From Neolentinus lepideus HHB14362 ss-1 (lineage: Eukaryota; Basidiomycota; Agaricomycetes; Gloeophyllales; Gloeophyllaceae), in contig KV425621.1 of the NCBI GenBank assembly GCA_001632425.1, positions 94,019-158,018 on the forward strand: a DNA stretch of 64,000 bases. The letters run 5' to 3'. How positions within the stretch are numbered: position 1 is the first letter of the stretch; each line of letters begins with the position of its first letter. A model generated the notes under the pieces. That model was not told the DNA's origin and did not search any database. It saw only the letters and a list, made by a program, of their open reading frames with translations. The position numbers and the translations under genes were made by a program. This document shows, piece by piece, positions 1-64,000 of this stretch.

Positions 1-3000
1 TCACGCGCACGACTGGGTTCGCGTAGGTCTTGACTGGCATAATGGTCTTCGGTACACATAGCACGAAGGAGCTGGCACCGACGGTTCCATAATGCGCTCG
101 CAAAACACCACATTCGAACCAATCCACAGAGCGCGGTGTTCCTATCTCTTCTGCGATCACGAGATCTGTTTGAAAGGCAAACACTGCGGCGTCCCTGCCT
201 TCGTCCTTCGGGATATTGAGTAAAGGCAAGGGGTAGTCACGAAGAGCAACACGGAGTGACGCCAAAGACAAATTGATATGCAAGGGCACCAACAGAGTGA
301 ATTCCGTATCCCTTGGAAGGCCGGATCCCTGGGAATGAAGGAAATCCGGCAGTGCTTCCGGAGGGAAGGTCGGCTTTGAAATATGGAGGGACACGTCGCT
401 GAGAGTCACATCAAACAACCTTGGTACATGTTCGTGGACCTTGACTTCAACAAGGTTCGGCACGATCGAGAAGTCTTCATCGAGAGTGCCCTCTTCCAGT
501 GTCTGTGTAGAGCGGTACTCGCGATCCGATTGTGTCTCCTTGAACTGCTGAAATCTCTGGATATAGTCCACAGAATGAACTTCAAGAAGTCGGCGATATG
601 CCTCCTCAATGGATACAGAGTGTTTCGAAGTAAAACGTAGACCCGCATCGATGTCTGAGATTGCAGAAGCATTTGATGATTCCGCTGCATGAATGGTGGT
701 GGCTTTGAGAGAAAATGCAGCTTCACGGTGGTCGCGAACCTTAGCAGAAACGAAACCTGCGAGAGTGATCAGGCCTAGCTTGCTTTCGAAGGGATCGTCC
801 ATGGCATCGAAAGTGAAGATTTTGATGCGAAGTCGCAGCTCAGGCACTGATTTTGCTCGCTCAGCTAATGGCCAGGCCATTGGCATGTACTTGCCTATAG
901 ATGTGATACGATAAAGATGTCGGATGGCCTTTATCGAGGTACTGATATCCTCGACGAGTTCCGCAAATATGAAGCCACACGGTATGCGGAGTCGAGCAGA
1001 TTCGCCATCCACAGAGATGACAGACGACATTGTTGCAGTAGGTTGTATAGCTAGACTCAATTGTCGCACACGCGCTAGTTCTTCCCAGGAACCTTGAGTG
1101 TCTCTAGCTCGCGGAGCATCAGCATTCAGAACCCAGAGCAAGCACCTCTCTATTTTTGTACTGGCAGTAGAACGAACTACGATACCATCAACTCTTACGC
1201 AGACCCTTTTTTTGATGGGTAAGTCACAAAGAGCCTGAATAGTGCCAATATTGAAGATTGCTTTGAGACCAGGGGGAGCATCATGTTGCGGTGCTTTCTT
1301 GCGCGACAAAGGCTTTAATAAGCACAGGGCCGTCTGAGTACCTAGAAGCAAGCAATACGAGTGGGCTAGATGGAAATTGCATCGAATTTCTGGGACGAAA
1401 GTTACCACCTCGGTCGGTTTTTGCTCTGGATTTTGGGACTCGGCCAAACTGCTACCGTGCATGACCATGTCAGTTTGAAGACGTGGAATCCGCAAGAACT
1501 CTCGTGCATCTGAGAAAGTTTCCTCCGGAGCCGTGCTGAATGGGTCATCATCGGACTCGAAGTGAGTCGCCACAGCGTCCCGGGCGGCTACATCCCAACA
1601 GGTGATTCTGATAAAGACGAAGGGCTTGCCTGTGGACTCAGATGATTTAGTGACTGCAACCGCGTTGGGCACGAGGGTATCCGCGAGATCTAGCTGATCA
1701 CGGGCTTGCGTATGACCCAGCAACTCCTTAAATCTCCATAGATGCTGGGTTTGCAGGGAACAATATTGCACTCCACATCCGGCTCGCAGAACAACTCCAC
1801 GTGAAAGACCCAGCTCTTCCGACGGGTTGATGTCAGCACCTGCCAACAGGACGACTGCTCGATCTAATGCGAAGTGGAAAACGAGGCCGACAAGAGGTCT
1901 CGCTGGCGGCGCGCTGGGCTTCTCTTGCGAGATAACCATAGCTCCGCCAGTCATCGAAGCCGCGACCCTTGCCAGGACAGAGACGACATCTTGTTGCCAC
2001 AACTCAATTGACAGGGCATCGGTTGCGATGTGCGCTTCGGTCACTGCAGAGGACAGATCCAGATGAACGGCGCTAGCTCTGCCGGTAGTGACGTAACCCA
2101 GCGAGCTCGTCGATCCATGTAATTCAAGAGTTTCCAAAGACACGATGGGAAGAGAGGAGCTTGACTGGATATCGCTGTTTACGCCCGAGTGGGCGTCAGC
2201 GAATGTAGGAGCCGTCAACAAACGGATGAATGTTGGTTTCAGGAGCGCAGAATGCGTTGCATTCATTCGGGCGAAGATCCGGTCAGTGGTATGCTCGTTG
2301 TATTGCAGATCAAGTTTGTCCGGCAGTGTGCCAAACTCGGAGTGTACAGAGGCGATGAGCCCATCGCTCTGTGCCTCTATAACCGCAGTTGTGCTGCATT
2401 CCGAAAGGTCTGTGCACATCAAGCGAGCACGCAGACTACCGGTCTCCACGTCCAGGAGGACTTTCGGTACCGGACCAGCATCTACTGACATTCTGAGCGA
2501 CGGCTCTCGACGGTGCGCCGATGGCACCCTATCAGTGATAATGCTTTGCAGCATATCTAGGCGATCTTGCGCTTGCAAATCTCCCAATTTGAGGTGTATT
2601 GCTAGCAACGCTTCGTTCGGATCCTCGGTCATGTAAGACGTATTGGCCGTCAGCGGAGAAGGCCAACATGTGGTTAGCACTTGCAGATCCACGCCATCCA
2701 GGGAAATCAAGCGGAAGGTGTCCAGAAATGCTTTCTCTGTTAATCTCTCTACGCGAACATTCGTCACAGAGAAGTGTGAAGCATAAACAGGGGCATCGAG
2801 GTGTGATTTGGTCCAGGATCCACGACCTAGCCATTTCTGGTGCAGTTGATTCTCAGCAGGGTTGCTGAGACACAATCCCGTGGATAGATTGGATATGACC
2901 GTTCTGTATGTTAGAGCGGTAGCTCCAGACTTCTCCAGAACTCTGTGCTGTAGGGTGATGCTAGAAACATGCACATTGATGCACTTCACAGTCGAGATCC

Positions 3001-4457
3001 AAGTCTAGAGATAGAGCGATCAGGACTATTGACAATGGAAATACAGATACTCCACCTACCAATTGCTTCGAATGTTTCAATCTTTGGATGGTATTGATCC
3101 TAGGGGCACGACGGAGCAGGCTCGGAGACTGCTTATTATAATCAGCTCAAAAGGAACATAGTCTGATAGACGATTCTAACCAGAAGCGAATGTCTCCAGG
3201 GGTTGCGAGACGATGGAGTATTTGGCGATACAGCTGTGGGAGAGGAATGTGTCGAAGATTGCGACGACAGGAAAGAATCCGGTTCCTCTGCCCGAGAATT
3301 CTCCTCTCTCCTATGACTATTTTCTTTGACTTTCTCCATGAGAACCTGAAGATCGTTGATGCCAGCAAATAGGGACAGTAAACTCAGTGATAATCTGATT
3401 CCGCGAGACTCGATTGCAGTCTTTCTGGGATTGAAATGTACTGAGCCGGAGAGCTCAATTGTCCCTGGCAAGTTCAAGAAGCATCCTTTAGGTAATCCAT
3501 CTGTTTGTGATCCCAGTCAGCACATAAAAGGAATTACTGATGCAACCACTAACCCATATCAGTGAGACTATGTAACATGCCCGTGGGCCAAGGGCGAGTA
3601 AAGCATGCGATACGATTAATCTTCAATGATACCGTAGCATCTCCTTGTGTCCTTCCCCAGGCACGATCCCATGTTCTTCCCAGACTACTTGCAAACTTGT
3701 CTTTCCAGTCAATGACGCTCATGATGCGTGTATGCCTGCGCCTGCGAGTGGTCGGTTGTCGCCGTTCAGTCCAGATTACCTGTTCGAGCTGCGTGAAACT
3801 GATTGTTGTGTGTAACGTGGCATCCTTGAGGACCACAGAAATCCCGGACAAAGCAGTGAATGTCACAACAGCAGAATCAAACTCAAACTCGACTACGTGT
3901 GTTAATGGCGGAACGATGCGAATGACTAGACGCATAGCCATCACGAAGGCCACTCGGGCAACTGGTCGCACAATGGGGTCCAAGTACCCAATGATCTGTA
4001 AGATGATTGACCAGACTCGACGAGCGACAGGAAAGGGTGCGAGGTCTGAAATACGCAGAGTCGTGCGCGGTGCCCAAAAATTCATTTTATCTGGTTTAGA
4101 ACGCTCTATGTCAACTTTGACCCCTTCAATCCTGATGGCAATGCGACCAGCAGTCTCCAGAGATGGCCTATGGTAGGACCACCTAATCCGTTCGATGTGG
4201 AGTTTTTTACTTCCTGAATTGATGTATAGGCCACGGATAGAGAGCAAGCTCAGGCTCCTAACCCTTACACGTCTAGAACAAAGCCGAACCACCGTCGGAA
4301 CGATGTAGGTTCTCAGGAGGAGGCCAAGAGTTATAATCCTCACGAGCCAGACCAAAGCGTAGGACCAGAAGGACAGTCCTGAGCTATCCAACAGTAACGC
4401 CCTGGAGATAGCCATAGTGTAGTTCAGTCCTCCATTGCGATGGTATTCGTGCTGCAT
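1..4457 (-). CDS. FMP27: Fmp27/BLTP2-type bridge-like lipid transfer protein, N-terminal part (cut by window edge)
   Basis: This is the N-terminal half of a very large protein of the Fmp27/Hobbit/KIAA0100 (BLTP2) family, which forms a hydrophobic groove moving lipids at ER-plasma membrane contacts. The start is ATG at 4457; an in-frame ATG at 4415 is also possible. A hydrophobic anchor (SFWSYALVWLVRIITLG) comes first, then the VRSLSLLSIRGLYI stretch typical of the family's start. Exon 1 ends near 3568. A second exon runs from about 3500 to 3190, a short one lies near 3070-3130, and from about 3006 to position 1 the minus strand is one uninterrupted frame of roughly 1,000 codons. That frame includes the family-like stretch ESARLRIPCGFIFAELVEDI around 930-1015. 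The C-terminal half lies outside the window. Splice sites are read by eye; family assignment is from recognised motifs. Confidence 0.8.
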
Positions 4458-5163
4458 CTGCCTTGTGACTTGACTTCACAAGTAGATGGCCCAGTTGAAG
4501 TCGTGAATTTAGACGCAAGATTAGAGTAGGATATTTGGGACCAAACGAGAGAGTGCAAGTTTAAGAACGTATAAGCGACAAAGGAGATTTCGTTGGTTTG
4601 GTCGGCACGCCTCGGACTGCTGGGGCAGGGTGAAATGTGAAGGGGATATGTATATACACGACTCTGATGACTAATTTCTTTTACGCTTTGATGACCTCAT
4701 TTCCCAATCTGGTTTTTATCTCAGGTTTATTCGGTTATCTTAAGGAAATAGTGCCTAGTAAACTGTACGGTCATCGCCTACGCTACCACATGGTATAAAG
4801 CTCGGGAATATTCACATACGTAGGGTACGTGGAGATACTTGGTTCGCCTTCCAGGAATTGAGATTTCTGCTCGTGTGAATTGAAGTTTCTCTTTCTCTCG
4901 TGGACTCATCGCGTAGCAAGGATAGCGGTGGTCACTTTAACTTCACCCTCCTCCCTCCCCTGAGTCATTGACCCAACTTAAGGACCTGCGTGCAGCACGC
5001 CCAGCGTGATCTCTTTGTAAACGCGCTGGACACACGTTCTAATCTACACGATCTCAAACTCCATCACTGATATTAACGTGGTTCGAACATGCTATCAACT
5101 TGCATACGGCACCTCGTCGCTCTCGCCTGCATGACAAGTCAATTTTAATATCCCTCATGGCCG
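4458..5163. other. intergenic region upstream of FMP27
   Basis: About 700 nt between the start of the Fmp27 gene and the stop of the next minus-strand gene. It holds the presumed Fmp27 promoter and the 3' end of the dehydratase gene. I see no coding exon, repeat or RNA gene in it. Confidence 0.6.
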
Positions 5164-6156
5164 TCATGATGCTGCCGACCCTAATGAATTTATAAGATTT
5201 TTCCAAGACTCAATCCCCCGCCTAGCTGCTGTTTCTGGTCCCATGTACTCCTCCTTCATCTCACGATGGAAAATCTCGAGACTGACCCATCCGTGCCAAC
5301 CCTTTTCGACGAGCCATACCTTCAGAATATCTACCAGTGGCAGGTATGCACCTCGGTCCTGCTCCAGAGGGAATAATCTTCCGTACGCTGCCCATGTCGC
5401 CGCGACATCCCTTCCCTCTTGGTACGCTGGATGCCCTGGCAGGATAGGCGGATCCATCTTCTCCGCATCACCAAGCTGGATGATGAAAACCTTGTCCATC
5501 GGACACTCCTTTGCAAACCTCTCCATGCTCGCTCTCAACGCCATGTTCCCCCCTGGGATCCGACCTGATCGTGTTTGCGGATTAGCCCATACTCGTGCGC
5601 AGACATGAAAAGTGTCCAAGCAGAGCCCAAAATTGGTGCGATCCACCAGGATCGCTAGGCGGAGCGAATCTTCCCAGAGAGCGGCATGAACACCATACGA
5701 CAAGGCCTCATATGCGAAGGAGATCAGGTCCCCATCCTCTGCTCCCAGGGCGCATAGCGTACGGAGCTCTGCAACAATCACGTCCTCATCCTCCACCGCT
5801 CTCTCGTCTATTGCACTAGGCACTCTGATTATCCCCGTTCCTAAGGCCCTTGCAATGTGAACCCATTCCCTTGCATCCTTTAAGCGGGTTTCCAGAGGTG
5901 CTGGGCATCCTTCGAAGTTCATAAAAGGACCGAAAGTGACTATCCTGAGCCCTGCATTGTTGCAAAGCTCTTTGACGTCTGAGGCGGCATCGACAACTGA
6001 CTGGGCGTGTGTTTGGGCGTACTGTTGCAAATCGGAGTAGAAAAGCTCTATCCCTGCAAAGCCCGCATCGGCTGCGCCCTGTATCTTGAGTTCGAGTGTG
6101 TGCGAAGGATGCAACCCTAGGGAACATGTTGCTATTGCAAGAGGATTGTTGACCAT
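5164..6156 (-). CDS. 3-dehydroshikimate dehydratase (qa-4/qutC type)
   Basis: A 330-residue intronless protein of the AP-endonuclease-2/sugar-isomerase TIM-barrel superfamily. It converts 3-dehydroshikimate to protocatechuate in quinate/shikimate breakdown. The start (LAIATCSLG...GFAGIELFYSDL) is typical of fungal QUTC/qa-4 enzymes. Likely metal ligands are visible: Glu150 (in YEALSYG), Asp181 and His184 (CLDTFH), Gln227 (IIQLGDAE) and Glu294 (SLEIFHRE). The length is slightly shorter than Neurospora qa-4. None of the other quinate genes (permease, dehydrogenase, dehydroquinase, regulators) is next to it, so it is not in a qa cluster here. An alternative role is another member of the sugar-phosphate isomerase/epimerase group, but the N-terminal match makes the dehydratase much more likely. 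Confidence 0.85.
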   Translation of the reverse strand: MVNNPLAIATCSLGLHPSHTLELKIQGAADAGFAGIELFYSDLQQYAQTHAQSVVDAASDVKELCNNAGLRIVTFGPFMNFEGCPAPLETRLKDAREWVHIARALGTGIIRVPSAIDERAVEDEDVIVAELRTLCALGAEDGDLISFAYEALSYGVHAALWEDSLRLAILVDRTNFGLCLDTFHVCARVWANPQTRSGRIPGGNMALRASMERFAKECPMDKVFIIQLGDAEKMDPPILPGHPAYQEGRDVAATWAAYGRLFPLEQDRGAYLPLVDILKVWLVEKGWHGWVSLEIFHREMKEEYMGPETAARRGIESWKNLINSLGSAAS

Positions 6157-6456
6157 TTACGTATATCGCGACTTTACTTGATAGTTGCGGAGTTGTGCTG
6201 GTGATTATGGGTCGTCCGTGGATCCTCGCAGGCTTGCGTCTTTGCATGTATTATATATCTACCCCATGGCCAGGAATACGTCCGGCATGACCACCCAAAG
6301 GCGCATATATATCTTACGGGCCCGGGTCGGACCGGTCTGCAGCAATACACATTGATATTGTAGACGCCGGATTCTAGATGTCTTCCGGATCAAGTTCAAT
6401 GATGCTGCAGCAAATGTGGTCAACCCTTAAAATTACAATCAATCCCGGATGAATAC
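6157..6456. other. intergenic, promoter of the dehydratase
   Basis: About 300 nt between the dehydratase start and the stop of the polymerase subunit gene. No coding exon or repeat seen. Confidence 0.5.
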
Positions 6457-8576
6457 TCACCACTCTTCCGATAACCTTGTCGCTGGAGTATACATGGAAA
6501 ACCTGAAGGTACCTCCCACAAAGTTACCCGGGTTGAAGACGTGACACCCCTCATAAGTCATCCGATAGCTATCATATTTGTCTGCTAAGACAACCTTCGC
6601 AAGAGTCAGCACAATCGAGTTGTTATTCGGCGGTTCGTGCCCACTTACAGCAGTGGGCAAGGGGTACAGGCGGAGGGCATGATCGTAATCTGCGTATACT
6701 GGCTGGATATTATTTGTCAAGGGACTGAGGTGACTTTGATCAAGCATAGTTTGGACAAGCTATGCGTAAGACGTGAGGCCCTCGCAACATCACGACACAG
6801 CTAGGACTTACGTAACTCTTCAGATCATCATTTCGGACGTCGGGTTTGACGCCTACCAAGTTTCGCAACATTCGTGCCATCATGTCTTCTCTGAAAATGA
6901 CGATCTCTTGTCCAAAGAACTTTATCCTACAGGGATTTGTGCCAAAGTGCACGTTCGGAACCTTCGATCTCAGTCGCAAGACCAAAGAGGACAGTAATGG
7001 TCTCTGAGGTAATACAGAGTTTGTCGCCATGTCGAGGGGACCTGGCACCAGTAGGAAGTGCGTTCCTCTGGTTATAGCCGGATATGATGCTATGATATCG
7101 GCTAAAGTATCAAAATTCTCTTACATCTAGGTATTGAGTTGTGTCAAGTCCTTCAGAGATAATTCGCATTCACCTTGGCATTTCTGGATTTCCCTCCCAC
7201 TGCCTTGAGATATCCCGTGACTCGTGAAATTCCCGCACAAAACGATGACCTTCGGGATGAAACTGTTTTCAATGCAGTTATCAAACATTTTTCGGAGGCC
7301 ATTGAGCGTCTCGGGATGATCTAGCCAAACATCCGACAGAAAGAAGAAGCTCAAGTCGGAAAGTTCTTCTTGTATTCGTAATGCGCTTTGAGTCTTTGTA
7401 GGAAAGGATTAATCATAACAGCCTTAATCCAACGGAGACGTCACTGACATCCTCTACCAATGTTGTTGCACCCTGTCCCAGAAAGTCTATATGACCATAT
7501 ATCGACCTAAATTTTGTAAGACAATGTGGATAATACGCGGTGTATGAATGCACCTTGCAGTGTCCCTGCTCTCGCACGGCGGGTGACCGATGGCTATCAC
7601 CTCGAAGTTCCCGTCTTCGGTGTAATCTCCTTCGACGAGAGCAAATACTCCCTCAGTGAATAAACCCTCGCTAGGTTGGTCCTGCAAATGAGTAATTAGC
7701 GTTAATACGTTGCATAAGTATTGGCTGTACTAACTAACTTAGAAAAATCCAACTCTACGGCGCCATCTTCATCTTCTAAACAGAGTCTTCCTTCTTTCGA
7801 GTGCGTGAGCATCCCGAATAGTAGGAATCTACCGCTAGCTCGACCCAATAGATGCTTTGTTGATTTCAGCTGCGTGCCAACATCATTATCGCTCCCAGTA
7901 AGCGACAGAAACACGACCACATACAGTGAGAAGGTGCTCCCGCTCCCTGGATGGTAAAGTTGAAGGAGAGAAATGTTCATTGCGAAGGACAGTCTGTTTG
8001 ATAATGTTCATCCTGTTTCGGACCGCCATTATCCTCGAATCAGCGGAACCTGCTGTGGTCAGTGGTTCCGTAGCTCTAATTTGAGAGTCAATGACAGCTT
8101 GGGGCGTACGCAGGACGGCACTCACTTCTCAAAGGTGCCTCGTTCCGGAGACCAGTGCCATAGTGGCATGTCAAAGGCATTGATGAACCATAAGTGGCCG
8201 TTCGGATCGAGTATGTCTTCCTTGATCTGACTCCCGCTACTTGTCCCGCCTTGTAAGAATTCGTACACTCGTTGCAACACACCCGGCGAGACCTTCATCA
8301 CCGCATCTACACGACATGCGTAAGATAACATATTGCCGAGAAAAGTGCGAACATGCCATCTTGCTTGTTGTACTCCTTCGCTATTAAGTCTATCGAGTCC
8401 TCGACCTGTTCGTCCAAGATATCATGGGCATCCAGTATTTCTTCCAAGAACTCTAGAGCATCGGGGCCCAAGGCATGACTGTATTTCCGAAAGACCTAAA
8501 ATCGTTTGGGCAACGCCGCCCGCAGTGCACAAGCAACACATACCTTTATGATAGTACGCTGGCGAGAATCTGACAT
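6457..8576 (-). CDS. DPB2: DNA polymerase epsilon subunit B (Dpb2/POLE2)
   Basis: Multi-exon gene for the essential second subunit of the leading-strand DNA polymerase epsilon, which also links the polymerase to the CMG helicase. Exon 1 is only 33 nt: ATG at 8576 gives [11 protein letters not shown], which splices to [20 protein letters not shown], the conserved N-terminal helical domain. An upstream ATG at 8604 is in another frame and was rejected. Later exons give the OB part ([19 protein letters not shown]) and the inactive calcineurin-like phosphoesterase part ([44 protein letters not shown]). The last exon ends RLSEEW and stop at 6457. The gene shares a 216-nt divergent promoter with the PHAF1-family gene. 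Confidence 0.88.
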
Positions 8577-8792
8577 CGTAGACTACTAGAGTGGGATGCT
8601 TCATACGCTGTCTTGCGACGTAGAAAGCGACAGACCCGTAGTGAGCTTAACTAATAGGGACGCGGTACGCGTGAATAAGACGCGACGCGACTTCCCCAAA
8701 TGTCGATCGTCGGTGGCTAAGCCGCCGGCTCACTTGACTTGTAACTTGACTGCATCCTCGAAGCTTGCCGTCTGACCCGACAGCTAAACTCC
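8577..8792. promoter_or_regulatory. divergent promoter DPB2 / PHAF1-family gene
   Basis: Only 216 nt separate the two start codons, so both 5' UTRs and promoters must lie here. No TATA box or other recognisable motif stands out. Confidence 0.5.
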
Positions 8793-10299
8793 ATGATAGC
8801 TACGCTTGACGTGGATATTAAGCCTGGCTATGGTGTGGGTCTCTTTGAGCTCGGTAAGATCTCGCCCTTTGTTCAATATCCGACCATGACCGTAGACACG
8901 TCTCAAGGGTCTTCACTATGGAACGTTCTTGACCTGCTGCGAAGCCTCCCACACATATTCCCTCAGGTGGACGTCAAGTACGACATCGACTCATCTGTGA
9001 CCACACCAATCGTACTCCATATTCGGCCCCACCTTGACCTCCTGTTCTCCGGACATCACCAGCGCCTTCACACCATCTGTGTACGCCGGCTTCAGGATCA
9101 TCATCCACCGCTCATTATACGCTATAAGGATATTATCCTGTCCTCCCCCGAGGAAATTCTGCGTCGCCTGGGAGTAAGTCGAACCTTTGGCCCTACGTAT
9201 CCTGGCGACGATCTACATTATCCCGGTGTTTGGTTTTCATTTGAAGAGGATCGAATAGGTGAGGGAATCAAGGCATCTAGCCCAGGACATGTAGAAGATA
9301 GGATGCAAGAAGTCAAACGCGTGATTGTTTCCCAGAAAGGCCCGGAAGGAGACGAGAGAGACGCTCTAGACGAAGTTCTTGAGTCTTCGAGTATGCACAG
9401 CGACATTGCGAAAGCCATTGTCAAGGTTTAGGTGTCTATCCGATATACCTGCGTGTGTTGACCGAAAAATGTAGGTCCATGTAGGTGTGGCGTTGTACCA
9501 ACACCTACCTTCCGCCGAACCTATACACATACGGCTTGGTGTCACAACGGCGCAAGATCTTCTTTGTGACCTCGGAGCTCCTTTAAGAACGCATTACAAG
9601 GAAGATGACCGAATGTCAATTCATTCTACCCGAGAAACAGAGGAAGAAGAAGAGGGAGACTGTAAGTACATAGTAGTATACCGATCCCAATGATTAGAGA
9701 ACTGTTTCCAGACTTCTACAACTACTTTCAGCATGGCATTGATGTTCTTATCTCCGGTGATACTCATACGTGCAAGAAGATCGTTATGCATACAAACATC
9801 GTAAGAAACAACGGTTCCTGGGTACTGAAGCCCACGCATGATCTGGTCTATAGCCCGGAACGCCGCTCTTCCAGCGTTACAAGCGCTGTTTATGGGAGAT
9901 AGAAGGTCAACCGGAAGATGATGAGGATGGTCAGTCTGTACTCCGCTCATGTAATATTTCTCCTAATATCTTTTCAGACAGTCCTCCACGAATGAAGTTC
10001 TACGATCGAGTAAGTCGCTTTCCTCCTTGCTGTGGGCCTGTTAAGGCATTGATTGACCTTCCGATAGTTCGAGTCAATCAACCACTTCCTCAGTCCCCGT
10101 GAAATGCCTCCCTCTATGATTCTTGACCGCACGGACGATGAGGAAGATTTAATTCTGCCGAATTCCACGACAAGTAAGATGATGCTGCTATTTATCTGCC
10201 GAGGTTTAACGTTGAGTCGTCGCAGGATTGATGGGTTATGATGGTATAATACTGGAAGTCACTGAATTCGGACATGTCGTCACTGTCATGTTGTTTTGA
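8793..10299 (+). CDS. PHAF1 / UPF0183 family protein
   Basis: Seven exons (8793-9425, 9475-9661, 9712-9800, 9854-9929, 9978-10009, 10068-10173, 10226-10299) join in frame to a 398-residue protein. It matches the UPF0183 family, called phagophore/phagosome assembly factor 1 in animals, where it works with BCAS3 at autophagosome formation sites on phosphoinositides. Diagnostic stretches are LDVDIKPGYGVGLFELG at the start, DLLCDLGAPLRTHYKEDDRM, YFYNYFQHGIDVLISGDTHT, and the terminal EVTEFGHVVTVMLF, each of which aligns to the family by eye. Every junction is GT-AG, and the alternative readings of each exon hit stops. It is divergent from DPB2. The fungal role is inferred only from the animal protein. 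Confidence 0.85.
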
Positions 10300-10459
10300 A
10301 GAGCAATTGCGGAGAAGATCTTGGTTCATCGATGTAAGGATAGTTGTATAAATATGCTGTAGACCGCCCTATGATAACAAAAAGACGTTATTTAATCTTT
10401 TAATTGTCCAAGCTCATTACGATGCAATCTCGTTCTTGTACATATCAAGCTAAATGCAT

Positions 10460-11481
10460 CTATACTTCGGTCTTGAAGACCTCTGGCCAAGTGTCACGGA
10501 GTTGTCGCAGGTCCGTGATGACAGGTACCTTGCTATTACTCTTAGCCCCATTGGAAAGATTCTCGTTGTCTATCTGTTTCGCCCTGCCACCTTCCACCAC
10601 TTCCAGGCCGTGTTCACTGAAATGCACACAGTGGCCCCAACCCAAGCGAATCGCAGCCTGAACATTTCCTCTGCTATCGTCAATAAAGTAGCATTTGGAC
10701 GGGTCGGCGACCTCGGCCCTTTCCAATGCCTAGAAGAGGGTCGTGAGGAAAGATATGACACTACGGTAAATAGTGACGCACTTTGATGTAGTACTCTGCT
10801 TCGGGTTTACACGAGAAGTTGGGCTCTGCATAGTCACAATATACGAGCCCTTCCACCAGATCGTCTAATTGAAGGATGCGAAGTACTCGCTGCGCATGCT
10901 GAATGGACATCATTACCAGGCCCCGTTAGTGAGACATTTCATAAACCGTACCGTCTTATAAGCGTTAGTTAATGCCCAAACTCTGACCTTGCTGCGATCA
11001 ATGTCTTCAAACAGTTTGCGTAGCCATGGCTTCGGCTGAATCATGTCTTCGAGCGATAGAGAGCCGTCGCATTTCCTATCAAAATCTAGGGGATCTATGA
11101 AGAGAAATCGGAATATTTAGATGATTGTCAGTAGTGATGAGTAGAAACAGGATTACTTCACCGACATCGTGATGCTTGGTCAGACCTCGCAGAGCCAGAC
11201 CGTACTGAGTGTAGTACTTCAGATGAAGGTCTGACGCTTCCTCATGAGAAAATCCAAGGGAGACAAAGTAAGCTGCACATAAGCCAGTCATAGAAGTCCT
11301 CGCCCTAATGCCGATGGAGCCCACCATGAATCCTCTCGCCCATGGCCTGCGAGATCTTGGAGCTCGCGGAATACAGCGTATTGTCAATGTCGAACCAGAC
11401 TATGAGGTCGCGATCATCTACTCGGAGAGTCAACGTAAATTGTTTCAAGTGCAGGTTAGGATCACCTTTGTTTCCCGCCAT
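10460..11481 (-). CDS. HAD-superfamily pyrimidine 5'-nucleotidase (Sdt1/Phm8 type)
   Basis: Start ATG at 11481, stop at 10460, several small introns. The first exon carries HAD motif I, VWFDIDNTLYSASSK (DxDxT nucleophile). A middle exon has SLGFSHEEASDLHLKYYTQYGLALRGL, and the last exon has ERAEVADPSKCYFIDDSRGNV (acidic motif IV) and GWGHCVHF. These are characteristic of the Sdt1/Phm8 group, which dephosphorylates UMP/CMP and lysophosphatidic acid. The exact substrate cannot be read from sequence. The gene converges with the PHAF1-family gene (160 nt apart) and is divergent from the eL6 gene. Confidence 0.82.
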
Positions 11482-11838
11482 AATGGCCGATCAGTGAGCC
11501 TGCTTTCTCCTCAAAAACGTCCTGCCATCCGAGGGTAGACCCACGTGCGCCTATCCCAATTTGGTGCGAAGTGGCGCGCAGCACGCGCGGCAATACTGGC
11601 ATCGCCAAACCACCCAGAAGACAAGGCCCTCAGCATCAACAGCAAGATCACTAGCCGTGAGTATCGATATTACTTTATGTCCGTTCCAGGGTGCCGCTTG
11701 GAGATCATACGAGCGTTGCATCAAATTGAAACGAGTGGATTGCGGTGGAAAGAGGTGGATTGACTTCCGGACGCTTGGATGCATCTCTGAACAGCGCGGA
11801 TATGACTCAAGTGCTCATACGCGGTTCTTTTACTCTAG
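11482..11838. promoter_or_regulatory. divergent promoter SDT1-like / eL6
   Basis: 357 nt between the two start codons. It must contain the strong ribosomal protein gene promoter. A pyrimidine-containing stretch (ttcttttactctag) ends directly before the eL6 ATG and could be the 3' end of a 5' UTR intron. Open frames here show no family features. Confidence 0.45.
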
Positions 11839-12488
11839 ATGGCCACCAAGGAGGTTCAAGTAAAGGGTGATAAGAACGGGAGCACCCGTACCATCCCTAC
11901 CTCCAAGGCTCCCCGATTCTACCCCGCCGAGGACGTCCGGCAACCCAAGAAGTCTCGCAAGGCCCCAAAGCCTACGAAATTACGCCAGTCTATCACTCCT
12001 GGCACTGTCCTTATCCTGCTTGCGGGTCGGTTCCGTGGAAAACGGGTGGTTTTTTTGAAGCAGTTAGAGAGCGGGCTGTTGTTAGTGACGGGCCCTTATA
12101 AGATTAATGGTGTTCCCCTGCGCCGGGTGAACCAGGCATACGTTATCGCGACGTCGACAAAGGTTGACCTTGGTGACTTCTCCGTGCGTATTAATCACTT
12201 AGTTATTATAATAGAAGCTGACGGGTTACTCCCTAGGTCGATGAGAAGATCAGCGATACCTACTTCGCCAAGTCAAAGGCCAAGGGTGCCAAGTCAGCAG
12301 AGGAAGAGTTTTTCGAGGAGGGCAAGCCCAAGGCTAAGGAGGCTTTCCCCGAGTCGAAGGCTGCCGATCAGAAGGAGGTCGACAAGGCCGTTCTTGAGGG
12401 TGTCAAGAAGGTCGAGAATCTCTCGAAGTACTTGAAGGCGTCGTGGGGTTTGTCGAAGGGTCAATACCCTCACGCTATGGTCTTCTAG
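11839..12488 (+). CDS. RPL6: 60S ribosomal protein eL6
   Basis: Two exons (11839-12183 and 12237-12488) give 198 residues. The ATG at 11839 begins [17 protein letters not shown], a Lys-rich eukaryotic extension, followed by the KOW-like core ([39 protein letters not shown]) and the C-terminal [20 protein letters not shown] tail found in fungal eL6. The intron has a GTGCGT donor and CTAG acceptor. Codon choice is biased to C/G-ending codons, as expected of a highly expressed gene. Confidence 0.93.
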
Positions 12489-12788
12489 CCGCAGGATGGA
12501 GTCTTCGGAGGCGGTGGTTGACCGCGTTGAGAGCGATGGCACTGGGTTTGCGAGTCAGGACCCACGTTATGCATTGTTACCCTTAGCTGCGCGCATCTGC
12601 TCTTGCATCTATGACATGGCCGCAAAATAACCTATGAGCTCGGGTTCGAGTTGTATTTCAATTTCATTCATGATGCTGCAGATCATATTTGATCGAACAG
12701 GGTTGGGAAAGACTATAACAGCTAGTTACATTCGTCGACATGCTATGATATGCGTCCGGCTACGAGACTTCCTACTTCTACAAACAAC
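12489..12788. other. convergent 3' region eL6 / copper amine oxidase
   Basis: 300 nt between two convergent stop codons; holds both 3' UTRs. A GGGTTCGAGTT motif near 12640 resembles a tRNA B box, but no cloverleaf forms upstream. Confidence 0.5.
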
Positions 12789-15700
12789 TCACATCTCGAC
12801 TTTAATGCGGTGGAACAACTCGGATTGCTTCCTGAGCTCCTCCACACTTGTAGGGGGGGCCGGTTTGCCATCCATAGTGAACGCAGACAGCCCACTGTAC
12901 TCGAAATCTGGGACACCTTCTGGGACACAGTTAGCGGGTTTGACACCATAATCGTCGAAAGTGAATGGATCGCCGGTCTTCTCCGGGGCCGTCAGTACGA
13001 TAGCATTGATGGACTCCAGAGAAACGTCAGTATCGAAGTAATTCAATGGAGTGAGGAAGAAGCTAAGGAGAAAGGCTGAGGTTCCGATGTACGCCCATAG
13101 GCAAACACCACGTACCTCGACGCAGCGAGATTGGTGCGGGTGTTGGGGATGTCTTCAGCTTGAGGCTGTTAAGAGTCGTCAATACAAAGGACTAGCGATG
13201 TACGGATAGCGGACTCACCAGGTGATGCATCCCAACATTAACCCAAGCGACTAAGTCCTCTTGCGTGATATTCTCGCCGTCGAAAAACTTGTGGAAGTCA
13301 ACCATAGGGGCTCCAGGTAGATGCTGATTCCACATGCTGCTAGACGTCGGCTCGTTATCCTTGCGACGCGATACAGCCAAGTTGTAGCGAGCCCAGTTGG
13401 CGTTGTTGAGCAGGCGCTTTGAACCCACAACAGTCTTCATTTCATGTAGATTAGTAGCTGTCGGTAATGTGGTAACTGCGAGCGTACGTTGTAGATAGGA
13501 GAGTAGCCGGGATGGATAGCATATCCTCGTGGGCTACCCCATGCATTGGTCTCTCCCTTGTTGACAATAGCGTAGGAACCTTGGAAGTTGTTGGGGTATT
13601 TGAGAAGCGCATCATCTTCGTTCTCGATATAAGAACGAGAAATCTTCTGCTGAATGACGGTGGTGCCCCAGTCTTCCTCTATCCATGGGTGCTCCACTTC
13701 CTCCTGAGCGGTCGTAGTACGCAAGAGGGAATTCTTTAAGCCGACGAGGTCAAGATCGACCTGTATTGACGGAAAGACTAAGCAACGAGGAAGCATCAGG
13801 TCACAGGGGCAATGTGCATACCTTGTAATTGATGACATGGTCGTGCAGACTCCCCACTGCGTTGTAATGAACTTCGTTCAGTCAAAACAACGAGTATAGT
13901 CTGAAATACTTACTGGACGTGTCACGGATCTGGGCACCGTAACCTTCTTGCTTGGGCTCCCAGTAACCACCCTGTAGGTAGCCTGATGCCGAGAGTCGAA
14001 TCTCAATTGTCCCATCGACATGGAACATGTAGTCAAACTAAATGACGTATCCTCAGTCAGAAAGTACTCAATAGGCTGGCGCCTTGCTTACCACTATCGT
14101 GGGATGAAGCAATAGAACAAACCAGAATCAGTGTCCGCTTTGCGGGTCGAAGAACGAATGCATACAGTAATCGTAGCTGGCGCAAGAGCTGAGTGCAACA
14201 ACAGAAATAAAGGTGTTGCAATAGGCTTACTTTCCAACAGTGCTGATGGACCTGATGGTCAAAACATAGCCCTTGACAGCTCCAAATTCATCCTTCATAT
14301 AGCCGGTATGTCTCGTGATGGGCCGACCGGAGTCTTGTTCGAAAATACAAATAGCGCGCTCCCGCTTAATAATTCCCGTGCCCGAGTGCGTAATAGCGGG
14401 GAGGTACACGGCCTCATGAGGACAGTCATAACCTGGGAGCATGTCGCGGACTGAGGCGCCCATGCCAAAGAAACGATCGAGCCAGGCGGTCGTGGCTTGC
14501 ATGGGATCATTCCCAGCTGATGAAACAACAGTGAGACAAAAAAAAAGCTGCTGTAGCCGGATGCTTACCATACTGTGCTATAGCCTCTTGGGGAGCAAGC
14601 TGGATGCAACCATCAGAGACGTGATGAGTTGGGAAACAAGCCGTTGCATACCTCGTAGATCAAGCGCTCGTCTCTAAACCGGATATCCCATAGGCTCAGT
14701 CCCATATCCCGGTTGAAGCCAAGGTATAGACCCCAGCCCAACCAACTGACATACTGAAGCTCCTTATCAACTCTAAACCTCAGTCCTGCAAAGGAGACTG
14801 AACGAGGTCCAGGAAGGTGGTCGAGGTCGCGACGATATTCAGGGTTAGGACGTTTCCTTGTGCTCCAGGACGGATCCTTCCTTTGATCAGGCCTTTCAGG
14901 GAGCCTCTGCAGAGTTCCGTTGTGGAAGGCGTCAAGAAACGAATCGATACTGTCGAAGACTTGATGGTTGTACACGATCTATGCGATATTAGCAAGCTAT
15001 TCGAACATCAATTGAATCATTCTTACCTTGATTAGTTTCCATTGCGCTGGGTCGGTGCCACTCATATCAACGTACTGGAAGAAGTTGAGCGGATGCAACC
15101 AAGGACCGGCAACGTTGCGACGCCAGGACACCCATGCCCGACGGAAGGTCCCGTCGAAACTCCACGGAGCAGAGACTCCAGCAAGCATAGTATCGTTAAC
15201 CAAGCCCAAGGCGGATGTGCCAAACAATTCCTGACCGCTCGATTAATACTGGAAAACGCGGGGATATGTGAAGACATACCTCAGTCGCCTCGGCGAGGGG
15301 TGCCATGATTTTTAGCACCAAAGGCGCCAGTTCATTGGCAACAAGGACGCCACGAGCATGATACGGGATCTCATCGCGGTGATAGACGTCTTTGAGTTCA
15401 GTCATTTCAGACTTGTCGCTGATGGGCAATGGGCCGATCAAGTAGTCTTTGATCACGGGTACTGTGCCGTGGTGAATAGTGACTCTGGCGTACTTGGCCG
15501 GGCGAAGTGCGGACAACGGGTTCTCGACATAGGCGAGAGCATCAGCTTTACGTGGCTGATACGCATCAATTAGAAATATATGATTGTCCGCAAGACCAGC
15601 TTTATCGGATTTGGTGAGATTGAGACCTCTTGCGGGCTCATCGAGCCACTTCTGAATCGACACAATCTCCTCAACGGTCAGAGGTGCCCACACGTTATTT

Positions 15701-15975
15701 GGGGCCGGGGGCTGGGCGGGAGGAGGGAGGCTCGATGCGCACTGTTCAAGGGGTTTTCCACTAAGCAGTCCAGGAATCGATACCCCTGACTGTATGGCAG
15801 CCTTGTCGGCGTGCGAAGGAGAGACATAGAAGACAGAGAGCGCAATTGTCCCTAGAACTGCGAGCAATGCAAAACCTGCGGTGCGCGATACACGTCGCTT
15901 CGGTTGAGGGACAGATCGGACATCATCGTACGAGTCTGTCTGCTTCAGCGGTTCGTACGCCCTGAGATTAGACAT
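12789..15975 (-). CDS. copper amine oxidase with N-terminal membrane anchor
   Basis: Multi-exon gene for a TPQ-containing primary-amine oxidase (R-CH2-NH2 to aldehyde, NH3 and H2O2). The start chosen is ATG at 15975 (MSNLRAYEPLKQ). A cytosolic tail of about 45 residues, one hydrophobic segment (AGFALLAVLGTIALSVFYV) and a Pro-rich linker precede the catalytic core, suggesting a type II membrane or secreted enzyme. The cofactor site TVG-NYDY-LFDYMFHVDG is split over several tiny exons near 14030-14240. The copper His-x-His is in SLHDHVINYK, and the third-His region is VNVGMHHL. The protein ends at 12789 after NYFDTDVSLES. Clear family features also include GGYWEPKQEGYGAQIRDTS and QGSYAIVNKGETNAWGSPRG. 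The in vivo amine substrate is unknown. Confidence 0.88.
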
Positions 15976-16281
15976 CCTCGTGAAGCAAGGAGGCTGGGAG
16001 TGACTCGAATGAAGACTCAACCACTTATAACTGCGCTGAGTGCCGCAGGCACCATAGAATTCGAATTCGAAGTGAATAATTGCAAACGATAGTGCGCCAT
16101 CGGTGCGCCAGATAAGAGACAATTTTTGAACGCCTACAGCCGAAGATAGATAGGGACCGGAAGGTTGAGGATTAAATTCGGTATCGGAATCATCGGATGC
16201 GGTGTTGCACGCTCGATTAGGAAGGCACTCTTGCAACTTGCAAGGCCCCTGCAGGCGCCGGACTCCGAGCTGCACTCGGTT
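15976..16281. promoter_or_regulatory. divergent region copper amine oxidase / COX18
   Basis: 306 nt between the two start codons. Contains the promoters of both genes. An open frame continues upstream of the COX18 ATG without another ATG, and nothing else is visible. Confidence 0.45.
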
Positions 16282-17440
16282 ATGTTGGTTTCAACATGTC
16301 GTTGTCGGACACCATGTATCCTGCTCAGTTCATCTTCATCCGGGCGTGAACGACTCCCACGACGTACGCTGACTACATCCGCAATCCAGACCTTCTCGGA
16401 TGGCTTCCTCGACTTGGCACTTGCTATCCCATACCCTGATTCATGGCCTGCGTATTCGTCGACCATAATCCTTACAACCATTGCGTCTAGATTGATATTT
16501 ACAGTCCCATTTTCAATATGGGTATGCCGTATCATCGTTTCGTGCCTCTCCACATACCTATGGACTGAGAATCAACCAGGCTAAAAAGCGGCAGTGGACG
16601 GCTGAAGAGATCGTCCTGCCTAAGCTCCGTGAGGCTGCACCAGGCATTGCTCGTGATATCTTCAAAGAGATGAAGGCGCTTCAAATACGCGGGACCGAGC
16701 AGGAAATTAGAGAACATCATAGGAAGCGGTATAGCGAGCTAGTAAGTTATTCTCAATCCTTTCACCTCTCCCGCGTCCGATGATACATGACGGATAGATG
16801 AAGCAACGCAGAAATGAACTCTATACCCAATATACATGCTCACCTATACCGACTATGCTCATTCCCCCTGTTACCCAGCTTCCAATTTTTGTGGGGTTCT
16901 CTATGATGCTCGCTCAACTATCACAGCCGCCTACGCCCTTCGACTCGGAATCATTTCTCACCCTTACGTCACTCGCGCATGCTGATCCAACAGCAACATT
17001 ACCCATTACTCTAGGCTTGTTAACTTTTGCCAACGTCGAGACTTCACGTTGGTTCATTTCAGAGGACAAACGGCTCGCAGCCATCGAAACAGAAAAGAGA
17101 AATACTGAAAGGCGGGAGAAAGGAGAAGTAGTGATCGAGCCCAGTAAGATCGTCCAGTCAGCTTTGCGGGCGGCGTCGGTTGGCCGAATCCTGATAGGCG
17201 TCATGGTACCTGGGGTTAGTCGGGGTCGATGAGTGTATCGTCCGTGTGCTAACCTGTGATGCCTAGAGTGTGGCGCTATACTGGGTGACATCTGCGATCT
17301 TCGGGCTCTTCCAGACCTGGATCTTCGATTGGTGGGAGGCACGGAGGATGAGACGTAAGAGACCGCAGACTCCAGCCCCGCCCTCACCACCGTCTACCCC
17401 ACCATCTGGGCTGCGGCAATACACTTGGACTCGAACATAG
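16282..17440 (+). CDS. COX18: mitochondrial inner membrane insertase Cox18 (YidC/Oxa1 family)
   Basis: Four exons (16282-16521, 16580-16741, 16798-17214, 17267-17440) give 330 residues. The protein starts with an Arg/Ser-rich presequence (MLVSTCRCRTPCILLSSSSS...), then AIQTFSDGFLDLALAIPYPD and IILTTIASRLIFTVPFSIWA, the conserved N-terminal region of Cox18. The YidC/Oxa1 core follows: KQRRNELYTQYTCSPIPTML, a TM segment with PPVTQLPIFVGFSMML, and GSVALYWVTSAIFGLFQTWI near the end. Cox18 translocates the C-terminal tail of Cox2. The start ATG at 16282 was chosen because the frame upstream has no ATG and lies in the promoter. COX18 fits better than OXA1 because of the short C-terminal tail and the SDGFLDLALAIPYP motif. 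Confidence 0.85.
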
Positions 17441-18000
17441 CATCACTGGGTTGGGATGGTCTAGGGTCGTGTTATTTCTAAGGTATGTCGCTCTCTTATC
17501 AAATTGACCTCTATGATTAGAAGAAGTGGCTTGAGGGATCCCTGCTTTTTTGAAGTCCTACGTGACATCGGCAGAAGGAGCCCTATGGATGTTTCTTGAT
17601 CTAATATGATAACATATTGTTCAGAGATCTTACTCCGGCTCCAGCTGATTATATCTCCTGTTCCCTGTAGGCATAGGTCTGCGCCTCATCATGCGTGTTA
17701 TCGCCCTATCGAAGGATGGCAGTGCCTCTGTCCTACAATACGCGTAGTGTATTTGAATTGAATCGGCACATTTCCAACGGATTGCAACGCCATCAGGTCT
17801 GTGGTAATCAGCCGTCAGGCACATACGGGCGTTCAATATTCAATATCCATCCAACAGTCTGAAGCTCTGTTCGCAGTGATCGCGCACTGATTCAGCCAAA
17901 AATTTCCCCAGCGTCCGTTTCCATCGAAATTGGAGTGGCACACCGTATTTACAGCAATATAAAGAGCGTGTAGATTACTCGCAGACTTGTCCTGCATGCC
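17441..18000. other. convergent intergenic region
   Basis: 560 nt between the convergent COX18 and DUF7704 stop codons. I see no exon, repeat or RNA gene. Confidence 0.5.
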
Positions 18001-18608
18001 CTAGAATCTCTTCTCCACTTGACCCCTGAAGTGCCCATCCCTCTTATCAACATATCGTCTGATTCCCAGATGCCACGCGATCCTCGGCACCATCAGCGTC
18101 AAACCAGTCAGCAGCGTCGACCAAAGCACTGGACTCCACTGCTTTACATTCCACCTCTCCGGCCCTAACGCCCATAGTGTCACGTAAAGATGTACCACAT
18201 CTCCGATCATTAGTGGTGTGAGAAGGGCGCCAACGATCTTCTCTTGCAGCACAGGTTGAGAGTAGAGGTATTTGCGGGCCGTGGAGAGCATGAATATGTT
18301 CATAAGCCCAAGAAGTGCGCAGACGTGGGCGAGTTGCACGAGAGTAACGAGGCTTGCTAAGGGAAGAGGGCTCATGGGTGGCGTCCCATTCGGCCATGGC
18401 GCTTGAGCATCATGCGTCTGAAACAACATCACGAGCTGTGAATCAGTGGATCCTACGGTGTCTTATAGTCACATATGTTGTGTTAAACGCGACTCACTCT
18501 TTTCGGATCTACAAGCGTGCCTGCAAGGCCTAGCAGGGTCAAGAAAGGTTCATAGAAACCAAAAACCGCGTAATAGAATCCTGGGATAGCGGATTGCGGC
18601 GGGGACAT
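18001..18608 (-). CDS. small four-helix membrane protein, DUF7704-like
   Basis: Two exons: ATG at 18608 (MSPPQSAIPGFYYAVFGFYE) splices after LVDPKR to THDAQAPWPNGTPP, ending VEKRF at 18001. The protein is about 180 residues with four predicted membrane helices (PFLTLLGLAGTLV; LVTLVQLAHVCALLGLMNIF; VGALLTPLMIGDVVHLYVTL; VLWSTLLTGLTLMVPRIAW). The IPGFYYxxFxFYEPFLTLLG start and the overall layout resemble the fungal DUF7704 family, whose function is not known. The assignment is by overall pattern only. Confidence 0.7.
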
Positions 18609-19459
18609 ATCTGGAGCTAATGAACGACAGGTAGTGGCAAGGGAGCATATATGAGGAGGGGTCTATACGGGAACCTTCGCTTTATTAACTGTCAGACAGA
18701 ACATTACAGGGGCCGATTGGCTGAGCTAGAAGGGAATCCGTCTGCCAAAGACATAAGGCACCATCGTATTAATCCTGATCCGCTATTCAAGACCCTTGTA
18801 TGCCCTTCGGATTAAAACAGCGTGCCAGTAAGAGAATCTGCTGCGAGCTGCTTGCAAGGCTGTGAGTCTGTTATGGTCCCCTAGACAAATCTGAAACTAC
18901 TCCATCAGGATCGATTCAGGCGATGTGGCGATGCAGATTCCAGGGGTAACTGCATCCGCCACAATGGCGGCCGGCCCTAAATTTTGGACATTCACATTGG
19001 CGGGAAAGGAAGATTTAGATTCTTCAATCTTACATTCAGGTTTGAACCAAGGGCGGGCGAGTTGGAAATCGCTACCTTCGCCTGCCGTGGTAGATGACCA
19101 AGAGTACTCTTCTACGTGAAGATGGTGGGTATAATGCTCACTTTCATCTGAATGAATTTTCTGTTGATAGCGAGCTTCGCTCCTGTCTGACATGCCCGAG
19201 AACGAACTTTGCATTTAACTTCTCATGCCAGCGTGGCAGTGGACATCCCGGTCCCGAGATGTATCCACCACATGTATGATAGTTATCAATGAAGAGAGAT
19301 ATTACACACGTTGCAATCGTGCCCTCTTCTATTACTGTAATGTCCGGTCTGCGCAATGTACTGCGAACAAGCGCAGCAGTGACAGAACAGGATTAGGTCA
19401 AGATAGATTGACCTTATCATGGGTACTAACAGCATCTTCATGGAAAATCCCCTGTCCTC
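18609..19459. other. gene-poor region downstream of a pseudogene
   Basis: About 850 nt. It contains the DUF7704 promoter and the coding-like fragment listed separately at 18897-19356. Nothing else is recognisable. Confidence 0.4.
18897..19356 (-). pseudogene. unrecognised coding-like fragment, possibly a gene remnant
   Basis: Two overlapping minus-strand frames, 19144-19356 and 18897-19214, together look like exons of a protein. The second ends with NLGPAAIVADAVTPGICIAT and ATSPESILME and stop, which reads like real protein with balanced codon use. I do not recognise the family. No good start codon or convincing 5' exons are visible upstream, where the decayed reductase copy lies. It may be the 3' end of an intron-rich gene, or a remnant in the same decaying block. 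Confidence 0.3.
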
Positions 19460-20640
19460 TAGGTAAGCAAGGCGATCTTTGCGATGGTCCTATCAACATA
19501 CTCCGCCATAAGAGGAGGGGTGTTCTTTCCCGTGTGTTGGCTGAAAAAGGCCGGGACCTAAATAGAATTACTCACCCATTCGATGACAGTATAGATCCAG
19601 TCAATTAGGGTGTTGCTGAGCGGAATTGGGCCTCTGGATGCGGTTCGGAAGATGATGATGTCGGCGCTAATGTGGAAGTAATCGTGCTGTGCGCCTAATA
19701 ATCTGGACCGCCATGTCATAATATAGGAAATTGAGCGCTTGCTAACATACCATCCAATTCAGCCGCTTGTTCGAGCTTCAATCCTTCATCTGCTTATTCT
19801 ACCTTGAGAGTGACTTTTGGTTTCGTCCTGCTCTCGTTCTAGTAGTCAGGTCTGTAAATCGTCCCTGGAAAGAGTATATAGACACCGACGGGATACAGTG
19901 GCATTTCCAATCTTAACATTCCCGCAAGGCCTATAGTCGAAGGGGAGTTGAAACTTCCTCAATGTATGAAAGAGCTGAACTATTTGACCTTGCAAACTTT
20001 CCCGGCGAACAGAATGAATAGCCTATTATCGACATATATCCGAGAACAGATGACACAAAGACTATTTTGTTGTACCATATGCCTAGCTGCGGCCTGTAAT
20101 ATCAAGGATGATCATCATCTTAGTAGTTTACGTTTACGCACCAAAGCTGTCCATGCAACTGTCTAATAAGTATCGTCCATGCTTGGGAACAAAGAAGCTT
20201 CGTATTCTTCTATATGGAATCCAGGAGTAGAGCTCCCTGCGCACAAGCACAGTGCATCGGGGAATTTTCAGTGGACTTACTTAAGCAGACACGTCCGCGC
20301 GACTGGCAGGCAGCTTCCAGAGCGTCATTTGCACCTTCTGCGTCAGGAAAAGAGTAGGAGTGTGACTTGGATAGTTGATTAGGCGTCTGGCGCTCAGCCT
20401 ACGGGGAGGTCCAAATATGAATAAGGATCGGCGCGACTAGGATAGTACGGTGGGTAACGTTGCCGACTTCCGTTAGTGCCAGAACCTTCTGTAAACGTTT
20501 TTCATCATGAGCGATAATCGAGACGTCTATTCCTTTACGCCTCAAGAGAATCGCAAGGGCAAGTCCAAGACCTGCCACCTGTCAAGCCACCAGTAACGTA
20601 ACAGATGTGAAATCGTATGCGGAGGAAACCTCGTGAGATG
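19460..20640 (-). pseudogene. decayed 3-ketodihydrosphingosine reductase (Tsc10/KSR) gene copy
   Basis: Reading the minus strand in shifting frames recovers most of a short-chain dehydrogenase of the Tsc10 type, the second enzyme of sphingolipid synthesis. In order: CYVTGGLTG at about 20600; GLGLALAILLRRKGIDVSII; LCLCAGSSTPGFHIEE at about 20215; SVLGYMSIIGYSF then SPGKFA; ILFPGTIYRPDY at about 19870; TKPKVTLKVE; DYFHISADIIIFRTASRGP at about 19650; and a C-terminal DRTIAK at about 19480. The copy is broken. A 7-nt tandem duplication at 20571-20581 shifts the frame, TAG codons occur at 20163-20165 and in the middle, and the catalytic Tyr of YxxxK is Cys. An intron with a CTACTAAG-like branch site is still present, so this is not a retrocopy. 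Confidence 0.85.
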
Positions 20641-21007
20641 CTTTACTGGCCACAGGGATCCCATTTCTTCTTGGAGAACAGATGACTGCAATAGTAAGGT
20701 GAAGCCTGACGCTACACCGAGAGCCAGTCCTGTTAGAACCCAGCTAAATAATTCGGATGGCAAATGCGAGTCTGCGACTTCAATTTCTGGTCACTATTCC
20801 CCGTACGGCCTTGAGCGAGTGCAAGGAGGCGCGAGAAACTTCTTCAGGAACTCTTTGCAGTCACTACCTGACTTTGACGCAGACCGAAGAAATGTGGAGA
20901 GTTTTGAATGCTCGACTGCTGTGATGACCACTTGCTAAAGTTAGGATAAGCTCGATCGAAGCAACATGTCACGTGCAGCTTTAACATCGACCGTTTTCTG
21001 ACTCTTC
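20641..21007. other. intergenic region upstream of the fluoride channel gene
   Basis: 367 nt. A CACGTG box (gtcacgtgcag, about 20968) lies 40 nt before the FEX ATG. No coding exon supported; a hydrophobic frame on the minus strand here belongs to the out-of-frame 5' end of the pseudogene region. Confidence 0.45.
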
Positions 21008-22359
21008 ATGTTTACTACAATGTCTGAGGAGAAGGGTGCATCGACCCTACTCCCTCTACACAGTTCTTCTCCAAACGCTGGTGATGCACGTAATGATTTC
21101 CCGCCCTCTTCCACTCAGAAGACGTCTGTTGAGGGCAGCCGACTATCGTCGAACCAAGCCGGGAGCAATGTAGGCTCCGCAATCGCGCGTCACAATTCCA
21201 TCGAATCGGCAGAACATCTGCAAGTAGACAGGCCTCCAGCGGAAGCGTCGCTGCAGCGGTCGAAGGTCTACTATCCTCTGTCACCCCATGTTCTTGCACT
21301 TCTCATGCCGGCGTCCGTTCTCGGTGTGTTAGCAAGGCTTGGTTTAGATGCTCTATCGACATATAATGGACAGAAGATCTTCTCGTTGGCATATACACAA
21401 GCAGTGGGCTGCTTTATCATGGGATTTAGTCTAGAATTTAAGGAGTCTCTTGGACGATTGTGAGTAGAGGATGGTCCTACTCTCGTGCGCAAGGCCGCTC
21501 ATAACAGCGCAGCTATGGCCCACTCTATACAGCCATTACTACAGGTTATAATGATTGCCATTTGCGGCAAGATTACGTGTTAACGCTGCGTGCCAGGATT
21601 TTGCGGATCTTTGACAACCTTTTCTGGATGGCAAGTGGACGTTTTCAACTCCTGGGTTAATTCCACACAGGCCCACAGAGACTGGCGTGGAGATGTGAGC
21701 ATCCATATAAGTTAGCTAGGAAATGCCTTGTGCTAATGGAGCCTCAGGTCATGGATGGGATCACCACTACAGTCTACACGTTCATCATATCTCTTACGTC
21801 TGTTTGGTTCGGCACGCACCTGGCCTCTCTTCTTCGACCATTTGTTCCTGTCTTGCGACCGCCCAGTGCTGCAGTCCGATACACGTTGACATCATTATCT
21901 GTCTGCGTCTATGCGGCGACTTTCCCTGTCTATTTTCGTCTTCCTGCGGATTACCGGCATCAAGCTACAGCCGCTCTGCTGTTTTCGTATCCGGGTACTC
22001 TGACTCGGTATATACTTTCCATATCCCTGAACCCCCGTCTGAGCCTTTTCCCTCTGGGTACGTACGTAGCCAACTCATTCGGAACGGCCCTTCTGGGTGC
22101 ACTTCATGTTATACAAGGCATGTCTCCATCAGCATCCCCTAATGCCTGTGCGCTCCTTCAGGGACTAGCAGATGGGTACTGTGGCTGCTTGACCACCGTG
22201 AGCACGTTTGCGACGGAGATTGATGCACTTGTGGAGTGGAAGGCTTGGTTATATGCTGCTTTGAGTTGGAGTACAGGCCAGATTGTTCTGCTTCTGATAA
22301 TGGGCTCGTCGTTCTGGGCTGGTCATGTTAGCGAACAGTTGAGCTGTAGATTTGTGTAA
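21008..22359 (+). CDS. FEX1: fluoride export channel FEX (fused double CrcB/Fluc)
   Basis: Four exons (21008-21459, 21513-21544, 21597-21694, 21748-22359) give 397 residues; an ATG four codons downstream could also start it. After a Ser-rich cytosolic N-terminus of about 90 residues there are two Fluc domains in one chain, as in eukaryotic FEX. Domain 1 has ASVLGVLARLGLDAL and GFCGSLTTFSGWQVDVF; domain 2 has GTYVANSFGTALLGALHV and GYCGCLTTVSTFATEI. The repeated G-x-CG-x-LTT-x-S motif lines the fluoride pore. The protein exports fluoride across the plasma membrane and prevents toxicity. The second domain keeps the Phe and Asn residues expected for the working pore. All introns are GT-AG. Confidence 0.92.
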
Positions 22360-22504
22360 ATCCTATTGTTAGAGCTTGCGGCATATCCATGGCACGGCGA
22401 CCATGCTGCACGTAATTATAGAAGTAGTCCCAAAGTTTGCAGCTTCCCCTCGAGCCTCCGAAATGAAGTCCGTTAAGCCAAATCTGACTTGCTGGGACGA
22501 CTGA

Positions 22505-22973
22505 CCCTAACCTAGTGTTACTCCTGGCACTTCGAAGTTTCCTTCACTTCGCTTCGAAATCGGAGACTTTGTGTAGTTTCAAAGTCGCCATCAGCGAAGC
22601 TTCGAAGACCTAGCGAAGTGAGTCTTCTCAGCACGCACGAATGAGGAAGTGTCTGACCACGTTGACACGTGGTGCCGGCTCGACGACCGGCCTTTCCTGA
22701 ACAGCAGTTGGCAAACGTTGAGGGTTGGAATCAATGTTTCTACTCGCTTTTTCTTCGAACCAAAGGCCTAAGGTTATATGAAAAATATGCATAAAAAATA
22801 GATCTAGCAAATGTGCCATAACATACATTTGCCTTGGCCACAGCCATCACCGTGAGAAGAATGTGTTCCTCGCGCCACTGACTTCGCAACGTCTTCAAAG
22901 CGACTTCAAGAAAGACAGTGCCATTTTCGGTGCTCCAAAGTACTTCGACTTAACGAACAGAACTACCCTAACC
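22505..22973. mobile_element. possible short non-autonomous hAT-like element with 8-nt flanking repeats
   Basis: An identical 8-nt direct repeat, CCCTAACC, flanks 453 nt (22513-22965). The enclosed sequence starts TAGTGTTACTCC and, read from the other end, starts TAGTTCTGTTCG. Both ends reach a CGAAGT motif within about 25 nt, giving weak terminal inverted repeats. Inside, ACTTCG/CGAAGT half-sites and TTCGAA palindromes recur near both ends (about 22529, 22545, 22594, 22612, 22750, 22880, 22941), like the subterminal repeats of hAT transposons. An 8-nt duplication is typical of hAT insertion. There is no transposase frame. The terminal repeats are imperfect, so this remains a suggestion. Confidence 0.4.
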
Positions 22974-23071
22974 CGGCCCATCGTGTCGGAGTTTGAAATC
23001 CACTTGCACCCACAACGTGTTGTCGGAACTTGGAGAGCCTGATCTTAGGCGGTCGTCCTTGACACCTTGTC

Positions 23072-24887
23072 ATGTCGCGTCACCAACAGTCGTCGTCTCT
23101 GGGCCCCAGCCAGGAGGAACTCGAAGAGGAGGAGGCTGTCAGCGGCGAGGGTGACGAGGTCATGGGCGAGGCAGAGGACGGCGAAGGATACAGTGCGTAC
23201 ACTGTTGCCATAACTTATCCGCGGGTGAACCTCCTGCGCATACCGTCTCGCGTTTTGCATGTCCGATTGTGCCTGGACACGTCTGATCGTTTTCATGACG
23301 CGCAGCTTCATCCACGCCTACATCAACCTTAACATGGATCAGTTGGTTCTGTTCGTTACCCGGTCATGAATACTTCTGCGAAGTGTCCGAAGACTTTATC
23401 GAAGACGACTTTAACTTGACTGGGTTGAATGCAATGGTTCCATTCTGGAAGGAAGCAATGGAGATGGTGCTTGATGTCGAGCCAGGTGCGTGGTTCCATG
23501 GCACTCAAGTCTGTCAGACCCGATAATTCTAATATCGGGGCGATGATTAGATGAAGACTCCGCAAGAGTGCCCGACGTATCGATAGTTGAAGCGTCCGCA
23601 GAACTACTGTATGGTTTGGTGCATCAACGCTACATTATCACGCGGCAAGGGTTGCAGGCTATGGTAACCACCTCATGTTGATCGGGAAATGGTTTATGCT
23701 GACAGTGGTGCCAGGCAGATAAATATGAGAATGCTACGTTCGGTTCGTGTCCACGCGTATATTGCCAAAATTGCTATGTTGTACCTTGTGGGAGGTCGGA
23801 CGTCCCAGGACTGGATACGGTGAAATTATACTGCCCCAACTGCCATGATATCTATTCTCCACCAAGCAGCCGGTTCCAAGGAATTGACGGTGAGAGCAAG
23901 AAGGCGATCCTTTATGTCGCTAACAAGTTTCGTTGCGTAGGAGCCTTCTTTGGAACCACTTTCGCCCATCTTTTTTTTCAGAGTTATCGCGAGCTCGCGC
24001 CTGCGCCGTTCTACAAACTCTCATCTTCTGCGGCTTCATCATCCATATCTCCAGCCCGCTCACCTCGCAATGCATCCGACAGCGGTCATTTGGAGGAGGA
24101 AGCGTTTGTAAATCCTAATCCATACGGAGGGCAGAAACGTGCCGCCGGGAAGGTGTATGTTTCCCGAATATACGGATTCCGTGTAAGCGAGCGGGCGAAG
24201 AGCGGGCCTCGGATGACGTGGTTGCGGATGCGACCAGAAAGCCCAGGCGATCTAGACATGGTGGATTGGCGAGGCCGATGGTTGGACGAGGAAGGGGGCT
24301 CCGAGTTTGAGGAAGATGAAGACGAGGAAGGAGGCGACAGGCCAATGGAAGACTTCGATCCAGTGCGTACGGGACTAAAGTGAACCTCTACGGAGCGTCT
24401 CCCTTAAGTCTGACCAGTAATCCATTTGCTCTGCCTCACTTGTGCTATGTCACAGGAAGGAGGAGGTGACGACGACGACGATGAAGAGGAAGACGAGGAA
24501 GAAGAGAACCAAGATCAGAAGTCGCGCGTCCCCTTCACGCAAGACGACCCCAGTGCCAACAGAGGACGACGGCGGAACGACGTCGATCATGTTCCCGCCT
24601 CTGCACCCTCCCTCAACGCACTCGACTGCGATATCGAGCTACCGCACGGCGCAGGTGCAGAGCATCCGGACGACCGCGAACAGCCATACAACAACGCGAA
24701 TAATGGATTCCCGGCCTCTCCCGCGTCGACTGCGCCTCCGCAAACTCCTGAACCGCTACCTTTGCCTCTCGCCACCATAATGCCACTGAGGATTAATGGG
24801 AAGGGAGTCGGTGGGGCAGGATTGGGGAGTGGGAAGGTTAGAGTGGTCAGACAGCGCGCCGAGGGTGAGCGAGGAGTGTTTTGGTAG
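23072..24887 (+). CDS. CKB1: casein kinase 2 regulatory (beta) subunit with long C-terminal extension
   Basis: Six exons (23072-23192, 23306-23485, 23551-23663, 23715-23889, 23941-24362, 24456-24887) join to 480 residues. The core is classical CK2 beta: [20 protein letters not shown], the acidic-loop region, [16 protein letters not shown], and the zinc ribbon with CPRVYCQNC and [10 protein letters not shown]. The [18 protein letters not shown] segment follows. The N-terminus is an acidic, Ser-rich stretch ([16 protein letters not shown]). The core is interrupted and followed by acidic, disordered sequence, and the last exon adds [14 protein letters not shown] and a Pro-rich tail, so the protein is much longer than animal CK2 beta (215 residues). 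Retention of the last intron would end the protein after VRTGLK. Confidence 0.92.
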
Positions 24888-25163
24888 ACTCGTGTTTCAT
24901 TGCATTTGAGCTAATATACACATACCTACATTTGTTTTAAGAATTACATACATACATCTTATCTCCTGTTACATCAGACGCTCACTGGCGCAATGGCTTC
25001 ACTCCGCAATGGGTCAGCCTACGTAGCACAACGCGGAAGCAAAGTGCCAAACTGAGACAAACTGTACAGGTGCAAGCCACCGACTGGCGTGTCACGCACG
25101 TGACATACTAAGCACGATAGGCGAGGCACCAACCCGGCACTCCCTCCCTCAAGATCAAGCAAA

Positions 25164-25830
25164 ATGGCACGGACTAGTGCGTACAGAACCTTTGTCGTTG
25201 TATTGTCAACCCGTGCTAATGTGGATAAACTTTGCTTGTAATAGACTTGCGCTACGGCTCCAACCACGGCCACCCCACGACTGCAATCGAAAAGACTGTC
25301 CGCCCCAGCCACCGCAAGGGTATCCAGAGCAAGAAGACAACGTTTGTGAGGAGCGTTATTCGGGAGGTTGCGGGCTTCTCGCCATATGAGCGGAGAATAA
25401 TGGAGTTGTTGAGGAACTCGAAGGTGAGCATCATGCTTCGCGTGGTGATGTGGGGGTCATGGCATTTGTGGATGGTGGTTTGCCTGAGGGCGTTAAATGG
25501 ACGCGTTGTGAAAAAGGGAAGAGTTGTTGCAGGGAAGATCTACCGCAGGATCTCTGTGCTTTGTCATACACCCGCAACACGCTTTCGAGGCGTCGGCTCC
25601 GTTCTTCGTACTCGGCGGTACATTAACCTTGGAGCTGACAACAAATCTTACCTCAGGACAAGAAAGCCCGAAAGTTGACGAAGAAGCGGGTACGTTTCAC
25701 TATCTTCATGTCAGATTGCCCGCGTCTCATCATGTATTCTATCCAGTTGGGCACGCTTCTTCGCTCAAAGCGCAAGCTCGAGGAGCTCTCCAACATCATT
25801 GCCGAAAGCAGGAGGGCTGGTGGCCACTAG
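25164..25830 (+). CDS. RPL36: 60S ribosomal protein eL36
   Basis: Four exons. ATG at 25164 gives MART, then [39 protein letters not shown] and, after a 233-nt intron (25424-25656), [11 protein letters not shown] and [20 protein letters not shown], ending RRAGGH. Size (about 105 residues) and motifs are those of eL36. The first exon is only 13 nt, as is common in fungal ribosomal protein genes. A CACGTG box lies about 75 nt upstream, near 25087. Confidence 0.93.
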
Positions 25831-26951
25831 ACATCACCACATTCTTGGCCGGGAGGCTGGTCGTGGTTATGCTTACATCCGTTTTATGCGAAGACGGGCC
25901 GTGTATCGCTATGTTTATGCAATGGTATTGCTGTATGCTCTCGTGTTACAGCCGTCGAGGACAGACATGCCGGTTGTCTCCGTGTCGCTAAGATGGACCG
26001 GCTCTTTCCGTACGGCCACAAATAACGCGCATTCGGATCATGCTATGGCGTTCACGGACGCGTCTGCCAAATCTGATAAAGTCGCACTGGTCTCCGATGG
26101 TCACTGTTGTTATTAGCCAGTGAGGATGCTCCCTCTCAAGCGCTCAAGCCAGTCACTGCGCAGAAGTACCGCACGTGACACTCTGGATGTTACCCTGGCT
26201 CTGCGGCTACAGAGCGCATGTCTGTCAGTAATTACTCATCGTCTGCGCTCGCCTTCGAAGATGCAAAGCGCTATAGTTTCTGTTGGTATGGCGAGACTGG
26301 AACGTGACGAGGTCGCCCTGGGCATCCTTCGGTGTTTGTCTGGTAGTTCCCCAGGGATGTCACGCGACTTGTTGACAGTTCGATGCCATCATCCCGACTG
26401 TTTGGGGAGTGTTTGCGTCAGACACCGCGATACATTTGAAAGCAGCACGACGAGTCAGGTATGCTCTGAGATGGGGAGTAGACCTGACTCATTTGCTTAG
26501 AAATCATAAGAGGCAGGAGCTTCTGAAAGCACAGCAACTCAGCAGTAAGAGCCAAAGGGAGATAGTTGATCCGAAGAAGCCCGCGTAGGAGCAATATTGT
26601 GCGGGCAGGACGGGGGAGGAAGAAGGGCAACGCCGACGGGTGGCTGACGGAGTGATGCTGAGACAAGCCGGCCGGAAAGTGTTTCGGATGCCGAGGAGAC
26701 TCGTCGACAACTTGCGTGTATTCAGAGTCGTGTTGTTTTATTTCCTGAAATATCGACGTTGTGCTGGGCATCGAGTATGACGGGTGGTGCAGACTGACGG
26801 AGGATGGAGAGGGCGAGGGATAACAGGGGAGAAGTAGCGGGACATGGGAGCGGGCGGATGAGCTAAGGAGGATTACGTGATAAGGCCTGGTCGAACCGGG
26901 CAAAGTCAAAAGCTGAGAACGGCCAGCCGCGTCCTGGCTAAATCATCCATC
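25831..26951. other. 1.1-kb intergenic region with a possible unassigned 3' exon
   Basis: Holds the eL36 3' UTR and the promoter of the VTT-domain gene. On the plus strand a short stretch looks coding: 26387-26459 can read FDAIIPTVWGVFASDTAIHL and on to KAARRV. It splices over a 42-nt GTATGC...TTAG intron to RNHKRQELLKAQQLSSKSQ, ending DPKKPA and stop near 26588. I could not build a convincing 5' part, and the only introns that keep frame upstream are too short. It may be the end of a small gene or chance. Confidence 0.3.
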
Positions 26952-28478
26952 ATGATCCCGCAACAGCCCTCGATGCCCTCCTCTTCATCCTCCAACGACT
27001 CCCTCGCCCCTCTCTCGCTCCCAAGCCGCCACCGTGCGTCCTCCACCAACGTCCGCCCGGCGCTGACCATCCACACCTTGGGCACCCGCCGGCGGTCGTC
27101 GTCCATGCTGGCTATGCCTCCTTCCGAACCCAGTCCTCCGCCGGAGCCCAAGGCAAATCTCCTCGAGCCACAGAACCCAGTGAAAGAGTCATCGCCTTCG
27201 CTTATTTCTGTCCTCGCCTCTCGTGTACTAGAATTGCTCTCGCCGCACAAGCACGCCCAACACCCTATGTTCGAGATAGAGCCGCCATCACCCGGTTCCA
27301 GCCACGACGATCCCATTCTCCCATTGTCCTCGTCTCCCTCGCGTGCTTCATTTGGTGATGTCTTTTCCGAGAAGGCTAGCCTGCTCAGAGAAGAGTTTTC
27401 GTGGTGGTCCGGCTCGCCTTCGGTACGTAATTATATTCAACTGCACACGACCCTCTCCCTGAGCTCTAATGCTTACACAGGTCTATGCCCCGATCTTGTT
27501 TGTTGTTACCCTATTTCCCCTGTCGACAGCTTTGGTGCTGTACTGCTTCTGGACCCTTCCTGTGTCGGGCTCGTGGCCGCGGACATTAGCCGACCTCACG
27601 CAAATGGGTAGAGAGCTGCACGAATACTCGCAAAGCGGTTCCTGGCCCATGACACATGTCATTGGCGTTCTAAGTGCCACCGTCATATGGAATCACGCTT
27701 GGAGCATACCAGGCAGTGTTTTGTGGGTGAGTCTCCGTTGCACATTCGTTCCAACGTTCACATCGCTAAGGTGCTTTATTTGGGCGCTTAGAATGTTCTT
27801 GCCGGAGCATTATTTTCGCCTTTATTTGCGACTCTGCTCCTCACGACGCTTACGACCTTCGGTTCGATCGCCGCAACCCTCCTGTCAATGCCTTTGGCAC
27901 CCATTCTAACTCGGCTCTTCCCACGTGCTCTCGATCTCACTCGTTCAGCACTCGAAGGCTCGTCTGCCTCCTCATCTTCCAACGCGTCCTCATCTGCATG
28001 GGTTCGCTTATCCGTCCTTCGACTTGTTGGCATCATCCCATGGTCCGGTATCAACGTTGCATGTGGTCTTGCTGGTGTTCCGTTGATGCAGTGCTTGCTT
28101 GGTTCATTCATAGGCGGTCTACCCTGGACAGCGGTCACCTGCCAGCTGGGTGATATCCTACAGTCAGTTGCTGTGGGTGACAATGTTGGCGTAGGCGTGG
28201 GCCAGATGTTGGCACGCCCCGAAATGATTGCGCGACTGATCTTCTTGACGCTACTCGCCGGGGCACCGGTTCTGGGCAAGGAGAAACTGAAGAGCATGGT
28301 TACCCCGGCAGAGAGCGATGAGATGACCGAGAGAGGCCGCAGATGGGCGTGGGTCAAGGAGTGGAGGAAACGTCTCGGCAGTCTTAGCCGAGACGGTCAA
28401 AGAAGAGAGATGGATAGGGAGTTGAAAATCCTCGTGGATGAGAAACGGGCGAGGGAAGATCAGGAAGACTGGGCATAA
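26952..28478 (+). CDS. VTT/DedA-domain (SNARE-associated) membrane protein
   Basis: Three exons (26952-27422, 27481-27726, 27792-28478) give 467 residues. About 150 residues of Ser/Pro-rich, probably disordered N-terminus come first. They are followed by several membrane helices and the VTT core: VYAPILFVVTLFPLSTALVL, IPGSVLWNVLAGALFSPL, LTTFGSIAATLLSMPLAPIL, and GIIPWSGINVACGLAGVPL with the conserved Pro and re-entrant Gly-rich loop. The C-terminal tail is highly charged. The family includes yeast Tvp38 and animal TMEM41B/VMP1; members act as lipid scramblases or transporters in the secretory pathway. Exact orthology is not clear. Start at 26952 was chosen because it is the first ATG in the frame. 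Confidence 0.78.
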
Positions 28479-30012
28479 CCTCGCGGCCTCGCGTCAACAG
28501 GCCGGCATGCTCTCTTGGGATTGCTTCATTTACGGATATCTCGGTGGGCGGCACGTCCGGTCTACTGGACGCAGCCGCCACACCAACGGACGCTGCGTAT
28601 CCAACTACGCGGCAGTGCGTCCGACATCTGTCTGCCTTCCGAACGCCCTGGATCTCGGCAGCCCCGCCACATCCGTTATTTATTACACTAATGTCGCCTA
28701 ACGCTCTTTAATGCCCTCATGCCACAATCTTTGTGTGCACATCGACGCAGGCCAAGTCATGGACTAGAGGCACTGCACATACCTGATGAACACGCGTACA
28801 TACCATCAGCTCCGGGAAGCCAGACTGACGGCGAGCGGCACGCACTTACGCATGAAAATGGAACCTTGCATTACCCCATGCACATCGCATATTGCAGCTT
28901 GGATTCACAACACCCACCCGACTCCCTTGTCTTCTCACCGCCCAGTGCTCACTTGCTATCGTCTAGGCTTCTCTTGCACATCATCACTTTCGACACCACA
29001 TATTTATTTATTGAATATTACGATACCTTTTCGATATATTTTTGGAGAGCAGGGTTCCAGGGTTTGCGTTACCTGGGTTGGCGTAGAATTTTGGAGGATG
29101 ACATGTAGAAGCAATAGAGCATATTACTAATGCTTTTGTGGTGAACCGTGTGTTTGAGATATCTGGACCGTTTGAGTCTTTGAGAACTCAGATCTGTCAC
29201 AATTATGTGGCGGGCTGGTCACGTGGGTGAAGCACTGCCACACGCGTTTGAACTCTCGGATCGGGGTACTGTCCAGTTGAGCAACCTCTCTCTTCCGAAA
29301 TGTGAACGATACGTTCAGTCCGGCTTTGTTGTAATATAAGGGCGTCTGATATACAGATATGCACGGAACTTCACCGGACTGCTGTACTGGGAAGTCCGAA
29401 CGAATCAAATCATGGGAGCCGTGAGGTTTTCTCGTGTTTCTAGGGATCGGATTCGGCGCACTGGCGTCCCTTCTCATCCTACGTCTAAGCTAAGTCTATT
29501 TTCTGTGAACAGTTTTGACATAACATATGGTCTTGTAAGGCAACTTTGACCTATCACGCCGGCTATTCTGCTTCTAAACATGGCCTTTGTCCTGCCGTTG
29601 GTCTCCAATCTCCTCTCTACACACGCCTATCTCACGCGAACGCACAAGCGGATCTCTGGACGCACAAAAGATCCTTCAGACTATTTTGGGGTGGAATACG
29701 GTCGCAATTTTTGGGGCTAGTTGCCCTGTGGCATGTCTCCTCGCCACAGGCTCGTGAACAATGAGATACAAGCATGGGTGTGGCCGCAGCCCCGGGGCGC
29801 TTCGAGGGTGTCGCCACATGAGGTATTTAATCCTGCGTCTGTCTCACTGCCTTGTGTCTCCTCAGTCTACTTCCCGCCGCCGCTGTTCCTTGGGCTTTGG
29901 GCATCCCTTGCTTTCGCCCTTCACCGCAACCTATTGGGCTCCTACGCTGTCTGTGGTACTAATCTATCTATTATTGTTATTTTTGCTTGCGCTCTCCTGT
30001 ATCTTGCTCCCT
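28479..30012. other. 1.5-kb intergenic region
   Basis: Between the VTT-domain gene and the next plus-strand gene. Includes an AT-rich 3' region near 28675-28690, an E-box-like cacgtggg near 29220, and a pyrimidine-rich stretch at 29880-30000 before the next ATG. Open frames here (for example 29127-29477 minus) have no family features and erratic codon use. Confidence 0.45.
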
Positions 30013-31319
30013 ATGGCTGCGCCATCATCACAGTCCTCCCCAGCAGGCCCACCAGCATCCGCCACAGAAACTAACCCAACTCATCACAAGAAGAGAATGA
30101 GCTGGCGGAAACCTGTGCCGAAATTCTTACCTTCTCCTCCTCCATCGCCACCCCCTTCGTCACCTGCGAACCGGCTGCTGACCTTCGCTGTAACGGCCAC
30201 CAGTAGCGATGTACCTCCTGTTCGTAACTAAACTGCTTCGCATTGTCACTGTGACTTCTGTGACTGACATGAGCTGCACCCTTAGCTACCTGTTGACTGG
30301 CGTGAGACAATTGAGCGGGTCTTGACCAAGGATCGATGGCAGAGGAGTGACCCTATAGTCGCATACGGGGGCGGCATGGACGCCAGCGTCGGCGACGTGT
30401 GGACCCGTCCCATCTCTCCCACTCCAGACGCTCGGTGGGAATATGACTCGACCGGATTCTTCTCGCCATCGACATCGACGCTCGACTTTTCCCGACACCT
30501 CGCGGACATATCAGAGAGACATAGAAATATTTACCATCACGAAGACCGGAGCCAGGATGTGCTCCTGTATCAACCAGAGACCCCTGAACCACGGCGAAGT
30601 CCTAAGCATTTGCATCGTGTATGCTGATCTTACTGCTGTTCCTGTGCTGTGGTTGACGTCGACATGCATTGCAGACGTACCGACCTCCAACCCCTCCCTT
30701 GCCCACTCATTACAAGAAGCGTCGATTGCCAGATGATGACGCTGCACTTCCAATGCCGTTGATTGAACCCTATCGACGAGTATGTCCACTTTCTTTCAAC
30801 CGGTCATATTGTCTCAGGAGATTCTGACCCCACTATATCCAGGTATATCCCGACACCCCCACAATCTTCGGTCATCGTGACACAGTGCTTCTCCATTCAC
30901 TCCCTCCCTCCACCCTGAACCTCTCCTGTGCCACATTCCCCCGAACCCATTCATTCGCTGGCTGGGACGTCCCAGTACCACCCGTTGTCTTACCTGGGCC
31001 GAGCCCACTTAAGAAACCAAAATCAAGTCTATCACTGACGAAGACTGTCGTACGTGACAGCGCCATGCAGCCTTCTAGGCTTTCGTGGTTTGACTTACTT
31101 TGTGTCCGTCGCAAAGGCACAGACCGCACGAAAACTCATGCGCAAGAGACCAAACGTATCGATCTACCCGGACTCCCGCCTGTAAGCCGCCGCAAGAGGC
31201 TCTCCATGGCGTCTACCGTGGAGCTGATCGAGAGACGACATTCAACCCCTTTTCAAGCTGTCTCGTTCCTCTGGGACCGAATTCGATGCTGGAGCGGAAA
31301 TTACATCGTCAAGGGATAA
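30013..31319 (+). CDS. unrecognised basic, proline-rich protein
   Basis: Four exons (30013-30219, 30286-30618, 30675-30779, 30843-31319) join in frame to 373 residues. I do not recognise the family. The N-terminus is Ser/Pro-rich and basic (SWRKPVPKFLPSPPPSPPPS). A possible folded stretch follows (LPVDWRETIERVLTKDRWQ). Then comes GHRDTVLLHSLPPSTLNLSC and a basic C-terminal half (PVSRRKRLSMASTVELIERR). There is no signal peptide or membrane helix with this start. The frame is open upstream to ATG 29761 and would add a hydrophobic segment, but that part lies in pyrimidine-rich UTR-like DNA. Four consistent introns argue that the gene is real. It could be a lineage-specific nuclear or regulatory protein. 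Confidence 0.6.
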
Positions 31320-31782
31320 ATGCGGACGTCAGTCGAAGAGGCTGCAAGGCAGCCCTCGAGTCTTTTCCACAACAATGCCGAACGCTTGGCCGTTCGTCTC
31401 CACTCGCCATACCGGTGACGACTCTGCGCCTGTATCGATAACGACCTATAGCTATAGTAAATACAGTGCCACTTCAAGCTCAATGTAATACCCATAAAGC
31501 CGCTATTAAACTCCATCTGTCTCGAGGCAGACATTCGGCTTCAACCGATAAATCTGCAGTCCTTGATTGGGCAGCGGCAGCTGTGACGTACTGGTCTTTA
31601 CTACAAATCCTCACTCAGTCTTCTCTCATTATAATAGCGAGTCTAAGCTTGCCAGCTATGTATGACAGACTCTGAGAGCGGGCTCTCTATATCATTAATC
31701 GCCAGCGTTATAGTATTTCTCTGTGTCTGCAACAGAACACCATCGGACTTCGACGCGTCAACTGTCTGCACTATCTAAACCA
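31320..31782. other. intergenic, promoter of the mitochondrial carrier gene
   Basis: 463 nt between two plus-strand genes; nothing recognisable apart from a C/T-rich stretch before the carrier ATG. Confidence 0.45.
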
Positions 31783-34140
31783 ATGGTTCAACTAAACAAC
31801 AAACCAGGTCCTAGCAATCGGGAGATATACGAGGCATGTTTATCTGGTGCACAGGAGCGGCCATATATACCCCGGCTAAGGTCCGATCCCCCTGCCTATC
31901 ACCCTCTGTCTCACAGTCTCCTCGAGTTCCGCCAGCAGGAAGGCGCCGAGGAACGTGAACTATGGTTGCGCGAGCTGTGGAAACGGCTACCCAAGCGAAA
32001 ACTGGCAAACGTCGACGAAGAGGCTGTCTCAAAGGCAATACCCGTACTGGACAATACGTCGTTAACACCCGAACGCGCGAAGAAGCTGCAAGAGATGTAC
32101 GAAGATGAGCTAGTCGGGACGTGCAATAGCAATGGCTTAGGCCTGACCCGTCTGCATATTGGGTGGAAGGAGTTCAAGCGATACGCGGAACAGAAAGAAG
32201 CGGGTATGTAGCACAGTGACTGTATCTTTGCTTGGAGTGTAATTCAATTGCTACTAGAGTTATGGACCATATTTCATGACGAACTCGATCTGGATGGCAA
32301 CGGACACCTAGATGCTGCAGAACTCGAAGTAGCTCTTCGGAGGGCTGGTAAGGTGCATCATGTTTCGTGTGTATCTTCCCTCATATGTCAGACAGGAATC
32401 AATCTATCCTCCTCAACCATATCTGAATTCATGACGTCTTTAACACAATCCCCCCACTCACGTGCGATCAGCTTCCAAGAGTTCCGCAACTTCCTATTGT
32501 TGATGTCTCGGAAAGCATCACCAGCCGAGATCTATCGGTTCTACGAAGTGAAACGCTTCTTGGGTGATGATGGACGAGGTGCAGCCCGAGTCAACATGGA
32601 AGGTCTGTTATGGTCATAGAATTCCACTTTATCCGATCTGACGCTACGTTTGGGAAGGCGACGTCAGTTTGAGCGCTGAAGATCGACCTCCCCCGTCTTA
32701 TAAGGCACCTGACGCGGTCTTGGTGGATCATGACAATGCACCAGCGGACAGCAACGACGACGACGATCACGCGCTTGAAGAGTATGAAGAAGAGCATCAT
32801 AGCTGGCTAGGAGGGTCGACAGCAACTAAGTTCCTCCTAGCGGGCGGGATAGCCGGTGCTGGTGAGTCTGCTCTTGCGATGCGTCACTTAGTCCCATCGA
32901 ATTTTCGTCGCGTCAGTATCGAGAACATGCACCGCCCCCTTTGACCGTCTAAAAATCTTCCTCATAACCCGACCACCTGACCTCGGAGGCACCTCTCTGA
33001 GCCCTGAAGCCCCCGTACGCGGTGTAAAGGCCATAGGCAATGCAGTCAGTCGAATATACGCGGAGTCGGGTATCAGAGGGTTTTGGATCGGCAACGGCCT
33101 GTCAGTCGCCAAGATCTTTCCTGAGTCTGCGATCAAGTTTCTCGTATACGAAACCTCTGTCAGTCGTGCGTTCAGGTTGATATCATTGGCTCAACGAGAT
33201 GGCTTGTAGAAACGTTTCTTTGCGGAATATGTGGATCATGTGAATGACTCGAGAGACATTAGCGGCGTGAGCCGGTTTTTGTCCGGTGGTATGGGTGGTA
33301 TATCGAGTCAGCTCTGTGAGTAAGTGTGCTATACGGAAACACACGTCGCCCTTACCGTGGTCTCTCAGCAATATATCCTATCGAGACATTAAAGGTATGC
33401 TCCATGCCCCATTTTTCGATTGTGTTATGCCGACTTTTCCCTGTGCAGACACAAATGATGAGTTCAACTGGAGAACAAAGGCGCACGCTTATTGGTGCTG
33501 CGCGACGTGTATGGCAGCTTGGGGGTTTACGGGCATATTATCGAGGGTTGACAGTACGCTGCCCGATAATACTCATTTTGTCATTCATCCCTAACTTGAC
33601 TGCAGATAGGCCTTGTGGGCGTGTTCCCGTGAGTATCGAGTCTCACTATCCTTTATGTCTCATGAGCTCAAGGCCTCCCAGTTATTCCGCCATAGACATG
33701 AGCACCTTCGAAGCGCTGAAACTTGCTTATTTGAGGTCAACAGGCAAGGATGAACCTGGCGTCCTTGCGACATTGTCGTTTGGCAGCGTATCAGGTAGCG
33801 TCGGGGCCACGAGTGTTTACCCGCTTAATCTAGTTCGGACGCGGTTGCAAGCCTCGGGTTCGTCAGGTCATCCAGACCGGTACACTGGCATTTTGGACGT
33901 AGTCACGAAGACCTACCAGAGAGATGGCTGGAGAGGCTTTTATCGTGGGCTGTTACCGACACTTGCAAAGGCAAGTGCCATAGACTCATCGCTTCGATGT
34001 GGCCTAATGACGGTGCAGGTTGTCCCGGCCGTGTCGATATCGTACGTTGTATATGAGCATACTAAACGAAAGTAAGTCGGAATGTCCATATGCCGTACTT
34101 GGGCTTATTAAGGTCTTTTTTCGACAGACTGGGTGTATAG
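31783..34140 (+). CDS. SAL1: calcium-regulated mitochondrial ATP-Mg/phosphate carrier (Sal1/SCaMC type)
   Basis: About eleven exons. The N-terminal regulatory half contains an EF-hand with a complete loop (DLDGNGHLDAAE) and weaker EF-hand-like regions. An acidic linker follows (NDDDDHALEEYEEEHHSW), then a six-helix mitochondrial carrier domain with three signature repeats: APFDRLKIF, YPIETLKTQ and YPLNLVRTRLQ. The last exon is K-LGV and stop at 34140. The layout is that of yeast Sal1 and human SLC25A24/25, which exchange ATP-Mg for phosphate in response to cytosolic calcium. The intron before VVPAVSISYVVYEHTKRK uses a GC donor (33971-34018). Confidence 0.9.
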
Positions 34141-34309
34141 CTGCCTCTGCTTCAGATTCCAGATTTCCCTCTTTAATCTCGTAGAGTATATCAATTGGCA
34201 TCTTAACCTCATAGCATTGTATCCTTACTACTATAACACTATTACCGGACTAAGTGATGGAAATAGAAATACGCTACCGCACGCGCCGCATTGGCTAGTC
34301 ATACAGGTG

Positions 34310-34821
34310 TCACAAGTCAATTCCACCATCGTCCGTCTGAAGGCTTGTTGCTGTCACGGTAGTGTTCAAGGAGGTTCCTGCACTTCTCACTGCGCCCGGC
34401 AGATTTGGCGAAGCGTCGTAGTGGTTCGAATATGGCATACCCTTGTTAGAAAGTGCCATCTTGAGTATTGTTATACGCTCTTTCTGCGAAGCTCTGCAAC
34501 ATCGATCAGTTTAGGTATTTGCAGGAGAAACACGCGAATGGGCGTACATGACCTTGGAGTTATCAGTATATGCTTCTTCCAATACCGCATCTTCTTCGCT
34601 AGATCCAGTCAAATGCTCCTTGAGCTCATCTTGGGTACGTTGTAAATAGTTCAGCGAGTTCTGCAAACGGGCGATCTCTGTGAGGGCAACTCAGGTGATC
34701 ATGACGAGGTGAGGGCGGATTCGGCAGCACCTTCAGTAATTACGGGTACTTCTAGTCGCGTAGCCTCAGCGAGGGTAAATGGTTGTGGATGCCGAGGAAT
34801 GTAATCCATGGTGGCTGTCAT
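34310..34821 (-). CDS. small coiled-coil protein, Tma17/Adc17-like (proteasome assembly chaperone)
   Basis: A three-exon gene of 134 residues. ATG at 34821 gives MTATMDYIPRHPQPFTLAEA (an ATG at 34809 is also possible). It splices to EIARLQNSLNYLQRTQDELK and then K-VIASQKERITILKMALSNKG, ending GGIDL at 34310. The EIxxLQxSLxxLxRTxxEL helix, the acidic spacer and the VIxxxxERIxxLKxAL helix form a helical hairpin resembling yeast Tma17/Adc17, which helps pair Rpt6 and Rpt3 during proteasome base assembly. The resemblance is by pattern, not by search. Both introns are GT-AG. The gene converges with SAL1 and is divergent from the DUF2985 gene. Confidence 0.6.
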
Positions 34822-35143
34822 ATTCAAGCGCTGCTGTGGCGCAGGAGTGGCTCCGGTATCGCCGGGCCGACCACTGCAGCCACAAAATTGCAGCCCACTA
34901 CTGCGCGCGCCATAGTCTTTAAATTTGTCTGCACTAGGATGTCATTGCGATACGGAGCATACTAAGTCATACTCTACACGTCAGATACATGCAATGCACT
35001 AAAACGCGGCAGAATCTCCCACGTGATATTGTGCAGGCTTTGTTCCAAGTTCCCATACACTGCGGCCAGTTAACCGCGAGGAGCCAGACGTCTATCTGTA
35101 TCTAGGACTGTTCCTGTTTGGTTTCACCAGGCTGTTCTCTACC
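34822..35143. promoter_or_regulatory. divergent promoter Tma17-like / DUF2985 gene
   Basis: 322 nt between the two start codons, with a CACGTG box near 35018 (cccacgtgata). No exon or repeat seen. Confidence 0.45.
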
Positions 35144-37403
35144 ATGTCATCCGTAAGAGTGAGGCGAGGAACATATTCCTCCCTCCGCGACGACGTCCCG
35201 AATGGTCCGACTCAATCTTCGCGATCTAGGCGCAATACTCTTACCGATATCTTCTTCCCAAAAGATGCAACGGCCAGTGTCGAGTCTGGTGCTGCGGAAC
35301 TCACGAACAACTCTAACCTGCCCCGGACTACGAGTGATTCGGGTACTTTAACTCCTGAACAGCCGCCTCTTCGAAGTAAAGTCTCGAATCACATTTTGAA
35401 TGGAAGGGGATCTGTGCGTACCGGGCACTGGAGACGCGAGAGATCACCCACTTCGGTTGGCCTGTCATTTGGAAACAGACTTGAGGCTCTTCAAGGCTCC
35501 CAGGAGGACGTACTGGTATCAGGACGGGACGGTGCCACTGTGAGCGTACATTCTACAAGGAGTTCCTTCGGGAGTTCGGATAGCGAACATCATGAAGACG
35601 ATATTGTGGAACATCTGGATGCCATTGGTACGTGTTCGATTCTCAATAAACCTGGAGTAAGACCCAAACTTATGGTGGTTTAAGATCCTCAGATAGGAGC
35701 TGTATCCACCCTCACAAACACAGCCAACTCAATACTCATGTAAGCAACACTATGTGCTGCTCGTAGCAGATATTCACGTCTCCTTATTGATTAAGCCCTC
35801 CATTACCGCTTTTTCCTCGCAAGCCTGTGGTGTCCCTCCCTGAACGCGGTATTGAGGACGTCGAGAAATCTCCTCACAATGTGCAGAAAGATGACTTGGA
35901 TCATCACGTTGAAGATGTCATTACGAAACACCAGCTGTTCAAGCGGACGATGAAAGGAGTGTGGGCATTCGTGAAAACTCGTATGTGATCCGCAAGGCCG
36001 CTATAATATCACTTATTCAAATGTCACTTTGGGGTACAGCTGCAGGAGTGAGCCGTCTACCAGGACGGATTAGCAGTTGCCGGACTAACACCCTAATCCT
36101 AGTTCATTGCCGCCGTATATGGTTTTTGCGTTGGTATGCGCTGTTGCTGAAGTTGGGTCGATTTGCACTCAGTGCTTAACAGTGTTCTGGGGTGCCGCTA
36201 TTGTGATCTTCTTGGCCAAGATCATCAACTTCCACAATGCGAACACGCAAGGCTTCTGGGTAGAGGTATCTTCGCAAGTAGAGAATGGTACGTCATTTTG
36301 GTGCTATCTTCTAATCCCCTGTAACAAATTCGCGGCTATTTTCAAGGCCTTTTCACCGTCACAGGCGTTGGTCTGATCCCGTTCCGCGCAATGGACACAC
36401 ACCGTATGTCCATCACCTCCCATCCTACCTCCTGCGATCCAGCTTGACACGATAAACACTCCTCACAGGTGTGTCAAAGATCTGGTGCTACAAACGCAAG
36501 ACGCGTAAACTACGCAAGCAAAGAGGCCTGCCGGAATTGATTGACGAGGACGATCTGCCCGACCCTATTTATGATGTAAATTATGTGCATGTGCTAACTG
36601 ATGCGGAGCAAGCGGACTTGCACTATCGTGAGCATATATATATGTGCAAAGTGATGCGCATCGCTCATGTATGTGCACCAGAACAAACGAAGTTCATGAA
36701 GTCACAGACGTGGTATAGGCCACATGGAACTGATACGCATCGGGTGAGCAATCCTAAGTCGCCAATGGCTGTTTCTGTGCACTTACTGTTCCGGTTGTTG
36801 TCATAGGCTTTTCCCATCAAGTAAGCAGGTTGTTTCAGGCGGCTATACGTGTACTAAAGCGAAATACATGATAGCCTTGCTCTACTCATCTGCTGCCTGG
36901 TAGACGGAAACTCGATATTCCAGGTTAGTGCATTGTTCCCCTGGTCCACCATCCGCAAACAGACTGAGATCCATAATGTAGTGTATACTATGCGGAACTA
37001 TGTGGGGACTGAACCGGTGAAAACGTCATAACCCCACGGACACCCGCCCCTACTCATATCCATCCTCTCTAGATTCCAACGTCCAGCATGGAGTACCGGT
37101 ATTCTGATCCCGGCGAGTTTCTTATGCGGTATTTTATCAGCAGTCTTCATCTGGCACGGCTGCCAGAAGACAAGACGAACGGAGGCAGTTCAAGATCGAC
37201 TGCGTGCCGCTCTTACTACTGACGACGAATTTATCAATCCAAGTGGGACTGGTCCCGAGAATATTCCAGAACTAAATGGTACGACAACCGACAGTCGTTC
37301 GCGTCGGCCCCTCCGTCGGCAACAACGTGCAGCGGCAGCCAGCACTACCGAAACTATTCCCCTCGTCTCACATGGAACCTTAAACGACTCAGCATGCTTG
37401 TAA
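35144..37403 (+). CDS. DUF2985 integral membrane protein with many tiny exons
   Basis: A gene with about twelve exons. The first exon (ATG 35144) encodes a Ser/Thr-rich disordered region of about 165 residues. The DUF2985 region follows: FKRTMKGVWAFVKTPAG, AAVYGFCVVFWGAAIVIFLA, VEVSSQVENGLFTVTGVGLI, PFRAMDTHRVSKIWCYKRK, FMKSQTWYRPHGTDTHRAF, NLALLICCLVDGNSIFQ and MWGLNRFQRPAWSTGILIP. There are about four membrane helices and a basic tail ending SHGTLNDSACL at 37403. An 8-nt exon (36040-36047) and a 14-nt exon (36807-36820) are needed to keep the family sequence in frame. The family is fungal and of unknown function. Confidence 0.8.
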
Positions 37404-37774
37404 TAGTATACTAAGTGTATCGTATTTATGTCATAACTCGTTAGCATCAGCGTTCACATCGGACTGTCGGACGTAAGGTAGATTTATTGCAAAATCTCAA
37501 CGTGTGTAAGAACAACTGCAACCACCACCTCAGCTACGGATTGTTGAAATCCTATACTACCATGCTACAACACGCAAAAGCTCCCGCCTCGCGAACAACT
37601 CGGAGGCGCTCAGCGAGCCGCATAGCAGCATTCGTGCACCCTCAGCACGACGCCATCTGGCGTCACCTTGATGATATTGCCACAACTGTGTACCCAAGGT
37701 CGTGGTCAAGAACCCGCGAAGGCTCGAAACCCAACCTTTTTGATGGGCGCTGTTGAAGCGCAAGGATTATGCGT
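37404..37774. other. convergent 3' region DUF2985 gene / MET6
   Basis: 371 nt between convergent stop codons; holds both 3' UTRs. Nothing else seen. Confidence 0.5.
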
Positions 37775-40294
37775 TTAGGCGAACTGTTGGCGGGCCCAGC
37801 GAGCAGCCGCCACGAGATTGGCCAAGGAAGCTACAGGACAAAATATGATTAATCTCTCATATTCGATAACCGAGATTATATAGACGTACCTTCCGTCTCC
37901 TTCCAGCCACGGGTCTTCAAACCACAGTCAGGGTTGATGAAGAGGAGGTGGTCAGGGAGGATCTCCAACATGGCCGCGATACGATCCTTGATCTCCTGCT
38001 CGCCGGGGACACGAGGAGAGTGGATATCATAGACACCAGGCCCAATCTCGTTCGAGTAGCCGTACTCCTTGAACGTCTGCAAGAGCTTCATGTCGCTCTT
38101 GGACGCCTCGATGGAGATGACATCTGCATCAAGGCGCTGGATGGACGGGAAGATGTCGCCGAAGTCGGAGTAGCAGAAGTGCGAGTGGGTCTGCAGAGTA
38201 TCGGTGACACCGGCGGTGGCCAAACGGAAGGAGTCGACGGCCCAGGTCAAGTACGTGTCCCAGTCAGAGCGGCGGAGAGGAAGCTGTATGACATTAACCC
38301 ATAAGTATATGCGAAGCGATGAGACGTGTGCAACTTACACCCTCACGAATGGCGGGCTCATCGACCTGGATGGCGCTGATGCCAGCCTTCTCGAGGTCAT
38401 TAACCTCGTCCCGGAGCGCAAGAGCGAGCTGCTTAGCCTGTATCTCTCTCGAAACATCCGCACGAGGGAAGGACCAATTCAAGATAGTGACGGGACCAGT
38501 GAGCATTCCCTTCATGGGCTTCTTCGTGACGCTCTGGGCGTACGAGGACCAACGGACGGTCATGGGGAAGGGACGAGAAACGTCGGAGACGATGATGGGG
38601 GGACGGACGTAACGAGAGCCGTACGACTGCACCCATCCGTTCTGAGTGAAGACGAATCCGTCGAGCTGCTCACCGAAGTATTGCACCATGTCGTTGCGCT
38701 CGGGCTCACCGTGGACGAGTAGGTCGAGGCCAACCTTCTCCTGGAAACGCACGACAGTCTCGATCTCCTTCTCAATGAACTTGTCGTACTCAGCCTGAGA
38801 AATCTCGCCCTTGCCGAGCTTCGCACGAGTAGTACGGATCTCCTTGGTCTGAGGGAAAGAGCCAATGGTGGTGGTGGGGAACTTGGGCAGATCCAGGTGC
38901 TTCTTCTGGACCTCCAGGCGGACAGCGAAGGGACTCTTCCTGTTCAACATCTCAGGGGTGATGGCGGCAACCCGCTTCCTGACAGCATCGTTGGAGTTGG
39001 TCTCGAAGGCCCTGCGAGCGGCAATGGACTTCTTGTTCTGCTCGAGAAGAGCAGTGACTTGCGCGTCCTGAGAACCAGAAAGGACCGAGGCGATAACGGC
39101 AACCTCAGACGCCTTCTCAAGAGCAAAGGAGAACCAGTCCTTCTGCTCGGCAGTCAGCTTGTTCTCTGAACTCAGAGTGACAGGAGTGTGGAGAAGGGAT
39201 GAAGAAGTCGCGATGATAACACGGTCACTGCCGAGAGTATCGATAGCCTTCTGGCCCAACTTGATGGCAGCCTGGAAGTCGGTCTTCCAGATGTTACGGC
39301 CGGAAACTACACCGAGGGAGAGAACGAGGGAGGTGGGCTTAACGGCAGCCAGAGTAGCATTGAGCTGAGCAGGGGCACGGTCCAGGTCAATGTGCAGGCC
39401 GGCAACGGGCAGCTTGGCCACGAAGGTCAAATTGGAGTCGAGACGACCGAAGTAGGTCGTGAGGACGATCTTGGGGGCAACGGGGACGAGCTCGCTGTAG
39501 GCAGTGGCGTACTGCTTCTCAAGGTAAGCGGCTGTGTCCAAAACCAGGATGGGCTCGTCAATCTGGACGGAAGTAGCGCCAGCGGCCTTGAGCTCAGCCA
39601 GAAGCTGCTTGTACACGGGGAGCAGCTTGGGCAAGAGGGAGATTGGCTGGAAGCCAGGCTTAGCCTCCCTGGCAGGCTTACCGAGCACAAGGTAAGAAAC
39701 CGGGCCGAGGACGACGGGCCGAGTCTCGATGCCGAGCGCCTTGGCCTCGTTGTACTCCTCGACGGCCTTGTTGAAGTTGAGCTTGAAATCGGTCTCATCC
39801 GACAGCTCAGGGACAACGAAGTGATAATTGGAGTCAAACCACTTCTTCATCTCACAGGCGGGGACATCGACGCCATCAGCCTGACGACCACGGCCCATGG
39901 CGAAGTATATGTCAAGCGCGGAGAGGCCATGACCAAGGTAACGCTTGGGGATCACGTTGAAGGACGCAGAGTGATCAAGGACATGGTCGTAGAGGGAGAA
40001 CTCGCCGCTGAATATCAAGAATCAAAATAAGGTCGGAGTTGAGGACGCTGACGGCGGCGTACCTGGGAACAAGATCTACACCCTTTGCCTTGACGTTTGT
40101 CCAGTTGTACTTCTTAACTTCCGCGGAGACCTTAGTTAGTTCATCGGCTGAAATCTTTCCCCCCCAGTACGCCTCGACGGCTTTCTTGACCTCACGGTTA
40201 ACACCTAAATAGCTGTAAGTCCATCTACACTGGCTTGTAGACCACTTTGCGACGTACCGATACGAGGGAAACCCAGAACGCTGGAGAGAACCAT
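37775..40294 (-). CDS. MET6: cobalamin-independent methionine synthase
   Basis: Five exons coding for about 770 residues. ATG at 40294 gives [13 protein letters not shown], splicing to [20 protein letters not shown] and then the long central exon (about 38343-40020), followed by exons ending [10 protein letters not shown] at 37775. The protein has the two TIM-barrel halves of MetE/Met6: an N-terminal half ([20 protein letters not shown]) and a catalytic half ([20 protein letters not shown]). The zinc ligands sit in HSHFCYSDF (His, Cys), the Glu after it, and NPDCGLKTR (Cys). It transfers a methyl group from 5-methyl-THF-polyglutamate to homocysteine. Strong C/G-ending codon bias indicates high expression; this bias also creates long antisense open frames that are not genes. 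Confidence 0.96.
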
Positions 40295-41398
40295 CTTCGC
40301 AGTAGATATGAGACGAAGGATGGTGGAAGATGGTGGGTGGAAAAGAGATGGAGAGCGTTGAAAGAGGGGGGACCGATTTTTATCTGATCAGGCGTGGAAA
40401 ATGGAAGTATCGATTTACTGGAGATGGTGCGAAATGGCGTGAGCCCAATGACCCTAGCCTTTTCCCGTCGAACGCTTTTCTCGGTGTTCTTCTCACTTGC
40501 TGCCTCTTTCCGGTGTCTCTAAGGCCGCATACAACTTTCTATTGCGCATTTACGACCCGTGGTAACGTACTGCTAGACAGTTGTACGTAGATACTGCTCT
40601 GAAATGAAGAGAGGTTGCGGTGACTGGACTGTCACACACGGATTCGGACAGGGATCGGGAAGCGCAGTCCGAGAACACCCCCGTTCGCGATCACACAACT
40701 CTATTGGGGCGCTTGACATCTATACGAACTTTGGCGACTGTGGGGACAATCCTCGTTCGACGAATAAGAGCTTCGGCACTCTGGTGTATCCCTGGGAGTA
40801 CGGCCTATGATACGGTGAGCAGACTCCTGAAAACATTGCAGAATCAATTACATCCAGAAATAGATCATCACATACGAATGGGACATTCGGGTGAAGATAA
40901 GGTCCAACGAATGAATTCCTCGCTATATCAGTCAAGGATTGCATTGACGTATTCCAGGGATACCACCATGGGACCTCAGCGTCGGCGCGTCGCAATACAG
41001 AGGATGTTCTTCCTTCAATATTCAAGGTCACCGGCTAACGGCGAATGGCAAACGTAAAACCCAACTTCGAAGATCACATCGATGTCAGGAGATATCAGGA
41101 TTCAGGACATTTTGTGACGAGTCGTGGCCTGGACCAGATGAATTAGAATAGTAGTGCACGAAGAGGAATACTTAGCGCACATGTACATCAGTCACTGATC
41201 TTCTGGCACAAACAAGGACATCACGTATGAAGGACGCTCGGAACGAGAATAAGACGCGCATACAGGGAGTCCCGAAGACTTCCCAGAATATATTCACACG
41301 GACGGCGGTGAGACCAGCCCACGGGAGAGCACTCCGAATACAAACACAACAGCGTACAAGTTAACAAATCAATCAAGGAATGCCAGCACTCATCTCCG
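40295..41398. other. 1.1-kb intergenic region upstream of MET6
   Basis: Holds the MET6 promoter and the 3' UTR of the kinase gene. A frame of 145 codons on the plus strand (40620-41057, GTG start) shows no family features. I see no repeat or RNA gene. Confidence 0.45.
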
Positions 41399-42867
41399 TC
41401 AAGCATGCAAAGCCTTGAAGCGACGCACAGCGTTCTTCAGTAAATATGAAGGCGAAGTCACCGGTGACTTCGCGTGCTGCTTCCCTCCTGCTGCCTCTCC
41501 TTCCCTCGCTGCCCTCGCCAAAACGACCCGCTCGCCCATCCCCGCTCCCTCCGGCATCTCGGGTACCTCCACCGCTGGATCGTTCGCAATCGTGTCAGGT
41601 GTAATGGGACCTTCGCTCTCCTCGCTGCTGGTTGAGTCTTCCAGATCCGAACTTGAACCAGACGAGTCTGGTGGGTGAGCGACAGGGTGAGGGAACGCTG
41701 CGACCGGGGACTGGGACGAGACACGGCCCACGAGCACGCGAGCGGGTGTCGAGACAAAGGCATTGCGTTGAACATCTTGGCGCTTCGGCGGTCCGCCAAA
41801 ATCCGAGCTGCTACTGCTGAGCTCCTCCGCGAGGGTGCTATCGTCGCGGACTGTCCTGAGCGCCTCCTCCGTCGTTACCTTCGCGGCATACGCGTGGTCA
41901 GCTGCCCTCACATGCTCGCCCGCGCGCGTAATGTCGACCTTGCTCATCCAGAAGGACTCGACAGCCAGCACGGCCTCGCGCAGGTCAGGAATGCTGATGC
42001 GCGTGTGTGGGTTGAGCGTGAAGATGCGGCGAAGGATCCGGTTCGTGCCGCGCGAGATCGGGAGCATCTCGAGCAGGAAGTCGCGGTTGTGCAGGTACGC
42101 GCAGAAGCACTCGTCGTCGGTCGTCGCCCACCGCCATGGGTTGCGCCCTGTGATCATGTTGGTGAGGATGATGCCGAGGGACCAGACGTCGCTGTGCCTT
42201 GTAGAATATGCGCCCAGATCGAATTCCTTTCCTATGCATTCTGAGAAGATGTGAACTTTGTGTGTGCAGGATGTGACGACGAGTCGAAAGACTCACCGGG
42301 ACTCATGTAGTATGAACTGCCGCACCCAAAATCACGGCTGATGGTGTCCCTCGTTGCGAGTCCAAAGTCGGATAAGTAAAGCCGGCTACCGTCTTCTGAG
42401 CAGAGGATGTTCTCCGGCTTGAGGTCACGGTGGAAGATATTGTGGTCGTGGCACCATTGGACTGCATCGAGTAACTGGAGGAAAGCCTTCTTCAGCAGGA
42501 GGTCGTTCCGATAGTAGACGTGCCGTTCGGTGATGGCACCGAAGAGATCGCCGCCAGGACAGAGATCCAAGATGAGATAGATATAGTGGTCTTCTTCATA
42601 TGTTCCGTGCATAGTAAGGATGTTGGGATGAACGGATACGAAGGTATGAAGGGCAATCTCGCGGGCTTGGAACTTCCGTTGCTTGGGTGGGAGGTCCTTG
42701 AGTAGACACTTTACCGCGTAGCGTGGGGAGCGTCCTGTTGAACTTGTTTCGAAAGCATTGTAGACTACACCATACGCGCCGGTGCCGATGACTTCCAGAA
42801 GCTTGAGGCGACCATTGTCGATAACTTTACCAGTAAAGTCGGGGATAGAAGAGCTAACGTTGACCAT
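41399..42867 (-). CDS. serine/threonine protein kinase, Ran1/Sks1/Vhs1-like
   Basis: Two exons with one intron near 42240-42295; start ATG 42867 ([11 protein letters not shown]). The kinase domain is complete: Gly loop [20 protein letters not shown]-type lysine in YAVKCLL, catalytic loop [18 protein letters not shown], and [11 protein letters not shown] (SPE in place of APE). [20 protein letters not shown] follows. The [19 protein letters not shown] start and the missing N-terminal extension resemble fission yeast Ran1/Pat1 and budding yeast Sks1/Vhs1, which act in nutrient and meiosis control. After the domain comes a disordered Ser/acidic tail ([20 protein letters not shown]) ending VRRFKALHA at 41399. 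Exact orthology is uncertain. Confidence 0.85.
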
Positions 42868-44345
42868 GACGAACACTTGAGAGAGAAGCAGTAGCTTGAG
42901 GAGACAGAAGAGAAGCAGCTGTGGACGAGACTAGCGTTCCTGAGGAGAAAGACTTGACGATAATACTGTTGACGACACGTCCGACCTGTGGAGCACCATG
43001 ACTTTATAGAAATTTGGGTGCGTCGCGGATGTCGCAGACGTGTCGATCGTTAGAGACATTCGAAGTCGGGGGGCTGATAAGGCAGTCGAGTTTGCAACGA
43101 CAAGTCGAGGATTCTTGGTGCTCGGCGGCGAAGAGAGGCTTTGACCGTCCTCACAGGTAGAACAACCGCACCGAAGAGGACAGCGTTTGGATCGAAACTG
43201 AAAGTCGAGACTGGTCGAGGCGGGAGGGATGCCGGTTGGCGGCTATATATCCTGCTAGCATGTGGCCAGGTGCCAGGTGCGGGGTGCGTCCCGACGCTTC
43301 CCCAGAACAGTCACCCACTTCTGTCACCGGCACTGCACAAGAATTGCAAATTTTGCAACTCCTGTCCAACCCCTTAATGCACCGGACCAAAAAATTTGGG
43401 ATCACCACAAATACATAGATATAGACTAGGATATACTGTTTGTGAAGTGGAATTAAAGGAAAACTCATTTGGTAAGGATTGCTAGTTGAGATATATATGT
43501 ATACCCTATGTGTGGATACTGATCGGAGCATGTAAACAAGAGATCCCTCAGGTATGAGGAGTGTGGACCTCAAAGTCAAGTCTGGGATAGATGTATCTAC
43601 TATTCTTTTGTCTAAATGACCCACTCGATAAGCATGAAAGTACCTGAGGGCCTTTAAGGATGCCGAGCGCAAGGCGTGACATCGAGCCAAACGCGAGATT
43701 CAAACCCGGCTTGTTGATCGTGTCTCAGTCATTCCTTATTCATTTAAATTCGTATGTCGATGTTTTGTATAGTATACATGTACAAGATTGTATCGAACGC
43801 ATTTGTGTTCTCTGCATCTTGACAGGCGAGCGCTGGAGTGCGTCGGGCCTTGCCATTTGAGGCTTTGTCGCACGTGACTGATGCGTGACAAAACTTTTGC
43901 AGCACACAACAGCACACATTAGATATTAGATCGCGAAACAATATAGGCATGTTCGTAGGATGGCACTGTATGATGCCTTGAAAACCGATCATGAAAATGT
44001 CGGGTGCAGTTGATGTTGTATGGCGATTTACAGGATTTTTTGCAACTCCCGTGCAATGATAATAACCTTCCTTATCATCGAACTCTACACCTCACCGTTC
44101 AAAACATGCGTAGATATGAATTCTCCCCAAACGACGCTCGCGCAGCTGACACCGTCTTCATCAACATTTCATTACCGTTGAATACCATCAGCGTACTTAT
44201 AGTAATCCGAGGAAGAGCCGGTGACTTCTGGACCTGACGGCAGGTGTTTACCCAGCCTCGCGGTCCGGGCAACCGCCTCCCCCTTCAAATACCCCAGACC
44301 AGCGCCCCCTTACTCCGTAAGTTCTTACTTCCAGCCGCCCCTATC
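42868..44345. other. 1.5-kb divergent intergenic region kinase / xylitol dehydrogenase
   Basis: Contains the promoters of both flanking genes. A G/A-rich stretch lies next to the kinase start, and a CACGTG box (gcacgtgact) sits near 43870. A tRNA-like B box near 43695 (minus strand GGTTTGAATC) has no matching A box. The frame at 43151-43690 (minus) does not look coding. Confidence 0.45.
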
Positions 44346-45795
44346 ATGTCTGACAACCCATCTTTCGTCTTGAAAGCTATCGAGAAGGTTGAGTACGAGC
44401 AAAGGCCCATTCCTGAGAGTACGTTAACCCCGAGATTCTGTATGCGATCGGCGCTGATCGCAGCTTGAAGTCAGCGACAATGAGGTGTTAATAGAGGTCA
44501 AGAAGACCGGTATGTGCAATCAAATTATGCGCTTGCCAAGCATCGTATACTGAATCGATTTATACAGGTATCTGCGGTTCCGATGTCCATTACTTGGTCC
44601 ACGGGCGCATCGGTGACTTCGTCGTCGAGAACCCCATGGTTCGTTGATCCAGTCTTACTCTGTTGGCCCGATTTCTAAATCCTGCTATCAGGTTCTGGGC
44701 CACGAATCGGCTGGTGTTATCTCCAAGGGTGAGCCTGCATGCTCATGCTCCCCGGGATGACGAGCTTCCTAACCTTCTGCCCGTGAACAGTTGGAAAGAA
44801 AGTTAAGAATGTAAAGCCCGGTGACCGTGTCGCAATGGAGCCCGGTGCAACATGCAGAGTCTGCGAAGAATGCAAGCGGGGCCGGTACGAGCTCTGCGCG
44901 GATATGGTGTTCGCTGCCACCCCTCCGTACGACGGAACCCTAGCCCGCTACTACACTCTCCCCTCCGACCTCGTATACCTTCTCCCCGATAACCTGACTC
45001 TCGAAGACGGTGCCATGGTAAGACCCTTCCTTTCAGTTGTAGTGCATATATTCACCTACCTCCTTAGATGGAGCCCCTCTCAGTCGGTGTCCACTCCGTT
45101 GCCAACATCGCTGACGTCCGTGCCAACCAAACCGTCGCTGTCTTCGGCTGCGGCCCGGTTGGCCTCGTCTGTATGGCCGTCGCCAAGGCGCTCGGCGCCT
45201 CGCGCGTCATTGCCGTCGACATTGTCCCTGGTCGTCTTGAGTTTGCGAAGTCGTACGCCGCGACGGACACGTTCCAGCCGCCCGCGATGCAGCCTGGCCA
45301 GTCAAAGGTGCAGTACTCGCAGGGAAGTGCGGCGGCGATGAAGAAGCAGCTGGGACTGCCAAAGGGCGTGGATGTGGTGGTGGACGCGTCGGGCGCGGAG
45401 GTGTCGATACAGACCGGGGTATTCCTTGCAAAGAATGGGGGCACGTACGTCCAGGTTGGCATGGGCGCCCCTGAGGTTGTGTTGCCGATTACGTTGATGT
45501 TGACGAAGGAGCTCATTTTTAAGGGCTCTTTCCGATACGGAGTAAGTTTCCTGCCCCTGTTGATTCCTGAACTCCCAGAAATTCATACATCTTCCTGTAG
45601 CCCGGCGACTACCAGCTCGCCATCGACCTAGTGTCGCAAGGCAAGATTGACCTCAAGCCTCTTATCACTCACCGGTTCGCGTTCACGGACGCTGTCAAGG
45701 CATTCCAGGTTACCCGCCAGGGAAAGAGCGACGACGGCAAGGGTGTCATCAAGGCTATCATCTCCGGACCTGATGTTGATGTCGGGCCTTTGTAA
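44346..45795 (+). CDS. zinc-dependent xylitol/sorbitol dehydrogenase (D-xylulose reductase)
   Basis: About seven exons coding for roughly 375 residues, ATG at 44346 ([20 protein letters not shown]). It is a medium-chain dehydrogenase with catalytic zinc ligands in [19 protein letters not shown] and LGHESAGVI, and the structural zinc Cys set in [15 protein letters not shown]. The NAD-binding motif is [11 protein letters not shown], followed by the acidic residue in [14 protein letters not shown]. It ends DVDVGPL at 45795. The [14 protein letters not shown] pattern is typical of fungal xylitol and L-arabinitol/sorbitol dehydrogenases of pentose catabolism; the preferred polyol cannot be told. 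The intron before [13 protein letters not shown] uses an AAG acceptor. Confidence 0.9.
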
Positions 45796-46103
45796 GCTAA
45801 ATCGGGGGAAATCGTGTACCAGCAGTTGGTAATATATATAATGTGCAAGTAGTGTTGTTTTCAATCGATTATTCCTGTGTTAACCGAGAGTGGATGTGCT
45901 ACGTGACGTCACATGTATGATGGGTCTCGTGACGCGACGCACGTCATTTCATTGAACGCGATCATGTTTTGCTTCTTGTCTTGATGTCCATATATGAAGG
46001 GTTCCTCACGTTAGTGACTATGCACTAGTTTTCATCCCGAAACACCGATATACAAGCTTCAACGTTTGACGGTTACAGCGCAACGTAACGCTGATCGGAA
46101 ATA
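45796..46103. other. intergenic region
   Basis: 308 nt between two plus-strand genes. Contains the dehydrogenase 3' UTR and the next promoter, with tgacgtcac (ATF/CRE-like) near 45905. Confidence 0.45.
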
Positions 46104-47583
46104 ATGCCCTTCCGCGCGCGCAACCTCTTTTACCTGCGCATATCAAAAAGCGATGTTATTCCTTTGTATGTAAGTTGCACGAATCGTTGCAGCAGCCACC
46201 AAGGCTCAAATCTCGTCTCTCCAGCTCTATCTAGATGAAAGACACATCGAATGGATGTCTGACCGAGTGCTGCAGCACGTTCTAGCGGATTTGAGGCCTC
46301 TGTAAGTCAGCTCAAACATATGAAATCAGATGATGTTATTATGCGTCTGAGGTGCTTAAGTCTGAGGACTTGTACCTTGTAGGATTGGACCGAAGATGAA
46401 AGCCGAATCCCAGCTAACTGAAGGGCCAAGTGGAAAGAAGGGGATTGTGGATGTATACAGAGGAGGTGCGTCTGGCTGGAAGTCATATCTTATGAGAGGT
46501 TTAACCTGGTCTTAGATTTCTATCAGTTTGCTTATTTCTTCCGGGGAATGGAGCCTCATTCCGTCATCTTGAAGGTACAATGGTTGCGGTTCTGCTTCAT
46601 CCAATATAAAGTTAACGCGTCTATAGACGAGAAACTTCGTCGCCGCACCTGACCGCCCCAAAGGTCAAATGCTCCCATCTCCGTCTCCAGAACCGGCACG
46701 TCAGTCTGAAAGAGGGACGAAAAGGAAGAAATCATGTGCTTCGTTGAAACAGAAGGCGAAAGGCAAGGAACGCGCTCGAACGCGCGATATAAATGAGGAC
46801 GAATTGGAGGATTTCGAATCTGAAGAGGACGTGATCAGTGGGGACGACGATGCAGATTATACTCCGCGGCATCGGTCTTCAAGAGCACGCAGAAGGCCTA
46901 AGAGGACGACTCAGGAAGCCATCGAAGTGGAGGATAACTTTGTAGACGATGCAGACGACACTCAGATGATCGAAGGAACAAATCAAGAGCTTATAGTAAA
47001 GGAAGAGACAGAAGACGTCTTACCTGCCACCCCAGCTCCAGATGGTCATTCACAAGAATCGTCAACCACCAGTACGGCAGGCTCTCGAACCATCAACCGA
47101 GTCGTTATCAATGTAGATGAGGAAGAAAGCAAACCCAAGCCAATCCTCCAACTCCGATATAAGGGATTTAGCATCTCAGGTCGTTATCTTTGCGTCATTG
47201 TCGAACCTTGGCCGCCAATCCGCTCAGCCAGCCGCGCGCCTTCGCTAGCGCCTCTCCAATCTACGGGCCTTCGGCGCCCCAGCATCGCTCCGCCGGATTT
47301 CGTGCCCAGTACAGGCTTAAGGGAACGTACACCACTGTTTCTACCTGATGACGATAGAGGGGAAACTCCTGCTCCTTTCCTCAACTCGCGTGTTTTGCCT
47401 CCTGTGCCTGCTTTCAATGACCCGGCGCCGGATCAAAGTATTGAGGGGTACGATGAGAGCGATATGATGGCGTTTAGTCAAGTGCTTCACTCTGCTGGGG
47501 ATCTGAGGGGGATAGAAGTAGATGACGACGATATAGACGGGGCGGTTCTCTTCGGTGATGCTGATGAAACGAGAGAACTGTAG
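46104..47583 (+). CDS. conserved-looking acidic protein of unknown function
   Basis: Five exons. ATG at 46104 gives MPFRARNLFYLRISKSDVIP, then LYLDERHIEWMSDRVLQHVL, GPKMKAESQL, KGIVDVYRGDFYQFAYFFRG, MEPHSVILKTRNFVAAPDRP and a 300-residue last exon. The first 110 residues look like a small folded domain. The rest is disordered, with basic patches (RHRSSRARRRPKRTTQEA) and acidic runs (FESEEDVISGDDDADYTP), suggesting a nuclear protein. I do not recognise the family. It ends VLFGDADETREL at 47583, only 69 nt from the convergent MEF2 stop, so the two 3' UTRs must overlap. Confidence 0.65.
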
Positions 47584-47652
47584 GGCTCATATTTCAGACA
47601 CTGATCTAACATGGATGGTACATGGATGCGTTTACTTTTGATGGCACAATTG

Positions 47653-50228
47653 TCACGCTCGTCCGATCTCCTTCAGAATCTCCAACTTCCTCGATTCGGA
47701 CACCTCATGGAAGCCCGCGTTTGCCATCTCAAACAGCCCATGGCCTCCTGACAACGCCCGTAAGCGGTTCGAGTAGTCGAGCATCTGACTCAACGGCGCG
47801 AGAGCGTAAATGGACCGTTTCAGCCGTGCTCCAGTATTTGATTCCGACAATGACGATGAGGAAGGAGACAGCCACTCCGGGGCGATGTAGACCAGATCCG
47901 CTGAATAAGCTTCCATCTCATCTTCCCCGCCTGAGGCGGTAGTAGTGTCGGCTGCAAGATCTTGAATCTGGCCGCCATTCTCAGTCAGGTCATTCACAAC
48001 CTTCCCTAGACTGTCTTCATTCACGGTGACTTTGACTCGGATGAAAGGCTCCATGACTGGCCCCGGTCCAAATTCACGGATGTGGTTCCGTAAAATGTAC
48101 GCGCTGGCACCCGCCAGCACGGAGCTAGGAAACTCCTCAGGATAGCGATGACCCGTAATCTGGATGTGCAGGTGCGAGAGTGGCAGAGAAGTATGAGGCG
48201 AGTTAGACAGCGCATCGGAAATGCCACGTGCTATGGAGGCCATAGGATCATCTGGTCTTGCGAACGATTCCGGTGATGGATATGGTTTGCCATCCTTGTC
48301 TATCACGACGTTGTCATCCCAGGCAGGATTACCCTTCTCTAGGGGATCAAGAGCCCTGATCTTCATCCATACAATAACGTTGACGGGCTTACCATGGAGC
48401 TCCGTCTGCCAGGAATCACCCTTCTCTTTCTGAGCTCCAGGTCCGAGGCCTTCTCTGTAGCTAACGCGACGCTTGCCAACTTCAAAGTTCACATTCCATT
48501 CGTCCCGAAGACGCCCTTCTACGATCTCAAGGTGAAGCTGTCCAAGCCCGTGAACCAAAAGCTGTCCTTCTTGAGACTCTATGCGAACCGAAGGATCAGT
48601 GCGGGAGAGAGCGTGAAGCGCTTCTTGAACTGGCTCCAAATCGCCATGTGACTGTGGGATGATGGACGCTGACATTACAGCCTGGGGAGGTGTGATAACA
48701 CGAGAAACGGTCGACTCGATGACCTTCGATGCCGGAGCGACAAGTGTGTCGCCAGTTCGAGTATACTTCAATCCCAGTACGACACCAACGGATCCGAAGG
48801 AGAGTTCCTCGACTTCTTCCGCTTCATTAGCGTACAGTAAAAGGAGTTTGGACACCTTCTCTTTCTGATTCCTGGTTATGTTGAATACAGAGCTCTGCCG
48901 CTTCAGTGTACCTGCGCCATCTGTCAGACCCATTCTCCAATTGTAAACATCAGGCATACCTGAGTATACGCGAACAAAGGTCATCCACCCCTTTCTTTTA
49001 TCCCAGCCTACTTTCCAGGCCAGAAGACGTACTGGTGATTTCGGCGACTGCTTATCATGGGGTACGTCCAAGGGACTAGCGAGCAAGTGCCCGACGTAAT
49101 CCAAAACAATCTCTGTGCCGATGCCTTTGATCGCAGAGCCGCACAGGACCGGGAGAATCTCGTTGCTCAGTGTCAACGCGCGGATCTCAGGCAAGATAGT
49201 AGAGGTCTCGACACTGAGATAAGCCGAAGGAGTGGATGGAAGACAAAGGAGAGTGTCCATGAGGGATTCGGAGGACATGGAGAGATTCTCGAGGAGTGAC
49301 TGACGAGCGGTGGCTAATTCGGGAAGCAATGGGTGACCCTCGGGGAATAGTCCGCTGTTGGCCAGTTCATCAACATTCCGTGGTAGTGCAGTTCGAGTAT
49401 ATTTCTGTTCTCCTTCACCAGGCCATCGCCAGACCTCCCATTGAACGAGGTCTACGAGGCCTTCAATTCCTGGTTCAGCAACATTGTAACTGTGGGGATC
49501 AAAGGAAGCCACTGGAAGGGTGAGGGCCGTAGGTTTGGGGTGGAGTCTGTGTGATAGCAGCGACTTGATCGAGTTGGAAAACGATGCACCAGGACGGTCC
49601 AGCTTGTTGAGGAATACAATTCTCGTTGGTACATGGTATCTAGCGCATGAATTAACTTCTAAATAAAAACCGGCATACTTGCATCCGGTATCTCTCACCT
49701 ATTGCACTGCTCACCTATCCAATTGTCTCCAGACTCCTTTGGTCTGCGCTTCGACGCCCTCCACGGAGTCGATTAGAACCACGGCCCCATCGACAACACG
49801 GCTAGCACTTTCGACTTCCATACCAAAATCAGCGTGACCGGGCGTGTCAATCAGATTGAAGGTCCATCCTTGCCACTTGACTGGGATACTGGCGGATTGA
49901 ATAGTGATGCCTCTTTCACGTTCTGCAGGCAAAAAGTCCGTGGTGGTGCTACCCGTGTCCACTGAGCCGGTCGCGGTCAGGTAAGAGGTCTCAAAAAGGA
50001 TAGACTCCGTTAACGTCGTTTTTCCAGAATCTGCAGCATATGTCAATATTCATATGAAGCACACGTAGAATACTCAAGACACATACCTATGTGTGCGACT
50101 ACTGCCATGTTCCGAATATTAGAGGGTTCATGGGTTCCCGACGTGGTTGCATATCCTCTGCGGAGTACGCTGTATACATGGCTGCGGACGGTTCCATGTC
50201 GCACCGTATGCCAGAGACTCGTTAGCAT
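47653..50228 (-). CDS. MEF2: mitochondrial elongation factor G2 / ribosome-releasing factor 2
   Basis: Three exons; ATG at 50228 gives MLTSLWHTVRHGTVRSHVYS, an Arg-rich mitochondrial presequence. The GTPase motifs follow: AVVAHIDSGKTTLTESIL (G1, split by an intron), LPAERERGITI, LIDTPGHADFG (G3) and FLNKLDRPG (G4). EF-G domains II to V complete it (GLKYTRTGDTL; HGLGQLHLEIVEG). An unusual spacing in the domain III-IV region and the lack of the EF-G1 signature point to EF-G2/RRF2, which works with the recycling factor to split mitochondrial ribosomes rather than in elongation. The last residues are LEILKEIGRA before the stop at 47653. The gene shares a 143-nt divergent promoter with STE14. Confidence 0.88.
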
Positions 50229-50371
50229 GGTCCGCGTGGTGCGACAGAGACGGGGGATAGAATACCATTCGGTGGCTGTGCTACTATAATGGCTACTCTT
50301 AACTATTATTGTCCTCAAAGTTAACTCGAAATCAGGGAGCATCTGTCCCTGCTTACACTGTGTCTTACAAC
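50229..50371. promoter_or_regulatory. compact divergent promoter MEF2 / STE14
   Basis: Only 143 nt separate the start codons, so transcription of both genes must start within this short stretch. No classical TATA box is obvious. Confidence 0.5.
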
Positions 50372-51392
50372 ATGGATGCATCTCCTAAGTCCAAAGTCAT
50401 CGACACCTTTGAAGTCAAACTGCGGCAGCGGACAGTGCCTCTACGACATGCGCTGGACACGATGCCAATGAATCCGGCTCACCAACCACACGGAAACATA
50501 CCGAACACCCCTCTGGCAGTCTCTACCATATCTTTTATCTTAGGCTCCATATTCTCTCTGGGACTATTGACTTTTATTGTCGGTGGCTTCCCGAATATCT
50601 GGTGGTGCACATACCAACTGGGTTTCTTCACCGCGGCGTGGTCAGCCTTCCACTGGGGTGAATTTGCTGTAACAGCCGGTTGGAACAAAGACAAATGCAG
50701 CGTAGACTGTGAGTCCTCTCCGTATTCAAAGCTTCATGCGGGTTTCAATTCTCTCGTAATCCAGCTTTTCTACTCGATAATGGCGCAATGTACCATGTTG
50801 CGAATGGTACGGCTGTCGTGGAATACCTTATCACGTTGTATTTCATGCCCTCGTTGAAGAATTATCCGATTATCAGTGCACTCGGTAATTATCATTATTG
50901 ACATAGTCTCGTATAAGCACACTAATGAGGATTAGGTATCGTCATGGTATTCGTCGGGCAAACATTACGATCGACAGCCATGATTCACGCCTCAACGAAC
51001 TTCTCTCATTCCGTCGCCTTTCAAAAGTCGGAAAGTCACAAGCTCGTGACTGATGGTGTCTATCGGTTGGTCTATCTAGGTCCATGTGACGTTCCGGTAC
51101 TCATTCCAAAGCACAGGTGGTTCCGGCATCCATCATATGCAGGCTTTTTCTACTGGGCGTTAGGGACACAGCTCGTCTTACTTAACCCTATCAGCTTCGT
51201 TGGCTTCACCATCGTGTTATGTAGATTCTTCTACTATCGTACAAGAGGTTTGTATTTCACTGAGATGTCTCAGATAGTCGCGGCTAACGTTATCGTCCCG
51301 CAGCGGAAGAGAGAGCTCTGGTCACTTTCTTTGGCAATACTTATACAGAATATCGTAAGCGAGTAGGCACTCGCATACCCTTTGTACCATAA
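50372..51392 (+). CDS. STE14: protein-S-isoprenylcysteine O-methyltransferase
   Basis: Five exons, ATG at 50372 (MDASPKSKVIDTFEVKLRQ). The ICMT enzyme methylates the prenylated C-terminal Cys of CaaX proteins such as Ras and fungal a-type mating pheromones, in the ER membrane. Several membrane helices precede AAWSAFHWGEFAVTAGWNKD. Then follow FLLDNGAMYHVANGTAVVEY and the conserved catalytic part: KSESHKLVTDGVYR joined to WFRHPSYAGFFYWALGTQLV, and TRAEERALVTFFGN near the end. The SAM-binding RHPSYxGF motif is intact. The protein ends RIPFVP at 51392. Basidiomycete pheromones are farnesylated and methylated, so the enzyme is needed for mating as well as Ras signalling. Confidence 0.93.
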
Positions 51393-51603
51393 AATTTTGG
51401 TTCCCTCATGTATTGTTAGTGCTCATGTTTGCTGGGTTCACTCGCACAGATCACGTTTGAAAGCATGCAGCTCGCGTGTAGGCGGCTGAGACATATCATA
51501 TGCCGGCATAATAGCATAGGTAATGAGGTAGAGATACACGACATGCCAATTTTGCCTCGACGAAGGACGTCACCCAAGAGCTGAGAGGAGAAGGCGCACA
51601 CCC

Positions 51604-52343
51604 TTATTCCGTGATAACGGTGCTCTTCTCCGAAACGTAGATGCCGTCCAAGAATTTACGGATATCCTTGTTTCGGACCCGGCAGATACCCTGTATCGAG
51701 GCGGCTAAAGAGAACCAGTCAGATGCCGTGCCGTTTACTAGTGGGCGGGCCAGGACACATACCAGATTGTGAGACGTTCTGGACATCGTTGCCTTCAAGG
51801 ATGAGTTCATCCTTCTGCGTCTTTGACTCTGAGACTGTGACACCGTCCAACATCGCAACATTCCGTACTAACTGTAAATGTATGATATTGGTGAGGGCGA
51901 TGTAGCTGTCAATGTCAACAATGCATACCTTCTCGCCCAAGAAATTACGGATTTCCAATGCCCGGCCACTGTCCTGAATGATGCAATTGATGGGGAAGTG
52001 AGCGTATACAGCGCGCATCTTGTACAGGAAACCCTGCACCACGTATCTTAGTTGTATGAGATGACCAGATACTCCATATACGCACCTTGGTGACACCAAT
52101 GATCATGTTCTCAATGAGACTCCGAATGGTCCGTAAGCAAGCGACATGCTTGCGCCCCCCTTGCCAGACAGAAAGCAAGACAATGTTCGTCTTGGCTTTC
52201 TGGATGTTAATATCCATGTTAATGTGCCGGACATTCTTCTTCAGCTCTCCACGGGGGCCTGAGACGGTGATTATGCGGGACTTGATGTCGACAGTGACAC
52301 CCTCGGGGATTTCGAGTTCTTCGGTCTTGAGGACGTCCCGCAT
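51604..52343 (-). CDS. RPL9: 60S ribosomal protein uL6
   Basis: Four exons, ATG at 52343 ([20 protein letters not shown]), then [55 protein letters not shown], and the last exon ending [17 protein letters not shown] at 51604. These are the conserved eukaryotic uL6 sequences. The ATG lies immediately after a CTAG acceptor. A strong donor (ACG then GTGAGTAAG) lies at 52497, so a 154-nt intron (52344-52497) probably separates a non-coding first exon from the ATG. Confidence 0.93.
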
Positions 52344-52497
52344 CTAGTGAAGTATCAGTAACCTGTACATCCATAACTTCGCTAGTCAATCCATTTCCAA
52401 TCACTTCATTCCAACCATCCAAATTTCTCCCTATCATTTGACAACACGCTCCAACTGCCCTGCAACATCTCAAACCGACAGCAATGGCCTTACTCAC

Positions 52498-52834
52498 CGT
52501 GTAATGTGATCTTTTCTTGAGGCTGGGGGTTGTCTCGGGTCCGCTGCCGCCTACTCCGTGTGGCGAGGCAAGCGGAGTTTAAATCGGGTGTATTGTTGTA
52601 ACGCCGATTCGTCACGCTGTCGTCCACTCTTGACTATCAACCACCATCATCCCGTGTCGTGCAGTTTTTCGGTGCCAGCCTTAGAGTTGGTTTGAGCGGA
52701 ATAAATTCTGCGTGTCTACACCTCGTCTTCTTGCAGCGTATCCGAGTCTATCGTACAGTTTGGCCCCTAGAAGCCCTAGCGCTGGTGAGATCGCATCGAC
52801 AACAGCGAATCCTCCTCAGGTGGCCTTCCCGCGC
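52498..52834. promoter_or_regulatory. divergent region uL6 / PCF11
   Basis: Contains the uL6 non-coding first exon, both promoters and the PCF11 5' UTR. An in-frame extension upstream of the PCF11 ATG has only a GTG start. Confidence 0.45.
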
Positions 52835-55501
52835 ATGAGTTGGAGCAAGATGTCTTTATATCCCCCAAGTACTTCCTATGGCCAGATGTCGTATCCTCAA
52901 CAGGGCTACTTACATCATGGCGCCCCCGCGGTGTCTCCTCCATATCAGTATCAACCACTGCCTCCTGTCTACCAGATGGACCCGAACACGTTTCGGGAGG
53001 ATTACTTGCATCGCCTTTCGATGCTAAACGTTAATTCCAGACCGCTAATTCAAAGTCTCTCGATGATTGCACAGGAATACAATCGATGGGCCGAAATCGT
53101 CGCGCAATGTATCGAGACACATATCCGACGGGTGAGTACTTTCATCCATTCACTGTGTCTCTGTTCACTGCGCATTGCTGCTTGATGTGATGGTTGTCGT
53201 CGTGGGGAATGTTCGAGTCCAGAAAACAATAGAAAAAAGAACAATTGTTGCGACGAAACCATGTACTTAGTAGTAGTTTTTGTATCACTGAGCAAAAGAC
53301 AACTGAGTGGCTCTGGCCATCGCTGTTGTACGGCATTGTTCTGGCGTTGTGGCCGTGGCTTTGGGTTGCGCTGCTCGTTGTCTGTCGCCGCACTTGTTCT
53401 TCCGTCTGCTTCCTCGTCATCCCTTGCTGTGCAGAATGCTGACTCATGCTTGCCATATTTGGTAATTCTTAGGCTTCCCCTTGGATGAAACTACCCGCCT
53501 TCTACCTTCTCGATGCTATCTCCAAGAATGTCTACGAGCCGTATGCTCGTCATTTCACACCATTTATTATCCCTTTGTTCCTTGAGACCTATGAACAGGT
53601 TGACCAGAACACCCGCAGCAAGATGGAGGAGATGCTATTGACGTGGCGGACCGGTGCGCCCAACGGGAAGGAACTCTTCGGTGTAGGCCCGCAAGTCAGT
53701 ATCGAACGCGCTATTTGGGGTGGCGGAGACTCGGGCTACGGTGCCGACGTGAGTAATCTCTTGGTCAAGCCTCCTAGTCCGCTCAAAGAGTATCGGTAGG
53801 CTTCGCGGGCAGGTCGTGGTGGGACAACGGTGGCTCCTGTGTCCAAAGCGCAAGTCCTAAGCGAACTCGACTTCACCTTGAGTCAACGAGAACGGTCGTT
53901 GCAGCAGAATCCGTATGATACTACGGCGCAGAATCATGTCAACGTCTTGCGACAGGTAAGCCCTTGCCGCTTGCCTACGTCCAACGACTATCTGATTGCT
54001 AATCATATACAGTTGCGCACCCTGGTTGAAGCTGGAGTGTCACAAGACGAGCTCCGCGACGTTCTGAACCAACTCCGAGCTCTCGCGCGATCCATGCCTG
54101 CCCCGCCAGCTGCCGCACCTCAGCAACCATCCTATCAGTCTCCTCCCCCTCAACCATCAGTACCTCAATATCCCCCTGTACCTACTACCTTCTCTCAACC
54201 CGCTACATACGGGGTCCCTGCATCGGAACCTTCATATTCTCACCAGCCCTCGTACTCTCCACCACCTCGTGCTGAGACGAAGCCGTGGGCGTCGACGCTA
54301 CCGCCTGCTAGCGCTCTGTTGCAAAATACAATTGCACCTGCCACTATTCCGGCTGGTACTTCTGCGTCCGTCGCCGGACCGTCCTCGATACCTCTGAATA
54401 ACATTGAGAATCTGTTCAGTGCCCTGGTAAAGGCAGGCGTCGTCTCTTCGAACAATGGGACACCGGTTGGTGCGGGTGCCACTGCTAAAGTCGAGGATGT
54501 GAAGCCTGGGGAAGTCGATCCCGCTCGTCAGACTTCGCAGGAATATAGGCGGGCTGTGCTGAGTCAGAAGATCAAGTTGACCAATGCAGACATCACCAAG
54601 TAAGTGCGTTTTCTAGCCAAGTTATATGTATTCTAATGTTACGTTACAGGCAACGTCCACAAGTAGTTCCATTCTTGTATGATCGCCTTTCGTCCCAATG
54701 TAAACAGTGTGGCCTACGGTTTGCGGGCAATTCTATAGGGAAGAAGAAGCTGGAGGAACATCTTGACATGCACTTCAGACAGAATCGTAAGGCAGGCCAG
54801 AATGTGGGTCGAGGGCATAGCCGCAGTTGGTTCATCGGCGTGGAGGTATGTTTCCTTTTGTTCCATCTTCGATACGGTGACTCATTGGTGCTCCGCAGGA
54901 TTGGTTACACGAAATTTCGGATAGTAAAGGCAAGGGTCGTGCAGACCGACGTTTGACTGCTAAAGAAGCCGCGGTAGTGGCTGCTAAAGAAGAAGAGGCT
55001 GCTTTGCGAGCCTCGCACGTTGTGGTACCTCCTGGAGATGAGGCGAAGCCCATCTCTTGTCCTATCTGTAAGGAGACTTTGCAGTCTGAATTCCTTGAAG
55101 ACGAAGAGGAGTGGGTATGGAAGAATGCTGTGAAGAAGGAGGAACGGGTAAGTCGTCTGTCATCGACGCATGCTGAGACTTGTGCTCATACTCCACATCA
55201 CAAGATATACCATGCAACGTGTCATGCGGAGGCTCTGAAGTCAAACAGGTTGGCGGCTCTCATGCGCAGTGAGAAGGCGAGTCGGAGTCGTTCAGTTACA
55301 CCTGATAAGTTGTCGCTGCGGACGACGCCACCTCGGGGTGGCAACTCGGACGCTGATGGGAGTGTAAGAGTTCCAGCATCTCCGTCAACACAGACTAGGT
55401 TTGCAGGTACGAAACGTAAGGCCGACGATCCTGACAGTCCCATCAAGGAGGGCGGAGGAACGCCGCCTCTGAAGAAGATGACTATCTCGACAGCGGCGTG
55501 A
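52835..55501 (+). CDS. PCF11: mRNA cleavage and polyadenylation factor Pcf11
   Basis: About eight exons, ATG at 52835 (MSWSKMSLYPPSTSYGQ); ATG 52850 is also possible. After a Tyr/Pro-rich lead comes the CTD-interacting domain: FREDYLHRLSMLNVNSRPLI joined over a 341-nt intron to WMKLPAFYLLDAISKNVYEP and TRSKMEEMLLTWRTGAPNGK. A helical region (VLSELDFTLSQRERSLQQNP), a Pro/Gln/Ser-rich linker, a first zinc finger (CKQCGLRFAG...HLDMHF), DWLHEIS, and a second zinc finger (CPICKETL...HATCH) follow. The protein ends KKMTISTAA at 55501. This is the usual Pcf11 architecture; the protein binds the Ser2-phosphorylated CTD and couples 3'-end cleavage to termination. Confidence 0.93.
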
Positions 55502-55740
55502 GGTTGGACGAGTTTACCGATCTTGACATGGGTGGAATCATTGGACGTGGCATCTTACATTGCAACGTCATCTGCATTCGGATCCTTACTAGCATTGCAT
55601 TGCACTTGTACGACTAAGCATTGCACGGCATAGAGCAATATATTATTTTTAATTTGGCTATACATATCCGCAGGAACTGGTGAGATAACGTGTGGTATGG
55701 TATTGCTGCAGATACCATCTCCATCCTTCAAGCTTCCGGC

Positions 55741-56958
55741 ATGACGGACAACAGCATGAAGTCTCTAGCAAGCTTGCGAGACTTGAAGAAGATAGGGTTC
55801 ATCGTGCCGTCTTCAAACACCGCGCTAGAGCCGATAACGGCGCACATCATCGCCCACCAGCTCGCCGGGCGCGTTTCCGTGCACTTTAGCAGAGTGGCCG
55901 TGCGGACGCTGGACACGGACGAGGAGAGCGTAGCGCAGTTTGGGACGGAGAAGATGCTGGCGAGCGCCGCGCTCCTCGCGGACGCGGACTTGGACGCGAT
56001 CCTGTGGAACGGGACGGCGGCGAGCTGGAGTGGGAAAGGGATGCAGGCGGATATCGAGCTCGCGGAGGAGATCACGAGGGCGACGGGGCTGCCGTGCTCG
56101 ACGTCGACGCTCGCGCAGGTGGAGGTGCTGGAGGCGTACGGAGTGAAACAGCTCGCCCTGGCGGGCCCGTACGGCGACGGCCCGATGCGAGGGCTGGTGG
56201 CGTTCTACGAGGGGCTGGGGTACGCGGTCGTTGGGACGGCGCAGATGGGCGCGCGGGAGAACGTCGTCTTCGGGAACACACCCCTCGAGCGTATTCGGGA
56301 GCTCATACGCGCGGCGGACCGCCCCGAGGCGGAGTGCGTCGTCGTGGCGTGCACGAACTGGCCGGCGGCGCTCGTCGTGGAGGAGATGGAGGCGGCGCTG
56401 GGGAAGCCGGTGTATGACAGCGTGTGCGTGACGCTGTGGGCGGCGATGAGGGCGGTCGGGGTGGGGGTGCCGCTGTTTGGGTGGGGGAAGCTGCTGAGGG
56501 ACGATCCGGCGCTGAGGGAGGCGGACGCGGTGATGGAGGCACTCCTGGGTGCGTGCGCTGCGAGCCGCGTGACACTGCGCTTGGACGTCCCCAGGTGGAA
56601 CTGCCACGTCGACGCAGTGTGCGCGGAGGCGTGCGCGCGGGGGGTCGCGTCGCTGAGGCTGGACGCGTCGCTGAACCAGCGGGCGATGCGGACGGTGCAG
56701 TGGCTGGAGCGCACGCGCGCGGTGCTCGTGCAGGGCGATCTGGCGGCAACGGAGGTGGAGCCGCCGAAGGCGCTGGTGGACGTGTACGGTGTCCGGGCGC
56801 AGATGCTCGCGCCGCTGGTGAGGGGGGAGGAGGTGTACGGATGGGTGTCGGTGCATCAGGTGGGGAGGACGCGGGTGTGGACGGAAGGGGAGGTGGGGGA
56901 GTTGAGGGGGGCTGTGGAGAGGGTGGAGGGGATATTGGCTGCGCATGGGTGGATATAG
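55741..56958 (+). CDS. Asp/Glu-racemase-superfamily enzyme (arylmalonate decarboxylase/maleate isomerase-like) fused to a GAF domain
   Basis: A single exon, 405 residues from ATG 55741. Residues 15-255 are an Asp/Glu/hydantoin-racemase-type domain: KIGFIVPSSNTALEPITAHI at the start (substrate loop), WNGTAASWSG at 89-98, LALAGPYGDG, and the second catalytic Cys at 204 in VVACTNWPAAL. The first-Cys position carries Gly-Thr instead, as in arylmalonate decarboxylase, so a one-Cys decarboxylase or isomerase is likelier than a racemase. Residues 272-400 form a GAF-like sensor domain (VRAQMLAPLVRGEEVYGWVS, then VWTEGEVGELRGA). The gene has no introns and is very GC- and G-rich, unlike most neighbours. 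The substrate and ligand are unknown. Confidence 0.75.
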   Translation: MTDNSMKSLASLRDLKKIGFIVPSSNTALEPITAHIIAHQLAGRVSVHFSRVAVRTLDTDEESVAQFGTEKMLASAALLADADLDAILWNGTAASWSGKGMQADIELAEEITRATGLPCSTSTLAQVEVLEAYGVKQLALAGPYGDGPMRGLVAFYEGLGYAVVGTAQMGARENVVFGNTPLERIRELIRAADRPEAECVVVACTNWPAALVVEEMEAALGKPVYDSVCVTLWAAMRAVGVGVPLFGWGKLLRDDPALREADAVMEALLGACAASRVTLRLDVPRWNCHVDAVCAEACARGVASLRLDASLNQRAMRTVQWLERTRAVLVQGDLAATEVEPPKALVDVYGVRAQMLAPLVRGEEVYGWVSVHQVGRTRVWTEGEVGELRGAVERVEGILAAHGWI

Positions 56959-57193
56959 GATATGCTGCTGCTGCAGACTCAATTAGGTAGCCGCCGAGGA
57001 AGTCAGTCTTGTAACGAGAAAGCGATACCACGAGCTCAATAAACAGCGAAGTGACATTGCAATCTTATCTTTACAAAATTCACCGACCCGCGGCAAAAGA
57101 CTATAAACCAAGCTGGAAACTACGCCTCGGCATCAGCACCATCCGCCACCAGCGCGACTTGTCCACCCACCGGTCATATTAGATACCCCAGCC
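56959..57193. other. convergent 3' region
   Basis: 235 nt between convergent stop codons; no feature seen other than the two 3' UTRs. Confidence 0.5.
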
Positions 57194-58884
57194 TCACTCC
57201 CGCTTATCCTTTGCCTTTACCCCGCCGAGCCCCCCCATACCCGCACTCAGCACGACCATCGCGCCCGCACACGCCGCATACGTGACCGCGGGGCCAAACG
57301 TCCAGTATCCCGCGCAAGCTGCCAAGCATCCACGTCATGGTCACGCGCAAAATACTCATAGTGTGTGGTATGCACGACTCACCCAACAGTGGCCCCAGCG
57401 CGCGCCCCAGCTGCCCGCTCGACCTGAATCGCCCGAGCGCCCGGCCCTTGGCGAGGTCCCCCCCGCCGGCGTCGTCGGTGAGCTGCGCCGCGTCCCCGTC
57501 ATCGGTGAGCTGCGCCGCGTGCGCGGTGAGCGCGTTCACGACGGTCGCGGAGGTGTACGCGAGCAGCGCCGCGGCGGCGTACAGCACGCGCGCGGAAGGA
57601 TAGGAGGGGAGGAGCGCGAGGAGCGCAAAGGAGAGCGCGCAGGCGCGGACGCCGCGGCGCGCGATGACGGGCTCGCCGACGCGCGCGAGGGCGCGGCGGA
57701 CGTAGCCGCCCTGGAGGAGCGCGGAGAGGACGCCGATGGTGGCGAGGAGGGTGCCGTTGCGGCGGTTGTCCCAGTCGAGCACTGTTATGGTGGGGTGAGT
57801 GAGTGGGTGGGATTTGGGGGGGCAATGGGGGGAGGGGACGTACGGTCGAAGGTGAGGAAGGTGAGGGTGAATTCTACGCCGGAGAAGATGGCGAGGAAGA
57901 GGAAGTGGGTGCGGCGGAGGGTGGCGAGGAGGGCGAGGCGTTCGTGGGGGGTGCCGTTGTTATTTTTTTCTTGTGTCTCGCCGTTTTGCTTGTCCTCTTC
58001 AGGCGATGACACGCGCGAGCCCTTTGTCTCTGGCAGGAACACGGCGAGGAAGGCGGTCTCGAGGAGGAGGAGGACGAGGCTGATGAGGGCCGGGAGGGCG
58101 TACACGTTGAGTTCGACGCCTTGGGTGGTGAGAGAGGGGGGGATGGGTTTGGAGGCAAAGTAGGCGCCGATGGGGGGGCCGAGGCAGAAGCAGAGGGCGA
58201 AGGCGATACCGATGGAGGCGAGGGTGCGGGAGCGGGTGGAGGGGGTGGAGACGTCTGAGAGGATGGCGCTGCAGAAAGGTCAGGGAGGGAATGGGAAGAG
58301 AAGGATGGGACTCGCATGGCTAGTTGGACGTTGCCCTCGCTGAGCCCGCCTATGACGCGGGAGAGCATGTACGAGGCAAAAGTGGTTGACTGGAGCCAGC
58401 TAGTCGAGGGTTCAGTGGGAGGCACGGGAGAAAGGACGAGACGTACACGACTGCGGAGAGAATATTGCCTATCATTGTAAAGAGGAGGACGGGTTTCCGG
58501 CCATAAGTGTCAGAGAGGGAGCCGATGTGCGGGGAGACGAGGAATTGCAGGGCACTGGACGAGAGTTGGTTGTGAGGAAGACGAGTAGGAAGAGACTCAC
58601 GAGAAGACAGAGCCCATGAGGCCGCCGAGGAGGACAATGTCCCATTTCTGAGAGTTGTGGGTTGAAGTGTAGAAGAGGCTGCGGATAGCAGAGACAGCGG
58701 CGAGGGATTTGGAGAGGAAGCCGTTGGGGTCATTGGATTCTCGCTGGGTGGATTAGAGGCAGTTAATGGGCGATGGCTGGAATACCTTTGTGTACCATTC
58801 AATGATACGAGGAAAGAGCGGCAAAGGAATCGTGAATGCGAACAAATCCAGCACCAGCGAAACAAACACGACTGTCCCGACCGT
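57194..58884 (-). CDS. major facilitator superfamily transporter, MFSD10-like
   Basis: About six exons, ATG at 58884 (MTVGTVVFVSLVLDLFAFTI). The first helices and loop read PLPLFPRIIEW, VLLGGLMGSVFSSLQFLV, then the MFS signature loop SDTYGRKPVLLFTMIGNILS. Further helices are VIGGLSEGNVQLAMAILSD, IAFALCFCLGPPIGAYFAS and VYALPALISLVLLLLETAF. A C-terminal half follows with GALGPLL-type GRFRSSGQLGRALGPLL and a last exon ending GGVKAKDKRE at 57194. The layout matches animal MFSD10 and the tetracycline-resistance-like group; the substrate is not known. The 3' half is very GC-rich. Confidence 0.8.
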
Positions 58885-58999
58885 CATGTTGTAAGGAATT
58901 AATGAATATTCAAGGTAAGATCAATCAAAAGCAGTGATAAACGGTAATTGACAGGCGGGTTCATCGCCAGATCTCATTTCAGATCTCTCCAAACCCACC
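58885..58999. promoter_or_regulatory. very short divergent promoter MFS / DOM34
   Basis: 115 nt between two start codons; both promoters must overlap the neighbouring 5' regions. Confidence 0.5.
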
Positions 59000-60708
59000 A
59001 TGAAGCTCGTTGGAAAATACATCAACAAGGAGGGCTCTGTACGTCCAAGCACTGTGACCACTAGCTTCCTGACTGAACTGCTTAGGGGTATGTTACTCTT
59101 CGTCCCGAGGACGACGAGGATATGTGGCACCTCTACAACCTGATTCAAGAGGTAGGTACCTGTCTCTGCATCTCCATACATCCTGCATCCGAGACTTGTC
59201 GAGAATCAATGACATGCTTGACCAGCAATGAAACGATTGTTTAACAGGGCGATCAAGTTCGCGCGCCTGCGATTCGGTATGTATCTCTTTGTCTGTTATA
59301 CTGCGTCCACTTGACCCGCTTTGATTCTCAGACGAGTGCAAAATGTCACCGCAACAGGCTCAACAGACTCTCACCGTGTCCGCACAAGCCTCACACTTGT
59401 AGTCACCCACGTAGAGTTCACCCCAGCCATCACCTCCTCTACCGCCGACACCACCAACCCCAATTCTACCACATCCGCGGATGTCACTGCATCCATCCAG
59501 ATCTCCGGGCGGGTGGCAGTGGAGAATCAGCATGCTAGAATGGGTGCATATCATACGCTGGATATCGAGGTGAACAGGGATGTGAGAATCATCAAGGACC
59601 AGTGGGATAGCATTGCGCTGAATCGGGTCGAAGAGTCTTGCGTACCTGGACGAGGTGCGGAGGTCGCAGCCGTTGTTTGCGGGGAAGGTAAGTAGACATC
59701 TTGTACCCATTCAATCACAACGTTGATCAAATCAACTATCTATCAGGGACTGCAGCCTTCGTCCTCCTCTCCGAGCACCTGACCACAATCCGGCACCGCC
59801 TCACCTCCTCCATCCCGCGCAAAACATCCTCCTCTTCTATGCACGAGAAAGGCTTAACGCGCTTCTACTCCCAGCTCTACGACGCGTTTCTCCGCCACAT
59901 CCCCTATGCTTCGCCGACGATCAAGGTCATCGTGTTTGCCAGCCCTGGCTGGATTAGAGACTCGGTATACGATTATATTGTGAAGGAGTCAGAGAGGACG
60001 GGGAATAAGGCGCTGTTGAGGGCGGTGAGGGAAAAGGGTGTCAAGATCCATGTCAGTAGTCCGCACGTCCATAGTTTGGTGGAGGTTTTGAAGAGTCCTG
60101 TGGTAAGTCACGGCAGATCTGCGATCCTAACACGTTGGCTGATTGAACCCTTACCCCAGATTGCGGCCCAGCTGAAAGAGACCAAATTCGCCAAGGAAGG
60201 TATTACACTGGACAGGTTCTTCAAGATGCTCGGCTCCGATGAAATGCGAGCTTGGTACGGACCCGATCATGTTGCGCTCGCAATAGATCGAGGAGCCGTG
60301 GGTACTCTACTTATTTCAGATCAACTCTTCCGGTTCGTCACCCTTACTTTCAGTGCTTCTATTCAAGTTCTCGATTTGATCAATAGCCCTCCAGGGCGAG
60401 CGACCCTGCTGAGAGGAAGAAATACGTAGGCCTCGTAGAAGCTGTCAAGGAGAAAGGAGGGGAAGTCATCATTTTCTCTAGTATGCACGAGTCCGGACAA
60501 CGTAAGTTGTCTTTCGGGCTTCTCTGTATGGCGGTCCCTGGCGTTAAATCCTTGCTTTACAGAACTGAATCAGTTAACTGGAATTGCTGCCATCTTGACA
60601 TTCCCTCTGGACGTGGAAGTGGTTGAGGCGGAGGAGAGAGAAGCTAGAGAGGCAGAGGGAGAGGAGAGGAGAAGGGCTGAAGCTGAAGCAGCTGGTAATA
60701 AATCATGA
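59000..60708 (+). CDS. DOM34: Dom34/Pelota ribosome rescue factor
   Basis: About eight short and long exons, ATG at 59000 ([13 protein letters not shown]). The N-terminal domain reads [20 protein letters not shown] then [20 protein letters not shown]. The central domain has [20 protein letters not shown] and [20 protein letters not shown]. The C-terminal eRF1-like domain has [20 protein letters not shown] and [20 protein letters not shown]. The last residues are charged and end AAGNKS at 60708. Dom34 pairs with Hbs1 to rescue stalled ribosomes in no-go decay; it lacks the GGQ of eRF1, as expected. Confidence 0.95.
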
Positions 60709-60881
60709 GGCACTGAAAGTGTAGAACGAAGTTGCCCAGGTTTTGTATCAGTACATCATGTAACATTACATCGGAAGTGTATCCTGCTGCTTGTATACAA
60801 ATCTAATGGTGCCAATCAGATTTGTCCTCAACTCAGAAGCGCCTGGATATAACTCTTGATTCCCTCTTTCCTCGCCGGCCT
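60709..60881. other. convergent 3' region DOM34 / URA3
   Basis: 173 nt between convergent stop codons; nothing else seen. Confidence 0.5.
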
Positions 60882-61833
60882 TTACTGTTCTCCAATGCGC
60901 TCCAAATACGCCTTCCAGCCCTCCTTCATATACCTCTCCGCCTGACGTCTCACACCGTCGACGTCCAGCGCATTGGGATTCCCGTAAACGCCCCTCCCGA
61001 CAATAATCACATCACACCCACTCTCCACAATCACCTCCCTTGGCGTCCTGTACTGCTGGCCCATCCCATCGCCTTTCACATCCAGCCCCACACCAGGCGT
61101 CAGGATCAAAAAATCCTCCTCCTCTGTCCCACTTCCTCCTTCCGCACCGACGCCGTCCATCCTTTGCTGGGCAATGAAGCCCATGACAAAGTCCTTATGT
61201 GCTCGAGCCATTTTGACGGCGTCTTCCGTGTACGAGCCGACTGCGAGGCTGCCCTTGGTGGACATCTCGGCTAGAAGGAGCAGCCCCCTACCAAGGGACT
61301 TGCCAACTGATGCGAGGCCGGTGATGATGGAGGGGCCCGGGACGGGGTGGGCATTGGTGATGTGCGACCAGGAGGCGATTTTGTGGACGCCGGAGGAGTA
61401 TTGCAGGGAGACGGTGTTGCCTTGGGTAGGGAGTCAGACTTCGTACATATAAGTTCAACTGGGGAGGAGAGACGTACCAATGTCTGCGAACTTGCGGTCT
61501 TCAAAGATTAGGAAGTCGTGTTTCTTGCTCAGCACTTGTAGTTGCTCGATCAGGTCGTGGTCAAAGTCTTCGATGATATCGATGTGCGTCTTACTTTCGG
61601 CGAACCATCAACTTCCGAACTCAATATCGTGGCTTCAAATACTCTCTTACCTTGACAAGACACACAAAAGGTCCGACCAGGTCAATGATGGCCAGAAAAT
61701 TGGCCTTGCGCGTTACGTCGACGCTGACACATAAATTGGACTTCTTGCGGTCAATAGTCTCGAGAAGCTGCTTGGCGGCCGTGTTGGGGTGGTCCTTTGC
61801 GCGCTGCGCGTATGTCTTCGTTTTGGTTACCAT
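60882..61833 (-). CDS. URA3: orotidine-5'-phosphate decarboxylase
   Basis: Three exons; ATG at 61833 gives [20 protein letters not shown], the usual start of basidiomycete OMP decarboxylases. Catalytic segments are [33 protein letters not shown] and [16 protein letters not shown] (the Lys/Asp network, split by an intron inside ADIG). [20 protein letters not shown] and the phosphate-binding [20 protein letters not shown] and [12 protein letters not shown] follow, ending ERIGEQ at 60882. It converts OMP to UMP in pyrimidine synthesis. The start in an upstream longer frame was rejected because its first 75 residues are unlike the family. Confidence 0.96.
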
Positions 61834-62111
61834 GTCAGTCCAAGGGAGATGGGTGTTTTGACTGAGTCTCGCATGCGCTATTATTAGGTCGGCTGTGATT
61901 ACCATATTTGGTATGCAGTCACCGTAGCACTTCAATTGGGAACGTTCACCCATTGCCACTAGACTACTACTAACGGTGAGTGCATCAGTCATGCTAGCCA
62001 ATAACCCTCCCTTCCAGAGCACGCCATCCGGGACTGCACAAAGCACCCTTTCACCCATCAGCCCTAGTGCGTAGTAGATGCTAACTTAGGTCTTGCGGCA
62101 CACAGTGTAAC
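61834..62111. promoter_or_regulatory. divergent promoter URA3 / SWT1
   Basis: 278 nt between start codons. No obvious motif; holds both promoters. Confidence 0.45.
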
Positions 62112-63587
62112 ATGGGTGCCGTAGCTAGTCCAGTTAATGAAGATGCCTATCTTCGAACGACCCTTGAAAACATCGATCAGGTGGCAAATGAGGATGTGGA
62201 AATGCGAGTACGTCTTATCCCTTTGTTTGACTTTGTCCTGTAGTAGAGCATCTTTACGAGGTTGGGACTTGTACGGAATAGGTACCATTAACGAACCAAA
62301 CGATATGTTTGGTCCTTGATACCAATATACTTCTACACCACCTGGAACTCATTCAGCGGTTCACCGCAGACATTGAGCAAGTCAACTTACGCGTGACAAT
62401 CATCATACCCGGAATTGTGGTGTATGAGCTCGACAGGTACTTCGTATGCCATTCTGCCCTTGGGTGCATTGCTGACGCCAGTACAAAGCCAAAAGAACCG
62501 CGGCAAGCTCTCCTGGTTCGCGCGGAGCGCATCAACATGGATCCTGGAGAAATTCCGTCAACGCAAGTCCGTCAGGGGGCAGTCGCACTCTGAAACATGC
62601 ATGCCCTCTGGAAGCTGGAAGAAACGGGACAGGCAAAGCGTGAGCATGATGGCTCCCGTGATGTCCGCTATCGTGCTAATCTTGGTGACTGTCCGCAGTA
62701 CTTTGATTCAGATGGATTGAATGACGACTTGATCCTTGACTGCTGCCTGTACTTCCACGAAAGACGAGGCCTGCCGGTCGTCCTTTGCACTGGTGATCAC
62801 AATTTAATTCTGAAAGCACAGCCGCAAGGTAGGTGACGGATCTTGTGCTGTGTACATTGAATTCACCGCAGTGATATAAATACATCTAGGCATTCCGGCG
62901 CTGAAGCCGGAACCAAGGTGCTCTAGTCGACACTTTGCTCGTTTACTCTTTGGCGACGATTCTGGCTACATTGACCTATACCGCTTCAGCGACCATCGCG
63001 AGTCTTTTGAGCCCACCACTTCGATCAAACGTGCGCTCCCACGCGCTCTACAGCCGTCTCTCCAAGATGACGATGCGATGGAAATCGATGATACGAATGC
63101 TGGTGCCTCCCGCATTATGACGCCGTATGAGCTGGAACCGAGCCACGCCTGGGATTCCCTCCATCTGCAGATAATCCGGACATTCACCGTTCTCCTGAGG
63201 GAGCTCGTCCGGCGCGTCGGCGAGCCAGATGTCGCACGGACCGTGAAGGAGCTATCTACGCAGTCCAGATACGCACCTGAATACACTCGCAAGATCCTGG
63301 ACCTCTGGAGCGCGCGGGACTGCTTAGACTATCTGAACGCCAAGAAGCCCCAGGCGAAGACGTACCCACGGGTGGAGGACTTTTTGTCTATGCCGTATGT
63401 GGGGAAGGGTACAGGAGCGCGGCCCGGACACCAGTGGGCAGCTGGGGACTGGCACGCTGCGTTGGACGGGCTGTGGAAGGTTAGCAGTGCGTGGGAGGAG
63501 GGGTCGATCCAGGAGTGGCTGCGAGCGTTGGGGCCACATCTAGCGTATGTGCTAATGCATGCACCCGCCCGTCCCGTCGGGTGCTGA
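62112..63587 (+). CDS. SWT1: Swt1-type PIN-domain endoribonuclease
   Basis: Five exons from ATG 62112 (MGAVASPVNEDAYLRTTLE). The PIN domain starts VLDTNILLHHLELIQRF, continues VTIIIPGIVVYELDSQKNRG and LSWFARSASTWILEKFRQR, and keeps the acidic residues in LNDDLILDCCLYFHERRG and VLCTGDHNLILKA. This matches yeast Swt1, a nuclear envelope-linked RNase in mRNA quality control. The long last exon gives a helical C-terminal half (PYELEPSHAWDSLHLQIIRT; RKILDLWSARDCLDYLN) as in Swt1 proteins, ending APARPVGC at 63587. No WW domain is present, in contrast to the animal protein. Confidence 0.85.
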
Positions 63588-63655
63588 ATGGGCTGGTGTT
63601 TGCGTCAGATTGGAGACATATTTGTTTTGTTTTTCTGAGATTGGATAGTGTACTT

Positions 63656-64000
63656 TCATGTCAAGGAATAATGTAGCGTAATGTACAGGAACACATATTG
63701 CAGCGTCGGGTGTTGCAATGCCGTCCCGTCGATTCGATCTTCGATGATCGCGGCACGAAGCGCAGGCGAGACTGTGACAACGGTAGCAGAGGCTGACGCG
63801 CGGTGGTCAATGTTGTACTGAACGCTCACGACGACGGCGACAGCGATGGACCCGTGGGCGCGCAGCAGCAGGAACGGGCTGTACCGGCGAGGGTCGTCGA
63901 TGACAGGTAGTAGTAGCATATATAGCACACGTGGGAATGCCGGGAGCAATCCCTTCAGGGGTGAGTCCACTGCCCCCACTACTCGCAATTTCTTTTCGGA
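63656..64000 (-). CDS. probable 3' end of a further gene, cut by the window
   Basis: From the right edge the minus strand is open to a stop at 63656 with strongly C/G-ending codons (for example in PRRYSPFLLLRAHGSIAVAV and RAAIIEDRIDGTALQHP). I do not recognise the protein, and frame or intron boundaries cannot be settled without the next sequence. A plus-strand reading with a GTGAGT donor near 63959 is an alternative. Confidence 0.35.
   Translation of the reverse strand, partial: SEKKLRVVGAVDSPLKGLLPAFPRVLYMLLLPVIDDPRRYSPFLLLRAHGSIAVAVVVSVQYNIDHRASASATVVTVSPALRAAIIEDRIDGTALQHPTLQYVFLYITLHYSLT

Follow-up and report, generated by a model that had tools for sequence, protein, structure and literature searches.

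The copper amine oxidase gene of Neolentinus lepideus (Gloeophyllales, Agaricomycetes) very probably contains a real, and probably constitutive, coding exon of only 2 nt, whose flanking introns would be excised one after the other. The gene lies on the minus strand (12789..15975) of the window, the 64,000-nt stretch that we analysed from this 33.8-Mb genome, and is modelled with 13 coding exons encoding 842 aa. The argument for the 2-nt exon draws on the sequence itself, on the reading frame, on the uniqueness of the GT-AG splice path and on the need of the enzyme family for the encoded residue.

A predicted 2-nt exon beside the topaquinone motif

A first-pass annotation had proposed this exon, and all its coordinates and letters were borne out on recheck of the sequence. 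On the minus strand, exon 5 (14231..14516) ends with ...TVG-AA in phase 2 (GGA-AA/GTAAGC, the slash marking the boundary) and is followed by intron 5 (14177..14230; 54 nt, GTAAGC...CGCCAG). Exon 6 (14166..14176) consists of the 11 nt CTACGATTACT, which encode the end of Asn515, then Tyr516, Asp517, Tyr518 and the first base of Leu519 (C-TAC-GAT-TAC-T). Intron 6 (14094..14165; 72 nt, GTATGC...CGATAG) separates it from exon 7 (14092..14093), the dinucleotide TG, which completes the TTG codon of Leu519. Intron 7 (14038..14091; 54 nt, GTAAGC...CTGAC...ATTTAG) then leads to exon 8 (13914..14037), which starts with TTTGACTACATG at 14037 and encodes FDYMFHVDG. The model mRNA across exons 5–8 thus reads ...GGAAACTACGATTACTTGTTTGACTAC; in the gene, the intron 6 acceptor faces the intron 7 donor across 2 nt. 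Flanked by canonical splice sites and required by the reading frame, exon 7 would belong to the class of ultra-small (1–3 nt) microexons.

The ten remaining introns of the gene are 48–61 nt long, and its introns sum to 658 nt. Intron 5 holds a second AG 12 nt upstream (ACTCAG, compared with CGCCAG), giving an acceptor that ends at 14189; its use would shorten the intron to 42 nt and place SCAS within NYDY. ACTCAG could itself contain the branch point (CTCAG), which is a guess. The acceptor of intron 10 (13435–13440) reads ATGAAG, that is AAG rather than YAG, the sole such case among the 12 introns of the gene.

Elsewhere the gene is read without interruption, and the spliced 13-exon model contains no stop. 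When aligned with a deposited protein of N. lepideus HHB14362 ss-1 (P0001), 824 of 825 aligned residues are identical and two gaps appear, at residues 63–72 and 513–519 (VGNYDYL); judged by this identity, the window gene is the gene behind P0001, or one very near it. As deposited, P0001 is without the NY[DE]Y motif, which the model has at residues 515–518, supplied via the 11-nt and 2-nt exons. The first gap in P0001, SGVSIPGLLS, falls within exon 1 (window 15761–15790, minus strand) and resembles the removal of a 30-nt GT...AG piece as an intron; since the introns of the gene otherwise all measure at least 48 nt, this is probably another annotation error.

The enzyme identity is supported at several levels. 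Exon matches to PF01179 lie above the cut-off at the window locus and P0001 scores 370 bits against this family. The top solved-structure match of the corrected model is 3pgb (E 5.2e-140), in which gNYDY aligns with the NYDY of the model. The motifs HDH (residue 565), GMHH (731) and LDRFFG (432) are all present and also align with 3pgb, where LDRFFG corresponds to ldsyyg. From family knowledge, we take Tyr516 of NYDY to be the tyrosine that gives rise to the topaquinone (TPQ) cofactor, HDH and GMHH to be the copper-ligand histidine motifs, and LDRFFG to be the region of the catalytic Asp.

A second copper amine oxidase gene of the genome (C2:609249-610678) is divergent, of the NYEYVWNY type, with an intron placed differently; read by eye, the gene appears to be interrupted within its own cofactor motif, one base into the Glu codon of NYE. 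Being divergent and with its intron elsewhere, the paralogue was no help as a guide to splicing. A search of the genome for further copies of the region, as introner-like spread would leave, returned only its own locus at E 0.001.

A single all-GT-AG path keeps the motif in frame

We enumerated the in-frame GT/GC-AG chains with up to three introns of at least 40 nt each across this site. NYDY survives in 12 of the 86 chains obtained, and of these a single one, that with the 2-nt exon, uses GT donors throughout. Single- and two-intron models (21 in frame) were discarded, as none keeps NYDY. The first-pass annotation was thus right that the 2-nt exon is needed for an in-frame NYDYxFD, this being the sole all-GT-AG path found that keeps the family motif, and right that a single intron leads at once to a stop: removal of 14165–14038 as one piece gives NYDYF-stop. 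Skipping of the 11-nt exon gives TVGNV-stop, while skipping both tiny exons shifts the frame.

We considered that the two bases might belong not to an exon but to a stwintron (nested twin intron) or to a zero-length recursive site. Two adjacent introns spliced consecutively would look like a stwintron, and stwintrons are known in fungi. However, when nesting was allowed and up to three GT-AG excisions of at least 40 nt were made in any order, TVGNY[DE]YxFDYMF was reached through exactly one final mRNA, from the chain that has TG as an exon, and nested or twin-intron models gave no product with the family motif. By inspection, neither intron splits the donor or acceptor of the other; no donor, branch or acceptor was found interrupted such that nested excision would yield the right product; and with a T immediately preceding the first donor, the [D1,2] arrangement does not form. 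We regard this explanation as extremely improbable.

The remaining 11 NYDY-keeping chains rely on non-canonical GC donors and would produce, for instance, another 2-nt exon (GC, encoding Cys) or a few extra residues behind NYDY; excision of 14165–14083 and 14080–14038, for example, gives NYDYC, and the deposited model of Heliocybe has C at that residue. Such chains require GCCAGC or similar donors, though, and among the matches listed (see below) Cys occupies the position in 1 of 90 contiguous models, that of Heliocybe, and in none of nine entries from short contigs, making splicing from a GC donor highly unlikely here.

Splice-site strength and the level expected by chance

Splice sites were scored against a reference of 41 introns with ORF support, taken from 264 kb of N. 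lepideus sequence that includes the window. These reference introns had been selected to be no longer than 79 nt and to carry GTRNG donors, YAG acceptors and CTRAY motifs, a selection owing to which they cannot alone show that an intron of 128 nt would be too long or a GTTGGA donor impossible. The donor and acceptor of intron 6 fall at the 10th and 7th percentiles of the reference, respectively, and its length at the 95th percentile of a set limited to 79 nt; its sole branch-like motif, CTGAT, lies 34 nt from the acceptor end, similar to the 35 nt of intron 9. For intron 7, the donor is at the 68th and the acceptor at the 7th percentile, with a branch-like CTGAC 19 nt from the end. Low acceptor scores are typical of this gene, most lying at the 0 to 37th percentile. 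No RNA structure pairing branch with acceptor was more stable than in shuffled sequences (z of 0.43 and -0.64 for introns 6 and 7).

The chance of such an arrangement was estimated from random 128-nt genomic intervals (sampled from a pool that includes the window) given the same ends. A strict rescue, defined as an in-frame 2-nt exon with a donor at least as strong as that observed, YAG acceptors and branch-like motifs, occurred in 1 of 20,000 intervals, and in 0 of 20,000 in a separate set when the residue was also required to be L, I, M or V. Relaxed 2-nt rescue was seen in 0.2% of random intervals; when rescuing exons of every length from 2 to 20 nt were counted, the rates were 0.015% (strict) and 1.0% (relaxed). 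The in-frame 2-nt rescue is more than chance. By simple arithmetic, 2 of the 16 possible dinucleotides after T encode Leu.

These figures also bear on an assembly or sequencing error, in which the true genome would have two more exon bases and one intron of about 128–130 nt. An error of 2 nt would likewise break the frame, and a single assembly was seen. Against this, a lone 128-nt intron would exceed twice the length of each of the ten others in the gene, and the error would leave unexplained why a strong donor, together with an acceptor and two branch-like motifs, stands in exactly the arrangement needed for rescue. Nor would an error in this genome make the gene models of relatives break at the same place. 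We hold such an error to be highly improbable.

Gene predictions fail at the cofactor site

To place the site in its family we used 176 distinct proteins among the matches listed (120 each of 361, 232 and 305). Nine entries from short contigs (1,856–4,580 bases; sources lgn or jgi) were taken as transcript-like; four of these contigs could not accommodate both the coding sequence and 658 nt of introns, and the other five are transcript-like by assumption. The other 167 basidiomycete homologues were treated as genome predictions. Among the matches listed, NYDYxF[DE]Y is found in 9 of 9 short-contig entries (x being Leu in eight and Ile in one), while it is intact and contiguous in 90 of the 167 predicted models; NY[DE][YF] is absent from 52 of 167 predictions versus 0 of 9 short-contig entries. 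Leu, the residue that TG completes in N. lepideus, is the commonest after NYDY (63 of the 90 contiguous models and 8 of the 9 short-contig entries listed). Since the motif is in all short-contig entries and absent from many predictions, the residue is needed: among the sequences examined it is kept in the family, and automatic models often fail there.

The failure is localized. Among the matches listed, indels occur at the cofactor site in 73 of 167 predicted models; at eight other junctions the corresponding counts are 2, 7, 6, 4, 5, 8, 8 and 7. Indels at junction 1, seen in 37 of 167, look like true length variation because short-contig entries (4 of 7) show them there too. This comparison covers conserved junctions only; poorly conserved stretches exceed the cofactor site, with indels reaching 90% around residue 336 among the same matches. 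By this alignment evidence, the cofactor site is a hot spot of annotation failure among conserved junctions. As to other motifs, HxH is missing from 6 and G-x-HH from 3 of the 167 predictions listed. Two further control motifs, the catalytic-Asp region and YAGNDP, proved too narrow and were set aside, as they were missing from 77 and 64 of the 167 predictions and also from 2 of 9 and 1 of 9 short-contig entries among the matches listed.

The deposited N. lepideus protein shows one form that the failure takes. Taken by itself, P0001 implies a 201-nt 'intron' (14038..14238, minus strand; donor GTTGGA) that deletes VGNYDYL. Its donor score, -2.8, is below all 41 reference donors, which is partly built in by the GTRNG selection. 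Apparently, P0001 is without its cofactor site because the gene prediction missed the 11-nt and 2-nt exons. Conversely, the gene might be a pseudogene or encode a TPQ-less protein as deposited (IST-FDY), spliced via this 201-nt intron. The deposited form itself speaks for this, as does the exact seven-residue skip shared by 16 of the 167 predictions among the matches listed, P0001 counted. Yet, beside the poor donor, all nine short-contig entries listed have the motif and nearly all 167 listed predictions retain the copper-ligand motifs, whereas the recurrent skip could arise if gene predictors are drawn, in many species, to a GT that lies in frame within the Val codon. A pseudogene or a TPQ-less protein is, in our judgement, very unlikely.

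Relatives may share the tiny exons

The 2-nt exon could be old, with many Agaricomycetes carrying 11-nt and 2-nt exons across the topaquinone motif and many public models of the clade being wrong for that reason. We propose this tentatively, as a possibility with the balance somewhat against it; the failure of models in relatives could also stem from a lone tiny exon of 11 to 13 nt, with no 2-nt exon beside it. The hints come from peptides retained in faulty models, and the hypotheses were framed after the peptides had been inspected. Among the matches listed, 18 models have at least two residues between NY[DE][YF] and F[DE]Y, one of which (P0175) was rejected as a spurious match, an artefact of the regular expression. 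In seven of the 18 peptides the first residues match those of a phase-1 GTRNG donor (against a null of 8%; binomial tail 3e-4 under a post hoc criterion), and two (Fibroporia and Leucogyrophana) go on with L-V-S, the residues expected from a donor placed directly behind the Leu codon. At the other end, five of 18 finish in Val before FDY, as AG/TN/TTT would, a sign that does not separate an absent intron 7 from a spliced one, and six of 18, P0175 included, finish in Q, K or E, as NAG/TTT would. P0175 aside, neither donor hypothesis fits eight of the 18 peptides.

Athelia P0112 conflicts with a shared 2-nt exon: its peptide reads as a donor-like start and an acceptor-like end 74 nt apart, with no possible AG-N2-GT, and Grifola P0094 shows a similar conflict. 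The peptides suggest that both intron positions occur among relatives, not necessarily in one gene. The nearest relative among the matches listed, Heliocybe (P0002), has NYDYC in its deposited model, not NYDYL. A pattern search for orthologous DNA in viral and prokaryote contigs gave 27 and 45 matches, with no relative among them.

A model of sequential, intron-defined splicing

We infer for N. lepideus that the cell splices the transcript as modelled, that the two introns leave in sequence and that the exon is used constitutively. Introns 6 and 7 are both short, and each would be recognised by intron definition. With facing sites only 2 nt apart, simultaneous occupation of both would be excluded; whichever intron went first, the remaining one would retain a full donor, a full acceptor and its own branch region. 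Because each intron is complete after removal of the other, either order would give the right product. Joining of the 11-nt exon, TG and exon 8 would restore NYDYLFDY and so make maturation of Tyr516 to topaquinone possible, whereas skipping of the 2-nt exon would give NYDYF*, presumably a substrate for decay.

On this analysis we see no need for special splicing machinery. The first-pass statement that the exon forces recursive or coupled recognition of its introns was too strong, ordinary intron definition with introns of 48–72 nt being sufficient. Its placing of the exon close to the lower limit of splicing was right, yet 1-nt exons have been published, one of them fungal (PMC12940212).

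Relation to known ultra-small exons

The closest parallel is the 1-nt exon of Fusarium CYP621A P450 genes, reported in 2026 as the first for a fungal gene (PMC12940212). As in N. lepideus, an ultra-small exon lies in a fungal enzyme gene within a conserved motif, was found since the exon phases could not otherwise be joined, had been missed by annotation, and resolves an over-long apparent intron (139 nt in CYP621A) into two. Unlike ours, the CYP621A exon is 1 nt long, comes from Ascomycota and falls in the PKG motif of a P450 rather than at a cofactor residue; it is supported by comparison of 20 orthologues and by SRA reads in two species.

In plants, 1-nt exons are described for APC11 and VPS55 (PMC4674806, PMC8831610). 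They share with the N. lepideus exon a size too small for exon definition and absence from reference annotations, but they are in plant genes, the apparent intron of APC11 is 422 nt long, and they rest on RNA data, with reporter assays in addition for APC11. For Arabidopsis APC11 the authors propose sequential, intron-defined splicing, and note that around the 9-nt exon of potato invertase the second intron goes first (PMC4674806). Micro-exons of 2–5 bp are on record from Arabidopsis, Drosophila and human (PMC12940212, citing Volfovsky 2003), a size class that includes 2 bp as here, although none of those organisms is a fungus. Closer in phylogeny, the P450 genes of the Agaricomycete Phanerochaete chrysosporium have many tiny exons (microexons of 2–10 aa) and introns of 45–55 bp, their shortest exon being 6 bp, unlike the 2 nt considered here (PMC1184071). 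Full-text searches, a scope outside which most subscription papers lie, returned no joint mention of copper amine oxidase and microexon or micro-exon, and for wordings of a 2-nt exon gave a single paper, on primate HLA-F.

Implications

If the model is true, few coding exons proposed in fungi are as small as exon 7, whose two nucleotides complete the residue directly after a self-processing cofactor motif. Its distinction lies in this position beside the cofactor residue and in the scale of the misannotation that it might explain. The site would offer a compact test of how the spliceosome deals with facing splice sites two bases apart, where skipping means an immediate stop. Should the 2-nt exon be shared, the catalytic tyrosine of a whole clade would hang on sequential splicing at such sites. 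Tiny exons here may explain the apparent loss of the tyrosine in 52 of the 167 predicted proteins among the matches listed; inferences of enzyme loss drawn from copper amine oxidase annotations could therefore mislead, and the annotations should be checked first.
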